From: Streptomyces puniciscabiei
GTDB lineage: Bacteria; Actinomycetota; Actinomycetes; Streptomycetales; Streptomycetaceae
Length of the DNA: 64,000 bases
Assembly: GCF_006715785.1 (NCBI RefSeq)
Contig: NZ_VFNX01000001.1
Coordinates: forward strand, 744,001 to 808,000
Direction: 5' to 3'
Shown here piece after piece: positions 1 through 64,000 of the stretch. The position numbers and the translations under genes were made by a program. How positions within the stretch are numbered: the stretch's first letter is position 1; every line of letters starts with the position of its first letter. The notes beneath the pieces were generated by a model that saw only the letters and a list, made by a program, of their open reading frames with translations, had not been told where the DNA came from and did no database searches.

Positions 1-120
1 CCGGTCAGCCGGGACGACCGCTCCCTGTACACGGGTGCAGCCTACGTCGCGGACGATGCCGGGCCCCACTCCCCGAGCTCCGCGATCGGCTCGCCTCCGG
101 TCAGCCCCCGGCTCGGCCGA
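1..120. other. Window-edge stretch, no definable gene
   Basis: The first 120 bases precede the stop codon of the VC0807-like gene. One forward frame stays open from base 1 and could be the tail of a gene cut by the window edge, but it runs on antisense into the next gene without a clear stop, so nothing can be called. Confidence 0.3.
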
Positions 121-960
121 TCAACCCCGGCTCGGAGCCGATCCACTCGCCCGCCGGGCGCGGGGTCGCCGAGACGCCGAGGGCGCTGGGGGCTCTGGTG
201 CCGCCGGGGTGCGTATGTGTTCCTTCGTCGTCGGCCGGCGCGCCTCCGGGCTGTCGCCGGCACCGGCCGCGGTGCCGGGTGCGCCGAACAGCGGGAGGCC
301 GTGGCGGGTGCGGAAGCGGCGGGCGTAGGCGACGGTGGCCGCGCCGGTCAGGGCCAGCAGGAGAAGCGAGAGGGCCCGGGCGAGCAGCGGCACGGCGTCC
401 GTGGGCAGGGTGGCGGCGGCGAGTGTGCCGAGGCCGCCGTCGAGCAGTTGCTCGGTGCCCCAGACGACGGTCAGGACGCGCAGTGCCCGGCGGAACTCGA
501 CGCAGTCCCGCCATATGCCGGCCCGTGCCCCGGCCGCAGGGCCCCGGTGCAGTCGCTGGCCCAGCTGGAAGGCCAGCGGCCTGCCGGTGAACCCGGTGCC
601 GAGTATCCAGCCGCCCACCACGAGGGACAGTGCGGCGTCCTTGAGCAGCAGAAGGCGGGTGCCGCCACCGATCAGAGTGGCGAGCGCGGCGGCGGCCAGC
701 AGCACCGTGCAGAACAGGTCCACGCCGTCGATGCGCCGCTGCCGCAGCGCACCGAACACCAGGCGCAGGGCGGGGGGCGCGCCACTGAGCAGCAGCGCGG
801 GACCCTGGCCGACCGCGAACCCGCGGGCGGCGTAGTAGACGAGGAGCGGCAACAGGATGTCGACGGCGACGGTCAGCAGCGGGCCGTAGGCCATGCCGCC
901 TGCCCCGGCCCCCGTGCGCGAGCGCCGTTCCCGGCCCGACACGTCCGCCACATCCACCAT
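121..960 (-). CDS. VC0807-type multi-pass membrane protein, function unknown
   Basis: This encodes a 279-aa integral membrane protein. It has several hydrophobic helices (for example LLTVAVDILLPLLVYYAARG near residue 30 and an LLLLALTG stretch near 210) and a C-terminal tail rich in Pro, Ala and Arg. The pattern resembles the VC0807-like membrane proteins common in Streptomyces, whose role is unknown; some members sit beside regulators of export. I chose the start at 960 because a strong GGAGG lies 7 bases upstream on the minus strand; the frame stays open further upstream but enters a short tandem repeat that gives a non-protein-like HPVLHPV run. The gene appears to be monocistronic, since a strong hairpin separates it from the upstream minus-strand gene. 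The family call is moderate; the membrane assignment is firm. Confidence 0.6.
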   Translation of the reverse strand: MVDVADVSGRERRSRTGAGAGGMAYGPLLTVAVDILLPLLVYYAARGFAVGQGPALLLSGAPPALRLVFGALRQRRIDGVDLFCTVLLAAAALATLIGGGTRLLLLKDAALSLVVGGWILGTGFTGRPLAFQLGQRLHRGPAAGARAGIWRDCVEFRRALRVLTVVWGTEQLLDGGLGTLAAATLPTDAVPLLARALSLLLLALTGAATVAYARRFRTRHGLPLFGAPGTAAGAGDSPEARRPTTKEHIRTPAAPEPPAPSASRRPRARRASGSAPSRG

Positions 961-1057
961 GTCCCCGCCTCCTTGTCCGGTGTGCTGCCTGCGGCCGGAC
1001 GGTGCCGGCCCACGCGAGAACGCTAGGTCCCGGGCGGTACCAGGCGGATCGGAGCAC

Positions 1058-1111
1058 GGGTGGAACACCGGGTGGAGCACCGGGTGGAGCACCGGGTGGA
1101 AAGAGGGTGGA
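1058..1111. repeat. 12-bp tandem repeat with GGGTGGA core
   Basis: The heptamer GGGTGGA occurs at 1058, 1070, 1082, 1094 and 1105, a 12-bp period with one 11-bp step, and again at 1129 inside the adjacent hairpin. The array lies in the leader or promoter region of the 121-960 gene, between it and the terminator of the YihY-like gene. Confidence 0.8.
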
Positions 1112-1128
1112 CGGCAGCGTCACTCACT

Positions 1129-1168
1129 GGGTGGAGACCACCGGGTGGCCACCTGGTGGTCTCCACCC
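1129..1168 (-). terminator. 40-nt near-perfect palindrome, probable terminator
   Basis: Bases 1129-1142 and 1155-1168 are perfect 14-bp inverted arms, and the 12 bases between them are also self-complementary apart from a G-T pair, so the whole 40 nt can fold. It lies 17 bases past the stop of the minus-strand YihY-like gene. There is no T-run, as is usual for terminators in high-GC actinomycetes. Confidence 0.65.
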
Positions 1169-1185
1169 ACGCCCGCGGCGACCGG

Positions 1186-2427
1186 CTACTGCCGTCCCGT
1201 GCCCGCGTCCCCGTTGGCCCCGTGCGGATGCCGTTCGTCGTTGTCGTGCGGCGGCTCGCCGTCGGGCTCGTGCGGCTCCCGGCCGTGGGTCTTGTGGGCG
1301 TGGTGGGCCTGGTGGGTTTGGTGGGTGTGCTTGGCGGGGGTGCGCAGGCGGGCGGTGACGTCCTCCGGGGGCAGGAAGCGGGACCAGCGCTCGGGGAACT
1401 CGGAGGGCATGTCGGGGTCGTCCGGGTCGGCTTCGCGGGCCGCCGCGGCCCGGGCGACGTACTCGGCGACCTGGGCCTCGCGCGCCCGTTCGTTCGCGGC
1501 GCGGGCGGCGGCCGTGGCGGCGGCGGGCCAGACCCGGTCGATGGCGGCGTTCACCGCCGCCCCGACGAGCACGGCGAAGGCGGACACACCGATCCAGAGC
1601 AGCACGGCGACGGACGCGGCGAGGGAGCCGTAGATCGTGGCGCCCTCGATGGTGTGCACGAGGTAGATCCGCAGGAGGAAGCTGCCCAGGACCCACATGG
1701 CCAGCGCGACCAGGGCGCCGGGGACGTCCTCGATCCACGGGGAGCGGACCGGCACGGACACGTGGTACAGGGTCGTCAGGAAGGCGATGGACAGGACGAT
1801 GACGACCGGCCAGTACAGGACCTGCACCACGGTCGCCGACCAGGGCACCACCCGCACCACCGCGTCGGGGCCCGCCACCATCAGCGGCAGGGCCACCGAG
1901 CCGATGAGCAGGGCCACGATGAACAGCAGGAACGACATCACCCGGGTCTTGACGATGCCCCGGACGCCGTCGAGGCCGTACATGACGGTGATGGTGTCGA
2001 TGAAGACGTTCACCGCGCGGGAGCCGGACCACAGGGCGAAGAGGAAACCGATGGAGATGATGTCGGGCCGGCCCTTCATCACGTCGTGCAGGATCGGCTC
2101 GGTGATCTCCTTCACACCCTTGTCGGACAGGACCGTCCGGGAGGCCTCGAGGATGTTGGTCTCGAGGCTGCTGATGGTGTGGGCGCCGGTCCAGGTGTCG
2201 ACGTAGGCGAGCAGCCCGATGAGGCAGAGCAGCAGCGGCGGCACGGACAGCAGCGTGAAGAACGCCGCCTCGGCCGCCAGGCCCAGGATGCGGTACTCCA
2301 TGCAGGAGTTGACGGTGTCCTTGAGCAGCAGCCAGGCGGTCTTCCGCTTGGAGACGTTCCGGTAGAGGGCTCTGGCCCGGTGGAGGCGACCGGCGGGCGG
2401 CTCGGGGGGTTCACTTGCTGGCTGCAC
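1186..2427 (-). CDS. YihY/virulence factor BrkB family membrane protein
   Basis: This is a 413-aa inner-membrane protein of the YihY (BrkB, formerly RNase BN) family. The family motif region EYRILGLAAEAAFFTLLSVPPLLLC starts near residue 45 (here described in part), followed by further membrane helices with the conserved RAVNVFIDTITVMYGL segment near 140-155. The family role is unresolved; the old RNase BN assignment was withdrawn and transport has been suggested. The C-terminal ~60 residues are cytoplasmic-like and strikingly His-rich (HTHQTHQAHHAHKTH), which may bind metal. I chose a GTG start at 2427; the frame stays open to 2508 without a family-like sequence, and the ribosome site is weak in either case. 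It is transcribed divergently from the acyl-CoA dehydrogenase gene. Confidence 0.8.
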   Translation of the reverse strand: MQPASEPPEPPAGRLHRARALYRNVSKRKTAWLLLKDTVNSCMEYRILGLAAEAAFFTLLSVPPLLLCLIGLLAYVDTWTGAHTISSLETNILEASRTVLSDKGVKEITEPILHDVMKGRPDIISIGFLFALWSGSRAVNVFIDTITVMYGLDGVRGIVKTRVMSFLLFIVALLIGSVALPLMVAGPDAVVRVVPWSATVVQVLYWPVVIVLSIAFLTTLYHVSVPVRSPWIEDVPGALVALAMWVLGSFLLRIYLVHTIEGATIYGSLAASVAVLLWIGVSAFAVLVGAAVNAAIDRVWPAAATAAARAANERAREAQVAEYVARAAAAREADPDDPDMPSEFPERWSRFLPPEDVTARLRTPAKHTHQTHQAHHAHKTHGREPHEPDGEPPHDNDERHPHGANGDAGTGRQ

Positions 2428-2558
2428 GACCCAAAGGTATCCGCAGCACCGGACCGCCCTCACCTTCCCGGGCCGGGCGAGCGCATCCGGCGCGCTCTGC
2501 GGCGGCACTGTGCCACTCTGGAGGCCATCACCGCCGCCTCCCCGGGTAGGTTCGCACC

Positions 2559-4211
2559 ATGGCAGGCACCTCCACCCACACCGTGACGAACCAGCCGCCG
2601 CCCCTGGTCGGCTACGACGTCTTCACCGCCGACCGGGCCCTCGTGGCGGCCGTCGAGCGGTACACCGGTCCGGACGTGCTCGACGAGGTGCGGTCGGAGC
2701 TGTCCGCGCTGGGCCGCGCCGCCGGCTCGGCGCAGCTGCAGGAGTGGGCGGTGCAGGCGAACGAGCACCCGCCCCGGCTGCGCACCCACGACCGCTACGG
2801 CCACCGGATCGACGAGGTCGACTTCCACCCGGCCTGGCACCGGCTGCTCGGCAAGGGTGTCGCGGCGGGCCTGACCGGCGCCTGGACCCGGCCGTCGGGG
2901 CATGTCCGCCGGGCCGCCGGCTTCCTGGTCTGGACCCAGGTCGACGCGGGCAACTGCTGCCCGCTGTCCATGACCCACGCGGCGGTGCCGGCGCTGCGGA
3001 CCGACCCCCGGCTCGCCGCCGAGTGGGAGCCGCGGCTGACGTCCACGGTCTACGACCGTCAGCTGCGGCCCGCCGGGCAGAAGCCCGGTGCGCTGGTCGG
3101 CATGGGCATGACCGAGAAGCAGGGCGGCAGCGACGTACGCGCGAACACCACGTGGGCCCGGCCGCTCGCGGAGCCGGGCACGTACGAGCTGACCGGGCAC
3201 AAGTGGTTCTGCTCGGCTCCCATGTCCGACGCCTTCCTGGTGCTGGCGCAGGCGTCCCCCTCTCCGGGAGAAGGGGGCCTCACCTGCTTCCTCGTGCCGC
3301 GGGTCCTGCCCGACGGTTCCCGCAACGTCTTCCTGGTCCAGCGGCTGAAGGACAAGCTCGGCAACCGGTCCAACGCCTCGGCCGAGGTCGAGTTCGCCGG
3401 TACCTGGGCGCGCCGGGTGGGCGAGGAGGGGCGCGGGGTGCGGACAATCATCGAGATGGTCGCGGCGACCCGGCTGGACTGCGCGCTGGGCTCGGCGGGC
3501 CTGATGCGGCAGGCGGTGGCGCAGGCGATCCACCACTGCGCCCACCGGGAGGCGTTCGGCGGGAAGCTGATCGACAAGCCGCTGATGCGCAACGTCCTCG
3601 CCGACCTCGCGCTGGAGTCGGAGGCGGCGACCGCGCTGACGCTCCGGCTGGCGGCCGCCTATGACGACGGCGGCGAACAGGAACGCGCGTTCCTGCGGCT
3701 GGCGGTGCCGGCCGCCAAGTACTGGATCACCAAGCGCTGTGCGCCCGTTGCGGTCGAGGCCGCGGAGTGCCTGGGCGGAAACGGTTACGTCGAGGAGTCG
3801 GGCCTGCCCCGGCTGGTACGGGAGTCACCGCTGAACTCGATCTGGGAGGGCGCCGGAAACGTTCAGGCGCTGGACGTGCTCCGGGCGCTGCGACGCGAGC
3901 CGGGCGCGCTCGACGCCTGCCTGACCGAGATCGGCCGGACCCATGGCACCGACCACCGCCTCGACCGCGCCGTGAAGGACCTCTTCACCGAACTCGCCGA
4001 CCTGGACGCCGTCGAGGGGCGCGCTCGGCGGCTCGTGGAGCGCCTCGCACTGGTGCTCCAGGGTTCACTCCTGGTCCGGCACGCCCCACCGGAGGTGGCA
4101 GACGCTTTCTGCGCGTCCCGCCTGGGCGGCGACCACGGGGCGGCTTTCGGCACCCTGCCAACGTCCCTGGACCTGACGTCGATTGTGGAGCGGGCGCACC
4201 CCGCCCTGTGA
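2559..4211 (+). CDS. AidB-type acyl-CoA dehydrogenase
   Basis: This encodes a 550-aa flavoprotein of the acyl-CoA dehydrogenase superfamily and matches the AidB branch in length (E. coli AidB is about 541 aa). The branch signature GMGMTEKQGGSDVRANTT lies near residues 180-198, and the C-terminal FAD-domain signature CLGGNGYVEESGLPRL lies near 405-420. AidB proteins bind FAD and double-stranded DNA and are linked to protection from alkylation; isovaleryl-CoA dehydrogenase activity is weak. No Ada-type partner is visible nearby, so the role here is inferred from family only. The ribosome-binding site is poor and the start was taken as the first ATG. The gene ends just before a 13-bp stem-loop terminator. 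Confidence 0.88.
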   Translation: MAGTSTHTVTNQPPPLVGYDVFTADRALVAAVERYTGPDVLDEVRSELSALGRAAGSAQLQEWAVQANEHPPRLRTHDRYGHRIDEVDFHPAWHRLLGKGVAAGLTGAWTRPSGHVRRAAGFLVWTQVDAGNCCPLSMTHAAVPALRTDPRLAAEWEPRLTSTVYDRQLRPAGQKPGALVGMGMTEKQGGSDVRANTTWARPLAEPGTYELTGHKWFCSAPMSDAFLVLAQASPSPGEGGLTCFLVPRVLPDGSRNVFLVQRLKDKLGNRSNASAEVEFAGTWARRVGEEGRGVRTIIEMVAATRLDCALGSAGLMRQAVAQAIHHCAHREAFGGKLIDKPLMRNVLADLALESEAATALTLRLAAAYDDGGEQERAFLRLAVPAAKYWITKRCAPVAVEAAECLGGNGYVEESGLPRLVRESPLNSIWEGAGNVQALDVLRALRREPGALDACLTEIGRTHGTDHRLDRAVKDLFTELADLDAVEGRARRLVERLALVLQGSLLVRHAPPEVADAFCASRLGGDHGAAFGTLPTSLDLTSIVERAHPAL

Positions 4212-4277
4212 GCCGCGCGGGCGCGAGCAACACGCCCCACCAGGCACTCTCTGCCGCGAATCCGGCCGAACCCCCGG

Positions 4278-4315
4278 GCGGGGGTGGTGCTGCGCCGACA
4301 CGGCACCACCCCCGC
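4278..4315 (+). terminator. Stem-loop terminator after the acyl-CoA dehydrogenase gene
   Basis: Arms at 4278-4290 and 4303-4315 are perfect 13-bp inverted repeats (GCGGGGGTGGTGC) around a 12-nt loop, 66 bases past the stop codon. Confidence 0.75.
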
Positions 4316-4355
4316 TCCGCGTCAAGTCTCGGCCACCCTCCGGGCGTCCACCAGG

Positions 4356-4373
4356 GTTGCAAGGGGTTGCAAC
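4356..4373. promoter_or_regulatory. GTTGCAA-N4-TTGCAAC operator-like palindrome
   Basis: This is a perfect 18-bp inverted repeat (GTTGCAA, GGGG, TTGCAAC) about 130 bases upstream of the GAF-domain regulator start. It is AT-richer than its surroundings, which suits a regulator-binding site; the obvious candidate is the adjacent regulator acting on itself. The site is seen directly; its use is inferred. Confidence 0.55.
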
Positions 4374-4506
4374 TTGTTGGCGCACGTGCGCGGAGTGTGT
4401 GCCTCCGGCCTGCCCGGAGCGGCAGTATGAGAGGTGCAGCCGGACCGGAAACCGCCGCCCGGACGGCTTGACAAGCATGTTCGACGCCCTCTCCGGGAGG
4501 ACCCCC

Positions 4507-5808
4507 GTGGTGAACCCGCCGATCAACGTGGCGCGCCTGGCCGCCGTGGACGCGACGCAGGCGGCGCGAGTGCTGAACGAGGTACGCGACGCCACCCTTG
4601 CCGGTCAGCGGGCCAGGGTCGCGCCCCGGCCGGTGATCGAGCAGTCCTGGGGACGGATGCTGCGCAGCGGTGTCGATCCCGACCGCGACTTCAGATCGGG
4701 ACTGCTGTCCTCCGACGAAGTGCGGCGCCGGCGCGAGGAGTCACCGCTCCGGCACGTCCTGCCGGTACTGCGCCAGGGTCTGCTTTCGGTCGCCGACGTC
4801 GCCCAGCACATCATGGTCGTCGCGGACGCCGACGGCCGGGTGCTGTGGCGGGAGGGAGCCTCGCCGGTGCTGCGCAAGGCGGACGGCCTGGGGTTCGAAC
4901 TCGGCGCGGACTGGCGGGAAGACGTCGTCGGCACCAACGGAGTGGGCACCCCGGCGGTCGTGCGGCGGCCCGTACAGGTCTTCGCCGCCGAGCACTTCGT
5001 CCGCTCGCACGCCTCCTGGACCTGCACCGGCGCCCCCATCACCGACCCCCGGGACGGCCGGCTGATCGGTGTCGTGGACGTCAGCGGCCCGCTGGAGACC
5101 ATGCATCCGGCCACCCTCGCCTGGGTGGACTCGGTGGCCAAGCTGGCCGAGGCGCGGCTGCGGGAGATGCACCTGGACTCGCTGGAGCGGTTGCGGGCGG
5201 TGGCGGCGCCGGTGCTGGCCCGGCTGGACGGGCGGGCGCTGGTGGTGGACCGGGACGGCTGGACGGCGGCGGTGTCGGGGATGCCGTACGTACGGCGCGT
5301 CGCGCTGCCCAAGTCGCTGGCGCCGGGCCGCCGGTGGCTGCCGTCACTGGGTTCGTGCGCCGTGGAGCCGCTGGCCGGTGGCTGGTTGCTGCGGGCGGCG
5401 GAGGAAGCGGTCGGCACGGTCACGCGGATCGTGCTGGACCTGGCCAGACCGGGGCGCGGCACGCTGACGGTGTCCGCTTCGGCGGGATCCTGGTCGCGTG
5501 AACTCAGTCCGCGGCACGCCGAGTTGCTGTACCTGCTCGCCGTGCACCGGGCCGGCCGCGGGGCGGCGGCCCTGGCCGGGGACCTGTTCGGGGATCCCTC
5601 ACGCACGGTGACGGTACGGGCGGAGATGTCCCGGATCCGGCGGTACTGCGGGGAACTCCTGCAGCATCGACCGTATCGTTTCCGCGAGGACGCGGAGATC
5701 GAGGTGCTCCTCCCCGACGACCCCCGTGACCTGCTGCCTTCCTCGACGGCGCCGGCGATCACGCGGAGGCGGACGGCCGCGCGGCGCGGGGGGCCCGTGG
5801 ACCGGTGA
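4507..5808 (+). CDS. GAF-domain transcriptional regulator (AcoR-like N-terminal half)
   Basis: This is a 433-aa regulator. The N-terminal region (RPVIEQSWGRMLRSGVDPD) and the GAF-type sensory segment with DVVGTNGVGTPAVVRRPVQVFAAEHF and the following SWTCTGAPI, both near residues 140-185, match the ligand-sensing half of AcoR-type activators. There is no sigma-54 AAA+ domain. Instead, the C-terminal ~100 residues (ELSPRHAELLYLLAVH onward) look like a winged helix-turn-helix output domain. Streptomyces carry several such proteins, often beside aldehyde dehydrogenase or dehydrogenase genes. A strong GGGAGG ribosome site at 4495-4500 supports the GTG at 4507 over the in-frame ATG at 4477. The palindrome at 4356-4373 is a plausible autoregulatory site. 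The ligand is unknown. Confidence 0.8.
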   Translation: MVNPPINVARLAAVDATQAARVLNEVRDATLAGQRARVAPRPVIEQSWGRMLRSGVDPDRDFRSGLLSSDEVRRRREESPLRHVLPVLRQGLLSVADVAQHIMVVADADGRVLWREGASPVLRKADGLGFELGADWREDVVGTNGVGTPAVVRRPVQVFAAEHFVRSHASWTCTGAPITDPRDGRLIGVVDVSGPLETMHPATLAWVDSVAKLAEARLREMHLDSLERLRAVAAPVLARLDGRALVVDRDGWTAAVSGMPYVRRVALPKSLAPGRRWLPSLGSCAVEPLAGGWLLRAAEEAVGTVTRIVLDLARPGRGTLTVSASAGSWSRELSPRHAELLYLLAVHRAGRGAAALAGDLFGDPSRTVTVRAEMSRIRRYCGELLQHRPYRFREDAEIEVLLPDDPRDLLPSSTAPAITRRRTAARRGGPVDR

Positions 5809-5983
5809 GCGTGTCTTCCGCATATTTGCGGGGTCTTCGCCCTGCGCGGGCCGTTACTGCCGTAGCATCCCCTAGGGGCCTCCCCAGCCGCTTCTCGCGT
5901 CAACGAACGGATCATCAGGCGCAGTTGGCCCGCCACCGGCCGGCCCGCCCCGGCGGCGAAGGAGCCCCGGAGAAGGGGACGAG

Positions 5984-7318
5984 ATGAAGCATCGCGGCAG
6001 ACACCGCCGGCGCAGACGGGGCGCTGCACTGCGCGCGGTCCTGACCGGGACGGCGCTGGCGCTCACCGCGGCCGCCACCCTGATCAGCGCTTCCCAGGCG
6101 GACGTCACCGACAGCCCCGGCGCGCTCAAGCCGCTCTCCTCCCCCGCGGACACGGGCCCGCTTCGACTCCAGGAGCAGCTGGTGCCCGCCCGCACGCTGG
6201 ACCGGCTCTCGGCCGCGATGGGCCGTCCGGTCGGCGTGGACGCCGTGCTGGCGGGCGCCGACCGCGCGATGCGCACCTCCGCCGACTGCTCCTCCGCCGA
6301 CCGCGCGTCCCTGCCCGTCGCCCCGGCCGCCACCCGCGCCTACTGCTGGGACCGGGCCGACTCCGGCGGCAGCGCCTGGCGGCCGGCGTCGGTGACCACC
6401 TCCGGGGACGCGGACGACGACGGCGTGTGGGGCACCCACCGGGTCGTGCTCGCCGGGTGGACCCACAGCGCCTCCACCGGCCGGTCCGCCGAGCGGGGGC
6501 TCGCCAGGGTCGCCTTCGTGAACGCCGACGACCCGGCCCACCTCGCCTACCGGTGGGTGCTGCTGGTGGTGCCGGTCGACGGCGGCCGTGACTACCGGGG
6601 GCTGGCCTCCGGGATCTCCGGGATGGTCTGGTACCAGGGCAAGCTGCTGGTCACCGCCAGGACCGGCGGCGCCGACGCGCTGTACGTCTACGACCTCGAC
6701 CGGATCCAGCGCGCCGGTGTCGACGGGCCCGCGATCGGCCGGGTGCCCGGCGGCTGGTCCGCCGACGGCTACCGCTATGTGATGCCCGCGGTCGGCTCGT
6801 ACCGCTTCACCGGGGGCCGGTGCGGCCGTTCCGGCCCGCCCTGTCCGGGCGCGCTCGCCCTGGACCGGAGCACCGTGCCGGACAGCCTGGTCGCCGCGGA
6901 GTGGACCGAGCCGGACGGCCGCCAGAGCGCCCGGCTGTGGCGGTATGCGTTCAGCACGGCTCCGGCGCGGGAGGGGCTGCTCGCCACGGACGCCGCGGGG
7001 CGGGTGACGGCGGTGGAGGCGTACCGGACCCGGGCGGCGGGGATCCGCGGTGTGCTGTCGTACCAGCGGCCGGGCGCGGAGGCCGCGTCCTGGTATGTGG
7101 GACGCCTGCCCGGTTCACGGGACGGACACGGTGCGCTGTGGCGGCAGGACGCCGGCGGGGCGAAGGCGGCCCACTGCGGCGCGGACGGCTCGCACCGCTG
7201 CTGGGCCGAGACGGCGGGCTCCCTGTCCTACTGGCAGGAGACGGGCGAGGTCTGGTCCCTGTCGGACCGGATGCTCTTCACCATGCCCCTGGCCGAGCTG
7301 GACCGTTCCGTGGGGTGA
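5984..7318 (+). CDS. Secreted protein of unknown function
   Basis: This encodes a 444-aa exported protein. The N-terminus has a very basic run (KHRGRHRRRRR) followed by a hydrophobic core ending near SASQA at residues 35-39, a signal peptide; the arginine run is compatible with but not proof of Tat export. The mature part has repeated short beta-strand-like blocks (WYQGKLLVTARTGGADALYVYDL, RLWRYAFSTAPAREGLLATD) and several Cys pairs, suggesting a beta-propeller-like extracellular fold; no catalytic motif is evident. Streptomyces genomes carry relatives annotated only as secreted proteins. A GGAGAAGGGG ribosome site precedes the ATG. The gene stands alone, with a stem-loop after its stop. Confidence 0.7.
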   Translation: MKHRGRHRRRRRGAALRAVLTGTALALTAAATLISASQADVTDSPGALKPLSSPADTGPLRLQEQLVPARTLDRLSAAMGRPVGVDAVLAGADRAMRTSADCSSADRASLPVAPAATRAYCWDRADSGGSAWRPASVTTSGDADDDGVWGTHRVVLAGWTHSASTGRSAERGLARVAFVNADDPAHLAYRWVLLVVPVDGGRDYRGLASGISGMVWYQGKLLVTARTGGADALYVYDLDRIQRAGVDGPAIGRVPGGWSADGYRYVMPAVGSYRFTGGRCGRSGPPCPGALALDRSTVPDSLVAAEWTEPDGRQSARLWRYAFSTAPAREGLLATDAAGRVTAVEAYRTRAAGIRGVLSYQRPGAEAASWYVGRLPGSRDGHGALWRQDAGGAKAAHCGADGSHRCWAETAGSLSYWQETGEVWSLSDRMLFTMPLAELDRSVG

Positions 7319-7331
7319 GCCCGTGAGGTGA

Positions 7332-7360
7332 GTCCGTGGGCGGCCGGGGCGTCCACGGAC
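7332..7360 (+). terminator. Stem-loop after the secreted-protein gene
   Basis: Arms GTCCGTGG (7332-7339) and CCACGGAC (7353-7360) form an 8-bp stem with a 13-nt loop, 13 bases past the stop codon. Confidence 0.5.
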
Positions 7361-7380
7361 CCGGGCTTCTGCGGAGTGGG

Positions 7381-7460
7381 GCGGCCGCGTGCGAGGTTGA
7401 AGCGGCCACGTCGAGGATGGGGCGGCCGCGCGGGGTGAAGCGGCCGCGTGCGGGGTGACC
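7381..7460. repeat. Four degenerate ~20-bp direct repeats
   Basis: Units starting GCGGCC(G/A)CG occur at 7381, 7402, 7422 and 7440, each 18-21 bp long and ending in GTTGAA, GATGGG, GTGAA or GTGACC. The array occupies most of the gap before the GNAT gene, ending 44 bases from its start. Confidence 0.6.
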
Positions 7461-7504
7461 AGGCCGATCGACAGACCGGGCGGCGGGATGATTCCCTGGC
7501 CCGC

Positions 7505-8077
7505 ATGAGCAGCGTCCCTGTCACCACCTGGTCCCTGGAGCAGACCTCGCCGGCCGACCTCCTGCCCGCGGCCGCGCCGGAGGGCGATGTCCGGATCGTC
7601 CGCGCCGAGGTCCCCTCCCCCGAGTTCAGCCGCTTCCTGTACGCCTCGGTCGGCGGCGACATCCGCTGGACCGACCGGCTCGGCTGGACGTACGCGCGGT
7701 GGCAGGAGTACCTGGACCGGCCCGGGGTGGAGACGTGGGTGGCCTACGACCGGGGCACCCCGGCCGGTTATGTGGAGCTGGACCCGCAGGACGAGGGCGT
7801 GGTCGAGATCGCCTACTTCGGGCTGGTACCCGCCTTCCGCGGCCGGCGCATCGGCGGCCATCTGCTGTCGTACGGTACGGCGCGCGCCTGGGACCTGGCC
7901 GAGCGGTGGCCCGGGCGGGCGCCGACCAAGCGGGTGTGGCTGCACACGTGCAGCAAGGACGGCGAGTTCGCCATGGACAACTACCAGCGGCGCGGGTTCA
8001 AGCTGTTCGACACCAAGGTCGAGCTGGAGCCGGACGCGGCGGCGCCGGGACCCTGGCCCGGCGCATACCGGCTCTGA
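7505..8077 (+). CDS. GNAT family N-acetyltransferase
   Basis: This 190-aa protein is a GCN5-related acetyltransferase. The acetyl-CoA binding motif A region is readable as IAYFGLVPAFRGRRIGGHLL near residues 98-118 (the R-G-x-x-I-G-G-x-L form of Q/RxxGxG/A), and motif B-like NYQRRGFKLFDTK lies near 159-172. The substrate is not predictable from sequence. The ATG at 7505 begins a good family-like N-terminus. It stands alone between the repeat cluster and a terminator, upstream of the sulfur operon, with no sign of co-transcription. Confidence 0.85.
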   Translation: MSSVPVTTWSLEQTSPADLLPAAAPEGDVRIVRAEVPSPEFSRFLYASVGGDIRWTDRLGWTYARWQEYLDRPGVETWVAYDRGTPAGYVELDPQDEGVVEIAYFGLVPAFRGRRIGGHLLSYGTARAWDLAERWPGRAPTKRVWLHTCSKDGEFAMDNYQRRGFKLFDTKVELEPDAAAPGPWPGAYRL

Positions 8078-8116
8078 CCTGCCCGTACAAGCCTTCCCGC
8101 ACGGCATGTGAGCGAC

Positions 8117-8151
8117 GACACCCTCGTCCCATATTCCGGGACAAGGGTGTC
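8117..8151 (+). terminator. Stem-loop terminator after the GNAT gene
   Basis: GACACCCT (8117-8124) pairs with AGGGTGTC (8144-8151), and inside it GTCCC pairs with GGGAC around an ATATTCC loop. It insulates the acetyltransferase from the sulfur operon. Confidence 0.7.
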
Positions 8152-8167
8152 CGCATGATGGATAAAG

Positions 8168-8182
8168 CTGGACTGTGTCCAG
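8168..8182. promoter_or_regulatory. CTGGAC-TGT-GTCCAG palindrome upstream of the sulfur leader peptide
   Basis: This perfect 6-bp inverted repeat with a 3-bp centre lies 22 bases before the leader-peptide ATG, in the likely promoter region, so it could be an operator for sulfur control. No regulator gene is adjacent. Position and symmetry are seen; function is inferred. Confidence 0.4.
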
Positions 8183-8204
8183 ATCGCCGTGACACGCTTC
8201 CGTC

Positions 8205-8288
8205 ATGTCTGGAACTGGAATTGCCTTGGTGAGTCGGCGGCACGTCGACCTCGGCCGCATGTCCAGCGCCATCTGTCCGGCGAGCTGA
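8205..8288 (+). CDS. Putative leader peptide of the sulfur assimilation operon (27 aa)
   Basis: This 27-codon frame begins MSGTGIALVSRRHVDLG, ends SSAICPAS and stops at TGA 8286-8288. It matches the small putative leader peptides (SRRHVDLxR...SAIC type) that I recall upstream of sulfur-metabolism genes in Streptomyces. It lies 124 nt upstream of sir, and an 8-bp GC hairpin (8339-8360) lies between them. A Cys codon near its end suggests that translation of the peptide senses cysteine supply; this is an inference by analogy with the cysteine-responsive leader ORFs of mycobacteria, which however are poly-Cys while this one has a single Cys. There is no strong ribosome site, so the transcript may be close to leaderless. 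Confidence 0.72.
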   Translation: MSGTGIALVSRRHVDLGRMSSAICPAS

Positions 8289-8338
8289 CGCCCCAGCACC
8301 GCCGCGAACCCCCTACCTGATTTTCCCCGCGCAAGGAC

Positions 8339-8360
8339 GCGCACGCCTGCCCGCGTGCGC
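8339..8360 (+). promoter_or_regulatory. Hairpin between leader peptide and sir, candidate attenuator
   Basis: GCGCACGC (8339-8346) and GCGTGCGC (8353-8360) are perfect 8-bp arms around CTGCCC. The hairpin follows the leader-peptide stop by 50 nt and precedes the sir start by 52 nt, the place expected for an attenuator or for a ribosome-controlled structure. It has no T-run. Confidence 0.5.
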
Positions 8361-8412
8361 GCCTACGTGCAGGTCAGAGCCGCTTCCCACCGGTCCGAAG
8401 GACGTACAAACC

Positions 8413-10110
8413 ATGGCCGCCAATCCGCCGAACCCCGCCGCAGCGCCCCGCCGCAAGGTGAGCCGTCACCGTGGTGAGGGTCAGTGGGCCGTGGGCCACT
8501 TCACCCCGCTGAACGGCAACGAGCAGGTCAAGAAGGACGACGACGGTCTCAATGTGCGGACACGCATTGAGACGATCTACTCCAAGCGCGGTTTCGACTC
8601 GATCGACCCCAGCGACCTGCGGGGCCGGATGCGCTGGTGGGGGCTGTACACCCAGCGCAAGCCCGGGATCGACGGCGGCAAGACGGCGGTGCTGGAGCCG
8701 GAGGAACTGGACGACCGCTACTTCATGCTCCGGGTGCGCATCGACGGCGGCGCGCTGACCACCCAGCAGCTGCGCGTCATCGGTGAGATCTCCCAGGAGT
8801 TCGCGCGCGGCACCGCGGACATCACCGACCGGCAGAACGTCCAGTACCACTGGATCCGGATCGAGGACGTGCCCGAGATCTGGGAGCGGCTGGAGGGCGT
8901 CGGCCTGTCCACCGTCACCGCCTGCGGTGACACCCCGCGCGTGATGATCGGGTCCCCGGTCGCGGGCATCGCCGAGGACGAGATCATCGACGCCACGCCG
9001 GCGCTGGAGGAGATGAAGCGCCGGGTCCTGAACAACAAGGCGTACTCGAACCTCCCCCGCAAGTTCAAGACGGCCATCTCGGGTTCGCCGCTGCTGGACG
9101 TGGTGCACGAGATCAACGACGTGGCGTTCGTCGGCGTGCGGCACCCCGAGCACGGCCCGGGCTTCGACCTGTGGGTCGGCGGCGGCCTGTCCACCAACCC
9201 CAAGCTGGGCGTGCGGCTCGGGGCCTGGGTGCCGATCGACGAGGTCCCGGACGTCTACGAGGGCGTCATCTCGATCTTCCGTGACTACGGCTACCGCCGG
9301 CTGCGCAACCGGGCCCGCCTGAAGTTCCTCGTCGCCGACTGGGGCGCGGAGAAGTTCCGTCAGGTGCTGGAGGACGAGTACCTGGGAGGGCGCAAGCTGA
9401 TCGACGGGCCCGCCCCCGAGCAGCCCGTGCAGCAGTGGCGCGACCACATCGGTGTGCACCGGCAGAAGGACGGCCGGTTCTACGTCGGTTTCGCCCCGCG
9501 GGTCGGCCGCGTGGACGGCGCCACGCTGACGAAGATCGCTGACCTCGCGGAGGCGCACGGCTCGGGCCGGGTGCGTACCACCGTCGAGCAGAAGATGATC
9601 ATCCTGGATGTCGAGCAGGACAAGGTGGACTCGCTGGTCGAGGGCCTTCAGGCGCTGGACCTCAGCGCCCGCCCGTCCTCCTTCCGGCGCGGCACCATGG
9701 CCTGCACCGGCATCGAGTTCTGCAAGCTCGCCATCGTCGAGACCAAGCAGCGCGGCTCGCAGCTGATCGACGAACTGGAGCGCCGCCTGCCGGACTTCGA
9801 CGAGCCGATCACCATCAACCTCAACGGCTGCCCGAACGCCTGCGCCCGTATCCAGGTCGCGGACATCGGTCTCAAGGGCCAGCTGGTCCTGAACGACAAG
9901 GGCGAGCAGGTCGAGGGCTACCAGGTACACCTCGGCGGCGCCCTCGGGCTGGAGCCGGGCTTCGGCCGCAAGGTGCGCGGCCTGAAGGTCACGGCCGAGG
10001 AGCTGCCCGACTACGTCGAGCGGGTGCTGAAGCGCTTCCAGGCCGAGCGCGAGGACGGCGAGCGCTTCGCCGCCTGGGCCGCGCGTGCTTCCGAGGAGGC
10101 ACTGTCGTGA
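8413..10110 (+). CDS. sir: Ferredoxin-type sulfite (nitrite/sulfite) reductase
   Basis: This 565-aa protein reduces sulfite to sulfide with six electrons, using siroheme coupled to a [4Fe-4S] cluster. The cluster ligands are visible as C431 and C437 (MACTGIEFC) and C473 and C477 (NGCPNAC). Two ferredoxin-like half domains and the FARGTADITDRQNVQYHW segment near 130-150 are typical of the SirA/NirA group. Assignment to sulfite rather than nitrite rests on context: it is first in an operon with cysH, cysC, cysD and cysN, and a sirohydrochlorin chelatase lies at the operon end. The ATG at 8413 begins the usual N-terminus. The gene overlaps the next small gene by 4 bp (GTGA). Confidence 0.95.
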   Translation: MAANPPNPAAAPRRKVSRHRGEGQWAVGHFTPLNGNEQVKKDDDGLNVRTRIETIYSKRGFDSIDPSDLRGRMRWWGLYTQRKPGIDGGKTAVLEPEELDDRYFMLRVRIDGGALTTQQLRVIGEISQEFARGTADITDRQNVQYHWIRIEDVPEIWERLEGVGLSTVTACGDTPRVMIGSPVAGIAEDEIIDATPALEEMKRRVLNNKAYSNLPRKFKTAISGSPLLDVVHEINDVAFVGVRHPEHGPGFDLWVGGGLSTNPKLGVRLGAWVPIDEVPDVYEGVISIFRDYGYRRLRNRARLKFLVADWGAEKFRQVLEDEYLGGRKLIDGPAPEQPVQQWRDHIGVHRQKDGRFYVGFAPRVGRVDGATLTKIADLAEAHGSGRVRTTVEQKMIILDVEQDKVDSLVEGLQALDLSARPSSFRRGTMACTGIEFCKLAIVETKQRGSQLIDELERRLPDFDEPITINLNGCPNACARIQVADIGLKGQLVLNDKGEQVEGYQVHLGGALGLEPGFGRKVRGLKVTAEELPDYVERVLKRFQAEREDGERFAAWAARASEEALS

Positions 10111-10286
10111 GCGAGCGTGCCGCACCTTTCTACTGCCCCTACTGCGGCGACGAGGACCTGCGTCCGCACGAGGAGGGTCACGGCGCCTGGGAATGCGGGG
10201 CGTGCAACCGCGCATTCCAGCTGAAGTTCCTCGGGCTGCTGGCCCGGGGCCTTCAGCGAGCCGACCACGGAGGGGACCCGATATGA
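10107..10286 (+). CDS. Small Cys-rich protein between sir and cysH (59 aa)
   Basis: This gene starts with GTG overlapping the sir stop and ends with TGA overlapping the cysH ATG, each by 4 bp, so translation is coupled on both sides. The protein has two CxxC pairs, CPYC at residues 10-13 and CGAC at 30-33, a zinc-ribbon or rubredoxin-like arrangement, followed by a short amphipathic helix (AFQLKFLGLLARGL). The equivalent small gene is present between sir and cysH in S. coelicolor as I recall it (SCO6101). The function is unknown; electron delivery, metal handling or assembly of the Fe-S enzymes next to it are possibilities from context only. Confidence 0.85.
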   Translation: MSERAAPFYCPYCGDEDLRPHEEGHGAWECGACNRAFQLKFLGLLARGLQRADHGGDPI

Positions 10287-10993
10287 CGACGGCTCAGGAA
10301 GACCGCACGACCGAGGAGTTGAAGGCACTCGCCGAGCAGGCGGGACGCGACCTGGAGGACGCCTCCGCGCTGGAGATCCTCCAGTGGGCGGTCGACACCT
10401 TCGGCGCGAAGTTCTGCGTCACCTCCTCCATGGAGGACGCCGTCGTCGCCCATCTCGCCTCGCGCGTGCTGAAGGGCGTGGACGTCGTCTTCCTCGACAC
10501 CGGCTACCACTTCCCGGAGACCATCGGCACCCGCGACGCCGTCGAGGCCGTGATGGACGTCAACGTCATCACGCTCACGCCGAAGCAGACGGTCGCCGAG
10601 CAGGACGCGGAGTACGGCCCGAGGCTGCACGACCGCGACCCGGACCTGTGCTGCGCGCTGCGGAAGGTCAAGCCGCTCGAAGAGGGGCTGAAGGGCTACC
10701 AGGCCTGGGCGACCGGCCTGCGCCGCGACGAGTCCCCGACCCGGGCCAACACCCCGGTCGTCGGCTGGGACGAGAAGCGGCAGAAGGTCAAGATCTCGCC
10801 GATCGCCCGCTGGACGCAGGACGACGTGGACGCCTATGTCACCGAACACGGAGTGCTCACCAACCCGCTGCTGATGGACGGCTACGCCTCCATCGGCTGC
10901 GCCCCCTGCACCCGCCGGGTCCTCGAGGGCGAGGACGCGCGCGCCGGCCGCTGGGCGGGCCGCGCCAAGACCGAGTGCGGGCTGCACGGATGA
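10283..10993 (+). CDS. cysH: Adenylyl-sulfate (APS) reductase, [4Fe-4S] type
   Basis: This 236-aa protein of the PAPS/APS reductase family reduces activated sulfate to sulfite. It has the Cys signature of the iron-sulfur type that uses APS: C123-C124 (LCCALRKVKPL) and C206-x-x-C209 (GCAPC), plus the catalytic C232 in the C-terminal ECGLHG motif. The PP-loop-like N-terminal region (AKFCVTSSMEDAVVAHLA) and DTGYHFPET follow the family pattern. It overlaps its upstream neighbour by 4 bp, and its stop overlaps an ATG of the next frame. That an APS-type reductase is co-transcribed with an APS kinase is noteworthy, because the kinase product PAPS is then not needed for reduction. Confidence 0.93.
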   Translation: MTTAQEDRTTEELKALAEQAGRDLEDASALEILQWAVDTFGAKFCVTSSMEDAVVAHLASRVLKGVDVVFLDTGYHFPETIGTRDAVEAVMDVNVITLTPKQTVAEQDAEYGPRLHDRDPDLCCALRKVKPLEEGLKGYQAWATGLRRDESPTRANTPVVGWDEKRQKVKISPIARWTQDDVDAYVTEHGVLTNPLLMDGYASIGCAPCTRRVLEGEDARAGRWAGRAKTECGLHG

Positions 10994-11022
10994 CGAACCA
11001 CCGGAACCTTCAGGAGAACGAC

Positions 11023-11559
11023 GTGACGACCGGAGCCACCGTCTGGCTCACGGGTCTGCCGAGCGCCGGCAAGACCACCATCGCGTACGAGCTGGCCGGC
11101 CGGCTGCGTGCCGAGGGCCACCGGGTCGAGGTGCTCGACGGCGACGAGATCCGCGAGTTCATCTCGGCGGGCCTCGGATTTTCCCGCGAGGACCGGCACA
11201 CCAACGTGCAGCGCATCGGTTTCGTCGCCGAGCTGCTCGCCCGTAACGGCGTCAAGGCGCTGGTACCGGTGATCGCGCCGTACGCGGACAGCCGGGAAGC
11301 GGTGCGCAAGCGGCACGCGGAGAACGGGACGTCGTACCTGGAGATCCATGTGGCGACTCCGGTCGACGTGTGCAGCGTGCGGGATGTGAAGGGGCTGTAC
11401 GCCAAGCAGGCCGCGGGTGAGCTGTCCGGGCTGACGGGCGTCGACGACCCGTACGAGGAGCCCGAGACGCCGGATCTGCGGATCGAGTCGCAGCACCAGA
11501 CCGTGCAGGAGTCCGCGGCGTCGGTGTACGCCCTGCTGAGCGAGAGGGGACTGGCATGA
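11023..11559 (+). CDS. cysC: Adenylyl-sulfate kinase (APS kinase)
   Basis: This 178-aa P-loop kinase phosphorylates APS to PAPS using ATP. The Walker A is GLPSAGKTT near residue 10-18 and the DGDEIREFISAGLGFSREDR substrate-binding segment follows near 39-58. I chose the GTG at 11023 because an AGGAG ribosome site lies 6 bases upstream; the ATG at 10990, which overlaps the cysH stop as ATGA, would add 11 residues and is also possible. The gene lies fourth in the sulfur operon and overlaps cysD by 4 bp. With an APS-type CysH next door, its PAPS may serve sulfation or co-factor pools rather than assimilation. Confidence 0.93.
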   Translation: MTTGATVWLTGLPSAGKTTIAYELAGRLRAEGHRVEVLDGDEIREFISAGLGFSREDRHTNVQRIGFVAELLARNGVKALVPVIAPYADSREAVRKRHAENGTSYLEIHVATPVDVCSVRDVKGLYAKQAAGELSGLTGVDDPYEEPETPDLRIESQHQTVQESAASVYALLSERGLA

Positions 11560-12494
11560 CGACGACCGTGGCGAAGGCCGAGGAGGGCACGGCCAGCCCG
11601 TACGCCCTGTCGCACCTGGACGCGCTGGAGTCCGAGGCGGTGCACATCTTCCGCGAGGTGGCGGGCGAGTTCGAGAACCCGGTGATCCTGTTCTCCGGCG
11701 GCAAGGACTCCATCGTCATGCTGCACCTGGCGCTGAAGGCGTTCGCGCCGGCCGCCGTGCCGTTCTCGCTGCTGCACGTGGACACCGGGCACAACTTCCC
11801 CGAGGTGCTTCAGTACCGGGACCGTACGGTGGCCAGGCACGGGCTGCGCCTCCATGTGGCCTCCGTGCAGGACTACATCGACCGGGGTGTGCTCAAGGAG
11901 CGTCCCGACGGCACCCGCAACCCGCTGCAGACGCTGCCGCTGACGGAGAAGATCCAGAGCGAGAAGTTCGACGCGGTCTTCGGCGGCGGCCGCCGGGACG
12001 AGGAGAAGGCCCGCGCCAAGGAGCGGGTGTTCTCCCTGCGCGACGAGTTCTCCCAGTGGGACCCGCGCCGCCAGCGCCCGGAGCTGTGGAACCTGTACAA
12101 CGGCCGGCACGCCCCCGGCGAGCACGTGCGCGTGTTCCCGCTGTCGAACTGGACCGAGCTGGACGTGTGGCAGTACATCGCCCGCGAGGGCATCGAGCTG
12201 CCGCAGATCTACTTCGCGCACGAGCGCGAGGTGTTCCAGCGGGGCGGCATGTGGCTGACCGCCGGTGAGTGGGGCGGCCCGAAGGACGGCGAGACGGTCG
12301 AGAAGCGCCAGGTGCGCTACCGCACCGTCGGTGACATGTCCTGCACCGGCGCCGTCGACTCCGACGCCGCCACGCTGGACGCCGTGATCGCCGAGATCGC
12401 CGCCTCCCGGCTCACCGAGCGGGGCGCGACCCGCGCCGACGACAAGCTGTCCGAGGCCGCGATGGAAGACCGCAAGCGCGAGGGGTACTTCTAA
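11556..12494 (+). CDS. cysD: Sulfate adenylyltransferase subunit 2
   Basis: This 312-aa catalytic subunit of ATP sulfurylase forms APS from sulfate and ATP. The PP-loop motif FSGGKDSIVMLHLA lies near residues 46-59, and the conserved FGGGRRDEEKARAKERVFS segment lies near 142-160. It works as a heterodimer with CysN, encoded immediately downstream. The ATG overlaps the cysC stop (ATGA). Length and motifs are as expected for the family. Confidence 0.96.
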   Translation: MTTTVAKAEEGTASPYALSHLDALESEAVHIFREVAGEFENPVILFSGGKDSIVMLHLALKAFAPAAVPFSLLHVDTGHNFPEVLQYRDRTVARHGLRLHVASVQDYIDRGVLKERPDGTRNPLQTLPLTEKIQSEKFDAVFGGGRRDEEKARAKERVFSLRDEFSQWDPRRQRPELWNLYNGRHAPGEHVRVFPLSNWTELDVWQYIAREGIELPQIYFAHEREVFQRGGMWLTAGEWGGPKDGETVEKRQVRYRTVGDMSCTGAVDSDAATLDAVIAEIAASRLTERGATRADDKLSEAAMEDRKREGYF

Positions 12495-12496
12495 GC

Positions 12497-13831
12497 ATGA
12501 GCACGACCACGACCGAGGCGCTCTCGGCCACCACGCTGCTGCGGTTCGCCACCGCCGGCTCCGTCGACGACGGCAAGTCCACGCTCGTCGGACGCCTCCT
12601 GCACGACTCCAAGTCGGTCCTCGCCGACCAGCTGGAGGCCGTGGAGCGGGCCTCCGCGAGCCGTGGCCAGGAGGGCCCGGACCTCGCGCTGCTCACCGAC
12701 GGCCTGCGCGCCGAGCGGGAGCAGGGCATCACCATCGACGTCGCCTACCGCTACTTCGCCACGCCCCGGCGCCGGTTCATCCTGGCCGACACGCCCGGCC
12801 ATGTGCAGTACACCCGCAACATGGTGACGGGTGCCTCCACGGCCGAGCTGACGGTGATCCTGGTGGACGCCCGCAACGGCGTGGTCGAGCAGACCCGCCG
12901 GCACGCGGCGATCGCGGCCCTGCTGCGGGTCCCGCACGTGGTCCTCGCGGTCAACAAGATGGACCTGGTCGGCTACGAGGAGTCGGTGTTCGCGGCGATC
13001 GCCGAGGAGTTCACGGCGTACGCCACCGAGCTGGGCGTGCCCGAGGTCACCGCGATCCCGATCTCGGCGCTCGCCGGTGACAACGTGGTGGAGCCGTCCG
13101 CCACGATGGACTGGTACGGCGGCCCGACCGTCCTGGAACACCTTGAGACCGTCCCGGTCAGCCACGACCTGGCGCACTGCCACGCCCGGCTGCCCGTGCA
13201 GTACGTGATCCGGCCGCAGACCGCCGAGCACCCGGACTACCGGGGCTACGCGGGCCAGATCGCGGCGGGCACCTTCCGGGTCGGCGACGAGGTCACGATC
13301 CTGCCGTCCGGGCGGACCACGAAGATCTCCGGCATCGACCTGCTCGGCGAGCCGGTCGACGTGGCGTGGACGACGCAGTCGGTGACGGTCCTCCTCGAGG
13401 ACGACATCGACGTCTCGCGCGGTGACCTGATCGTCCCGACGAAGGACGCGCCGGCCACCACCCAGGACGTGGAGGCGACCGTCTGCCATGTGGCCGACGC
13501 CCCGCTGACCGTCGGTCACCGGGTGCTGCTCAAGCACGGCACCCGCACGGTCAAGGCGATCGTGAAGGACATCCCGTCCCGGCTCACGCTCGACGACCTG
13601 TCCCTGCACCCGCACCCGGGACAGCTCGTCGCCAACGACATCGGCCGGGTGAAGATCCGTACCGCCGAGCCGCTGCCGGTCGACTCCTACGCCGACTCGC
13701 GCCGCACCGGCTCCTTCATCCTGATCGATCCGAGCGACGGCACCACGCTGACCGCGGGCATGGTCGGCGAGTCCTTCGCCGCCCCCGAGCCGGTCAACGA
13801 CGAGTCCGAAGACGACGGCTGGGACTTCTGA
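12497..13831 (+). CDS. cysN: Sulfate adenylyltransferase subunit 1 (GTPase)
   Basis: This 444-aa GTPase is the regulatory subunit of ATP sulfurylase. Its G-domain motifs are visible: GSVDDGKSTLVGRLL (G1) near residue 16-30, DTPGHVQYTRNM (G3) near 97-108, and NKMDLV (G4) near 153. GTP hydrolysis drives APS synthesis by CysD. It is of stand-alone CysN length, not a CysNC fusion, consistent with the separate cysC gene. It follows cysD by 2 bases. Confidence 0.96.
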   Translation: MSTTTTEALSATTLLRFATAGSVDDGKSTLVGRLLHDSKSVLADQLEAVERASASRGQEGPDLALLTDGLRAEREQGITIDVAYRYFATPRRRFILADTPGHVQYTRNMVTGASTAELTVILVDARNGVVEQTRRHAAIAALLRVPHVVLAVNKMDLVGYEESVFAAIAEEFTAYATELGVPEVTAIPISALAGDNVVEPSATMDWYGGPTVLEHLETVPVSHDLAHCHARLPVQYVIRPQTAEHPDYRGYAGQIAAGTFRVGDEVTILPSGRTTKISGIDLLGEPVDVAWTTQSVTVLLEDDIDVSRGDLIVPTKDAPATTQDVEATVCHVADAPLTVGHRVLLKHGTRTVKAIVKDIPSRLTLDDLSLHPHPGQLVANDIGRVKIRTAEPLPVDSYADSRRTGSFILIDPSDGTTLTAGMVGESFAAPEPVNDESEDDGWDF

Positions 13832-13833
13832 CC

Positions 13834-13938
13834 ATGAAGACGACCGACGTCTACTCGACGTTCGCGAAGGAGGGCGGCCGTGTCGGCAGCGGCGCCCTGG
13901 GCAGCGGGCAGGGCGGGGTGGCGCGATGTGTGCGCTGA
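13834..13938 (+). CDS. Possible 34-aa peptide after cysN
   Basis: An ATG 2 bases after the cysN stop opens a 34-codon frame beginning MKTTDVYSTFAKEGGRVG and ending with a basic, Cys-containing tail. The position suggests translational coupling, and it sits between the activation genes and the sulfonate transporter. No ribosome site is visible and no family is recognised; it may be chance or a second leader peptide. Confidence 0.25.
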   Translation: MKTTDVYSTFAKEGGRVGSGALGSGQGGVARCVR

Positions 13939-14069
13939 CGTACGCGCACCGCTCGCGCGCCCTGTCCCCCCACCCGGCGTCGTCCCGGAAACGACGAAGA
14001 CCCTTTGCCGAACTCCCGGCCACGACCTGAGAGACCGTGACCGCCGGGCCAACGAGAGGAGACCCTCCC

Positions 14070-15179
14070 GTGCCTGCCAGCCGCTCGAAAATCCTGCGCC
14101 GCGGCATAGCCGCGCTCGCCGCCCTTCCCCTCCTCACGCTCGCCGCCTGCGGTTACGGCTCCGAGTCCAAGAACGACGACACCGCCAAGGTCGCCGCCGG
14201 CGCCAAGAAGATCGACGGGCTCGACTCCGTCAAGATCGGGTACTTCGGCAACCTGACCCACGCCACCGCGCTGGTCGCCAACCAGAAGGGCTTCTTCCAG
14301 AAGGAGCTGGGCGCCACCAAGGCGGACTACGCCACCTTCAACGCCGGGCCGTCCGAGATCGAGGCCCTCAACTCGGGCTCCATCGACATCGGCTGGATCG
14401 GCCCCTCGCCCGCGATCAACGGCTACACCAAGTCGAACGGCAAGAGCCTGAAGATCATCGGTGGTTCGGCCTCCGGCGGTGTGAAGCTGGTCGTCAACCC
14501 GAAGAAGATCTCGTCCCTCAAGGACGTCAAGGGCAAGAAGATCGCCACCCCGCAGCTGGGCAACACGCAGGACGTGGCGTTCCTCGACTGGGCGGCCGAG
14601 CAGGGCTGGAAGGTCGACCCGCAGAGCGGCAAGGGTGACGTCACGGTCGTCCGCAGCGACAACAAGGTCACCCCGGACGCGTTCAAGGCCGGGTCGGTCG
14701 ACGGCGCCTGGGTGCCGGAGCCCACCGCGTCGAAGCTGGTCGCCGAGGGCGGCAAGGTGCTGCTGGACGAGTCGTCGCTGTGGCCGGACAAGAAGTTCGT
14801 GATCACCAACATCATCGTGCGGCAGGCCTTCCTGAAGGAGCACCCGAAGGCGGTCGAGGCGGTGCTGAAGGCCGCGGTCGAGGCCAACAAGTGGATCAAC
14901 GCCAACCCGGACCAGGCGAAGGCGGCGGCGAACAAGCAGCTGGGCATCGACTCCGGCAAGGAACTGCCGGCGAAGGTCCTCGACCCGGCGTGGAAGTCCA
15001 TCCAGTTCACCGACGACCCGCTGGCCTCCACCCTCAGCACCGAGGCGGCGCACGCGGTCAAGGCCGGCCTGCTGGACAAGCCGAACCTGAAGGGGATCTA
15101 CGACCTGACGATCCTCAACAAGGTCCTCAGGGCCGCGGGCGAGAGCCCGGTCGACGCCGCCGGTCTCGGCACCAGCTGA
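14070..15179 (+). CDS. Sulfonate/taurine-type ABC transporter substrate-binding lipoprotein
   Basis: This is a 369-aa exported lipoprotein. A basic N-terminus and hydrophobic core end in the lipobox LAAC at about residue 25. The SsuA/TauA/NrtA-type fold is indicated by VKIGYFGNLTHATALVANQKGFFQKELG near residues 48-75 and by the GPSEIEALNSGSIDIGWIGPSP segment near 92-113. The ligand is probably an alkanesulfonate or sulfate ester, since it is followed by ATPase and permease genes and lies inside a sulfur operon. The GTG at 14070 has a GAGAGGAG ribosome site; an in-frame upstream ATG gives a non-signal-like extension. Confidence 0.9.
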   Translation: MPASRSKILRRGIAALAALPLLTLAACGYGSESKNDDTAKVAAGAKKIDGLDSVKIGYFGNLTHATALVANQKGFFQKELGATKADYATFNAGPSEIEALNSGSIDIGWIGPSPAINGYTKSNGKSLKIIGGSASGGVKLVVNPKKISSLKDVKGKKIATPQLGNTQDVAFLDWAAEQGWKVDPQSGKGDVTVVRSDNKVTPDAFKAGSVDGAWVPEPTASKLVAEGGKVLLDESSLWPDKKFVITNIIVRQAFLKEHPKAVEAVLKAAVEANKWINANPDQAKAAANKQLGIDSGKELPAKVLDPAWKSIQFTDDPLASTLSTEAAHAVKAGLLDKPNLKGIYDLTILNKVLRAAGESPVDAAGLGTS

Positions 15180-15214
15180 CGCCAGTCCCGATGAGTTCCC
15201 AGGAGGTGACGACC

Positions 15215-15994
15215 ATGGCCACGACCCTGGCCAAGGCCGCTGAGTCGGTCGAGTACGCCGCACGCCTCGAGCACGTCTCGAAGTCGTATCCGACACCCGG
15301 CGGGCAGCAGCTCGTCCTGGACGACATCAGCCTCGATGTCGCGCCCGGCGAGTTCGTCACCCTCCTGGGGGCCTCGGGCTGCGGCAAGTCCACCCTGCTG
15401 AACCTGGTGGCGGGCCTGGACCGGCCCACCGCCGGGTCCATCACCACGGACGGCCGCCCGGCCCTGATGTTCCAGGAGCACGCCCTGTTCCCGTGGCTGA
15501 CCGCGGGCAAGAACATCGAACTCGCCCTGAAGCTCAGGGGGGTGGCCAAGCCCGAGCGGCGCGGCAAGGCCGAGGAGCTGCTCGAGCTCGTCCGGCTGAA
15601 GGGCGCGTACGGCAAGCGTGTCCACGAGCTGTCGGGCGGTATGCGGCAGCGGGTGGCGCTGGCCCGCGCGCTGGCGCAGGAGAGCAATCTGCTGCTGATG
15701 GACGAGCCGTTCGCGGCGCTGGACGCCATCACCCGGGACGTGCTGCACGACGAGCTCACCCGGATCTGGTCGGAGACCGGGCTGTCCGTGCTGTTCGTGA
15801 CGCACAACGTGCGCGAGGCGGTGCGGCTCGCGCAGCGTGTCGTGCTGCTCTCCTCCCGTCCGGGCCGGGTGGCCCGCCAGTGGGAGGTCGACATTCCGCA
15901 GCCGCGCCGCATCGAGGACGCGCCCGTGGCGGAACTGTCCCTGGAGATCACCGAAGTACTGCGTGGGGAGATCCGCCGCCATGGCCAGCACTGA
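15215..15994 (+). CDS. ABC transporter ATP-binding protein, SsuB/TauB type
   Basis: This 259-aa ATPase powers the sulfonate-type importer. Walker A GASGCGKST lies near residue 50, the Q-loop is in MFQEHALFPW near 87-96, the signature is LSGGMRQRVALARAL near 143-157, and Walker B is LLLMDEPFAALD near 164-175. An AGGAGGTGA ribosome site 6 bases before ATG 15215 fixes the start. The 3' end overlaps the permease start by 14 bp, so the pair is translationally coupled. Confidence 0.94.
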   Translation: MATTLAKAAESVEYAARLEHVSKSYPTPGGQQLVLDDISLDVAPGEFVTLLGASGCGKSTLLNLVAGLDRPTAGSITTDGRPALMFQEHALFPWLTAGKNIELALKLRGVAKPERRGKAEELLELVRLKGAYGKRVHELSGGMRQRVALARALAQESNLLLMDEPFAALDAITRDVLHDELTRIWSETGLSVLFVTHNVREAVRLAQRVVLLSSRPGRVARQWEVDIPQPRRIEDAPVAELSLEITEVLRGEIRRHGQH

Positions 15995-16865
15995 GACGAC
16001 GACCTCTCCCGAGACGGGGAGCGTGGAGGCGGGCCTCGACGCGCTGGAGACCGCGCAGCCGGGCCGTACGCCGTTCCGTAAGACCCTTGTCGACAAGGTG
16101 GTCCCGCCGATCACCGCGATCGTCGTGGTGCTGGTGGTCTGGCAGGGCCTGATCAGCCTGAAGATCGTCGACGACCCGACCAGGCTGCCCACCCCGGGCG
16201 CGGTCTGGCACGCCTTCCACAACGACTGGCTGCAGGGCAAGCTGCTCGGCTACATCTGGACCAGCGTCTCGCGCGGTCTGCTCGGCTTCTGCTTCGCGCT
16301 GCTGATCGGCACCCCGCTGGGCCTGGTGGTGGCGCGGGTGAAGTTCGTGCGCGCCGCCATCGGCCCGATCCTGTCCGGTCTGCAGTCGCTGCCGTCGGTG
16401 GCGTGGGTGCCGCCGGCGGTGATCTGGCTGGGCCTGAACAACTCGATGATGTACGCGGTGATCCTGCTCGGTGCCGTGCCGTCCATCGCCAACGGTCTGG
16501 TGTCCGGCGTGGACCAGGTGCCGCCGCTGTTCCTGCGGGCGGGCCGCACGATGGGCGCCACGGGCCTGAAGGGCACCTGGCACGTCACCCTGCCGGCCGC
16601 CCTGCCCGGGTATGTGGCGGGCATGAAGCAGGGCTGGGCCTTCTCCTGGCGCTCCCTGATGGCCGCCGAGATCATCGCCAACTTCCCCGACCTGGGCACG
16701 GGCCTCGGCCAGCTGCTGGAGAACGCCCGCACCGCCAGCGACATGGCCATGGTGTTCGAGGCCATCCTGCTCATCCTGTTCGTCGGCATCGCCATCGACC
16801 TGCTGATCTTCAGCCCGCTGGAGCGGTGGGTGCTGCGCAGCCGCGGTCTGCTGGTGAAGGGCTGA
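15981..16865 (+). CDS. ABC transporter permease, SsuC/TauC type
   Basis: This 294-aa membrane protein has about six transmembrane helices and the EAA-loop region (GATGLKGTWHVTLPAALPGY near residues 191-210) that docks with the ATPase. A ~35-residue Thr/Glu-rich cytoplasmic N-terminus precedes the first helix. It belongs to the sulfonate/nitrate/taurine permease family and completes the importer encoded by the two upstream genes. It overlaps the ATPase gene and is followed after 9 bases by the chelatase gene. Confidence 0.94.
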   Translation: MASTETTTSPETGSVEAGLDALETAQPGRTPFRKTLVDKVVPPITAIVVVLVVWQGLISLKIVDDPTRLPTPGAVWHAFHNDWLQGKLLGYIWTSVSRGLLGFCFALLIGTPLGLVVARVKFVRAAIGPILSGLQSLPSVAWVPPAVIWLGLNNSMMYAVILLGAVPSIANGLVSGVDQVPPLFLRAGRTMGATGLKGTWHVTLPAALPGYVAGMKQGWAFSWRSLMAAEIIANFPDLGTGLGQLLENARTASDMAMVFEAILLILFVGIAIDLLIFSPLERWVLRSRGLLVKG

Positions 16866-16874
16866 GGCACGCCC

Positions 16875-17612
16875 ATGCGCCGTCCGGTTCTCCTCGTCAT
16901 CGCCCACGGCAGCCGCGATGCGCGGCATGCCGCGACCGTGCACGCCCTCGTGGAGCGGGTCCGGTCGCTGCGGCCCGGGCTGCGCGTGGAGACCGGATTC
17001 CTGGACTTCAACGTCCCGTCCGTGCAGGGGGTGCTGGAATCCTTGGCGGCGGAGGGCGTGCGGGACGTCGTCGCCCTGCCGCTGCTGCTGACCCGCGCCT
17101 TCCACGCCAAGGCCGACATCCCTGCCGTGCTGAGGGAGGCGCCGGCCCGGCTGCGGATCCGGCAGGCGGACGTGCTGGGCCCGTCGCCGCTGCTGCTGTC
17201 GGCGCTGGAACGGCGGCTGTACGAGGCGGGGTTGAGCCCCGCCGACAAGTCCTCGACCGGGGTCGTGCTGGCCTCGGCGGGGTCCTCCGACCCGGAGGCG
17301 ATCGCAGTGATCGCCGACATCGCGCGGGAGTGGTGGCACACCGGTTGGTGCGCCGTGCGGCCTGCGTTCGCCTCCGCATCCCTTCCGGGCACCGAGGACG
17401 CCGTACGGGAACTGCGCGCCCTCGGCTGCGAGCGGGTCGCCGTCGCGCCGTACGTCCTGGCCCCCGGCTTCCTGCCGGACCGCATCGCGCGGGGCGCGGC
17501 CGGGGCGGACGTACTGGCGGACGTGCTGGGCCCCGCGCCGGAGGTGGCGCGGGTGCTGCTGGAGCGCTACGACGCGGCGCGCCGGCCGGCGCTGACGGCG
17601 CTGGGCGCCTGA
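16875..17612 (+). CDS. Sirohydrochlorin chelatase (CbiX/SirB family)
   Basis: This 245-aa protein inserts Fe(II) into sirohydrochlorin to make siroheme (or Co(II) in B12 synthesis). The family motif VIAHGSRDARHAATV near residues 8-22 and the second-half LASAGSSDPEA near 137-147 correspond to the two tandem CbiX lobes, though only the first lobe keeps the metal-binding His of AHGS. FHAKADIPAVL near 77-87 contains the other catalytic His. Its place at the end of the operon led by siroheme-dependent sulfite reductase argues for the iron/siroheme role. Start chosen at the ATG directly before RRPVLLVIAHGS. Confidence 0.9.
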   Translation: MRRPVLLVIAHGSRDARHAATVHALVERVRSLRPGLRVETGFLDFNVPSVQGVLESLAAEGVRDVVALPLLLTRAFHAKADIPAVLREAPARLRIRQADVLGPSPLLLSALERRLYEAGLSPADKSSTGVVLASAGSSDPEAIAVIADIAREWWHTGWCAVRPAFASASLPGTEDAVRELRALGCERVAVAPYVLAPGFLPDRIARGAAGADVLADVLGPAPEVARVLLERYDAARRPALTALGA

Positions 17613-17616
17613 CCGT

Positions 17617-17635
17617 CCCCCGGCCTGCCCGGGGT
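17617..17635. terminator. Short GC stem-loop between convergent genes
   Basis: CCCCGG (17618-17623) and CCGGGG (17629-17634) form a 6-bp stem with a 5-nt loop in the gap between the chelatase stop and the stop of the opposing small gene. It could terminate both. Confidence 0.4.
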
Positions 17636-17943
17636 CACAGGCCGAGCGCGTGCAGGAGGTGCTGGGTGAAGGTGAGGCTGCCGGTGCCCGCGCCCGCCGT
17701 GATGGCGACGTTCTCCAGTGCGGTGCGGATCCGGCCCCGGTTGGGCGGCAGGCCGTCCTCCGCGGACAGGGCCAGCTCGGCCTGGATGACCTCCCCGTTG
17801 GCGACGATCCCCGGGTACTCGGCCCGCAGGGCCTCGGTGAGCCGCTCGGCGACGGCCATGAGGGTTTCGATGTCGGGTGTGCCGTTCCTGGGGTCGATAC
17901 GGGCGAAGTACGCGGGGCCGTTCCCGAAGTCGTAGGTGCTCAT
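17635..17943 (-). CDS. Small protein of unknown function (102 aa)
   Basis: This gene encodes an acidic 102-aa soluble protein. The N-terminal ~20 residues (YDFGNGPAYFARIDPRNG) look like beta strands. The remainder is helical: ERLTEALRAEYPGIVANGEVI, a short PNRGRIRTALENVA helix, then a final helix ending HLLHALGL. The layout loosely recalls the small DUF5955-like proteins of Streptomyces, whose role is unknown and which can accompany effector-type genes, but the resemblance is weak and no effector lies next to it. The start at 17943 has an AGGACAGG-like ribosome site. It is convergent to the sulfur operon and has a palindrome 22 bases upstream. Confidence 0.65.
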   Translation of the reverse strand: MSTYDFGNGPAYFARIDPRNGTPDIETLMAVAERLTEALRAEYPGIVANGEVIQAELALSAEDGLPPNRGRIRTALENVAITAGAGTGSLTFTQHLLHALGL

Positions 17944-18538
17944 CGTCCTGTCCTCGCTTGTGATCCGAAGGAGCCTTCGGGGGTGGGGGGTGGCTACGGC
18001 TTCGGCGCGGGCGACCGGGCTCTGGTTGCCGAAGATGAAGGTGCTGAGGCGGCTGACGTTACCGATGGTGCGGGGAGGAACACCGCGCGTGCGGTGCGGT
18101 GGGCCGGGGTCCCGCCAGCCGCGATGGCGCCCATTGGGCCGAAAATCGCCACCCGTTCGGGTGAACGGCATCCGTTGACCGGGCCGTAGACCGGGCCGCG
18201 GAGGGTACCGGGGGCGTTTCCCCTCCGGGTCACACCGGTCACCGCGGTACCACGGCTGTGCCCGTAAAGGTCCGCCCGTCACGCTCATCCGTCCCCTCCC
18301 CCCTTCCGGCGTCTGCGCGCTTCACCCTAGGGACAACGGGACGCGTTTGTCGCGACGTTGGGCGAGGGCTGGCCTTGGAGGACGGGCTCGTGGTAAGAGG
18401 GCCGCCGGGGTTCGGGCGCTCCCCTGTGACGTCCGACCACGGCGGCTCTTCGTTCTGCGTCGATCACGGCTCGTGTGTCACACGAGCGGCGAACCCGGGG
18501 CCCTCGAGGGGCGTTTATCGGCCACTCCTTGCTCCTGC
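17944..18538. other. 595-bp intergenic region with two palindromes
   Basis: No convincing gene is seen here. The segment next to 17943 contains CCGAAGG-AG-CCTTCGG (17965-17980), suited to an operator for the small unknown gene. At the other end the 19-bp palindrome at 18469-18487 (arms GCTCGTGTG/CACACGAGC, 1-bp centre) lies about 50 bases past the stop of the DsbA-like gene and may be its terminator or an operator. The open frames across the region have no ribosome sites and no protein-like composition. Confidence 0.5.
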
Positions 18539-19174
18539 TCAGTCGAAGCGGAGGGCGCCGGTGCGGGTGCGCTTGAGTTCGAAGAGGTCGGGGTGGCGGG
18601 CCAGCACCCGGAAGCTGTCGAAGAGTTCGGCCGCCTCCTCGCCGCGCGGAACGGCACGCAGCACGGGACCGAACCACACCGTGCCGTCGACGTGCAGGGT
18701 CGGCGTGCCCACATAGCCGCCCGTCCCGGGCTCGACGCCGGCCTCGTGGCTGCGGCGCACCGCGTCGTCGTACGACGGATCGTGGGCGGCGGCCGACAGG
18801 TCGGCGGGCAGCCCGAGTTCGGCCAGCGACTCGGTGACCACCCGGTCGAAGTCCTCGGTCCGGCCTTCGTGGATCCGGGTGCCGAACGCGGTGTACAGGT
18901 CGCGCAGCACCTTGTCGCCGTGCCGTTCCGCGGCGGCCGCGGCGACCCGCACCGGCCCGATCGAGCGGTCCACCAAGTCCCGGTACCAGTCGGGAAGTTC
19001 GTTGCCCAGGTTGTGCAGGTACAGGCTCATCACCCGGAACCGGAGGTCGAGCGGGCGCAGGCGCTCGACCTCCAGCAGCCAGCGGGAGGTGATCCAGGCG
19101 AAGGGGCAGGCGGGGTCGAAGAAGAAGTCGACGCGGGTCGGGGCGGACTGGACGGCGGTGTCGCGATAGGTCAT
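18539..19174 (-). CDS. Rv2466c-type thioredoxin-fold protein (mycothiol-dependent nitroreductase family)
   Basis: This 211-aa DsbA-family protein follows Mycobacterium tuberculosis Rv2466c along its length: FDPACPFAWITSRWLLEVERL near residues 19-39, the PVRVAAAAAERHG segment, and the C-terminal GTPTLHVDGT...FFELKRTRT-like end (here DLFELKRTRT). Rv2466c is a mycothiol-dependent oxidoreductase with a CPWC active site. Here the motif is C23-P-F-A26, so the second Cys is missing, giving a monothiol site. The start at 19174 was chosen because it begins the family N-terminus; upstream residues are not protein-like. It lies 55 bases downstream of the ECF sigma gene on the same strand, a likely operon. 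Confidence 0.85.
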   Translation of the reverse strand: MTYRDTAVQSAPTRVDFFFDPACPFAWITSRWLLEVERLRPLDLRFRVMSLYLHNLGNELPDWYRDLVDRSIGPVRVAAAAAERHGDKVLRDLYTAFGTRIHEGRTEDFDRVVTESLAELGLPADLSAAAHDPSYDDAVRRSHEAGVEPGTGGYVGTPTLHVDGTVWFGPVLRAVPRGEEAAELFDSFRVLARHPDLFELKRTRTGALRFD

Positions 19175-19229
19175 GGCAGCGACGCTAGTGCCGCATTGGT
19201 TCAGTGTCCCGGCCCAATCCGCTCTCGAT

Positions 19230-20198
19230 TCAGTGGTCCACTTCCCCGGGGTCGCCACCGGTCCTGGTCCGCACCGGGTCCACCACCGCGATCTGTGTCC
19301 CGCGCAGGCGTTCCGGTTCCGCCACGACGTCGATCCGGGTGATCCCGGCGTCCGCGCCGAAGGCGAAGGCCAGGACCAGGCGCGGCCGCCCCCGCTCCGC
19401 CATGACCAGGCCGAACTCGCCGTCCAGCAGGGCGAGTCCGGTGAGCCGGGCGCGTGCCATGGCGGCCATCGCGCCCTGGGCGACGGGCTCGGCGCCCCGC
19501 ACGGTGATCGGTTCGGGCGTGGGGACGACCAGCGCGTCGGCGTGCAGCACCACGTCCGGGGCGAGCAGCGCGACCAGGGCCGTGAAGTCGCCGTCGCGGG
19601 TGGCGGCGAGGAACGCCTCGACGGCCCGGCGCCGGCGTACCGCGTCGGCCGCGGGCGCGGCCGGCCGGCCCTGGACCCGGCGTCGGGCCCGGCCGGCGAG
19701 CTGCCGGGTGGCGGCGGGGGTCTTCTCGATCAGCGGGGCGATCTCCGAGAAGGGCACGGCGAACATGTCGTGCAGCACGAAGGCGACCCGCTCGGCCGGG
19801 CCGAGGGTGTCGAGGACGATCAGCAGCGCGACGCCGACCTCATCGGCCAGCATCGCCTCCCGGGCGGGGTCGCACGTCTCGGTGGGGGCCGCCGGGGTGC
19901 CGTGGGCGTCGTCGTGGGCCTCGAGGAACTCCTCACGCCGGTTGCGGCGGGCCCGCAGGAGATTGAGGCAGACCCGGGTCACCACGGTGGTCAGCCAGCC
20001 GGTGAGGTTTCGCACCGCGCCGAGGTCCGCGTGCCGGGCCCGCAGCCAGGCCTCCTGCAGCGCGTCGTCGGCCTCGGCGGCAGAGCCGAGCAGCCGGTGG
20101 GCCACCGCCGTGAGATGCGGCCGGTCCGCCTCGAACCGCTCCGCCAGCCACCGCCCGGCGTCCTCCGTGACGTCGTCCACCCGTTCCCCCGTTCCCAC
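19230..20198 (-). CDS. ECF sigma factor with C-terminal SnoaL-like domain (SigJ/ECF41 type)
   Basis: This 322-aa sigma factor has region 2 (AVAHRLLGSAAEADDALQEAWLR near residues 31-53) and region 4 (GPAERVAFVLHDMFAVPFSEIAPLIEKTPAATRQLAGRARRR, described in part, near 130-175), followed by a ~120-residue SnoaL/NTF2-like domain (AFLAATRDGDFTALVALLAPDVVLHAD near 190-216). In the ECF41 group this extra domain replaces an anti-sigma factor and controls activity in cis. The likely target includes the thioredoxin-fold gene immediately downstream, because ECF41 factors usually act on an adjacent oxidoreductase gene. No separate anti-sigma gene is present. Confidence 0.88.
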   Translation of the reverse strand: MGTGERVDDVTEDAGRWLAERFEADRPHLTAVAHRLLGSAAEADDALQEAWLRARHADLGAVRNLTGWLTTVVTRVCLNLLRARRNRREEFLEAHDDAHGTPAAPTETCDPAREAMLADEVGVALLIVLDTLGPAERVAFVLHDMFAVPFSEIAPLIEKTPAATRQLAGRARRRVQGRPAAPAADAVRRRRAVEAFLAATRDGDFTALVALLAPDVVLHADALVVPTPEPITVRGAEPVAQGAMAAMARARLTGLALLDGEFGLVMAERGRPRLVLAFAFGADAGITRIDVVAEPERLRGTQIAVVDPVRTRTGGDPGEVDH

Positions 20199-20286
20199 CC
20201 GGTACCTGTGGTCCAGCTTCCACGAAACGCCGAACCCACCGAAAGATCAACCGGCTTGTGGCGAGCCGCGGGAGCGGTTCTTGTGC

Positions 20287-20317
20287 TTGACCTTGCCCCT
20301 GGGGCAAGCAGCAGCGT
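20287..20317 (+). promoter_or_regulatory. TipA-type MerR-regulated promoter
   Basis: A -35 box TTGACC (20287-20292) and a -10 box CAGCGT (20312-20317) are separated by the 19-bp spacer typical of MerR-family promoters. The spacer holds the 17-bp palindrome CTTGCCCC-T-GGGGCAAG (20292-20308). As I recall, the thiostrepton-inducible tipA promoter has the same 19-bp spacing and the same CAGCGT -10. The expected start point falls at about 20324-20325, on the ATG itself, so the transcript would be leaderless. No merR gene lies in the window. Confidence 0.75.
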
Positions 20318-20324
20318 GCGGGGC

Positions 20325-21194
20325 ATGGACGACTTCTACCTGCGGCAGACGCCCTACAGCGACCCGGGCGATCTCGACGTGGCGGCGCTGCCGCGAGATC
20401 CGCGCCGGCTCACCGAGCTGGTGCGCGGGCTGATCCTGCACCGGCTGGAGGGTGAGCGCTTCGGTTGTGCCATCCCCGAGGAACGGCTGCACCACGACGC
20501 CGAGTCCCGGTACGTGACGAAGATCCTGCGCATCCTGCGCGAGCGCGGCAGCGGCCCGCTCACCGAGGAACGGCCGTACGAGCAGCGGTTCGTGGGCACC
20601 TGCCGCGACTACGCGCTGCTGCTGTGCTCGCTGCTGCGCGCCACCGGCACCCCGGCCCGCGTCCGGGGCGGGTACGCCGCCTACTTCGTCGCCGGCTTCC
20701 ACGACGACCACTGGGTGACCGAGTACCGACTCCCGGACGGCTCCTGGCGGCTGGCCGACCCGCAGGTCCACGACGACCGCTACGGCGTGCCGTTCGACCC
20801 GCTGGACGTGCCCCGGGACCAGTTCGTCGTCGCTGGGCAGGCGTGGCGGGCGTGCCGGTCCGGGGAGGCGGATCCGGACTCCTTCGGCGTCTGGGGCGTA
20901 CCGGAGCTGCGGGGTCTGCGGATGGTGGCCCACAGTGTCGTGCTCGACCTGGCCTGTGTGGCCGGCACTGAGACGCTCCCCTGGGACTGCTGGGGGCCAT
21001 GGGACGCGGAGCGCCCCCTCGGCCCGGACGAGCTCGCGCTGCTGGACGCGGTGGCCGCCGCCGGCACCGCCGAGGAGCAGCGCCTGCTGCACGCGGACCC
21101 GAGGCTCGCCGTACCTCGCGAGATCGTCGCCCGCACGACCTTCCTCGGCCCGCGGACCGTCACGCTTCCGGAGCCGTCAACTCGACCAGCTTGA
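20325..21194 (+). CDS. Transglutaminase-like (papain-fold) domain protein
   Basis: This 289-aa soluble protein has a transglutaminase-like core with a full catalytic triad: C93 in GTCRDYALLLCSLLRATG, H129 in DDHWVTEYRL, and D145 in LADPQVH. Such domains are peptidases, amidases or cross-linkers; the substrate is unknown. No signal peptide is present, so it is cytoplasmic. The ATG at 20325 has no ribosome site, and the promoter directly upstream predicts a leaderless mRNA. Its 3' end overlaps the convergent DUF1697 gene by 35 bp. Confidence 0.8.
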   Translation: MDDFYLRQTPYSDPGDLDVAALPRDPRRLTELVRGLILHRLEGERFGCAIPEERLHHDAESRYVTKILRILRERGSGPLTEERPYEQRFVGTCRDYALLLCSLLRATGTPARVRGGYAAYFVAGFHDDHWVTEYRLPDGSWRLADPQVHDDRYGVPFDPLDVPRDQFVVAGQAWRACRSGEADPDSFGVWGVPELRGLRMVAHSVVLDLACVAGTETLPWDCWGPWDAERPLGPDELALLDAVAAAGTAEEQRLLHADPRLAVPREIVARTTFLGPRTVTLPEPSTRPA

Positions 21195-21711
21195 CCACGG
21201 TGTTCCAGTTCCGGCTGGTGGCGATCAGGCCCTTGGTCCGGGGGCGGCGGGACAGCACCTCTGCGAGCTTGGAGCGGCCGAGGCCCTCGGGGGCGTACAG
21301 GTACAGGCAGCGGTCGCCGAGGCGGAACTCCTCGGGGAGGTGCGCGGCGGGGTCGATGTCCGCGAAGCGGTCCGGAGTCACCGGCGCGGAGAAGTACGTG
21401 ACGTGCAGCTGCTTGGGCTGCAGGTCGGCGGCCGGGAACGGGCAGGCCTCGGCGACCGCCTTCAGATAGGCGTGGTCGCGCACGATCACGTCGACCGGGA
21501 AACCGAACCGGTCCTCGATCGCCCGGCTCAACTCCGCCGCCAGCGACTCCTCGTCGCCGTGTCCGCTGGTGAACACGGCCTGGCCGCTCTGCAGATGGGT
21601 GCGTACGCCGGTGTGGCCGAGGCCGGTCAGCAGGGTACGGAGGTCGGCCATCGGCAGCTTCTTGCTGCCGCCGACGTTGATTCCGCGCAACAGCGCCGCG
21701 TAGGTCGTCAT
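21160..21711 (-). CDS. DUF1697 family protein
   Basis: This 183-aa protein carries the hallmarks of DUF1697: an N-terminal YAALLRGINVGGSKKLPMADLR block (residues 4-25), LQSGQAVF near 41-48, and the C-terminal SRNWNTVVKLVEL block. The family is common in bacteria and has no known function. The start is the ATG of the conserved MTTYAALLRG sequence. It is convergent with, and overlaps, the transglutaminase-like gene. Confidence 0.9.
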   Translation of the reverse strand: MTTYAALLRGINVGGSKKLPMADLRTLLTGLGHTGVRTHLQSGQAVFTSGHGDEESLAAELSRAIEDRFGFPVDVIVRDHAYLKAVAEACPFPAADLQPKQLHVTYFSAPVTPDRFADIDPAAHLPEEFRLGDRCLYLYAPEGLGRSKLAEVLSRRPRTKGLIATSRNWNTVVKLVELTAPEA

Positions 21712-22121
21712 CCGGCCAGCGTAGAGCGGCCGTCGTGCCCCGTGGGGGTGGGCACGACGGCCGCGCCCGCGCCAGGCGGGGCTGCGCGAAACTCTCGCCG
21801 ATGGGCGGGTGGTGGATCAACCTCTACACGCAGCTGTGACTTGTTCAACAAGGTTTCGTAATCACAAACCGCCGCGCCGGCGGCAGAACGGACAGCCCAT
21901 GTCCGACGGCCGGCGGAACGGGCCGCCGAACCCCGAGACGCGTCCCCGAGAAGTGCGGATAGGTGTAGGGGGCCGCTGTCCTCCCCAGTGCGGACCGGAG
22001 GGCCGCCGAGTTCACCGGGCAGCACGACGAGAGGCGTTTATGCGGGTCATACGGTCATACCGGAGCAAGCGCAGAGGTGGCGGCAGGGGGTCGCCACCGC
22101 ACACGAGGGGGTGGACCCGCG
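21712..22121. other. Intergenic region upstream of the MMPL gene
   Basis: This 410-bp gap between divergently transcribed genes has no gene I can support. A relatively AT-rich patch at 21835-21866 contains the palindrome CTTGTT-C-AACAAG (21840-21852) flanked by TGTGA and TCACA, a plausible promoter/operator for the MMPL exporter. Confidence 0.4.
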
Positions 22122-24374
22122 ATGGGGAACAGGGACGTGCCGGTGGGGGGACTGGCCGCCCGCGCCGGCGGCTGGAGCGCCCGGCACCGCTGGGCGGCCG
22201 TGGGCATCTGGGTGCTGTTCGTCGTGCTGGCCATGGGGCTGGGCTCGGCGGCGGGCCGGGTCGACGTCGACGAGAACAACCAGCTCAAGGGCGAGACGCA
22301 CACCGCCGCCCGGATCATCGACGACGCGGGGATCAAGGAGCCGGCCGGCGAGACCGTCCTGATCCAGTCCAAGGACGCGGGAGTCACGGCGACCGGCGCC
22401 GAGTTCCGGGCCGCCGTCGCCGACGTGGTGAAGGCCGTCGAGGGCACCGGGAAGGTCACGGCCGTGACCTCGCCGTACGACACGCACACCATCTCCCGGG
22501 ACGGCCGCAGCGCGCTGGTGCAGTTCGACCTGCGCGGGGACGCCAAGACGGCCGTCGACCGGGTCGAGCCGGTGCTGAACGCCGTCGCCGGGGCGCAGAA
22601 GGCGCACGGCGGCCTGCGGATCGAGGAGATCGGCGGCGCCAGCATGCAGAAGCAGTACAAGGACGCCTTCGGGGACGACTTCAAGCAGGCCGAGTACTCG
22701 GCGGTGCCGGTGGCCCTCGGCATCCTGCTGATCGCCTTCGGGGCGCTGGTGGCGGCGCTGCTGCCGGTGGCCCTCGCGATCACCGCGATCATGGCGACGA
22801 TGGGCCTGATGGGCGTCGTCAGCCATCTGCAGCCGATGAGCGACACCGCCAACTCCGTGATGCTGCTGGTCGGTATGGCCGTCGGAGTCGACTACTGCCT
22901 GTTCTACCTGCGCCGCGAGCGCGAGGAACGGCAGGCCGGGAAGGACCCGGGCACCGCCCTCAGGATCGCCGCCGCCACCAGCGGCCGTGCCGTCATCGTC
23001 TCCGGGGTCACGGTGTGCGTGGCGATGGCGGGCATGCTCTTCACCGGGCTCGCGCAGTTCGAGGCGATGGGCCTGGCCTCACTGATGGTGGTCGCGGTCG
23101 CCATGGTCGGGTCGGTGACGGTCCTGCCGGCGCTGCTGTCGCTGCTCGGTGAGCGCGTGGAGAAGGGCCGGATCCCGTTCCTGAGCCGCCGGCGCGGGAA
23201 GCGGGCCGCGGACGGGGGCAGCCGGGTCTGGACCGCCGTCCTGCGCGTGGTGCTGGTCAGGCCGCTGGTCAGCACCGTCGTGGCGGCCGGCGCGCTGCTG
23301 GCGGTGGCCGCGCCCGCCCTCGACATGAAGACCCAACAGCTCACCCTGGACCAGGAGTTCGGCAAGTCGCTGCCGATCGTGCAGACGTACAACCGCGTCA
23401 ACGACGCCTTCCCGGGCGGCAGTGAGCCGGCCCAGGTCGTCGTGAAGGCCAAGGACATCAGCGCCCCCGAGGTGCGGCAGGCGCTGGCCGACTTCAAGCG
23501 GGAGGCGATCTCCTCGGGTGCCTCGCGCGGCCCGGTCGACATCCGGCTGCACGCGGCGCAGAACGTCGCCCTGGTCTCCGTGCCGCTGGTCGGCGGCTCC
23601 GACATGGACCGGGCGGTCCAGAGCCTGGACAAGCTGCGCGACGAGGTGCGGCCCGCCACGCTCGGCAAGGTGTCCGGCGTGCAGGCGCCGATCACCGGGC
23701 AGGTGGCCGGCAACCACGACTTCAACGACCAGCTGCTCGGCTCCGTCGTCCCGGTCTTCGCGTTCGTGATCGTCTTCGCCTTCCTGCTGATGCTGCTGTC
23801 CTTCCGCTCGCTGACCGTGGCGATCACGTCGATCGTGCTCAACCTGCTGTCGGTGGGCGCCGCGTACGGCATCCTCGTCGCGGTCTTCCAGCACGGCTGG
23901 GGTGCCTCGCTGGTGGGCGCGGAGGGGGTCGGCGCGATCGTGACCTGGCTGCCGCTGTTCCTGTTCGTGATCCTGTTCGGGCTGTCGATGGACTACCACG
24001 TGTTCGTGGTGTCCCGGATCCGTGAGGCCCGCATGAACGGCCGTACGACGAAGGACGCGATCCGGCACGGCGTGGTCACCACGGCCGGTGTCGTCACCAG
24101 CGCCGCGGTCATCATGGTCGCCGTGTTCGCGATCTTCGGCACGCTGTCGATGCAGTCCATGAAGCAGATGGGCGTGGGCCTGGCCGCGGCGGTCCTCATC
24201 GACGCGACGGTCATCCGCGGTGTGCTGCTGCCGGCGGTGATGGCCCTGCTCGGCGAGCGCAACTGGTACCTGCCGAAGTGGCTCCACCGGCTGCCGGACC
24301 TGACCCACGACGAGACGCCGGCTGTGGTCGCCGCCCGTCCGGTGCGGGAGGAAGCGGAGCGGCTCCCGGTCTGA
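22122..24374 (+). CDS. MMPL/RND family membrane transporter
   Basis: This 750-aa protein is an RND-superfamily exporter of the MMPL type. It has the duplicated layout of one N-terminal helix, a large extracellular loop (about residues 50-190), a bundle of helices, then the same again. The conserved GMAVGVDYCLFYLRREREER (near 250) and FGLSMDYHVFVVSRIREAR (near 620-640) segments carry the proton-relay Asp-Tyr pairs of each half. Actinobacterial members export lipids or natural products. The ATG at 22122 follows a GAGGGGG ribosome site. It appears monocistronic; its cargo is unknown. Confidence 0.9.
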   Translation: MGNRDVPVGGLAARAGGWSARHRWAAVGIWVLFVVLAMGLGSAAGRVDVDENNQLKGETHTAARIIDDAGIKEPAGETVLIQSKDAGVTATGAEFRAAVADVVKAVEGTGKVTAVTSPYDTHTISRDGRSALVQFDLRGDAKTAVDRVEPVLNAVAGAQKAHGGLRIEEIGGASMQKQYKDAFGDDFKQAEYSAVPVALGILLIAFGALVAALLPVALAITAIMATMGLMGVVSHLQPMSDTANSVMLLVGMAVGVDYCLFYLRREREERQAGKDPGTALRIAAATSGRAVIVSGVTVCVAMAGMLFTGLAQFEAMGLASLMVVAVAMVGSVTVLPALLSLLGERVEKGRIPFLSRRRGKRAADGGSRVWTAVLRVVLVRPLVSTVVAAGALLAVAAPALDMKTQQLTLDQEFGKSLPIVQTYNRVNDAFPGGSEPAQVVVKAKDISAPEVRQALADFKREAISSGASRGPVDIRLHAAQNVALVSVPLVGGSDMDRAVQSLDKLRDEVRPATLGKVSGVQAPITGQVAGNHDFNDQLLGSVVPVFAFVIVFAFLLMLLSFRSLTVAITSIVLNLLSVGAAYGILVAVFQHGWGASLVGAEGVGAIVTWLPLFLFVILFGLSMDYHVFVVSRIREARMNGRTTKDAIRHGVVTTAGVVTSAAVIMVAVFAIFGTLSMQSMKQMGVGLAAAVLIDATVIRGVLLPAVMALLGERNWYLPKWLHRLPDLTHDETPAVVAARPVREEAERLPV

Positions 24375-24499
24375 TCCGCGGGCCGGACGGGCGCCTGCCC
24401 GCCGGGCGGTGGAGAGCGTGCGCGGGTGCGGGGGCGGGGGCGTGGGGCTGATGGCACAGTTCCCGCGCCTCCTTCGGGCGCTCGTGGCTGCGGGCAGCC

Positions 24500-24563
24500 G
24501 TGCCGCTGGGGGCGGCACGGAGGGACGCGGGGAGTACCCCCTGCGGGGCAGGCACCCCGCAGG
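24500..24563. terminator. Two stem-loops between convergent MMPL and glycosyltransferase genes
   Basis: GTGCCGC (24500-24506) pairs with GCGGCAC (24512-24518), and CCTGCGGGG (24540-24548) pairs with CCCCGCAGG (24555-24563). They lie in a 256-bp gap between two convergent stops, so they probably act as a bidirectional terminator. Confidence 0.65.
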
Positions 24564-24630
24564 CGCGGGCAAGCGACCCGGCACCCGCCCGGCCCCGCCC
24601 AGGGGCCGGTGAAACGCGGGGCCAGGTGCC

Positions 24631-25836
24631 CTACTTCCCCACGCGGCCCGGCAATTCGGCCTCGATCAGGTCCGCCGCCCGCCGTGTGCCGCCCTCCTTC
24701 GCCATCTCCGCCCGGATGTCCTGCAGGCGGCGCGCCACCTCCGGGTCGTCCGCCAGGGCGAGCGCGGTCGCGCGGAGGCGGTCGGCGGTGGCCTCCTCGG
24801 TGTCCAGCCGGCGGGCGACGCCGAGAGCCTGGAGCACGTCGGCGTTGCCGAACTGGTCGACGGCCTGCGGTACGGCGATCATCGGCGTGGCGGTGGCCAG
24901 CCCCTCCTGGCTGCCGCCGGCACCCGCGTGCGTGACGAACAGGTCGGCCTGCCGGAGGGTCGCCAACTGCGGTACCCAGCTGTGCACTTCGACGTTGGCC
25001 GGTATGTCGCCCAGCTCGGCGGGGTCCACATGCCGGCCGACCTGGAGCACCAGGTGCCAGCCGGGCAGATCCGCGAAGGCACGGACGCACGCTCGGTAGA
25101 ACGCCGGCTGCCTGGTGAAGGCCGAGCCCAGCGACACCAGCACGACCTTCTCGGCACCGGCGGGCCGCTGCCAGTCGCCCTGGTCGGCGCGGTCGCCCTG
25201 GCAGGCACCGACGAAGGTGTACACGCGTTCGTCGACCCGGTCGGCGTGCGGTTGCAGCGCCTTCGGGATGAGGACGAGCGAGCGGGCCGGGCGGCCGGCG
25301 AAGGAATCCGGGTGTTCGGTGATCCCGTTCTCCGCCAGCCACGCCTCGAACCGGGCGTAGTACGCCTGCCCGCGCGGGGTCCTCCTCGGCTCCGCCCACA
25401 TCGGCTCGGCCACCTCCTGGGCGTATCCCTCCCAGGCGACGAGGTTCGGGGAGAGGGAGATGACCGGAACAGCCCAGCGGTGGGCGAGGACGCGGGCCGG
25501 GTAGGAGGCGATGTCGTGCAGCACCAGGTCGGGCTCGTCGCCCTCGTAGGCGGCCACGAGCTGCGGGAGCGCCTGGATCGCGTCCTCGAGGAACGGCTCC
25601 ACGTGGTCCAGCAGCGTGGTCCCCCAGGCCTCCGGGTCGGCGTCGGGTCCGGGCAGCGTGGAGGCGTACGGCACGGGCCGGGCCCCGGTGGCGGCCACCT
25701 TCTCGGCGAACACCGGCGGGATGGCGTACGTGACCCGGTGGCCCCGGTCGACCAGTTCGCGGATCACCTCCAGGCTGGGATTCACATGGCCGTGCGCGGC
25801 GATGGAGAACATGGCGATATGGGCGGGCGTGGTCAT
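24631..25836 (-). CDS. Macrolide-type glycosyltransferase (MGT family)
   Basis: This 401-aa GT1-family enzyme transfers a sugar from a nucleotide donor to a hydrophobic acceptor. The N-terminal [23 protein letters not shown] (residues 6-28) holds the catalytic His, and the donor-binding signature is [24 protein letters not shown] near 310-333. Length and sequence are those of the macrolide glycosyltransferases (such as S. lividans Mgt) that inactivate macrolides by glucosylation, so intrinsic drug tolerance is a fair guess, though other acceptors are possible. The gene is divergent from a phosphotransferase gene, and a 14-bp palindrome sits 20 bases upstream of its start. Confidence 0.88.
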
Positions 25837-25855
25837 GGCGCCGACAGTAGGCGAG

Positions 25856-25869
25856 ACGAGACGTCTCGT
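25856..25869. promoter_or_regulatory. 14-bp perfect palindrome upstream of the glycosyltransferase gene
   Basis: ACGAGACGTCTCGT is a perfect palindrome, flanked by GAG...TTC that extend partial symmetry, 20 bases upstream of the mgt-like start on the minus strand. Its form suits a TetR-type operator. No regulator is adjacent, so it may answer to a distant TetR protein. Confidence 0.5.
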
Positions 25870-25998
25870 TCAAAGTGTTTTCCTTCCGGGACCCGGCCCC
25901 GTGATCACCGCCATGGGACCGCGCACCTCTGCCGACCTGTGGGAATGCGAGACTGACCGGAGAGACGGCACCGGACGGCAGCACGGCGCGGAGGCACG

Positions 25999-26862
25999 AT
26001 GGACGAGGCACGGGCACGGGACGTACTGGCCATGGCGGGAGTGCTGCCGGGCCGGGTCCGCGACGCGGCTCTCCTCGCCCTCGGCGAGAACGCGGTGTTC
26101 GCCGCCGGTGAGGTGGTGGTGAAGGTCGGCCGCGACGCCGAGTTGCTCCAGCGGGCCCGGCGCGAACTGGACGTCGCCGGCTGGCTGGCCGAGGCGGGCG
26201 TGCCGGCGGTGCGGGCGGCGGAGCCGAAACCACGGCTGGTCGAGGGCCACCCGGTGACCGTGTGGCACCGGCTGCCCGATCCCGTACGCCCGGCCGAGCC
26301 GGGGGACCTCGCACGGCTGCTGCGGATGGTGCACGCACTTGCCTCTCCTCCCTTCGCCCTGCCGCCCCGCGAACTGCTGGGCGGGGTGGAGCGCTGGCTG
26401 CGGCTCGCGGGCGATGCGATCGACCCCGAGGACGCGGCCTACCTCCGCGCGCGCCGGGACGGGTTCGCGGCGGCCGCGGCCGCGTTGACGCCCCGTCTGC
26501 AGCCGGGCCCGATCCACGGCGACGCGCTGCCCCGCAATGTGCACATCGGTCCGCACGGGCCGGTCCTGGTCGACCTGGAGACCTTCTCCGCCGACCTGCG
26601 TGAGCACGACCTGGTGGTCACGGCCCTGTCCCGCGACCGGTACGGGCTGCCCGCCGAGGCGTACGACTCCTTCACCGAGGCGTACGGGTGGGACGTGCGG
26701 GAGTGGGAGGGCTGTGCGGTGCTGCGGGGCGCCCGGGAGACGGCCAGCTGCGCCTGGGTGGCCCAGCACGCGCCTAGCAACCCGAAGGCCCTGGCCGAGT
26801 TTCGGCGGAGGGTCGCGTCGCTGCGGGACGGGGACGAGACCATCCGTTGGTACCCGTTCTGA
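25999..26862 (+). CDS. APH/choline-kinase family phosphotransferase
   Basis: This 287-aa protein is a kinase-fold phosphotransferase. The catalytic loop HGDALPRNVHI near residues 172-182 is intact (Asp and Asn present), and VLVDLETFSADLREHDL near 190-206 carries the metal-binding Asp in place of DFG. The nucleotide-binding Lys is probably in VVVKVGRD near 40-47. Family members phosphorylate aminoglycosides, macrolides, choline or other small molecules. Its position divergent from a macrolide-type glycosyltransferase hints at drug modification, but the substrate cannot be read from sequence. Confidence 0.82.
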   Translation: MDEARARDVLAMAGVLPGRVRDAALLALGENAVFAAGEVVVKVGRDAELLQRARRELDVAGWLAEAGVPAVRAAEPKPRLVEGHPVTVWHRLPDPVRPAEPGDLARLLRMVHALASPPFALPPRELLGGVERWLRLAGDAIDPEDAAYLRARRDGFAAAAAALTPRLQPGPIHGDALPRNVHIGPHGPVLVDLETFSADLREHDLVVTALSRDRYGLPAEAYDSFTEAYGWDVREWEGCAVLRGARETASCAWVAQHAPSNPKALAEFRRRVASLRDGDETIRWYPF

Positions 26863-26880
26863 CAGCGCTCCGGAGTTTTC

Positions 26881-26906
26881 GGGCACCCGGCGTCCGAGCC
26901 GGGCCC
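26881..26906. terminator. Stem-loop between convergent phosphotransferase and exonuclease genes
   Basis: CCCGGC (26886-26891) and GCCGGG (26898-26903) form a 6-bp stem with a 6-nt loop, and the flanking GGG/CCC can pair beyond a CA bulge. It lies between two convergent stop codons. Confidence 0.5.
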
Positions 26907-26925
26907 TGCAAGTCGCGCAGCCCGG

Positions 26926-27651
26926 CTATACCGGCCGGCTCTCCGTCAACTCCCGCAGCGGCCACGCCCCGTCCACCACCGCTCCCGCGTCCCCCTTGCG
27001 GCGCAGGAACGCCTGGAAGTCCGCCGCCCACTGCGCATACCACTCGATCTGGTGTTGGTGGAGGTCGGCCGGGCTCAGGGACGCGATCTTGGGGTGGCGG
27101 TCGGCTATCGCGGAGGCGAGGCGCGCCGCGGCGAGGGCATCGGCCGGGGCGGTGTGGGCCGCGTCGAGGGGTATGCCGTACTCGGCGCAGACCGCTTCCA
27201 GGTTCCGTTTGCCGCGGCGGTAGCGGTCGACCCAGCGGTCGATGGTGTAGGGGTCGATGACCGGGGCGGGGGCGGCGCCGCCCAGGCGGTCGGCGAGGGA
27301 CGGCAGGGCGTGGCGGCGCAGTTCGGCGGAGAGCAGGGTGAGGTCGAAGGCGGCGTTGTAGGCGACGAGCGGGACGCCCGACTTCCAGTACCCCACCAGG
27401 ACGTCGGCGATGGCGTCGGCCACCCGGTCGGCCGGGTGGCCCTCGGTCGTCGCCCGCTCGTTGCTGATGCCGTGCACCGCGACCGCGTCCGCCGGGATCT
27501 CCACGCCCGGATCGGCCAGCCACTCCCTGCGTCCCCTGGGCTCACCGGCCCTGACCTCGATCACCGCGCCGGTGACGATGCGCGCCTCGTGCGGATCCGT
27601 CCCGGTCGTCTCCAGGTCGAAGCCGATCAGCAGCTCCCGGTGCCAGCCCAT
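26926..27651 (-). CDS. DnaQ-type 3'-5' exonuclease (DEDD family)
   Basis: This 241-aa protein has the DEDDh exonuclease motifs: Exo I FDLETTGTDP (residues 11-20), Exo II with LVAYNAAFDLTLLSAEL near 96-112, and Exo III HTAPADALAAARLA near 168-181. Such stand-alone proteins degrade single-stranded DNA or RNA 3' to 5' and act in repair or turnover, comparable to the DNA polymerase III epsilon subunit. The start at 27651 is set by a run of G just upstream (AAGAAGGGGGG) and by family alignment; an upstream in-frame ATG adds 22 unrelated residues. It is on the same strand as, and about 105 bases downstream of, the HEPN gene. Confidence 0.87.
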   Translation of the reverse strand: MGWHRELLIGFDLETTGTDPHEARIVTGAVIEVRAGEPRGRREWLADPGVEIPADAVAVHGISNERATTEGHPADRVADAIADVLVGYWKSGVPLVAYNAAFDLTLLSAELRRHALPSLADRLGGAAPAPVIDPYTIDRWVDRYRRGKRNLEAVCAEYGIPLDAAHTAPADALAAARLASAIADRHPKIASLSPADLHQHQIEWYAQWAADFQAFLRRKGDAGAVVDGAWPLRELTESRPV

Positions 27652-27756
27652 GGGCGGCCCCCCTTCTTGGTGGTGCTTTCCCCCAGTGGCCTCCACCCTC
27701 GCACGCGGCACTGACAATCAGAGGATCGCGCTCCGCTTGCACCGGCGGACCGTTGC

Positions 27757-28995
27757 TCAGGACACAGGGCGCGAATCCGCCCAAGCCAGCTCGAACTCCT
27801 CGCGGTACGTAGGGAAGAGTCCCGCTTCACCCACTTCATCCGACTTGACCAGCTTGCTGCCGTTGCGCAGCACCAGTACCGGCGACTCCATCCCGCGCGC
27901 CCCGCACAGATAGGACTGCACCACGGCGATGCCGTCGGCGCCGTCACCGTCCACCAGGTAGGCGGTGAAGCGGGGCGTCTCGTCGTAGACCTGGATCTCG
28001 AAGGCGCCCGGGTCGCGCAGCCGGGAGCGGACCCGGCGCATGTGCAGGATGTTCATCTCGACCGACCGGCTCAGTTCGCCCCGTTTCATCCCGAGTTCAC
28101 GCTCGCGGCGCTTGACCGAGCTGGAGGCCGGGTTGAGGAAGAGCAGCCGTACCCGGCAGCCGGTCTCGGCGAGCCGGACCAGACGGCGGCCGGAGAAGTT
28201 CTGCACGAGCAGGTTGAGGCCGATGCCGATGGCGTCGAGGCGGCGCGCGCCGCCGAAGAGGTCCTCGGCGGGGAACTGGCGCATCAGCCGCACCCGGTCG
28301 GGGTGGACGGCGACGACGTCGGCGTACCGGTCGCCGACCAGGTCCTCGACCGCGTCCACGGGCAGCCGGCGCGCGGAGGGCACGTCACCGGCCGCGCCGA
28401 GCGTCTCCAGCAGCCGGGCCGAGGCGCGTTCGGCCTGGTTCAGGACCGCCTCGGACAGCGCCCGGTTGCGGGAGACGACATTGCGGGTCACCTCCAGCTC
28501 GTCGAGGGCGAGTTCGAGGTCGCGGCGCTCGTCGAAGTACGGCTCGAAGCACGGCCAGTGCTGCACCATCAGCTCACGCAGCTGGGGCAGGGTGAGGAAG
28601 CTGAGCACGTTGTCGTCGGCCGGGTCGAGCAGGTAGCCCTTGCGGCGGCTGACCTCACGGACGGCGACGGCGCGCTGCACCCACTCCTGCCCGGCCGGAC
28701 CGGCCGCGGCGACCACCCACTCGTCCCCGTGGACGGGTTCGTAGATGGGGCGCAGCACGGCGGCCACGACCGCGCGCAGCCGCTGTTCGACGAGGTTCAG
28801 CCAGATGTATGCCCGGCCGGCCCGCTGGGCGCGGGTGCGCACCTCGCGCCAGGCGTCGGCGTCCCAGTCCAGCTCCGGCCCGATGGACCCCGCGTCCATC
28901 GGGCGGGCCAGGGACACCGCGCCGGGCGGGACGTCAGTGGAGTTCCCCTCGTGACCCTCGTCACCAGGGGGCAGCTCCAGGCCTCCCGAGCCCAC
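27757..28995 (-). CDS. SAV2148-family HEPN-domain protein
   Basis: This ~412-aa protein matches the SAV2148 family conserved in Streptomyces. The N-terminal half is helical and resembles the Swt1/RloC-type HEPN fold: PQLRELMVQHWPCFEPYF followed by ELEVTRNVVSRNRALSEAVL near residues 165-186. Catalytic HEPN ribonucleases have RNxxxH at this point; here the His is Arg (R171-N-V-V-S-R176), so RNase activity is doubtful. The C-terminal half (GCRVRLLFLNPASSS near 280, then VYDETPRFTAYLVDG) resembles the phospholipase-D-like DUF5919 fold. The start is uncertain: GTG 28995 was chosen, while Met at 28899 is an alternative. It precedes the DEDD exonuclease on the same strand. Confidence 0.8.
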   Translation of the reverse strand: MGSGGLELPPGDEGHEGNSTDVPPGAVSLARPMDAGSIGPELDWDADAWREVRTRAQRAGRAYIWLNLVEQRLRAVVAAVLRPIYEPVHGDEWVVAAAGPAGQEWVQRAVAVREVSRRKGYLLDPADDNVLSFLTLPQLRELMVQHWPCFEPYFDERRDLELALDELEVTRNVVSRNRALSEAVLNQAERASARLLETLGAAGDVPSARRLPVDAVEDLVGDRYADVVAVHPDRVRLMRQFPAEDLFGGARRLDAIGIGLNLLVQNFSGRRLVRLAETGCRVRLLFLNPASSSVKRRERELGMKRGELSRSVEMNILHMRRVRSRLRDPGAFEIQVYDETPRFTAYLVDGDGADGIAVVQSYLCGARGMESPVLVLRNGSKLVKSDEVGEAGLFPTYREEFELAWADSRPVS

Positions 28996-29111
28996 CCGCG
29001 CACCGCCTTCCGATCCCCCGGGCCTTTCCCGTCTCAACGATCAAGGAAGGGTACTCCGCGAGGGGTGGGCGGTGCAGCCGGATGGACAGGTCGGTTTCTC
29101 AACTGTTTTCC

Positions 29112-30434
29112 TCAACTACGCGGCTCCCAGTGGCCGTTCTGCCATGCCAGGTCACGCGGAGTGAGCGGATTCATAGCGGTCACGTCCCGGGGCACGAGGG
29201 CGAAGCCCTGCCAGTGCACCGGCATCGGCTGCTGGTCCTCGTCCCGGGCGATGTGGTGGAAGCCGACGTTCATCCAGATCACCGGGTGGGTCAGGGTCTG
29301 CCCCCCGGCCCATCGGTCGACGGATGCGGGGTGCCCGCGGTCGCACTTCGGGTTGTCGCTGGCGAAGAGTTCACACGGGTTGTACTCGGTGACATAGAGG
29401 TCGTGCTCGGTGAAGGCGCGGCCGGGGTACTTGGTGGAGGGGCCGGGGACCACCTCGTACGAACGTGCGTGTCCGTCCTTGTTCCTGCCGGTCGCGCTGA
29501 CCACCCGCCACCAGCGGTAGTCCTTCAGGTCACCCGCCATCTCCTCGGTGACCTGGGTGCGGGTGGTCCTCGTGGTCGGGCCCTGCCGCCGGCCGGTGCG
29601 CGGGCTGACGGCCGAGTCGTACTGTTCGACCTTCGTCCTCGAGGAGCCGTCGAGACCGAAGTCCAGCCGCCAGAAGACGTTGTGGCTGTGGCTGGTGGCA
29701 TAGGCCTTCGCGCCCTTGCCGATGGGCCAGCCGCGACCGTCACCGGCGTCGTAGTCCTCCCAGGAGAGGCTGCCGGTCGCGCCGACGTTCATGGCGATCA
29801 TGCCGTCGTCCTGGAAGCGCCACTCGGTGATGTACTCGTACCAGCCGACCTGGTTGACGGTGTAGACGAGGAAGTCCTTGCCCTGGGCCTGGTAGAGCTT
29901 GCCCGTGCCGAGGTCGTCGTGCATGCGGTAGGCATGGACGCGGGCGCGGGTGGTCGTGCACAGGCCGCCCACGTCCGGGTGCCGTGGGTCCGCGGCGTCC
30001 GGCACCTTGACGGTCCTGATGGTGCCGCCGGGGCATTCGGCGGGTGAGAGGTTCATCAGCGACCGGGCGAAGTCCTGGCCCGTCAGGTCGCTGTACTCGT
30101 TCTTCCCGTCGTCGTAGGGGACGTGGATCTGGGCGAGTCTGGCGCTGTTGAGGACCTTGATCGGCTTCGGTTCGTCCTTGGGCTGGTAGCTGATGTCCTC
30201 CAGGACGAGACCGGCCTTGCTGTCGTAGTGCCAGCACATGCGCCAGGTCGTGCCGGTGGAGAGCTTCTGTTCGATGCGGTGGGCGGCGCTGCAGTCGGCG
30301 GCGGGCGCGGCGGCGGCCGTTCGCGGGCGGGCGGCGGCCGGTCCTGCGGCGGTCGTCGCGCCGGCGGCCAGCGCGGCCACGGTCAGGCCGGCGGCCGCCG
30401 CCCTGCGGGCGCGGCGGATTCCGTACTCGGGCAT
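29112..30434 (-). CDS. Secreted copper amine oxidase, catalytic-domain-only form
   Basis: This 440-aa exported protein corresponds to the catalytic domain of copper amine oxidases, which oxidise primary amines to aldehydes with release of H2O2 and NH3. After a signal peptide (about 35 residues) the family landmarks appear in order: the VPYDD...YSD region, the cofactor region VGWYEYITEWRF (Tyr precursor of TPQ, but with Trp where the usual NYxY motif has Asn), the HSHN copper pair, and the third His in FHHIARDED followed by MPVHWQGFALVPRDV. Full-length enzymes are 640 aa or more; the N-terminal domains are missing here and appear to be supplied by the gene just upstream. Tat or Sec export cannot be decided. 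Confidence 0.78.
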   Translation of the reverse strand: MPEYGIRRARRAAAAGLTVAALAAGATTAAGPAAARPRTAAAAPAADCSAAHRIEQKLSTGTTWRMCWHYDSKAGLVLEDISYQPKDEPKPIKVLNSARLAQIHVPYDDGKNEYSDLTGQDFARSLMNLSPAECPGGTIRTVKVPDAADPRHPDVGGLCTTTRARVHAYRMHDDLGTGKLYQAQGKDFLVYTVNQVGWYEYITEWRFQDDGMIAMNVGATGSLSWEDYDAGDGRGWPIGKGAKAYATSHSHNVFWRLDFGLDGSSRTKVEQYDSAVSPRTGRRQGPTTRTTRTQVTEEMAGDLKDYRWWRVVSATGRNKDGHARSYEVVPGPSTKYPGRAFTEHDLYVTEYNPCELFASDNPKCDRGHPASVDRWAGGQTLTHPVIWMNVGFHHIARDEDQQPMPVHWQGFALVPRDVTAMNPLTPRDLAWQNGHWEPRS

Positions 30435-30482
30435 GACGAAATGGCTCCCTTGGCGGAGGCGAAGATCTGAGGAAACGTTTGT

Positions 30483-31283
30483 TCAGCGGCGGTCGAGAGC
30501 GGCGGCCCTGCGGGCACTCAGGTCGATCACCAGGGACCTGGTGTCGATCCAGGGGCCGTTCCTGACCTTGGTGAACAGCCGGACGCACCGGTGCACGCTG
30601 CACTGGTCGAGGACCGCCGGCTGGGCGCCCGGAGCGGCCCGGTAGACGCCGCCGCTCAGCAGCAGCTGGTCCGGGGAGGTGAGCTCCTTGCCGGTGGCGT
30701 CCTTGTAGTCCGCCCTCAGGCCCGCGCCGAGCGGGGAGGCGATCAGGAGCCGGGCGGCCGCGGCGTTCTCGTCCCCGCTCGGCGGCGGCTGGACGCCGCG
30801 CTGGGTACCGGTCCGCTCCACCTTGCCCGTGTCCAGGTCGACGGTCGTGGTGACGAGGGTGTCGTTCCGGTAGTCGTAGAAGGTGAGGTCGGCCCGGCGC
30901 GGCGCGGCCGGGTCGTCCGCCCCGCCGGGCTCGGGTTCGGCGAGGTCGACGCTCAGGCGCTGCGGTCCGCGACCGCCGTCGACGTTCTCGCCCGTGGTCA
31001 GCGGCCGCCGGTTCAGGGCGATCTGCTCGGCCCGCCGTATCTCGTCGTCGGTGAGCGGATCCCGGCCGATGCCCTTGCCGCGCTCGTCGGGCGCGTGTTC
31101 GACGACACCGGGCCGGACCGCGTCCATGCCCTGCCCGGCCCGCGTACCGCCGCTCGCGCCGGCCGAGGTGTCCGCCCCGGCCGTGCCCGGCAGCGTGATC
31201 GCCGCCATCGCGGCGGTCCCCACCGCCGCGACGGCCGCCGCGGCCACTAACTTCCCCAGATGGCGGTGCACAGTCTCACGCAC
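30483..31283 (-). CDS. Secreted protein resembling the N-terminal domains of copper amine oxidase
   Basis: This 266-aa exported protein lies 48 bases upstream of the amine oxidase gene on the same strand. After the signal peptide (to about residue 37) it contains PLTDDEIRRAEQIAL near 70-84 and ADLTFYDYRNDTLVTTTVDLDTGKVERT (described in part) near 128-155, the pattern of the small N2/N3 domains that precede the catalytic domain in amine oxidases. It also has a Cys pair in CSVHRC near the C-terminus. Its order and position suggest that the two genes are halves of one enzyme, made separately. The GTG at 31283 has an AGGGGGAAAT ribosome site; upstream in-frame sequence is not signal-like. I know it otherwise only as a Tat-signal-type hypothetical protein. 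Confidence 0.65.
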   Translation of the reverse strand: MRETVHRHLGKLVAAAAVAAVGTAAMAAITLPGTAGADTSAGASGGTRAGQGMDAVRPGVVEHAPDERGKGIGRDPLTDDEIRRAEQIALNRRPLTTGENVDGGRGPQRLSVDLAEPEPGGADDPAAPRRADLTFYDYRNDTLVTTTVDLDTGKVERTGTQRGVQPPPSGDENAAAARLLIASPLGAGLRADYKDATGKELTSPDQLLLSGGVYRAAPGAQPAVLDQCSVHRCVRLFTKVRNGPWIDTRSLVIDLSARRAAALDRR

Positions 31284-31477
31284 ATTTCCCCCTGCTCCCC
31301 ATGGTTCACGGGAGTACGTGTTGCCCCACTGGTTCGGCACACGGCTGGTACCAGAGGCGCCGTGTGCGCCGGTCGGTGGGTAAGAGGGACGCAAGACACA
31401 TGAGGTTCCCTCAATTCGGGGCGACTCGGGGCCCAACGCGGCCCCGGGGCGGCGGCACACCTGGGAGAGTCGTAGCC

Positions 31478-33589
<2,112 letters not shown>

Positions 33590-33652
33590 CCGGACGTGGT
33601 CCGTTCAGGGGTCGATGACAGGAAAGACGGCGGGCTGGGTACGTAGGTTTCC

Positions 33653-36028
33653 ATGACTTCTGCGCGCCCCGGACCGGAAGTGCCCACGGCCACCTACCGG
33701 CTGCAGCTCCAGCCCGCTTTCCCGTTCGCCGCCGCCGAGGCGGCCGTACCGTATCTGGCGTCGCTCGGCGTCTCGCACCTGCACCTGTCCCCGGTCCTCG
33801 AGGCCGTGCCCGGCTCCCCGCACGGCTACGACGTGGTGGACCACGCGCGCGTACGCGAGGAACTGGGCGGTGAGGAGGGCCTGCGGTCGCTGGCGCGGAC
33901 AGCGCGGGAGCACGGTCTGGGCCTGGTGGCGGACCTCGTGCCGAACCACATGGCCATGGCGCCCCGGCACAACCACGCCCTGTGGGAGGTGCTGCGCGAG
34001 GGTCCCGGCTCGCCGTACGCGCGCTGGTTCGACATCGACTGGGAGGCACAGGGCGGGCGGGTGCTGCTGCCCGTACTGGGCGGTCCGGTCGGCTCGCAGC
34101 TGGAGCACCTCGTGGTCGACGGCGACGTGCTGCGCTACCACGAGCACGCCTTCCCGCTCCGCGCGGGCACCCAGGACCTGCCGCTGCCTCAGCTGCTGGA
34201 CGCCCAGTGGTACCGCCCGGTGTGGTGGCGGCTGGCCCGCACCGAGCTGAACTACCGGCGGTTCTTCAGCATCTCGGAGCTGATCGGGCTGCGCGTGGAG
34301 GATCCGGAGGTGTTCGACGCCACCCACGCCAAGATCCTCCAGCTGCTGCGCGAGGGAGTGATCGACGGGCTGCGCGTGGACCACCCCGACGGGCTCGCCG
34401 ATCCCGACGCCTACCTGGCGCGGCTGCACGAGGCGACCGGCGGGTGCTGGACGGTGGTGGAGAAGATCCTCGCCGACGGCGAGCTGCTGCCGGCGTCCTG
34501 GCCCGTCGCCGGCACCACCGGCTACGACGCCCTGCGCCAGGTCGACGGCCTGTTCACCGACCAGACCGGGGCGTACGAACTGCTGGGCCGCTACCGGGCG
34601 TTCGCGGCACCGCAGACGGACCGGGGCGGCAACTGGGACGCGACGGTGCGGCGGGCCGCCTACAAGGTGCTCACGCACGAGCTGGCCGCCGAGACCGACC
34701 GGCTCACCCGGGTGGCCACCCGGGTGTGCGCCGCCTCGCCGGACCTGGACCTGCGCGACCGGGCGCCCTGGGCGCTGCGCACGGCCGTGGAGGAGCTGCT
34801 GGTGCGGCTGCGGGTGTACCGGCCGTACGCCTCCGGTGACGCGGCCGCCGTCGTCACCGAGGAGGCCGCCGAGGAGGCCCGGCTCGCCTTCGTGGTGCCC
34901 GAGGAGGCGGAGGCCGTCGGCATCGTGCGGCGGCTGCTGGTCGAGCCGCCCGGTGAGCCGTCGGCACCGGACCACGCCGACCGGGTGGAGTTCCGCACGC
35001 GGTTCGCGCAGACCGCCTCGGCGCTGCGCGCCAAGTCGGTGGAGGACACCGCGTTCTACCGCTATGTGCCGCTGCTGTCGCTGACCGAGGTGGGCGGCGA
35101 TCCCGGCCGGCCGGGCGTGTCGCCGGAGGACTTCCACGCGTACTGTGCGCGCGTGCAGCGCGACTGGCCGGTCACCGGCACGGTGGTCTCCACGCACGAC
35201 ACCAAGCGCAGCGCCGACGTGCGGGCCGCGCTGGCCGTGCTCACCGAGTGCCCGGACCGGTGGGCGGAGTTGCTGGCGGAGGTGAACCGGCCGGAGGAGG
35301 GCGTGGGCGTGCCGGACGGGCAGCTGGCCTGGGCGGCCTGGCAGACGGTGTTCGGGCTGGGTCCGGCCGAGGCGGAGCGGGTGCAGCGGGCACTGCTGAA
35401 GCATGTGCGCGAGGCGGGCATGTACACCAGCTGGACGGAGCAGGAGCCGCCGTACGAGGAGGCAGTGGCCGCGTTCGTCGCCGCGGGGCCGTGCGGGCCG
35501 CCCGGTGAGCGCGTGGCCGCCTTCCGCAAGGCGCTGGAGCCGCACGTGCGGGCCAATGTGCTCGGCACCGCCCTGGTCCATCTGACGATGCCCGGGGTGC
35601 CGGACGTGTACCAGGGCACGGAGGGCGAGTGCCGGTCGCTGGTGGATCCGGACAACCGGCGTCCGGTGCCGTTGCCGCCCGAGGTGCCCGGCGAGAAGGA
35701 CGCGCTGACGGCGGCGGCGCTGCGGCTGCGCGCCCGCCGTCCCGGCGCCTTCGGCCCGGCCGCGTCGTACGAACCGCTGACCGCCGAGGGTCCGGCGGCC
35801 GGGCACTGTGTGGCGTTCGCGCGCTCCGGTGAGGTGGTCACGGCGGTGACCCGGCTGTCGCTGCGGCTCGCGGAGGCGGGCGGCTGGCAGGAGACCCGGC
35901 TGACGCTGCCCCCCGGACAGTGGACGGACGCGCTCACCGGCGGGCGGGAGTTCACGGGCCACGCGCGCGTGGCGGACCTCTTCCAACGGCTACCGGTCGC
36001 GCTGCTGGAACGGACCGCGCAGGACTGA
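33653..36028 (+). CDS. treY: Malto-oligosyltrehalose synthase
   Basis: This 791-aa GH13 enzyme converts the reducing end of a maltodextrin into a terminal trehalose unit. It starts with the family block PTATYRLQLQPAFPFAAAEAAVPYL and continues with LVADLVPNHMAM near residue 93, GLRVDHPDGLADP near 240 (nucleophile Asp) and the C-terminal MPGVPDVYQGTE near 647-658. It works with TreZ, encoded here 5.5 kb away rather than adjacent. The last ~40 codons are duplicated directly downstream (36147-36275), part of a tandem duplication that also copies the end of the convergent lysR gene; the treY frame itself is intact. Confidence 0.95.
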   Translation: MTSARPGPEVPTATYRLQLQPAFPFAAAEAAVPYLASLGVSHLHLSPVLEAVPGSPHGYDVVDHARVREELGGEEGLRSLARTAREHGLGLVADLVPNHMAMAPRHNHALWEVLREGPGSPYARWFDIDWEAQGGRVLLPVLGGPVGSQLEHLVVDGDVLRYHEHAFPLRAGTQDLPLPQLLDAQWYRPVWWRLARTELNYRRFFSISELIGLRVEDPEVFDATHAKILQLLREGVIDGLRVDHPDGLADPDAYLARLHEATGGCWTVVEKILADGELLPASWPVAGTTGYDALRQVDGLFTDQTGAYELLGRYRAFAAPQTDRGGNWDATVRRAAYKVLTHELAAETDRLTRVATRVCAASPDLDLRDRAPWALRTAVEELLVRLRVYRPYASGDAAAVVTEEAAEEARLAFVVPEEAEAVGIVRRLLVEPPGEPSAPDHADRVEFRTRFAQTASALRAKSVEDTAFYRYVPLLSLTEVGGDPGRPGVSPEDFHAYCARVQRDWPVTGTVVSTHDTKRSADVRAALAVLTECPDRWAELLAEVNRPEEGVGVPDGQLAWAAWQTVFGLGPAEAERVQRALLKHVREAGMYTSWTEQEPPYEEAVAAFVAAGPCGPPGERVAAFRKALEPHVRANVLGTALVHLTMPGVPDVYQGTEGECRSLVDPDNRRPVPLPPEVPGEKDALTAAALRLRARRPGAFGPAASYEPLTAEGPAAGHCVAFARSGEVVTAVTRLSLRLAEAGGWQETRLTLPPGQWTDALTGGREFTGHARVADLFQRLPVALLERTAQD

Positions 36029-36376
36029 GCCGACTCAGGCAGTGGCCGCGGTGGACAACCGGCAGCGCTCGTACAGCCCCTCCGGCGGGGCGCCCAGATC
36101 GGCCCAGGCGACGCCCAGGAGAACCACGACCGGGCAGAAGACCCTGCTGACCCTCCCCCCGGGACAGTGGACGGACGCGCTCACCGGCGGGCGGGAGTTC
36201 ACGGGCCACGCGCGCGTGGCGGACCTCTTCCAACGGCTACCGGTCGCGCTGCTGGAACGGACCGCGCAGGACTGAGCCGACTCAGACGGTGGCCGCGGTG
36301 GACAACCGGCAGCGCTCGTACAACCCCTCCGGCGGGGCGCCCAGATCGGCCCAGGCGACGCGCAGGAGATCCACGA
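35900..36376. repeat. Tandem ~230-bp duplication across the treY/lysR junction
   Basis: Bases 35900-36129 and 36147-36376 are direct copies about 96% identical (about 8 differences), offset by 247 bp and separated by 17 bp. Copy 1 contains the true end of treY and a dead copy of the lysR 3' end. Copy 2 contains a dead copy of the treY 3' end (translating to LTLPPGQWTDALTGG and onward to the same stop) and the true end of lysR. A ~120-bp core from about 35916 is identical in both. Both genes survive intact, so the event inserted one unit between two convergent genes. Confidence 0.95.
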
Positions 36377-37223
36377 AGGCCTCGGCGGCGCCGGTGAGCG
36401 GCACGCGCGCGTAGACGGCCATGGAGCGCTTCCAGGCCGGGTCGGGAGTGAGGATCACGCAGTCCTCGCCGACGGCGCCGCGTACGAGGTGGGCCGAGGA
36501 CGCGCACACACCGACGCCGGCGGCGGCCATCCGCACGGCCGTCGAGGTGTGCTCGGTCCACACGGCGGTCCGCGGGGTGAACCCGGCCCGGCCGCAGGCC
36601 CAGTCGAGGAAGCGCTCACCGTGCACGACGGGTTCCATGGCACAGCGGATCCAGGGCCGGTCGGCCAGTTCCGGCAGCGTCACCGTCGTACGGCCCGCCA
36701 GTCGGTCGTCGAACGGGACCACCAGGACGACTTCCTCCTCGCCGACCGGTACGACGGTGCCCGGCGGGTCGGCGGGTTCCGGGCCGAAGGCGAGGTCGGC
36801 GGTGCCGCGCTGGACGGCCTCCTCCAGCGCCTCGGCGGTGGCGTACTCGTGCAGGCGCAGCAGGACCCGGGGGTGGGCCTTGCGCCAGCGGGCGAAGACA
36901 TCGGGCAGGACGCCGACGGCGAGCGAGTGCAGGGTGGCGACGTGCAGTTCACCGCCCTCGGCGCCGGCGGTGGCGCGGGCCGCGCGGCGGGCCTGCGCGG
37001 CGCTGCGGACGGCGAGTTCGGCGTGCGGCAGAAAGGCCCGGCCCATCGGGGTGAGGCGCACACCGCGGGCCATGCGCTCCAGCAGGGCGCCGCCGACCGA
37101 CTTCTCCAGGGCCTTGATCTGGTGCGAGAGCGCGGGCTGGGTGACGTGCAGGGCGTCCGCCGCGCGGGTGAAGGACGCCTCGTGGACGACCGTCACGAAG
37201 TACTCCATCTGTCGCAGGCTCAA
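36282..37223 (-). CDS. LysR-family transcriptional regulator
   Basis: This 313-aa regulator has an N-terminal winged helix-turn-helix (RQMEYFVTVVHEASFTRAADALHVTQPALSHQIKALE, residues 4-40, described in part) and a periplasmic-binding-protein-like effector domain. It is divergent from the dihydrolipoyl dehydrogenase homologue with a 109-bp gap, the classic arrangement for LysR control of a neighbour. The start is TTG at 37223 with a GGGGGG ribosome site; Met 6 is an alternative. The 3' end lies in copy 2 of the tandem duplication. The inducer is unknown. Confidence 0.88.
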   Translation of the reverse strand: MSLRQMEYFVTVVHEASFTRAADALHVTQPALSHQIKALEKSVGGALLERMARGVRLTPMGRAFLPHAELAVRSAAQARRAARATAGAEGGELHVATLHSLAVGVLPDVFARWRKAHPRVLLRLHEYATAEALEEAVQRGTADLAFGPEPADPPGTVVPVGEEEVVLVVPFDDRLAGRTTVTLPELADRPWIRCAMEPVVHGERFLDWACGRAGFTPRTAVWTEHTSTAVRMAAAGVGVCASSAHLVRGAVGEDCVILTPDPAWKRSMAVYARVPLTGAAEAFVDLLRVAWADLGAPPEGLYERCRLSTAATV

Positions 37224-37332
37224 CTCCGCACCCCCCTACGAGTCGCAGGCATCCACTCATAAGCATCCTGCATGGCTCCTACAAGAACATTGCCTTGGAC
37301 TCATGGCAAGAGGTGGACGGAGGGTGGATGCC

Positions 37333-38766
37333 ATGACCGTCAACACATCGGATGTCATCGTCATCGGCGGCGGCACGGGTGGTTACAGCACCGCTCTGCG
37401 CGCCGCCGCCCTCGGTCTTGACGTCGTCCTCGTCGAACGCGACAAGGTCGGCGGCACCTGTCTGCACCGGGGCTGCATCCCGAGCAAGGCGATGCTGCAC
37501 GCCGCCGAACTGGTCGACGGAATCGCCGAGGCACGCGAGCGGTGGGGCGTGAAGGCCACGCTGGACTCGGTCGACTGGTCGGCGCTGGTGGCCACGCGGG
37601 ACGACATCGTGGCGCGCAACCACAAGGGGGTCGAGGCGCATCTGGCGCACGCCGGCGTACGGGTGGTGCGGGGCAGCGCCCGACTGACGGGGGCGCGCGC
37701 GGTGCGCGTGGAGGGCGCGCACATGGATCCCACGCCAGGCGTGGGCGACTTCACCGCGCGCCGGGGAATCGTGCTCGCCACCGGCTCACGCCCGCGCACG
37801 CTCCCGGGGCTCGAGCCCGACGGGCGGCGTGTGGTCACCAGCGACGACGCGTTGTTCGCACCGGGGCTGCCGGCGTCCGTACTGGTGCTGGGCGGCGGCG
37901 CGATCGGCGTCGAGTACGCCTCCTTCCACCGGTCCATGGGCGCGGAGGTCACCCTGGTCGAGGCCGCGGACCGGATCGTTCCGCTGGAGGACGCCGACGT
38001 GAGCCGGCATCTGACGCGCGGGCTGAGGAAGCGCGGCATGGACGTGCAAGCGGGCGCCCGGCTGCTGGACGCGCGGGTTCTGGAGAGCGGCGTACGCGCG
38101 CGTGTGCGCACCGCGCGGGGCGAGACGCGCACGGTGGAGGCGGAGCGGCTGCTGGTGGCCGTCGGCCGGGCACCGGTCACCGAGGGCCTGGACCTGGCGG
38201 CGGCCGGCCTGACGACGGACGGCCGGGGGTTCGTCGTACCGGCGGACTGGAACCGGCTGCAGACGGCCGTGCCGGGCATCCATGTCGTCGGCGACCTGCT
38301 GCCGCCGCCCTCCCCGGGCCTCGCCCACGCCTCGTTCGCGGAGGGCCTGCTGGTCGCCGAGACCCTGGCCGGGCTGCGGCCGGCCCCGGTCGACTACGCG
38401 GCTGTGCCCCGGGTGACGTACTCCTCGCCGCAGACCGCCGCGGTGGGGCTGAGCGAGACGGAGGCACGCGCGCGCGGGCGCGAGGTCGAGGTGAACACCA
38501 TGCCGCTGACCGCCGTGGCCAAGGGTATGGTGCACGGCCAAGGCGGCATGGTGAAGGTCGTCGCCGAGGCCGGCGGCGGGCAGGTGCTCGGCGTGCACCT
38601 GGTCGGCCCGCACGTGTCGGAGATGATCGCCGAGAGCCAGCTGATCGTCGGCTGGGACGCCGAGCCCGCGGACGTGGCCCGGCATGTGCACGCGCACCCG
38701 ACGCTGTCGGAGGCGGTCGGCGAGGCGTTCCTGACGCTCGCGGGACGCGGCCTGCACCAGCAGTGA
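37333..38766 (+). CDS. Dihydrolipoyl dehydrogenase (flavoprotein disulfide reductase)
   Basis: This 477-aa FAD enzyme has the N-terminal dinucleotide-binding motif VIVIGGGTGGYSTALRAA (residues 8-25), the redox-active disulfide GGTCLHRGCIPSK near 41-53, the NAD-binding GGGAIGVEYASF near 180-190 and the C-terminal His-Glu pair HAHPTLSEAVGEAF near 453-466. It is thus a dihydrolipoamide dehydrogenase type enzyme. No 2-oxoacid dehydrogenase or lipoyl protein genes are next to it, so it may serve a distant complex or act as a stand-alone lipoamide reductase. A GGAGGG ribosome site lies just upstream of the ATG. The divergent LysR gene probably controls it. Confidence 0.88.
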   Translation: MTVNTSDVIVIGGGTGGYSTALRAAALGLDVVLVERDKVGGTCLHRGCIPSKAMLHAAELVDGIAEARERWGVKATLDSVDWSALVATRDDIVARNHKGVEAHLAHAGVRVVRGSARLTGARAVRVEGAHMDPTPGVGDFTARRGIVLATGSRPRTLPGLEPDGRRVVTSDDALFAPGLPASVLVLGGGAIGVEYASFHRSMGAEVTLVEAADRIVPLEDADVSRHLTRGLRKRGMDVQAGARLLDARVLESGVRARVRTARGETRTVEAERLLVAVGRAPVTEGLDLAAAGLTTDGRGFVVPADWNRLQTAVPGIHVVGDLLPPPSPGLAHASFAEGLLVAETLAGLRPAPVDYAAVPRVTYSSPQTAAVGLSETEARARGREVEVNTMPLTAVAKGMVHGQGGMVKVVAEAGGGQVLGVHLVGPHVSEMIAESQLIVGWDAEPADVARHVHAHPTLSEAVGEAFLTLAGRGLHQQ

Positions 38767-38904
38767 ACCCACGGCACGCACCGCGCCCGCCGCACCCCCG
38801 CGCTTCCGTCCGGGCGCCCCCGGTAGCCTCCCCCGCCGCATGCTTGACAGTTCACCTTCCGCGTGCGGGACTTGGAGGGCGAAGCCGGGCGGAACAAGTC
38901 GGGG

Positions 38905-40155
38905 GTGAGTCTTCTGCCGGAGCTGCGCTACCCCAGCGTTCCCGAACTGATCGCCTCCGCACAGGCGTTGGCCGCTCAGGAACCCGGGCTGTGCTCGCTC
39001 AGGCAGGTGGGCGTCTCACGCGCGGGCAGACCCCTGCACCTGCTGTCGGTGGGGCACGCCCGGCGGGCGGTGCTGGTGGTCGCCGGCGCCCACGCCAACG
39101 AGCCGACCGGGGGCTCCACCCTGCGGGTGCTGGCCGAACGCGTACTGGCCGAGCGGGAGTTGCGGGCGGGCACGTCCTGGCACTTCCTGCTGTGCGCGGA
39201 TCCGGACGGGGCGAGCCTGCATGTGACGCCGGCGCCGCGCAGCCTGCTCGACTACCACCTCGGCTTCTACCGGCCGACGGGCGCCGAGCAGCCGGAGTGG
39301 TCGCCGTCCGTGCTCCCGCCGGACCGGCTGCCGCCCGAGACCCGGGCGCTGACCGGGGTGATCGACGAGCTGCGGCCCTACCTCCAGGTGACCCTGCACG
39401 GCACCGACCTGGGCGGCAGCTGGGTGCAGTTGACCAAGGACGTGCCGGGGCTCGCGGAGCCGTTCGCCAAGTCCGCGGCGCAGCTGCACATCCCGGTGGA
39501 GGCGGGCGCCTCGGACGCCGCCGGCTGGCCGGCCTCCGGCCCCGGGGTGCACGTCATGCCCGGCCCGGAGACGGGCGCGGCCTACCCGAGCATGCCGGAC
39601 GACGCCCGGCACAGCACCTGGTACCACGCGCACCGCTACGGCGGTCTGACGGCCGTGGTGGAGGTGCCGATGTGGGCGAGCGACCTGGTGGACGATCCGG
39701 CGCCGCACCCGGCGCCGGCGGCGGCGATGCGGCGCCTGGCACAGCGGCTGCTGCGGGACTCGCTGGAGGTGGAGCGGATCCTCGCCGAGGCGCTGCCCCG
39801 CCTCGAGGGCGTGGACGGTCCGCTGCTGCGGGCGGCGCGCTGGGCGCTGGAGCTGATCCCGGGCCTGGCCGAGGACTGGGTCCACACCCCGCCGGCCGCC
39901 ACGACGATGGCGTACGTCGGCAGTGTGGACGCCTTCGGGCGGCGGCTGCCGCTGCGTGCTGCGGCGATGCTGCTGCGGGTGCTGCGGGAGACGGACGACC
40001 GGGCGGCGCCGCGGCTGGAGCAGCTCGTCACCGACTGGTGCGATGCCTTCGCGACGCGTTTCCGGGCCCGCTGGGTGCCGGTGGAGCACCAGGTGGAGCA
40101 CCAGTCCCGGACGGTGCTGGTGGCGGCTCAGCAGGCCCGGGAGCGGGCGGTGTGA
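38905..40155 (+). CDS. M14-family zinc carboxypeptidase-like protein
   Basis: This 416-aa protein has an M14 metallocarboxypeptidase fold. The zinc ligands are readable as HxxE in VAGAHANEPTGG near residues 55-66 and the later His in QVTLHGTDLGG near 161-171; a probable catalytic Glu is in AVVEVPMWA near 251-259. No signal peptide is evident, so it is likely cytoplasmic, and some M14 relatives act as deacylases of small molecules rather than peptidases. The start is uncertain: GTG 38905 precedes SLLPELRYPSVPEL, and GTG 38863 would add 14 residues with no better ribosome site. Confidence 0.78.
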   Translation: MSLLPELRYPSVPELIASAQALAAQEPGLCSLRQVGVSRAGRPLHLLSVGHARRAVLVVAGAHANEPTGGSTLRVLAERVLAERELRAGTSWHFLLCADPDGASLHVTPAPRSLLDYHLGFYRPTGAEQPEWSPSVLPPDRLPPETRALTGVIDELRPYLQVTLHGTDLGGSWVQLTKDVPGLAEPFAKSAAQLHIPVEAGASDAAGWPASGPGVHVMPGPETGAAYPSMPDDARHSTWYHAHRYGGLTAVVEVPMWASDLVDDPAPHPAPAAAMRRLAQRLLRDSLEVERILAEALPRLEGVDGPLLRAARWALELIPGLAEDWVHTPPAATTMAYVGSVDAFGRRLPLRAAAMLLRVLRETDDRAAPRLEQLVTDWCDAFATRFRARWVPVEHQVEHQSRTVLVAAQQARERAV

Positions 40156-40196
40156 AGCCTGCACGCCGCCCGTGTCGGCTCTCCCGGCAGCCGGGC

Positions 40197-40631
40197 TCAG
40201 TGGTCCACGGCGAACACCGCTCCCGTCCGTGCCTCCATGGCGCACTTGCTGGAGTACGTCTCCTGGTAGTCGACCGGCTCTCCGTTCCACTGCCCGTGCG
40301 CGTGGACGGTCACGGGGGCGTAGATCATCGGGCAGAAGACCTTCTTCTGCGGGATGCGCGAGATGTCGCCGCCGGCCTTGGTGAGCTCGTCGCAGGCCTC
40401 GGCCGCGCGCGCGTACCCCAGGGGCAGCGGGTCGCACATCAGCAGCGTGCCGTGCTTGTCACCGGCCTGGGCGTTCTCGCCGCGGATGACGGTCACATAG
40501 AGCCAGTTGTCGGTGAGCGGAAACGTGGATCGCGCGGCGCTGGGTGCCGCCTGGGCCGGGGCCGCGGCGAGGAGACCGGCACAGGCCAGCAGGGCGCCGG
40601 CGGCCGTGGTCAGTCGGGTGAGGTACGTCAT
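40197..40631 (-). CDS. Subtilisin inhibitor-like secreted protein (SSI family)
   Basis: This 144-aa exported protein is a Streptomyces subtilisin inhibitor. After a signal peptide ending AQAAPS near residue 30, it has LYVTVIRGENA, the two disulfide pairs (MCDP with ACDEL, and FCPM with SKCAM) and the reactive loop CPMIYAPVTVHAHGQW near 99-114. By comparison with SSI (CPMVYDP) the P1 residue is Met and P1' is Ile. Such inhibitors block subtilisin-like and trypsin-like proteases outside the cell and take part in control of aerial growth. Confidence 0.92.
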   Translation of the reverse strand: MTYLTRLTTAAGALLACAGLLAAAPAQAAPSAARSTFPLTDNWLYVTVIRGENAQAGDKHGTLLMCDPLPLGYARAAEACDELTKAGGDISRIPQKKVFCPMIYAPVTVHAHGQWNGEPVDYQETYSSKCAMEARTGAVFAVDH

Positions 40632-40739
40632 GCCCGATGCATCGGCACGCGGGGCCGCGTTCCACAGCCCGGATCACCCGATCGGGAGGCACGCGCGCGT
40701 GCGGGGGCGCCGGTTCCGCACCCGCGCGGCCGGTGTCCC

Positions 40740-41291
40740 TCAGCTCACGGCGAGCCGGAACGCCATCCTGCCGAAGGCGACCTGGTCACCCTCGCGGACG
40801 ACGACCGAGCCGGTCACCCGGCGGCCGTTGACGGTGGTGCCGTTGGTGGAGCCGAGGTCCCTGAGGACCCACATGCCGCCCTGGCGGCTGAGCTCGGCGT
40901 GCACCCGGGAGACGGTCTCGTGGTTCAGGCGCAGCCCGTTGGCCGGGTCGCGGCCGATGCGCAGCGGATGGGTGCGCTCCGGGTGCGGCAGCAGCAGCTT
41001 GGGCAGCCGCTCGGCCTGCCAGGCCCGGCGCAGCCGTACGGTGAACCCGGAGACGGCCTCGACGGTGCCGAGGACCGCGCGGGAGAGGCGGTTCTCCCGG
41101 GGCAGGTCGGCGACGAGGGCGGCCAGTTCGTCGGCGCGGCGGGCGGCCAGCGCCAGCTCCATGCGGCGCACGAACGTGTCGTGCGAGAGCCGGCCCATGG
41201 CGACGCCGTCACGCAGCACCTGCAGCGCCTTGTCGCGCTCCGCGTCGGACAGCCGCGCGGGGTACGTGGAGAACTCGAAGGACGACGTCAC
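40740..41291 (-). CDS. DUF1707 and FHA domain protein
   Basis: This 183-aa protein combines an N-terminal DUF1707 segment (ARLSDAERDKALQVLRDGVAMGRLSHDTFVRRME, residues 12-45, described in part) with a C-terminal FHA domain (LRIGRDPANGLRL near 109-121, then SRVHAEL and DLGSTNGTTVNG near 128-154). FHA domains bind phosphothreonine, so this is a likely phospho-signalling adaptor for a Ser/Thr kinase elsewhere. No membrane segment is seen. It is divergent from treZ. Confidence 0.9.
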   Translation of the reverse strand: MTSSFEFSTYPARLSDAERDKALQVLRDGVAMGRLSHDTFVRRMELALAARRADELAALVADLPRENRLSRAVLGTVEAVSGFTVRLRRAWQAERLPKLLLPHPERTHPLRIGRDPANGLRLNHETVSRVHAELSRQGGMWVLRDLGSTNGTTVNGRRVTGSVVVREGDQVAFGRMAFRLAVS

Positions 41292-41482
41292 GCTGGTGAT
41301 TGTCGGGCAGTGAACCCCGGGTGTCCAGAAAACGCGGAATCGGCGCCGGTCTGCGGGTACTTCCGCGACACCCGCCGGGAAAGGGCGGATTCGAAAGCGG
41401 ATCGATCGTCCGGGCGGGCACGATGGGGGCGCGGGACATCACGGTGAGCAGGCGAGACATCACAGACGAAGGGGAACCGTCC

Positions 41483-43228
41483 GTGCAGTTCGAGGTGTGG
41501 GCACCGCAAGCAGACCGAGTGACGCTCCATTGCGAGGGCGGCACGCGCGCGTTGGCGCGCGATCCCGAGCGCGCGGGCTGGTGGACGGGGGAGGCGGAGG
41601 CCGGGGACGGCGCGCGGTACGGCTTCGCGCTGGACGACGGGCCCGTACTGCCGGACCCCCGCTCGCGCCGTCAGCCGGACGGTCCCGAGGGGCTGAGCGC
41701 GGTCGTGGACCACGGCCGCCACGCGTGGCGCACCGAGTGGGCGGGGCGGGAGCTGCCGGGTGCCGTGCTCTACGAGATGCACGTGGGCACGTACACCCGG
41801 GAGGGCACCCTGGACGCGGCGGCGGCCCGGCTGGAACACCTGGTGGAACTGGGCGTCACGCACGTGGAGTTGATGCCGGTGTGCCCGTTCCCCGGGCGGC
41901 ACGGCTGGGGCTACGAGGGGGTGTCGCTGTGGGCGGTGCACGAGCCGTACGGCGGCCCCGAGGCGCTGAAACGGTTCGTGGACCGGGCGCACGAACTCGG
42001 CCTGGGGGTCGTCCTGGACGTCGTGCACAACCACTTGGGGCCGTCCGGGAACCGTCTGCCGCTCTTCGGGCCGTACTTCACCGACGCGCACCACACGCCG
42101 TGGGGGTCGGCGGTGAACCTGGACGGGCCCGGCTCGGACGAGGTACGCGCGTTTCTCATCGGCAGCGCGCTGGCGTGGCTGCGGGACTACCGGATCGACG
42201 GGCTGCGGCTGGACGCGGTGCACGCGCTGTACGACACGCGCGCGTGCCACTTCCTTGAGGAGCTGTCGGCGGCCGTCGATATGCTCGCCGGGGAGCTGGG
42301 CCGGCCGCTGTTCCTGATCGCCGAGTCGGACCTGAACGACCCGCGGGTCATCACTCCGCGCGCGGAGCACGGCCTCGGGCTGCACGCGCAGTGGAACGAC
42401 GACTTCCACCACGCGCTGCACACCGCGCTGACCGGGGAGTCGCAGGGCTACTACGCGGACTTCGCGCGCGCCCCGTTCGCCGCGCTCGCCAAGACGCTCA
42501 CCGGTGGCTACTTCCACGACGGCACGTACTCGTCGTTCCGGGGCCGGCACCACGGCCGCCCGCTGGACCGCGCGCGGGTGGCCGGGCACCGGCTGCTCGG
42601 CTACGGCCAGACGCACGACCAGGTGGGCAACCGCGCCCAGGGCGACCGGCTCTCCGCCCGGCTCTCCCCCGGCCTGCTGGCCTGCGCGGCGACGCTGACG
42701 CTGACCTCGCCGTTCACGCCGATGCTGTTCATGGGCGAGGAGTGGGCGGCGGGCACGCCCTGGCAGTTCTTCACCGACCACACCGACCCGGAACTGGCCG
42801 AGGCGGTACGGCGGGGCCGGCGGCGGGAGTTCGCGGCGCACGGCTGGGCGGAGGAGGACGTGCCGGACCCGCAGGACCCGGCGACGCGTGAGCGGTCCTG
42901 CCTGGACTGGTCGGAACCGGAACGCGAGCCCCACGCGCGCGTGCTCGCCTGGTACCGCAGGCTGATCGCCCTCAGGCGCGAACAGCCGGACCTCACCGAC
43001 CCCGACCTGGCCGACATCAAGGTGGCGTACGACGAGGACGCCCGCTGGCTGGCCTTCCGGCGCGGTGACGTCCGCGTGGCGGTGAACCTGGGCAAGGCAC
43101 CGGCGGCGATCCCGCTGGGCACCCGTCCGGCGGCCGTCCTCGCGGCGTGGGAGCCGGTGGAGCTTCCGGGAGCGGACGGGTTGCTCCAGGTGCCGGGGGA
43201 GTCGTGCGTGGTGCTGGCGCAGCCCTGA
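41483..43228 (+). CDS. treZ: Malto-oligosyltrehalose trehalohydrolase
   Basis: This 581-aa GH13 enzyme releases trehalose from malto-oligosyltrehalose made by TreY. An N-terminal beta domain (QFEVWAPQADRVTLHC) is followed by the GH13 motifs DVVHNHLGPSGN near residue 180, GLRLDAVHAL near 240 (nucleophile Asp), LIAESDLND near 275 (acid Glu) and QTHDQVGNR near 375. The length fits the family. The GTG at 41483 has a GAAGGGG ribosome site 8 bases upstream; the frame is open for 183 bases more but is not family-like. It stands apart from treY but on the same strand. Confidence 0.94.
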   Translation: MQFEVWAPQADRVTLHCEGGTRALARDPERAGWWTGEAEAGDGARYGFALDDGPVLPDPRSRRQPDGPEGLSAVVDHGRHAWRTEWAGRELPGAVLYEMHVGTYTREGTLDAAAARLEHLVELGVTHVELMPVCPFPGRHGWGYEGVSLWAVHEPYGGPEALKRFVDRAHELGLGVVLDVVHNHLGPSGNRLPLFGPYFTDAHHTPWGSAVNLDGPGSDEVRAFLIGSALAWLRDYRIDGLRLDAVHALYDTRACHFLEELSAAVDMLAGELGRPLFLIAESDLNDPRVITPRAEHGLGLHAQWNDDFHHALHTALTGESQGYYADFARAPFAALAKTLTGGYFHDGTYSSFRGRHHGRPLDRARVAGHRLLGYGQTHDQVGNRAQGDRLSARLSPGLLACAATLTLTSPFTPMLFMGEEWAAGTPWQFFTDHTDPELAEAVRRGRRREFAAHGWAEEDVPDPQDPATRERSCLDWSEPEREPHARVLAWYRRLIALRREQPDLTDPDLADIKVAYDEDARWLAFRRGDVRVAVNLGKAPAAIPLGTRPAAVLAAWEPVELPGADGLLQVPGESCVVLAQP

Positions 43229-43247
43229 GGCGGTGCCCGAAAGCCGT

Positions 43248-43273
43248 CCGGAGCCGGTTTCCTACGGCTCCGG
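43248..43273. terminator. Stem-loop between convergent treZ and kinase-like gene
   Basis: CCGGAGCCG (43248-43256) and CGGCTCCGG (43265-43273) are perfect 9-bp arms with an 8-nt loop, overlapping the stop of the minus-strand gene. It probably terminates both. Confidence 0.7.
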
Positions 43274-44197
43274 CTGGTCCTCCTTGAAGTCCGACAACCG
43301 CTCCAGCAGGATCGGCTCCCACGCGCTCCGCAGCTGGGTCCGGAGCAGCGCCGGGGAACCGCCCGCGCGGCCCTCGAGGTGGTCGGCGAGCCGGATGACC
43401 GCGTCGCAGCGGGCGAGCCACAGGCCGCGCAGGCAGGGGCGGGCGCCGTAGCCGGCGAGGGTGGCGGCGCGGACGGCCGCCGGGGAGCCGACGGCGACGG
43501 CGAGGCCGGCGATGTCCTCGGCGGGGTCGCCCAGCGCCGCCCGGGTCCACTCCAGGACGCCGCGCACCCGGCCGTCGGCGCTGACCACCACGTGTTCGCC
43601 GGTCAGGCCGTGGTGGGTGAGGACGGCGGTGCCGGGCTGCGCGGCGAGCTGGGCCGCGCCGGGCGGGGTCAGCTGGTGCAGCCGGGCGGCGTCGAACTCG
43701 TCGGCGGCGGCGAGCCCTTCGGCCGCGTGCACGGCCATGCGGCGCAGCGCCTCCAGGGAGCGCGGGGCGGTGCGCGGCACGCCGAGCGCCTCCGCCTGCC
43801 GTACGGGCACCGTGCGCAGCCCGGTGAGCAGCCCGGCGAGGTCGGCCTCGCCGACGGCGGAGACGTCGTGCTCGTCGGCCGTGCCGCCGGGCACCTTGGT
43901 GTCCAGGGTGTAGGCGAGGCCGGGCGCCCAGTCCCCGTGCGCGACGCTGGTGGGTACGGCCACGGGCAGGTGCGGCCGGACCAGGTCACGCAGGCGCAGT
44001 TCCCGGCGGCGCAGTGCCGAGGCCTCGCGGTCGGGCGCGAGCCGCAGCACATGGCGGGCGCCGACCCACCACGTGTACGCGCGGCCCTCCGTCACGGGGC
44101 GCACGTCGGGGCCCGCGGTGTCGTCGCCGCCCTCCTTGAGCAGCGAACGGACCAGTCTGCGGACGGTGTCCGCGGTGGGTGTCGGTGCCTGGGTCAT
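43262..44197 (-). CDS. Degenerate APH-family kinase-like protein
   Basis: This 311-aa protein has the aminoglycoside phosphotransferase fold, but the catalytic residues are altered. Where the family has HGDxxxxN, residues 195-202 read HHGLTGEH, so the catalytic Asp is Gly197 and the metal-binding Asn is His202; the second metal Asp of the DxD/DFG position is Glu216 (VLEWTRAALGDPAEDIA). The protein may therefore be a pseudokinase with a binding role. TreY/TreZ lie nearby, but it is not a Pep2-type maltokinase in length. The following M24 peptidase gene is on the same strand, upstream. Confidence 0.75.
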   Translation of the reverse strand: MTQAPTPTADTVRRLVRSLLKEGGDDTAGPDVRPVTEGRAYTWWVGARHVLRLAPDREASALRRRELRLRDLVRPHLPVAVPTSVAHGDWAPGLAYTLDTKVPGGTADEHDVSAVGEADLAGLLTGLRTVPVRQAEALGVPRTAPRSLEALRRMAVHAAEGLAAADEFDAARLHQLTPPGAAQLAAQPGTAVLTHHGLTGEHVVVSADGRVRGVLEWTRAALGDPAEDIAGLAVAVGSPAAVRAATLAGYGARPCLRGLWLARCDAVIRLADHLEGRAGGSPALLRTQLRSAWEPILLERLSDFKEDQPEP

Positions 44198-44263
44198 GGG
44201 TCGCGCGTCGCCGTTCCGGGATGTCGTCGAAAAGGGGTGTCTCCTGGCACTCTGGCTGGTCTC

Positions 44264-45391
44264 TCAGTCCACTATGACCACATCACGCGTGGTGTTGTTG
44301 AGACGACGGCCGCCGTCCTCGGTGACCGTGACGATGTCCTCGATGCGCACCCCGAAGCGGCCGGGCAGGTAGATGCCGGGCTCGACGGAGAAGCACATGC
44401 CGGGCACGAGCGGCTGTTCCTCACCCTCGATCATGTACGGCGGCTCGTGCGTGGTGACGCCGATGCCGTGCCCGGTGCGGTGGATGAAGTACTCGCCGTA
44501 CCCTGCGTCGGTGATCACCGCGCGGGCGGCGCGGTCGACCTCCTGGCAGGCCACGCCGGGCCGTACGGCCTGGTAGCCCGCCTCCTGTGCCTCGCGCACG
44601 ATGTCGTGCACCCGGCGCTCCTCCTCGGTGGGCTCGCCCACGTGGACCGTGCGGGTGGTGTCGGAGCCGTAGCCGTCCTTCAGGCCGCCGAAGTCCAGGA
44701 CGACCATGTCGCCGCGCTCGATGACGCGGTCGCCGACCTCGTGGTGCGGGTTGGCGCCGTTGGGTCCGGAGCCGACGATGGTGAAGTCGACCTGGGAGTG
44801 GCCGAAGCGGCGCAGCAGGCCGGCGAGGTCGTGGCCGACGTCGGACTCGCGGCGGCCGGCGAAGGGAACTTTGCGGATCTCCTCGAACGTTGCATCGGCG
44901 GCCGCTCCGGCGGCGGCGAGGAGTTCCAGTTCCGCGGCGTCCTTGACGGCGCGCAGCATGGGGAGGGCGTCGGTGAGAGAGGCGTAGGAGGTGTCCGGCA
45001 GGGCGCGCTGGAGGCCCAACAGGTGCATGGCCCAGGTGTTGTCGCTGATGCCGAAGCGGCCGCGGCCGTCGAGGAGGGCGGCGGTGACGTCGTAGGGGTC
45101 CTTTCCGTCGGTCCAGTCGCGCAGGGTGAGCGCGGACGCGCCGACCGCGTGCTCGGCGTCGGGGGCCTCCAGGGTGGGCACGACGAGCACGGGGTCCTGG
45201 CCGGGGGTGAGGACCAGCACGGTGAGCCGTTCGGTGACGGCGGTGGGCGTGTAGCCGGTGAGCCAGACCATGTCCGGTCCCGGCGCCACGAGCAGCCCCG
45301 CGAGGCCTGCGTCGGCAGCGGAGCGCGCAGCGCGCTCCATGCGGGCCCTGTAGTCGGCGGCGGTGAAGAGCGCGGGCGTACTACCGGTCAT
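44264..45391 (-). CDS. M24-family Xaa-Pro dipeptidase/aminopeptidase
   Basis: This 375-aa pita-bread metallopeptidase has the five M24 metal ligands: Asp in VVLDFGG, Asp in GYGSDTTRTV, His in RTGHGIGVTTHEPP, Glu in CFSVEPGIYLPG and Glu in VRIEDIVTV. The N-terminal creatinase-like domain (DMVWLTGYTPTAVTERL near 40-56) fits aminopeptidase P / Xaa-Pro dipeptidase proteins, which release residues next to proline. The Met at 45391 begins a normal N-terminus; the frame remains open into the repeat array but that sequence is not part of the protein. It lies 66 bases upstream of the kinase-like gene and may form an operon with it. Confidence 0.9.
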   Translation of the reverse strand: MTGSTPALFTAADYRARMERAARSAADAGLAGLLVAPGPDMVWLTGYTPTAVTERLTVLVLTPGQDPVLVVPTLEAPDAEHAVGASALTLRDWTDGKDPYDVTAALLDGRGRFGISDNTWAMHLLGLQRALPDTSYASLTDALPMLRAVKDAAELELLAAAGAAADATFEEIRKVPFAGRRESDVGHDLAGLLRRFGHSQVDFTIVGSGPNGANPHHEVGDRVIERGDMVVLDFGGLKDGYGSDTTRTVHVGEPTEEERRVHDIVREAQEAGYQAVRPGVACQEVDRAARAVITDAGYGEYFIHRTGHGIGVTTHEPPYMIEGEEQPLVPGMCFSVEPGIYLPGRFGVRIEDIVTVTEDGGRRLNNTTRDVVIVD

Positions 45392-45603
45392 CCGGGCCTC
45401 CGGGCGCGGGTCGGGAAACGGGCGACGGCATCTCGGGCAGCATCCTGCCCGGCCGGACAGGGTGACGCGAGCCGATCGCCGGTACTCCCCGCAGGGCGCG
45501 GTCGGCTCGGGAGGGACTCGGCATGGGGCCATCATGGCGCGCGGTGCGAAGGGTGACCAGCGAGTTACCCGGGGTGCCCGGAAGCCCCCGAGACGGAGGC
45601 CGA

Positions 45604-46374
45604 ACCGGCCCGCCGCGAGGCCGGGAGGCAGGGACCCGCACCGGCGCGCCGTGGAGTTCCGCGACAGAGACCCACACCGGCCCGCTGAGCGGTCGTGAGG
45701 CAGAGGCGCCCGCACCGGCCCGCCGAGAGGCCGTGAGCCCGGGACGAACCGGCCCGCTGAGCGGTGCCGAGGCAGGGGCGCCTGCACCGGCCCACTGAGA
45801 GACCGTGAGCCCGGTCACGAACCGGCCCGCCGAGCGGTCGTGAGGCAGGGGCGCACGCAGCGGGCCGCCGGGAGACCGTGAGCCCGGGGACGCACCGGCC
45901 CGCTGAAAGGCCATGCACCAAGGCCCGCACCAGGCCGCCGAGGAGTCCCGAGGCACAGACCCGCACCCGCCCGCCGAGCGGTCGTGAGGCAGAAGCGCCC
46001 ACACCGGCCCGCCGAGAGACCGTGAACCCGGGCCCAACCGGCCCGCCGAAAGGCCATGCACCAAGGCCCGCACCAGGCCGCCGAGGAGTCCCGAGGCACA
46101 GACCCGCACCCGCCCGCCGAGCGGTTGTAAGGCAGGGACCCGCGGCGGGCCGCCGAGGGCTTCTGAGGCAGGGACCCGCGTCGCCCACCGAGGGGTCGGG
46201 AGCCAGGGCGCGAACCGGCTCGCTCAGGAGTTCCGAGGCACAGACCCGCACCGGCCCGCCGAGCGGTCGTGAGGCAGAGGCGCCCGCACCGGCCCGCTCG
46301 GCGGTCGTGAGGCAGGGGCACACGCGGCGGGCCGTTGACAGGTCATGCGGCGGGGCCCCGCGCCGGCTCGCTCA
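45604..46374. repeat. Minisatellite-like array of ~22 degenerate ~36-bp repeats
   Basis: From 45604 about 22 units of 34-38 bp start ACCGGCCCGCCGAG or a close variant. Units fall into a few types by their second half: GGTCGTGAGGCAGAGGCG, GGCCGTGAGCCCGGG, GGCCATGCACCAAGGCCC and GAGTCCCGAGGCACAGACCC. A higher-order block of four consecutive types, about 120 bp, occurs twice (starting near 45890 and 46010). The array fills nearly the whole space between the PDZ gene and the M24 gene and runs into the last codons of the PDZ gene. All three minus-strand frames stay open through it because the units are so GC-rich, so it is not evidence for coding. Confidence 0.85.
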
Positions 46375-46947
46375 GGTCACCACGCCCGGTACGGCCGTCA
46401 ACTGCTGGTAGCCCCCGCCGCTGTGACGCACGGTGAGGAGCACCGCCTTTCCGGGGCGGGCTCGGGCGACGGCCCGGGCGAGGTCGGCGGCGGTGTCGAC
46501 GCGGACGGAGCCGAACTGCAGCAGCACGTCACCGCGGACCAGCCCGGCCGTATAGCCGGGGCCGGGCACGTGCACGCCCACCACCAGCGCGCCCGCCTTC
46601 TCCGCGTCGACGGCCTCGACGCCCAGAGCCGCCCCGGCCGGGAGAGCGGGAGCGGGGCTGGGCGTGGCGGCGGGGGCGGTGGGCGTGGCCCTGGCCGGCG
46701 GCGTGCCCGGCGGGGCCTGGCGTTGCAGTTCGGCGAGCCTGCTCATGCCGATGACCGTGGCGCCGACCGTGCCGATGCCGATGCCGGCCAGCACCAGCAG
46801 GGTGCCGGTGCACACGACGAACAGCAGGGTCCGCAGCCGCCGTCCGCGCCGTGGCGCGGCGTGCGGACGGCGGGACGGGTCGGGGGTACCGCCCTCGCAC
46901 GGGTCCTGACCGGGCATCGGCTTGGGACGCAACGCAGTCTGTTCCAT
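46372..46947 (-). CDS. Membrane-anchored PDZ-domain protein
   Basis: This 191-aa protein has a basic cytoplasmic N-terminus, one transmembrane helix (TLLFVVCTGTLLVLAGIGIG near residues 40-59), a Pro/Ala/Thr linker, and a C-terminal PDZ domain (GALVVGVHVPGPGYTAGLVRGDVLL...). There is no protease domain, so it is probably an adaptor that holds peptide ends at the outer face of the membrane, in contrast to HtrA proteases that carry a PDZ. Its 3' end overlaps the first bases of the repeat array. Confidence 0.85.
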   Translation of the reverse strand: MEQTALRPKPMPGQDPCEGGTPDPSRRPHAAPRRGRRLRTLLFVVCTGTLLVLAGIGIGTVGATVIGMSRLAELQRQAPPGTPPARATPTAPAATPSPAPALPAGAALGVEAVDAEKAGALVVGVHVPGPGYTAGLVRGDVLLQFGSVRVDTAADLARAVARARPGKAVLLTVRHSGGGYQQLTAVPGVVT

Positions 46948-47076
46948 GGTTCGCTCGCCTCCGGCTGGTGCTCTACCCGGGGCGCCGGGCCGCGACGAGA
47001 CACGAACGAGTGAGACTGGCCGGAGCGTGGCGGAGGGTAGCCATGGACCCGGGGACCACCATGCGGGGCGCGGTGC

Positions 47077-47973
47077 TCAGCCCGCTCCCACCCGTCCCAC
47101 CGGTGCTCCGGCCGGTCCCACCAGCCGCCGTACCACGTCCTGTGCCGCTCCCCCGGGGCTTGTGCCGTGGAGGAGTTCCGTGCGGTGGACGAGTCGGGGT
47201 GCGCCGAGCGGGACGGCCACCGCGCCGGGTACGGCGTCGGCGGTCGAGCGCGGCAGCAGGACGAGGCCGTGCCCTGCGGCGGCGAGGGCGGTGAGGGCGC
47301 GCAGGTCGGTGCCCTCGTAGCGCAGCGCGGAGCGGAACGCGCCGCCGCCGGTCGCCGCGCGCAGCTGGTCGAGCGGGAGGGCCGCGTCGGGCGCGTCCAG
47401 CCAGCGGGCGTCGGCGAGGTCGGCCAGGCCGAGGCCCGTCCGGGCGGCGAGGGGGTGCCCGGCGGGCAGCAGGACGCTCACGGGTTCCTCGGCGACGCCG
47501 TGCGTGGTCAGCGGTGCCACGTCGGGCAGGCGCAGCGGATCGCTGGGCGCGGCGAGCCCGTCGACGAGGCCGAGGTCGGCGGTGCCGGTGGCGACGGCCG
47601 CCGGGATCTCGGCCCGGGTGAGGACGCGCAGGATGACACCGGCCGGGGGGAGGGCGGCGAGGACAGCGGCGCCGAGCGCGGTCGGGGTGGTGGCGAGGGT
47701 CAGTCCCTGCTGGGGTGCGGCGGCCATGCGGCGGACGTCGGCGCGGGCCGCGTCCAGGCGCAGCAGCAGCGGGCCCGCGTGCTCCAGGAGCCGCTCTCCG
47801 GCCGCGGTGGGGCCGACCGGCCGCCGGGTCAGCAGGGGCGCGCCCAGGTCCTGTTCGAGCGCGGCGATGTGCTGGGAGACGGCGGACTGGGTGTAGCCCA
47901 GCTCGCGGGCGGCCTCCGAGAAGGAGGCGAGGCGGGCCACGGTGACGTACGTACGCAGCAGATGCGGGTCCAT
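47077..47973 (-). CDS. LysR-family transcriptional regulator
   Basis: This 298-aa regulator has the N-terminal helix-turn-helix (MDPHLLRTYVTVARLASFSEAARELGYTQSAVSQHIAALE, residues 1-40, described in part) and the usual effector-binding domain. It is divergent from the amidotransferase-like gene with an 87-bp gap containing T-N11-A-type sequence, so autoregulation and control of that gene are likely. The start at 47973 gives the canonical LysR N-terminus; upstream in-frame sequence is antisense to the neighbour. Confidence 0.9.
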   Translation of the reverse strand: MDPHLLRTYVTVARLASFSEAARELGYTQSAVSQHIAALEQDLGAPLLTRRPVGPTAAGERLLEHAGPLLLRLDAARADVRRMAAAPQQGLTLATTPTALGAAVLAALPPAGVILRVLTRAEIPAAVATGTADLGLVDGLAAPSDPLRLPDVAPLTTHGVAEEPVSVLLPAGHPLAARTGLGLADLADARWLDAPDAALPLDQLRAATGGGAFRSALRYEGTDLRALTALAAAGHGLVLLPRSTADAVPGAVAVPLGAPRLVHRTELLHGTSPGGAAQDVVRRLVGPAGAPVGRVGAG

Positions 47974-48060
47974 GCGGCAAAGGATCGCATCAGTGATGCT
48001 TATCGATGGTGCAGTGATCATCGTTGGACGTGAACTCGGGCTCCCGCTGAGGATGAGGGC

Positions 48061-48783
48061 ATGACGAACACCGCCACCATCGCCCTCGTCGGCGACCGCT
48101 CCCCCGACGTCGTGTCCCACACCCGTGTCCCGCTGCTGCTGGAGGCTCTCGCCACACATGACCGGCTGATCCTCGACGCGTACTGGATCCCCTCCGAGGA
48201 CGCCGGGGCCGAGGGCGCGGTCCGGGGGTTCGATGCCGTGTGGGTGCTGCCGGGCAGCCCGTACCGCAGCGAGGCGGGTGTCCTCGCGGCCGTGCGCACG
48301 GCGCGCGAGGAGGGGATTCCGTTCCTGGGCACGTGCGGCGGTTTCCAGCATGCGCTGCTGGAGTTCGCCCGCAACGTGTGCGGTCTGACCGGGGTGGCGC
48401 ACGCCGAGAACGACCCGGAGGCCGCCGACCCGCTCATCGAGCCGCTGGCCTGCTCGCTGGTGGGCCATGAGGCCGCGGTGACGATCGAGCCGGGCTCGCT
48501 GGCGCAGTCCGTGATCGGTTCTGCGCGCACGGTCGAGCGGTACTTCTGCGCCTACGGCCCCTCCCGCCACCTCGACACGCTCCGCGCCCACGGTCTGCGG
48601 TTCTCCGGGCACGACGAGGAGGGTCGGGTGCGGGTCGCCGAACTGCCCGGTCACCCCTTCTTCCTGGCGTCCCTGTTCCAGCCGGAGCTGGCCGGCGACG
48701 GCTCGCGCCCGCACCCGATGGTCCGGGCGCTGGCGCGAGCCGCGGTCGAGCACGCCGCGTCCCGGCTCGCCCGGCCGGCGTGA
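48061..48783 (+). CDS. CTP synthase C-terminal-region-related (seleno)protein family
   Basis: This 240-aa protein is a stand-alone class I glutamine amidotransferase fold. The nucleophile elbow is GTCGGFQHALLEFA near residues 94-107, and the C-terminal HPFFLASLFQPEL carries the His and Glu of the triad. The family is named for members in which the nucleophile is selenocysteine; here it is an ordinary Cys (TGC). It lacks the synthetase domain of CTP synthase, so its acceptor is unknown. The start is the ATG of MTNTATIALVGDRSP. The divergent LysR gene is the probable regulator. Confidence 0.85.
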   Translation: MTNTATIALVGDRSPDVVSHTRVPLLLEALATHDRLILDAYWIPSEDAGAEGAVRGFDAVWVLPGSPYRSEAGVLAAVRTAREEGIPFLGTCGGFQHALLEFARNVCGLTGVAHAENDPEAADPLIEPLACSLVGHEAAVTIEPGSLAQSVIGSARTVERYFCAYGPSRHLDTLRAHGLRFSGHDEEGRVRVAELPGHPFFLASLFQPELAGDGSRPHPMVRALARAAVEHAASRLARPA

Positions 48784-48819
48784 CCGCCCGCCGGCCGGTC
48801 CGCCGGTACCGGTGCGGCG

Positions 48820-50721
48820 TCAGCCCGTGTGGCCCTCCCCATGGCCGCCGTGTGCCCCACCGTGGTCGAACTTCATCGCCTCGGGCGGCATCACGACGAA
48901 GGGCCGCATCATGCCCATGTCCTCGTGCTCCAGCAGATGGCAGTGGTACATGAACCGGCCGTACGCCCCGTCGAAGCGGCCCATGACCCGCAGCATCTGG
49001 CTGCCCGGCACCCGGAAGACGTCCTTGTTGCCCCGCTCGTTGGGCGCGAGCGGGATCGCCCGGCCGGCGTCGTGACGGATCGGCGTGCGGGTGCCGCCGA
49101 CGGCCGGGTCGAAGCCCGAGACGTCGTAGGCGTCGCGGCCGAGCAGCTGGAAGTCGGCCAGATGGATGTGCATGGGGTGGACGATGGGCGCGAGGTTGAG
49201 GAAGCTCCACTGCTCGTAGCCGCCCTCGGCGATGGTGAAGCCGAGGCCGTCGTTGAACGTACGGGAGGTGCGCCGGTATGTCCTCGTGGTGCCGTCGGGC
49301 CCGGTGACCTGCACGATGCCGTCGGCCGGGAGCGTCAGGCCGCTCGGGTCCTCGACCTCGGTCAGCTCCCAGATCTCCGGGTGGCCGCCGGCCCCCTTGG
49401 TGGCGGGCGGGGTGAGCAGGATCAGGCGGTGGCCGTGCGGGAGGTCGTGGGTCAGGCGGCGGAAGGACCCGGAGAGCACCTCGGGCAGCTCGAAGGTGTC
49501 CTCCGCACACGTCTCGCGGATCCGGAACTCCAGGACGTGCGGGTAGCGCACGTTGCCGGCCGGGTCCGGCACGCCCGGCGGCCGGCCCGGGCCCTTGTTC
49601 ACCAGCCGCAGGGTGCGGCCCGCCAGCGCACGGAAGTCGACGAGCAGGTCGAAACGCTCGGCCGGCGCGGCGGTCAGCGTGGGCAGGTCGCCGTCGAAGT
49701 CGACCGGCACGGGGCGGGGCAGCAGCCCGCCGTCGCTGCCGATCTGGTGCACGACGCCCGGTACCGGGTTGCCGTCCTCGTCGATCAGCACGAGCTCGAA
49801 GATGCGCGCGTTCGAGGCGTTGACCAGCCGGAAGCGGTACCAGGCCGCGTCCACCTCGGCGTACGGCCAGATGCGGCCGTTGACCGTGGTGTACGGGCCG
49901 GTGAACGGGATGGAGACCGGCTTTCCGGTCTCCGGGTTGCTCTGCTGGACGATCACCGTCTTGTGCAGCAGCCGGCCGTTGAGGCGGCCGTCCTCGTCGG
50001 TGTCGAGGTTACGGTCGGCGAGGAGCAGCGGTATCTCCCGCTCCCCGGACGGCAGACGGAGGGCGTCCTCCTCCTCGTCCCGGACGAGGTAGGTGCCGTA
50101 CAGGCCCGTCATCACGTTCCACCGCGTGATGTTCATCGCGTGGTCGTGGTACCACCACTGCACCGCCTGGTGGTCGTTGGGGTACTCCGACAGCTGGGCG
50201 TCGCCGTACCCGACGGCGTTGTCCGCCCAGCCGTCGTTGCCGCCGCCGGTCTGGGCGCCGTGCAGATGCGTCACCGTCCAGGCGGGCAGCGCGGCGACGT
50301 CCTTGTCGGGCTCGACGCCCTCGCGGCCGGGATCGGTGCTGGGCGGCGGTGCGCCGGGTGCGCGGGCGGGCACCTCGACCGAGGTGACCGGGTACTCGCT
50401 GTCCTTCGGTATGCGGTTGGTCCAGGCGATGCGGACGCGCTGTCCGCGCCGCACCTCGATGGTCGGGCCCGGCACCTGCCCGTCGTACCCCCACATCAGG
50501 GTCGGCGGCAGCTGCGGGTGCAGGCGCACCCAGGTCGGGCGGATGGCGATCTCGGTCTCGCGCAGGACGTCCGCGGAGGCCGGGCGCAGGACGGGCGGGA
50601 CGGGCAACGGCTCGACGTACGGCGTCAGTTCGGTGGTGACCGGCGTTTCGTCCGGCTCCTTCTCCGCCTGCTGCCCGGCCGCGCCGGTGGTCCGCTCGAT
50701 GAGGTCGGTCAAGCTGAACAC
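48820..50721 (-). CDS. Multicopper oxidase, phenoxazinone synthase/bilirubin oxidase type
   Basis: This 633-aa oxidase holds the four copper-ligand motifs: THLHG near residue 175, WYHDH near 213, HPMHIHL near 550, and [14 protein letters not shown] near the C-terminus (residue ~610). The organisation matches phenoxazinone synthase of S. antibioticus and related bacterial bilirubin oxidases, which couple oxidation of phenols or bilirubin to reduction of O2. The N-terminus [14 protein letters not shown] also fits. I chose GTG 50721; the frame is open to an ATG at 50895, which would add 58 low-complexity residues. No signal peptide is seen. Confidence 0.85.
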
Positions 50722-50893
50722 CCCCGTGTGTTCTGGTCTCGTTCCCTCACCCTGCAAGACTCCCGGCGGCTCGCCGAAGTTCCCTGAATGTCCGCTTCCG
50801 GACGCGAAGGGCCGAAAAGCAGCGGGTGCCGGGGCAGGCGGAGCCGGGCGGGGCCCGACGGCGTTGTCAGTGGCGGCTGTTACGTTCTGTGAC

Positions 50894-54575
<3,682 letters not shown>

Positions 54576-54750
54576 CTACCCGTGGCCCGCAACACCCATC
54601 CCCCGCCCGGGACATGATCACACCATCGCGTGAACCCCGCCGGGAACGGGGAACTTCCGCCGCCCGCCGGGGGCGATCACGACTGCGGGGCCGGGAGTCC
54701 AGGGGCCGGGTGCGGGGAGGACGAAACGCCCGTGGGAGAGCAGGTCGAGC

Positions 54751-55002
54751 GTGGCGGAACCGGGTTTCGACCCTGTCGTAACGGGCGGTCACCTGCCGGC
54801 CGTGGACGGCGGGGTGACCGCGGAGCTCCAGGTCCTGCTCGCCGCGGTGGCCCGCGCCACCGGGCGGATCGGGCTGGTCGCCGGCATCCCGGGGGCGGCG
54901 CTGTATGACCCGGTCGTCCCCGGCCGCCGGGCAACACCGCCGGCCCCACCCCTATGCCCCGGTCCGCGCCCTTGCCGTGCCCCGGCGGGCGGGTCACGGT
55001 AG
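54751..55002 (+). pseudogene. Possible remnant of an LLM-class flavin oxidoreductase
   Basis: An open frame of 83 codons from GTG 54751 includes VTAELQVLLAAVARATGRIGLVAGIPGAALYDPVV, described in part, reminiscent of the segment (LAAxTxRIGLVAT...YxP) of LLM-class flavin-dependent monooxygenases. The match is short, the ends are not family-like and the frame runs into Pro-rich sequence, so this may be a decayed fragment. The alternative is chance. Confidence 0.3.
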
Positions 55003-55006
55003 GCGC

Positions 55007-55861
55007 ATGACCTCCTTTGTGCTGCCCCATGAGGTGCACGGCGACGGCGCCCACAAGGTGTTCGCCGTGCACGGCTGGTTCGCCGACCGGTCCGCCTACG
55101 CCGCCGTCCTGCCGGATCTCGACCGCACCTCCTTCAGTTACGCGCTGGTCGACCTGCGCGGCTACGGCGAGGCCCGGGACGCGGTGGGCGCGTACACGAC
55201 GGCCGAGGCGGCCGGGGACCTGGTGGAGCTGGCCGACCGGCTGGGCTGGGACCGGTTCTCGGTGCTCGGGCACTCCATGGGCGGCGCGGTGGCTCAACGC
55301 CTGGCGGCGCTCGTCCCGCACCGGCTGCGCCGGATGGTCGGTGTCTCCCCGGTGCCGGCCTCGGGAGTGCCGCTGGCCGGCGAGCAGGCCGCGCTGTTCA
55401 CGGACGCCGCGCACAGGCCGGAGAACCGGCGCGCGATCATCGACCTCACCACCGGGGGCAGGCGTCCCGCCGCCTGGCTGGACCGGATGGTCGCCCGTTC
55501 GCTGGAGCGCAGCGACGCGAAGGCGTTCCGGGCCTGGCTGGACTCGTGGGCGGGCGAGGACTTCCACGCCGGTGTCGTGGGCAGCCAGGTGCCCGCCCTG
55601 GCCGTGGCCGGTGAGCTGGACCCGGCCCTGTCGCCCGAGGTCATGCGGCAGACCTGGATGTGCTGGTATCCGCGTGCCGAGCTCGTGGCACTGCCGTTCG
55701 CCGGCCACTACGCCATGGACGAGTCTCCGCTGGACCTGATCCGCGCGGTCGAGGACTTCCTGCGCGCGGACGCCGAAGACTCCGCGGGCGCCGAAGACTC
55801 CGTTGACGCCGATGACTCAGCGGCTGCCGTGGTCCCGGTCGGCGAGAGCGAGCCGGCGTGA
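55007..55861 (+). CDS. Alpha/beta hydrolase
   Basis: This 284-aa protein has an alpha/beta hydrolase fold: oxyanion HGWF near residues 21-24, nucleophile elbow GHSMGGAVAQRL near 87-98, acid Asp in AGELDPALSPEV near 204-216 and the catalytic His in PFAGHYAMDES near 231-241. The last ~35 residues form an acidic DS-rich repeat tail (AEDSAGAEDSVDADDSAAAV) that is unusual for the family. Its stop overlaps the P450 start by 4 bp (GTGA), so the two act in one operon. Substrate unknown; a bound ester or lactone is plausible. Confidence 0.85.
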   Translation: MTSFVLPHEVHGDGAHKVFAVHGWFADRSAYAAVLPDLDRTSFSYALVDLRGYGEARDAVGAYTTAEAAGDLVELADRLGWDRFSVLGHSMGGAVAQRLAALVPHRLRRMVGVSPVPASGVPLAGEQAALFTDAAHRPENRRAIIDLTTGGRRPAAWLDRMVARSLERSDAKAFRAWLDSWAGEDFHAGVVGSQVPALAVAGELDPALSPEVMRQTWMCWYPRAELVALPFAGHYAMDESPLDLIRAVEDFLRADAEDSAGAEDSVDADDSAAAVVPVGESEPA

Positions 55862-57120
55862 GCGTGCGTGAGGCCTCGCCGGTGCCCGACGTGTTCGACC
55901 CGCGCCGGTACGCCGTCGGTGTGCCGTACGACGACTACCGCCTGCTGCGCGACCATCACCCGGTCGCCTGGCAGGAGGAGCCGGAGGTGCTCGGCTGGCC
56001 GGCCGGGCCGGGCTTCTGGGCGGTGACCCGGCACGAGGACGTCGTCCGGGTGCTGAAGGACGCCATGACGTACTCCTCTCACCTCGGCGCGACCCAGATC
56101 CGTGACCCGGACCCGGCGGACCTGCCGTTCATCCGCCGCATGATGCTCAACCAGGACCCGCCGCTGCACGGGCGCTTGCGGCGGCTGGTGAGCCGGGCGT
56201 TCACGCCGGGCCGGGTCGACCGGTTCGCGGCCGTCGCCCGGGAGCGGGCACGCACCCTGCTCGCCGGGGCCCTTCAGCAGGCCCGGGAAGGGGACGGCAC
56301 CGTCGATCTGGTGGCCACTGTCACCGACGAGTACGCCCTGCTGAACCTGGCGGATCTGCTGGGCGTGCCGGAGAGCGACCGGCGGCTGCTGCTGCACTGG
56401 ACGCAGCGGGTCATCGGCTACCAGGACCCGGACGAGGCCGGTCCTGAGGTGCTGGACGCGACGGGAAAGCCGGTCAATCCGCGGTCACCGGCGATGCTGA
56501 AGGACATGTTCGCGTACGCCGGACAGCTGGCCGAGCACAAGCGACGGCATCCTGCCGACGACATCCTGACGACGCTCGCCCACGAGGCGGAACTCGCCGA
56601 CGGTGAGCTGGAGATGTTCTTCTTCCTGCTGACGGTCGCGGGCAATGACACGGTGCGCAGTGCGGCTCCGGGTGGGCTGCTGGCGCTGTCGGAACACCCG
56701 GCGGCGTACGACTCGCTGCGCGCCGGGAAGACGGAACTGTCCACGGCCGTCGAGGAGTTGCTGCGCTGGCATCCTCCCGTGCTGACCTTCCGGCGGACCG
56801 CGGTGCGGGACACCGAGCTGGCGGGGCAGCGGATCCGGGCCGGTGACAAGGTCGTGGTCTTCCACGCCTCGGCCAACCGGGACGAGCGGGTCTTCGCCGA
56901 TCCGTCCCGGCTCGACCTCGCCCGCTCCCCCAACCCGCACGTGTCCTTCGGCGACGGCCCGCACGTATGCCTGGGCGCCCACTTCGCACGGTTGCAGCTA
57001 CGGCTGTTCCACGAGGAGGTGCTGCGGGCGCTCCCCGCTCCGCGGCCGGCGGCACCGGCCGGGCGGCTTGTGTCGAACTTCATCAACGGCATCAAGTCCC
57101 TGCAGATCAAGGTCACTTGA
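55858..57120 (+). CDS. Cytochrome P450
   Basis: This 420-aa monooxygenase has the I-helix motif TVAGNDTVRSAAPGG near residues 255-270, the ExxR helix EELLR near 300, and the heme-binding FGDGPHVCLGAHFARL with thiolate Cys371. The region LNQDPPLHGRLRRLVSRAFTPGRV (described in part) near 98-120 is typical of actinobacterial P450s. No ferredoxin gene is near. It is translationally coupled to the upstream hydrolase, implying a joint step such as oxidation and hydrolysis of a terpene, lipid or lactone. The nearby geosmin synthase does not need a P450. Confidence 0.9.
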   Translation: MSVREASPVPDVFDPRRYAVGVPYDDYRLLRDHHPVAWQEEPEVLGWPAGPGFWAVTRHEDVVRVLKDAMTYSSHLGATQIRDPDPADLPFIRRMMLNQDPPLHGRLRRLVSRAFTPGRVDRFAAVARERARTLLAGALQQAREGDGTVDLVATVTDEYALLNLADLLGVPESDRRLLLHWTQRVIGYQDPDEAGPEVLDATGKPVNPRSPAMLKDMFAYAGQLAEHKRRHPADDILTTLAHEAELADGELEMFFFLLTVAGNDTVRSAAPGGLLALSEHPAAYDSLRAGKTELSTAVEELLRWHPPVLTFRRTAVRDTELAGQRIRAGDKVVVFHASANRDERVFADPSRLDLARSPNPHVSFGDGPHVCLGAHFARLQLRLFHEEVLRALPAPRPAAPAGRLVSNFINGIKSLQIKVT

Positions 57121-58312
57121 CCTCGACCCCGGAGACCTGGATCAGCGCGTGCGTGCCGCTGGTGCGCCAGCTCCCGTGCTCGGCCGCCTCCAGCGCGGCC
57201 TCGGCCGGCGCGGACAGGCCGGTGATCACGTCCGACTTCAGGGTGCGCAGCGCGGCGACCGGGCCGGGGAACCAGTCGGTCGTCTCCTGGAAGGGCGTGG
57301 TCGGCGGCCAGAGCCGGTCGCCCACCAGACGGCGGTAGTTGAGGTCGCCCTTGAAGACGGTGAGGTCGGCCGCGGCGAACTCGGCGCGCAGGTCGTCCGG
57401 CATCTCCGCGTACGGCAGCGGGGCGCAGGAGAAGGGATGGGCGCGCACGGTGAGGCGGCCGTCGGCCATGGCCGACCAGAGCACGCGCGCGTACTCGGCG
57501 GCCGCTCCGGACGCGGCCCGCAGCCGGTGGAGCGCGTCGACGACGTCGGCGGTGGTGGCGTCGGAGACGTAGTACGGGTACGGCTTGACGTGCAGCACCG
57601 CCCGGGCGGCCCGGCCCTCGGTGAGGAGATGGGCGAGCAGCAGCAGGTCCGGGACGAGTTCGCGGCCGGCGTTGTCGGCGACCAGGACGAGTGTGGCCGC
57701 GCTGCCGGGCGGCAGCAGGGACCACAGGGCCGCGCTGTCGTCGGCGACCAGCGCGGGGGCCGGGTCCCGGGCCTCGGCGCCCTCGGCGGAGAGCCGGAAG
57801 CCGAGGTCGGCGCGGTTGCCCCACAGCGAGCCGTGCAACAGGGCTCGCGCCCGCTCCTCCTCCGGCAGGCCGGGCAGCGCGTCCAGCGCGGCCAGTTCCC
57901 CGTCGGTCTCCGGCGCCTCGAGTTCGGCGCGCTTGAACGGGCGGAAGGGGTCGATGCCCTGCCAGGGCCCGGGTCCGAACCAGCCGACGGCCTCCAGCAG
58001 CCGGCGGTAGAAGTAGCTCTCGGCCCACAGCCACGGCACGTCGTACCAGGAGAGCCCGGCACAGCCGGGCAGACCCCACGCCTGCCACCGGTCCCGGTCC
58101 GGGGCAGCGGCGGGCAGCGGCTCGACCGTGCCCTCGGTGCAGCTCTTCAGCAGCTCGTCGAGTGCCCGGTGCTGCCCGGGTCCGTACGGGAAGGCGTCCC
58201 GCACCCGGCCGATGATGGCGGGATGCCGCTCGGCCAGCACGCTGTGCGGGAACGAGCCGGGTTCGTTGCCGAGGATCACGGGTGCGAACGGGGTGGGGGG
58301 CATGTCCGTCAC
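57113..58312 (-). CDS. Damage-control phosphatase ARMT1 family protein
   Basis: This 399-aa protein belongs to the DUF89/ARMT1 family of metal-dependent phosphatases that clear damaged sugar or cofactor phosphates. The metal-binding signature residues are readable as VLVADNAGRELVPDL near 208-222 (Asp-Asn) and VFKGDLNYRRLVGDRLWP near 321-338, with LRTLKSDVITGL near 358-369. ARMT1-family proteins were first proposed as methyltransferases, then shown to be phosphatases. Its 3' end overlaps the convergent P450 gene by 8 bp. The downstream-oriented cprB gene is on the same strand, 13 bases upstream, so the two may share a transcript. Confidence 0.87.
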   Translation of the reverse strand: MTDMPPTPFAPVILGNEPGSFPHSVLAERHPAIIGRVRDAFPYGPGQHRALDELLKSCTEGTVEPLPAAAPDRDRWQAWGLPGCAGLSWYDVPWLWAESYFYRRLLEAVGWFGPGPWQGIDPFRPFKRAELEAPETDGELAALDALPGLPEEERARALLHGSLWGNRADLGFRLSAEGAEARDPAPALVADDSAALWSLLPPGSAATLVLVADNAGRELVPDLLLLAHLLTEGRAARAVLHVKPYPYYVSDATTADVVDALHRLRAASGAAAEYARVLWSAMADGRLTVRAHPFSCAPLPYAEMPDDLRAEFAAADLTVFKGDLNYRRLVGDRLWPPTTPFQETTDWFPGPVAALRTLKSDVITGLSAPAEAALEAAEHGSWRTSGTHALIQVSGVEVK

Positions 58313-58325
58313 CGTATCGCGTGCC

Positions 58326-58973
58326 TCAGGCGGTTCGGATCTCCCGCTCCAGCTGCGTGGCGAGCGTGACGTAGCGGGGGCGGCGGTGCACCGGGACCAG
58401 GCCCCGGATCAGCAGGTGCCACATCTCGGCGACCCGGCGCGGCAGCCGTCCCGCCGGTTCGAGCGAGCGGCCGGCGACCCGCGTGCCGACGAAGAAGGCG
58501 ACCAGGGAGTGTGCGACGACGCCGACGTCGAGCTCGCCGTGCACATCGGACTCCCTGACGGCTCCGGTGAACTTACGGGTGGCGAACTCCAGCCACTCGG
58601 TGAAGGGATGCCTGAGGGGCGGCCGTACGGCGACGTCGGCGGTGGCGAGGCGGAGCGCGGCGCGCGGCACCGGGTCCTCCACGGCGAGCCGCGCGACCCC
58701 GAACGTGGTGCGCATCAGGGCCTCCAGCGAGGAGCAGCCGCGGCTCTCGACCTCGGCGACGACCGCTTTCGCGGCCTTGGCGTTGAGTTCGAGGATGGCG
58801 TGGGCGAGGTCCTCCTTGGCGGCGAAGTGGAAGTACAGCGCCCCCTTGGTGACCTTCGCGTGCGTGACGATGTCGCTCAGACTCGTGGACTCGTAGCCTT
58901 GCCGGTCGAACAGATCGGCGGCGGCCGTGATGATCGTTGCCCGGGTCTGTTCGGCACGTAACTGCCTCGCCAT
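58326..58973 (-). CDS. cprB: CprB-type gamma-butyrolactone receptor homologue (TetR family)
   Basis: This 215-aa TetR-family protein opens MARQLRAEQTRATIITAAA and continues with the helix-turn-helix DIVTHAKVTKGALYFHFAAKEDLAHAIL near 34-62, essentially that of CprB of S. coelicolor (SCO6071, 215 aa), an ArpA/ScbR-class receptor homologue. Later blocks (SSLEALMR, RPPLRHPFTEW, GTRVAGRSLEPAGRLPRRVAEMW) also match. CprB affects antibiotic production and sporulation; its ligand has not been settled to my knowledge. A GAGGAGGGG ribosome site and an ARE-like operator precede the gene. No afsA-like butyrolactone synthase gene is in the window. Confidence 0.92.
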   Translation of the reverse strand: MARQLRAEQTRATIITAAADLFDRQGYESTSLSDIVTHAKVTKGALYFHFAAKEDLAHAILELNAKAAKAVVAEVESRGCSSLEALMRTTFGVARLAVEDPVPRAALRLATADVAVRPPLRHPFTEWLEFATRKFTGAVRESDVHGELDVGVVAHSLVAFFVGTRVAGRSLEPAGRLPRRVAEMWHLLIRGLVPVHRRPRYVTLATQLEREIRTA

Positions 58974-59001
58974 CCTGGGACCCCTCCTCGCGACTCATAT
59001 C

Positions 59002-59025
59002 AACGAACGGGACATGCGGTTTGTT
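59002..59025 (-). promoter_or_regulatory. ARE-like operator upstream of cprB
   Basis: A 24-bp imperfect palindrome with outer arms AACGAAC and GTTTGTT (6 of 7 paired) and a 10-bp centre starts 29 bases upstream of the cprB ATG. Length, symmetry and the AACRAAC half-site resemble the autoregulatory elements bound by ArpA/CprB-type receptors. It would overlap the promoter, giving autorepression. Confidence 0.65.
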
Positions 59026-59410
59026 TTTGACCCCCCGCACACGATAACTCACCGAGTGGCAGCGGCGGTTCGGGCGCGGGTCGGCGGGCCCACACGTGTC
59101 ACCGGTGGATCCGGCGCCGAACAGGCCCCCGGCGGTTCGTGAACGGCGAGATGAGAACGGTTTCCCCCTTCCTTTCCCGGCTGTCGTCGGCAGCCGCGGG
59201 GCGGCGGGCCCCCAACCCATGATCGCCACCATACGAGGACGGCCGCCGGCTCCTCAACGGGGCCCCGAATCAGGCGCGAAACGTCCGAACCGGTCGGTGC
59301 TTTCACGCCCCCTGACCATCGATCCGCCGGTCCGGGTGAACACACGCAACGCCTCGGCCGTACTGGACCGCGCAGACCCCGTTCCCGCGCCCGTCGAGGA
59401 GACATCCCGG
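59026..59410. other. Intergenic region between cprB and the LPMO gene
   Basis: The divergent gap from the ARE-like site to the LPMO start holds no gene I can support. The short frames in it lack ribosome sites. The promoter of the LPMO gene must lie here; no clear -35/-10 pair is seen. Confidence 0.4.
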
Positions 59411-60265
59411 ATGACCCGGATGACCGCCCGCCCGAGCGTCACGGCGGCCGCCGCCGCGGCCCCGCTCCTGCTCCTGTCGTGGGCGGCGGGGTCTGCCCAG
59501 GCACACGGCGCCCCCACGGATCCGGTCAGCCGGGTCTACGCCTGCTCTCCCCGGGGCGGCGACGCCGCGCGTTCGGCGGCCTGCCGTGCGGCGGTCGCGG
59601 CGAACGGCACCCCCTTCACCGCGTGGGACAACCTGCGCGTGGCAGGGGTGAACGGCCGTGACCGGCAGGTGATTCCGGACGGCAGACTGTGCAGCGGAGA
59701 CCTTCCGGCATACCGGGGCCTGGACCTGGCGCGGCGGGACTGGCCGGCGACCCGCCTGACGCCCGGGGCCGCACTGACGATGACGTACGCCTCGACGATC
59801 GCGCACGCGGGCACGTTCCGGCTGTACCTGACCAAGCCCGGCTACGACCCGGCGAGACCGCTCAGGTGGTCGGATCTGCCGGAGCGGCCCTTCGCCCAGG
59901 TCACCGATCCACCGCTGCGGGACGGGGCGTATCACATCGCCGTGAGACTCCCGCGGGACCGGACGGGGCGTCAGGTTCTTTACACCGTCTGGCAGAACAG
60001 CAGCACGCCGGACACCTATTACTCGTGTTCCGACGTGGTCTTTCCGGAGAAGGACGAGAAAAAGGCGGGAGCGGAGGCGGGATCAGGGGCGGGATCAGGG
60101 CAGGCGAAGGCCGCGCAGGCGACGTCTCCGGACCCGGCTCCCGCCGCGGGCGGGCAGGTCACCCGGGGCACGGGCCCCTCCGCGCCCATGCTGGCGGGCG
60201 GCGCCGCCGCGGTGCTGGTGCTCACCGGGGGCGCCGCCCTCGCAGTGCGTCTGCGACGACGCTGA
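59411..60265 (+). CDS. AA10 lytic polysaccharide monooxygenase, membrane-anchored
   Basis: This 284-aa secreted copper enzyme cleaves chitin or cellulose oxidatively. Signal peptide cleavage after AQA exposes H32 as the N-terminal residue of the copper histidine brace (HGAPTDPVSR), and the second His is H132 (TIAHAGTFRLYL). The AA10 domain ends near residue 215. A Lys/Glu/Ala-rich linker follows, then a C-terminal hydrophobic helix (MLAGGAAAVLVLTGGAALAV) and RLRRR, so the enzyme is probably held at the membrane. There is no clear LPxTG sortase motif and no carbohydrate-binding module. The ATG at 59411 has GAGGAG upstream; 59420 is an alternative. Confidence 0.88.
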   Translation: MTRMTARPSVTAAAAAAPLLLLSWAAGSAQAHGAPTDPVSRVYACSPRGGDAARSAACRAAVAANGTPFTAWDNLRVAGVNGRDRQVIPDGRLCSGDLPAYRGLDLARRDWPATRLTPGAALTMTYASTIAHAGTFRLYLTKPGYDPARPLRWSDLPERPFAQVTDPPLRDGAYHIAVRLPRDRTGRQVLYTVWQNSSTPDTYYSCSDVVFPEKDEKKAGAEAGSGAGSGQAKAAQATSPDPAPAAGGQVTRGTGPSAPMLAGGAAAVLVLTGGAALAVRLRRR

Positions 60266-60295
60266 AGTCTGCGGTTCTGCGGGACAGTCGGCCCC

Positions 60296-61365
<1,070 letters not shown>

Positions 61366-61435
61366 GTCCTACAAGGGCAGTTGCAACCGGCGATCGCAGC
61401 TCGCGCACATCCGGCACGCTTTTTTCACATCCGCC

Positions 61436-61465
61436 TTGACCCTCCGAAGTAACCGGCGGTAACTT
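61436..61465 (+). promoter_or_regulatory. Candidate divergent promoter, rightward
   Basis: TTGACC (61436-61441) and TAACTT (61460-61465) are separated by 18 bp and lie about 140 bases upstream of the DUF6230 gene. The region is AT-richer than its surroundings. Confidence 0.45.
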
Positions 61466-61605
61466 CCTCGAAGGCTACTGCCGCGTAACGAGAAAGCCCT
61501 TGCTCCGCCGGGGTGCGGGGAGGCGTACGCGACAGTCGCTGTCCGCGCCAGGACACCGCGCCACTGAAGCCCGACCCGCATTGATGCATGCCCATGGGAG
61601 CAGAC

Positions 61606-62322
61606 ATGGCCTCGTCCCCGGACGTCCCGTCCGTCGGCAACACCCCCGAGAACCCGGGAAACGGTTCGCCCTCCGAAACTCCTGAAACGCCCGAAACACC
61701 GCAGGCGGCCGTCACCGCCGCGGGCGGCGAGAGACGGGGCCGGGTCCGGGCCCGGCGGGCCGCGGTGATGGCGGTACCCGCCACCCTCCTCGCAGCCGGT
61801 CTCGCGGTGCTCACCGCCCAGGGAGCGCTGGGCGTGCAGTTCGCGATCTCCGGCATGCCGTTCACGGTCACCGCGACGGAACTGAACGGAACCGGTTTCG
61901 AGCAGTTCGGCGGCCTCGACAACATGGCGGACGGCAGCCCGAACGCCGGTGACACCGGGGGGCAGGAGCTCGTGGTGACCTCCGCCATCAAGAACGCCAC
62001 GCTCACCAAGCTGTGCCAGAGCGTCGACCTCGGCGGCACCAACCTGCTCATCACGGCGGGCGGCGGCGCGGACAAGGTGCAGGCAACGGACCTGACCACC
62101 GACTCCACCGAGCTGTCCGGCGACGCCGCGTTCAACAACATCGAGATCGGCAACGACGCCAGCACGCTGACCAAGGCGGGCGTGAAGGGCCCGATCGGTG
62201 TGTTCAGCCAGCAGGCCGACACCGTGCGCATCGCCAACCTACGGCAGACCAACTACGCGACGACAGCTGGTGTGTTCAAGCTGCCGGGCCTCAAGCTCCG
62301 TTTCAGCGGCTCGGGTTGCTGA
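61606..62322 (+). CDS. DUF6230 family protein
   Basis: This 238-aa protein has a disordered Pro/Glu/Thr-rich cytoplasmic N-terminus (~55 residues), one transmembrane helix (AAVMAVPATLLAAGLAVLTA), and an extracellular beta-rich domain (VQFAISGMPFTVTATELNGTGFEQFGG, described in part) ending in Cys. This is the DUF6230 pattern; members are annotated as unknown or, misleadingly, as cholesterol esterase. It is followed by a DUF6114 gene, the standing partner in Streptomyces, so the two probably form a membrane complex. GGGAG 5 bases upstream supports ATG 61606. Function unknown. Confidence 0.85.
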   Translation: MASSPDVPSVGNTPENPGNGSPSETPETPETPQAAVTAAGGERRGRVRARRAAVMAVPATLLAAGLAVLTAQGALGVQFAISGMPFTVTATELNGTGFEQFGGLDNMADGSPNAGDTGGQELVVTSAIKNATLTKLCQSVDLGGTNLLITAGGGADKVQATDLTTDSTELSGDAAFNNIEIGNDASTLTKAGVKGPIGVFSQQADTVRIANLRQTNYATTAGVFKLPGLKLRFSGSGC

Positions 62323-62327
62323 TCGCG

Positions 62328-62798
62328 GTGGCCGACCGTCCACGCCCGGGAGCGCGGGCCGCCTTCCGTGGCTGGCGGGCCCGCCGGCCGTTCTGGGGCG
62401 GGCTGCTGCTCGCGCTGGCCGGCGGCGAGATCCTGCTCACCGAGAAGGCCTCGCTGAAGGTCGTGATGCACATCGGCATGCAGGGGGCGGCCGGCTACCT
62501 GCTGCCGACCCTGATGGCACTGCTGGGCCTGCTGATCCTGTTCAACCCGGCGCAGCGGCTCTTCTACTCCATCACCGGCGTCCTGCTCTCCCTGGGCACC
62601 TGGGTCACGTCCAACCTGGGCGGCTTCTTCATCGGCCTCCTGCTGGGCGTCACCGGCAGCTGCCTCGCCTTCGGCTGGCTCCCCGACCAGGAGCCGCGCC
62701 TCAGCCGCCGTAAACGCCGTAGGCAGGCGAAGGCGGCGGCACGGGCACGGGCCGAGGGCATCAAGAGTCCGCAGGGGACGAAGGGCCTGGCCGCCTGA
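62328..62798 (+). CDS. DUF6114 family membrane protein
   Basis: This 156-aa protein has four transmembrane helices (FWGGLLLALAGGEILL, LLPTLMALLGLLILF, a segment near LFYSITGVLLSLGTWV, and FFIGLLLGVTGSCLAFGWL) and a very basic C-terminal tail (RRKRRRQAKAAARARA). It is the usual partner of DUF6230 and starts 5 bases after that gene's stop. The GTG at 62328 was chosen; a TTG at 62316 would overlap the upstream gene. No catalytic residues are evident; role unknown. Confidence 0.82.
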   Translation: MADRPRPGARAAFRGWRARRPFWGGLLLALAGGEILLTEKASLKVVMHIGMQGAAGYLLPTLMALLGLLILFNPAQRLFYSITGVLLSLGTWVTSNLGGFFIGLLLGVTGSCLAFGWLPDQEPRLSRRKRRRQAKAAARARAEGIKSPQGTKGLAA

Positions 62799-62809
62799 CG
62801 GCACCGGAG

Positions 62810-62833
62810 GGCGGGCGCGGGTGTCGGCCCGCC
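62810..62833 (+). terminator. Stem-loop after the DUF6114 gene
   Basis: GGCGGGC (62810-62816) and GCCCGCC (62827-62833) form a 7-bp stem with a 10-nt loop, 12 bases past the stop codon. Confidence 0.5.
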
Positions 62834-63114
62834 GCGTGCGGATCCAGGCAAACCGACGGCCGTCTCCGCCGGTTGCCCGATCAGGCACCGACCACGCGAG
62901 CCGCTCCCCCGCTGGGCCCGCGCTCACGGGTGGCTCGGCGGACGCCGCGCGCCCGGTGCTCAACCCCCGCTCACCAGCGGGGCCCGGTGGACACCGCACG
63001 ATCCCGTCACCCGGCCCCCGCTCCGGGCTCCCCCGGACGCCGCGCCGTCTGCGGGGCCGTACGCTCACCCGCCGACGCGCCGGCCTCGCTCACGGGGCAC
63101 GACCTGCGACGGCT
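62834..63114. other. Intergenic region before the MgtA gene
   Basis: This 281-bp stretch between convergent genes holds no gene I can support; it is extremely GC-rich with short palindromic runs. Confidence 0.4.
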
Positions 63115-64000
63115 TCACGACACGGACCCCTCCGGCCGCCGCCGCGCGGGGTGCTTCGTGGTCATGGTGAGGGCCATGGCGTACAGGCCGAGGACGGCGG
63201 CCAGCAGCAGGTGGTACGGGGCGGGCAGGGCGGTCATGCCGAGCGCGGCGCCCAGCGGGCTGGGCGGTAGGGCGATCCCCACGGCGGCGAGGAAGGCGGC
63301 GGCCCAGCCGACCGGTCCCGACCATCCGCCCCGCGCAAGGCGCCGCCCGTCGCGCAGGAGCAGCATGACCAGCGCCTGGGTGAGCAGGTTCTCGGTGAAC
63401 CAGGCGGAGTGGAAGACGGCCTCGTCGTGCAGCGCGTCGGGGCCGTTCAGGGCGAGCGTGAGGACGCCGAAGGTGGCGAGGTCGGCGAAGGCGTTGAGGA
63501 CGCCGAAGCCGGTGATGAACCGCAGGAAGGCGGCCGGCCGCAGCACGGTCGGCCGACGCAGCTCGCTCGGGGCCGGGCGGTCGTGGGCGAAGGCGAGCTG
63601 GGCGGCGTCGAAGCACAGGTTCTGCGCGAGCACCTGCACGGGGAGCATCGGCAGGAAGGGCAGCAGCAGTCCGGCCGCGAGCATGGCGAGGACGTTGCCC
63701 AGGTTGGAGGAGAGGGTCACCCGCAGATAGGCGGCGATGTTGGCGCTGCTGCGGCGGCCGGCGGTGACGGCGTGTCCGATGGCGGTGAGGTCCTTCTCGC
63801 CCAGCACGACGTCCGCGCTCTCCCGCGCCACCGCCACGGCGCCGCGCGGCGCGATCCCGACGTCGGCGGCGAGCAGCGCGGCCACGTCGTTGACGCCGTC
63901 CCCGAGGAAGCCGACGGTGTGCCCGGCGGCCCGCAGCCCGGCGACGACACGGGCCTTGTCCTCGGGGGTGCACCGGGCGACGACCGTGGTGGTCCCGCCG
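63115..64000 (-). CDS. mgtA: Magnesium-transporting P-type ATPase, C-terminal part (cut by window edge)
   Basis: The frame runs from the window edge to 63115 (about 295 residues seen). It opens with the end of the cytoplasmic P-domain: RCTPEDKARVVAGLRAAGHT then the hinge motif GDGVNDVAALLAADVGI, and continues with the membrane half, including GRRSSANIAAYLRVTLSSNLGNVL and several helices. The long helical C-terminal half with NLCFDAAQLAFAHDRP fits the MgtA/P3B ATPases that import Mg2+ (or Ni2+). The N-terminal part, with the phosphorylated DKTGT Asp, lies beyond the window. No Mg-sensing leader can be judged because the 5' end is absent. Confidence 0.85.
   Translation of the reverse strand, partial: GGTTTVVARCTPEDKARVVAGLRAAGHTVGFLGDGVNDVAALLAADVGIAPRGAVAVARESADVVLGEKDLTAIGHAVTAGRRSSANIAAYLRVTLSSNLGNVLAMLAAGLLLPFLPMLPVQVLAQNLCFDAAQLAFAHDRPAPSELRRPTVLRPAAFLRFITGFGVLNAFADLATFGVLTLALNGPDALHDEAVFHSAWFTENLLTQALVMLLLRDGRRLARGGWSGPVGWAAAFLAAVGIALPPSPLGAALGMTALPAPYHLLLAAVLGLYAMALTMTTKHPARRRPEGSVS

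Follow-up and report, generated by a model that had tools for sequence, protein, structure and literature searches.

A two-gene relative of the copper amine oxidases in Streptomyces and other actinobacteria

Classical copper amine oxidases (CAOs) are homodimers of ~70–80 kDa subunits that form the cofactor topaquinone (TPQ) and convert primary amines to aldehydes with H2O2. According to a 2012 review, every CAO whose structure had been characterised by then is a homodimer of a single chain, and the Asn of the CAO consensus T-x-x-N-Y-D/E is strictly conserved (PMC3382800). This Asn, which directly precedes TPQ, controls the orientation of the cofactor in the Arthrobacter globiformis enzyme (AGAO); in the N381A mutant the ring can flip, kcat is decreased 160-fold and TPQ formation 180-fold (PMC9491219). 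Mutant N404A of HPAO-1 has 5–10% TPQ (PMC3382800). A published CAO tree covers plants and animals, and its text contains none of the terms Streptomyces, actinobacter- and actinomycet- (PMC12058724). Among the open-access literature matches listed, a scope outside which most subscription papers lie, neither a two-gene CAO nor one with the Trp motif is described.

Two adjacent genes for the parts of a probable amine oxidase

The window, a 64,000-nucleotide stretch of the Streptomyces puniciscabiei genome, carries two adjacent genes on its minus strand. The small subunit gene (30483..31283, 266 aa, GTG start) is followed by the large, catalytic subunit gene (29112..30434, 440 aa, ATG start) after 48 bases (30435..30482), in which a ribosome-binding-like sequence, AGGGAG, was identified by eye 5′ of the large-subunit ATG. 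The sequence-only reading had described the pair in this order and with this spacing, and the observation is confirmed, beyond chance. The longest mechanical ORF of the small gene reaches 31460; since relatives align from the GTG at 31283, this codon is the likely start.

Both chains begin with a signal-peptide-like segment, comprising residues 1–37 of the small subunit (31173..31283, minus strand) and residues 1–36 of the large one (30327..30434, minus strand); the segments were located by hydropathy and their ends set by eye, so that the cleavage sites are putative. The hydropathy maximum over a 15-residue stretch falls on residues 12–26 in both chains, after a charged N-terminus. Judged from hydropathy only, this is consistent with export of both proteins.

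Behind its N-terminal segment, the large chain matches Pfam family PF01179 with 1e-39 over profile positions 19–405 of 407, which places the CAO catalytic domain (D4) at residues 60–423 (29166..30257, minus strand). In a structural ranking, CAOs make up 42 of the first 43 entries, and structural alignment with AGAO and ECAO entries shows the large chain to be 20–23% identical to them. Both its sequence and its fold are those of a D4 domain.

We aligned 98 D4 domains (42 split-type, 54 single-chain and two single-chain proteins of a Trp type described below) to locate the catalytic positions, all of which lie on the minus strand. By alignment, the copper ligands are His249 and His251 of an H-x-H motif (29682..29690) together with His394 (29253..29255), and Asp116 (30087..30089) takes the position of the catalytic base, Asp298 in AGAO. 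Tyr107 (30114..30116) aligns with Tyr284 of AGAO, which hydrogen bonds to TPQ and is described, like the catalytic-base Asp of that enzyme, in PMC9491219. The motif W198-Y199-E200-Y201 (29832..29843) has Tyr199 at the position of the TPQ-precursor Tyr and Trp198 at that of the CAO Asn. Y107, D116, Y199, Y201, H249, H251 and H394 are invariant in all 98 domains, the three His residues being present in 42/42 split-type and 54/54 single-chain rows. By alignment, the copper, base and Tyr positions examined are all retained in the large chain, and the proposal that the 440-aa protein is the copper/TPQ catalytic domain holds at the sequence level. Its unusual motif was also read correctly, as WYEY rather than NYxY, within VGWYEYITEW.

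The small chain has no match in Pfam, and its sole NCBIfam match is a weak one to the N-terminal part of the PRK11504 model, primary-amine oxidase (model positions 17–119, E 0.0049). Searches of PDB sequences returned no CAO, either with the single sequence (one irrelevant match, E 0.91) or with a profile (one irrelevant match, E 1). The small-chain profile does match profiles of single-chain CAOs with an E of 2.8e-10, whereas five column shuffles gave probabilities of at most 0.6%. An export-like N-terminus and a low-confidence linker up to about residue 70 precede an N2-like domain at residues ~71–183 (30735..31073, minus strand), in which AlphaFold2 secondary structure comprises helices, four strands and a helix; this part of the profile matches the N-termini of three single-chain CAOs (L100, L101 and L119). 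Residues ~184–262 (30498..30734, minus strand) form an N3-like domain, assigned from profiles, AlphaFold2 secondary structure and the predicted fold, and include Cys228 and Cys233. Homology to CAO N-domains is assigned because the weak PRK11504 match, the profiles of single-chain actinobacterial CAOs and the predicted N2/N3 fold agree; the earlier assignment of the 266-aa protein to the N-terminal domains of amine oxidases is firm by profiles and predicted fold.

The pair shares with classical CAOs (PF01179; AGAO, Escherichia coli ECAO and Hansenula polymorpha HPAO) the D4, N2 and N3 folds, the three copper His residues, the base Asp, the precursor Tyr, the Tyr that hydrogen bonds to TPQ and the D4 Cys pair C134/C159. 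Whereas classical CAOs are one chain with Asn before the precursor Tyr, the split family has N2 and N3 on a separate chain encoded just upstream of D4, and Trp or Tyr in place of Asn.

Distribution of the split arrangement

The split is not peculiar to the window. We inspected 148 loci: that of the window's genome, 49 more from the same genus, 18 belonging to other families, and 80 named records, some of which are the same assemblies as the genus loci. In 146 of them the two genes share a strand, with the small one directly ahead of the large one, and N2, N3 and D4 are fused into one chain in none of these 146. The small gene is absent from L034, where the large ORF is N-terminally truncated, and from the fragment L050. 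Large negative intergenic gaps in this set arise from padded ORF starts. Judged from candidate starts, the large gene overlaps the stop of the small gene by 4 bases in 15 of the 18 non-Streptomyces loci, which suggests coupled translation.

Within the genus, 72 of 150 genomes have some match to the large protein. The match is near full length and above 300 bits in 61, one of them (G114) with an internal stop, and the remaining matches are single-chain CAOs, fragments or very short. The best 80 of 531 named relatives are titled Streptomyces in 79 cases and Actinobacteria bacterium OK074 in one. In the class, a small-protein profile matches 41 of 394 genomes and 12 of 137 genera; two of the 41 have weak matches only, which are single-chain CAOs, and one of these is the sole match of its genus. 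Among the 24 matching class genomes outside the genus, 18 were inspected, G295 and G439 are the single-chain cases, and the remaining four are G247, G369, G420 and G510; in G247, G369 and G420, a split-type large gene has coordinates adjoining the small-profile match.

The class-wide search for large chains used the PF01179 model, which matches 90 of 296 genomes in two score groups. Complete classical CAOs score 470–561 bits and split-type proteins 103–151 bits, with one fragment in between (183 bits). Split-type proteins occur in 30 of the 296 genomes, and 29 of these also match the small-chain profile. The exception, G324, holds an orphan split-type large chain (L264, outside the 148-locus set) with WYEY and a lipoprotein-like start that contains a lipobox-like sequence; no recognisable small gene was found within its 6-kb locus.

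Across the phylum, 16 of 396 genomes match the small-chain profile: six strongly, all of them Streptomyces, and the rest weakly. The weak matches checked are CAOs or CAO-like proteins of a single chain, or else apparently unrelated, and no split pair outside the class was found in this 396-genome scan. In plasmid records, the small chain has no match. The large chain has 70, all below 60% identity; the 20 listed are 24.5–27% identical and, where annotated, mostly annotated as primary-amine oxidase.

This recurrence bears on the origin of the two frames. A frameshift or sequencing error in an ordinary single-chain CAO has one similar case in its favour (L265, in genome G196), yet each chain in the window has a start and an export-like N-terminus of its own, the two genes lie 48 bases apart, and the arrangement recurs in 146/148 loci and in several families, so that we give an artefact practically no weight. 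L265 itself is a classical CAO at ~1021–3477 whose two overlapping frames join close to the N3/D4 boundary, where the split family is also divided; this is perhaps a frameshift, and only its D4 frame entered the 98-row alignment, as a single-chain row.

For sequence comparison, alignments A1 and A2 contain 23 and 21 rows, drawn from the window and the 49 further loci of the genus; with the 18 loci from outside the genus they become A4 (41 rows) and A3 (39 rows). L049, with a stop reported inside the large gene, and L050 were excluded. The small and large chains have diverged in step. This speaks against the small protein being a transient chaperone or regulator that assists D4 folding, copper binding or maturation and then leaves, although linkage alone would produce the same pattern. 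The small gene comes first and is nearly always present (146/148 loci), its separation from D4 would permit release and one large subunit, L264, is an orphan, all of which would suit such a helper; the small chain is nevertheless homologous to domains that are retained in the mature single-chain enzyme, and we consider a transient role improbable.

Cysteines offer a further comparison between the chains. Cys48 (41/42) and Cys67 (42/42) of split-type large chains are extra relative to classical CAOs, both being absent at these positions in the 54 single-chain rows, whereas C134 and C159 are invariant in both groups. Cys228 and Cys233 are invariant in 39/39 small subunits. Cys48 and Cys67 of the large chain and Cys228 and Cys233 of the small one could provide a covalent tie across the break; we lean towards intrachain bonds, because the orphan L264 keeps Cys48 and Cys67 without a recognised partner. 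Several non-Streptomyces large chains, from more than one actinobacterial family, have C-terminal extensions. Some are Ig-like repeats (L093, by Pfam Big_3_5; L098 and L099, by eye), and an LAxTG-like motif followed by a hydrophobic tail is found at the C-termini of L094 and L095, with L096 similar. Such C-termini look as they would for surface-held proteins.

The reading as a split amine oxidase is supported by chain-by-chain homology to single-chain CAOs, by a break that coincides with the N3/D4 boundary, by the co-conservation of the two genes and by their order. We regard it as likely that the pair encodes a single copper/quinone amine oxidase, extracellular and produced in the form of two exported polypeptides, with N2–N3 on the small chain and D4 on the large one.

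The position before the precursor tyrosine

The residue before the precursor Tyr is Trp in 40 and Tyr in two of the 42 split-type rows, so that none has the Asn of the CAO consensus, whereas the 54 single-chain rows have Asn in 53 cases and Val in one. The following residue is Glu in 30, Thr in six, Asp in three, Tyr in two and His in one of the split-type rows, and Asp (33) or Glu (21) in the single-chain rows. The Thr position of the consensus is occupied by Gln195 in the window's large chain. Over the 148 loci, we read WYEY in 135 (including L043 and L099), WYTY in six, WYDY in three, YYYY in two and WYHY in one; none was read in the one fragment. As loss of this Asn, called strictly conserved, is harmful in AGAO and HPAO-1, the family departs from classical CAOs at a sensitive site, with its other catalytic residues retained. 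Another departure from Asn-Tyr was seen in two very divergent single-chain CAO-like frames of 533 and 549 aa (L280 and L281, in genomes G770 and G760), by eye apparently secreted, which have G-E-Y-V at the presumed cofactor site, with Glu before Tyr, and keep H-x-H.

The same damage could mean that the pair encodes a pseudo-oxidase of CAO fold, in which the bulky Trp blocks the quinone and the protein has another role, such as binding copper outside the cell or copper redox chemistry that needs no quinone. In its favour, the residue that follows the Tyr is variable (Thr, His or Tyr in split-type proteins, Arg in the Trp-type single chains), plant clade I CuAOs without the T/S-x-x-N-Y-D motif have been reported (PMC12058724), and the DUF305 neighbour described below would fit copper handling. 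Against this, the copper His residues, the base Asp, the precursor Tyr and two further Tyr residues are invariant in 42/42 split-type proteins and in two Trp-type single chains. One would not expect the proton-abstracting Asp and the precursor Tyr to persist in an enzyme that had lost its activity, and we therefore consider a pseudo-oxidase unlikely.

The Trp-type single chains are proteins of ~540 aa from three genomes of two other actinobacterial families: L267 and L268 (one genome), L278, and L279, which is cut by a contig end. They are rare, being found in 1 of 39 genomes of the class that holds the first one. Like the split family, they have the motif, as G-W-Y-R-Y (Trp in 2/2 aligned), and weak similarity to both subunits; the L268 protein as query matches the two genes of the window's genome separately, with E values of 3.6e-5 and 9.5e-4. 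Unlike the split family, they are one chain, very divergent and with no export signal seen, and L267 and L268 lack the C134/C159 pair. A tree of these 98 D4 domains, built by a quick method and containing long branches, sets the split-type, Trp-type single-chain and classical proteins each apart across a well-supported branch (SH-aLRT 97, 99 and 99), and midpoint rooting, used for drawing only, puts the Trp-type single chains next to the split proteins. The simplest reading, based on the existence of single-chain Trp-type relatives in two other actinobacterial families, suggests that the change to Trp preceded gene fission, which then took place in the actinomycete line; the alternative is the reverse order, with re-fusion of split genes.

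Neighbouring genes and the proposed enzyme

Directly downstream of the pair, on the minus strand, lies a gene for a protein with HEPN_SAV2148 and DUF5919 domains (27757–29037); HEPN domains are often nucleases. On the plus strand, at 31301–36028, a gene for a GlgX-type debranching enzyme, divergent from the pair, is followed by another gene, which we take to be treY. Among the best 80 named records, 76 have the HEPN gene after the pair and in its orientation, and 79 have glgX divergently upstream. The HEPN gene occurs in none of ten wide contexts outside the genus, where weak glgX-type matches are found only in two (L124 and L128), and two Streptomyces contexts with divergent copies of the pair (L132 and L133) have neither gene. 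We rejected an operon of the pair with the HEPN gene and count neither neighbour as a part of the system, since the neighbourhood looks like genus-level synteny.

A different neighbour is found in other families. In nine of the 18 non-Streptomyces loci, from four families (L082, L083, L084, L086, L094–L097 and L099), a gene of the copper-binding family DUF305 (PF03713) lies directly downstream of the large gene and in its orientation. It is absent in eight loci, and in L085 the contig ends there. All nine neighbours score above the Pfam cut-off, with 0–7 DUF305 matches per genome across the 18 genomes, and HH motifs were read in three of the nine. In the Streptomyces loci scanned, the pair has no DUF305 gene beside it, and the one DUF305 match in the window's genome lies away from it. 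CopM of Synechocystis is a DUF305 protein that binds copper and has been described in copper resistance, and its family carries a conserved HH motif (PMC4335983). The neighbours resemble CopM-type proteins in the PF03713 domain and the HH motifs; whereas CopM is known from copper resistance, they may deliver copper to an amine oxidase, perhaps as dedicated donors to the split CAO.

In the two-polypeptide oxidase that we favour, the small and large chains would be exported separately and assemble outside the membrane into an N2N3+D4 unit, and these units would probably dimerise through D4, giving two of each chain. Copper would be loaded outside the membrane, a step in which the DUF305 protein encoded nearby may serve in several families, after which Tyr199 would be self-oxidised to a topaquinone-like cofactor and the enzyme would convert an extracellular primary amine to aldehyde, NH3 and H2O2. 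Since Trp (rarely Tyr) replaces the Asn that holds TPQ productively in AGAO, cofactor formation and turnover are probably controlled differently. A more radical version, which we think decidedly doubtful, is an obligate two-chain extracellular oxidase whose maturation is conditional on docking and whose Trp-Tyr cofactor is unlike that of classical CAOs. D4 would then be exported inert and acquire copper and quinone only after docking the small chain; in several families, maturation would also need the system's own DUF305 copper donor. Candidates for the cofactor include a TPQ packed by Trp and free of the ring-flip control of Asn, or a cross-linked Trp/Tyr quinone.

We place the split pair in the CAO superfamily as a new and divergent branch with two subunits. 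Streptomyces and other actinobacteria appear to make this CAO relative as two separately exported proteins. A natural family with N2N3 detached and Asn replaced by Trp offers a ready-made test of what N2N3 contribute to D4 and of whether the Asn is needed for TPQ to form and function. If the proposal is true, the pair would be an unrecognised exported oxidase of Streptomyces and its relatives, accompanied in some families by a protein that may be its dedicated copper partner.
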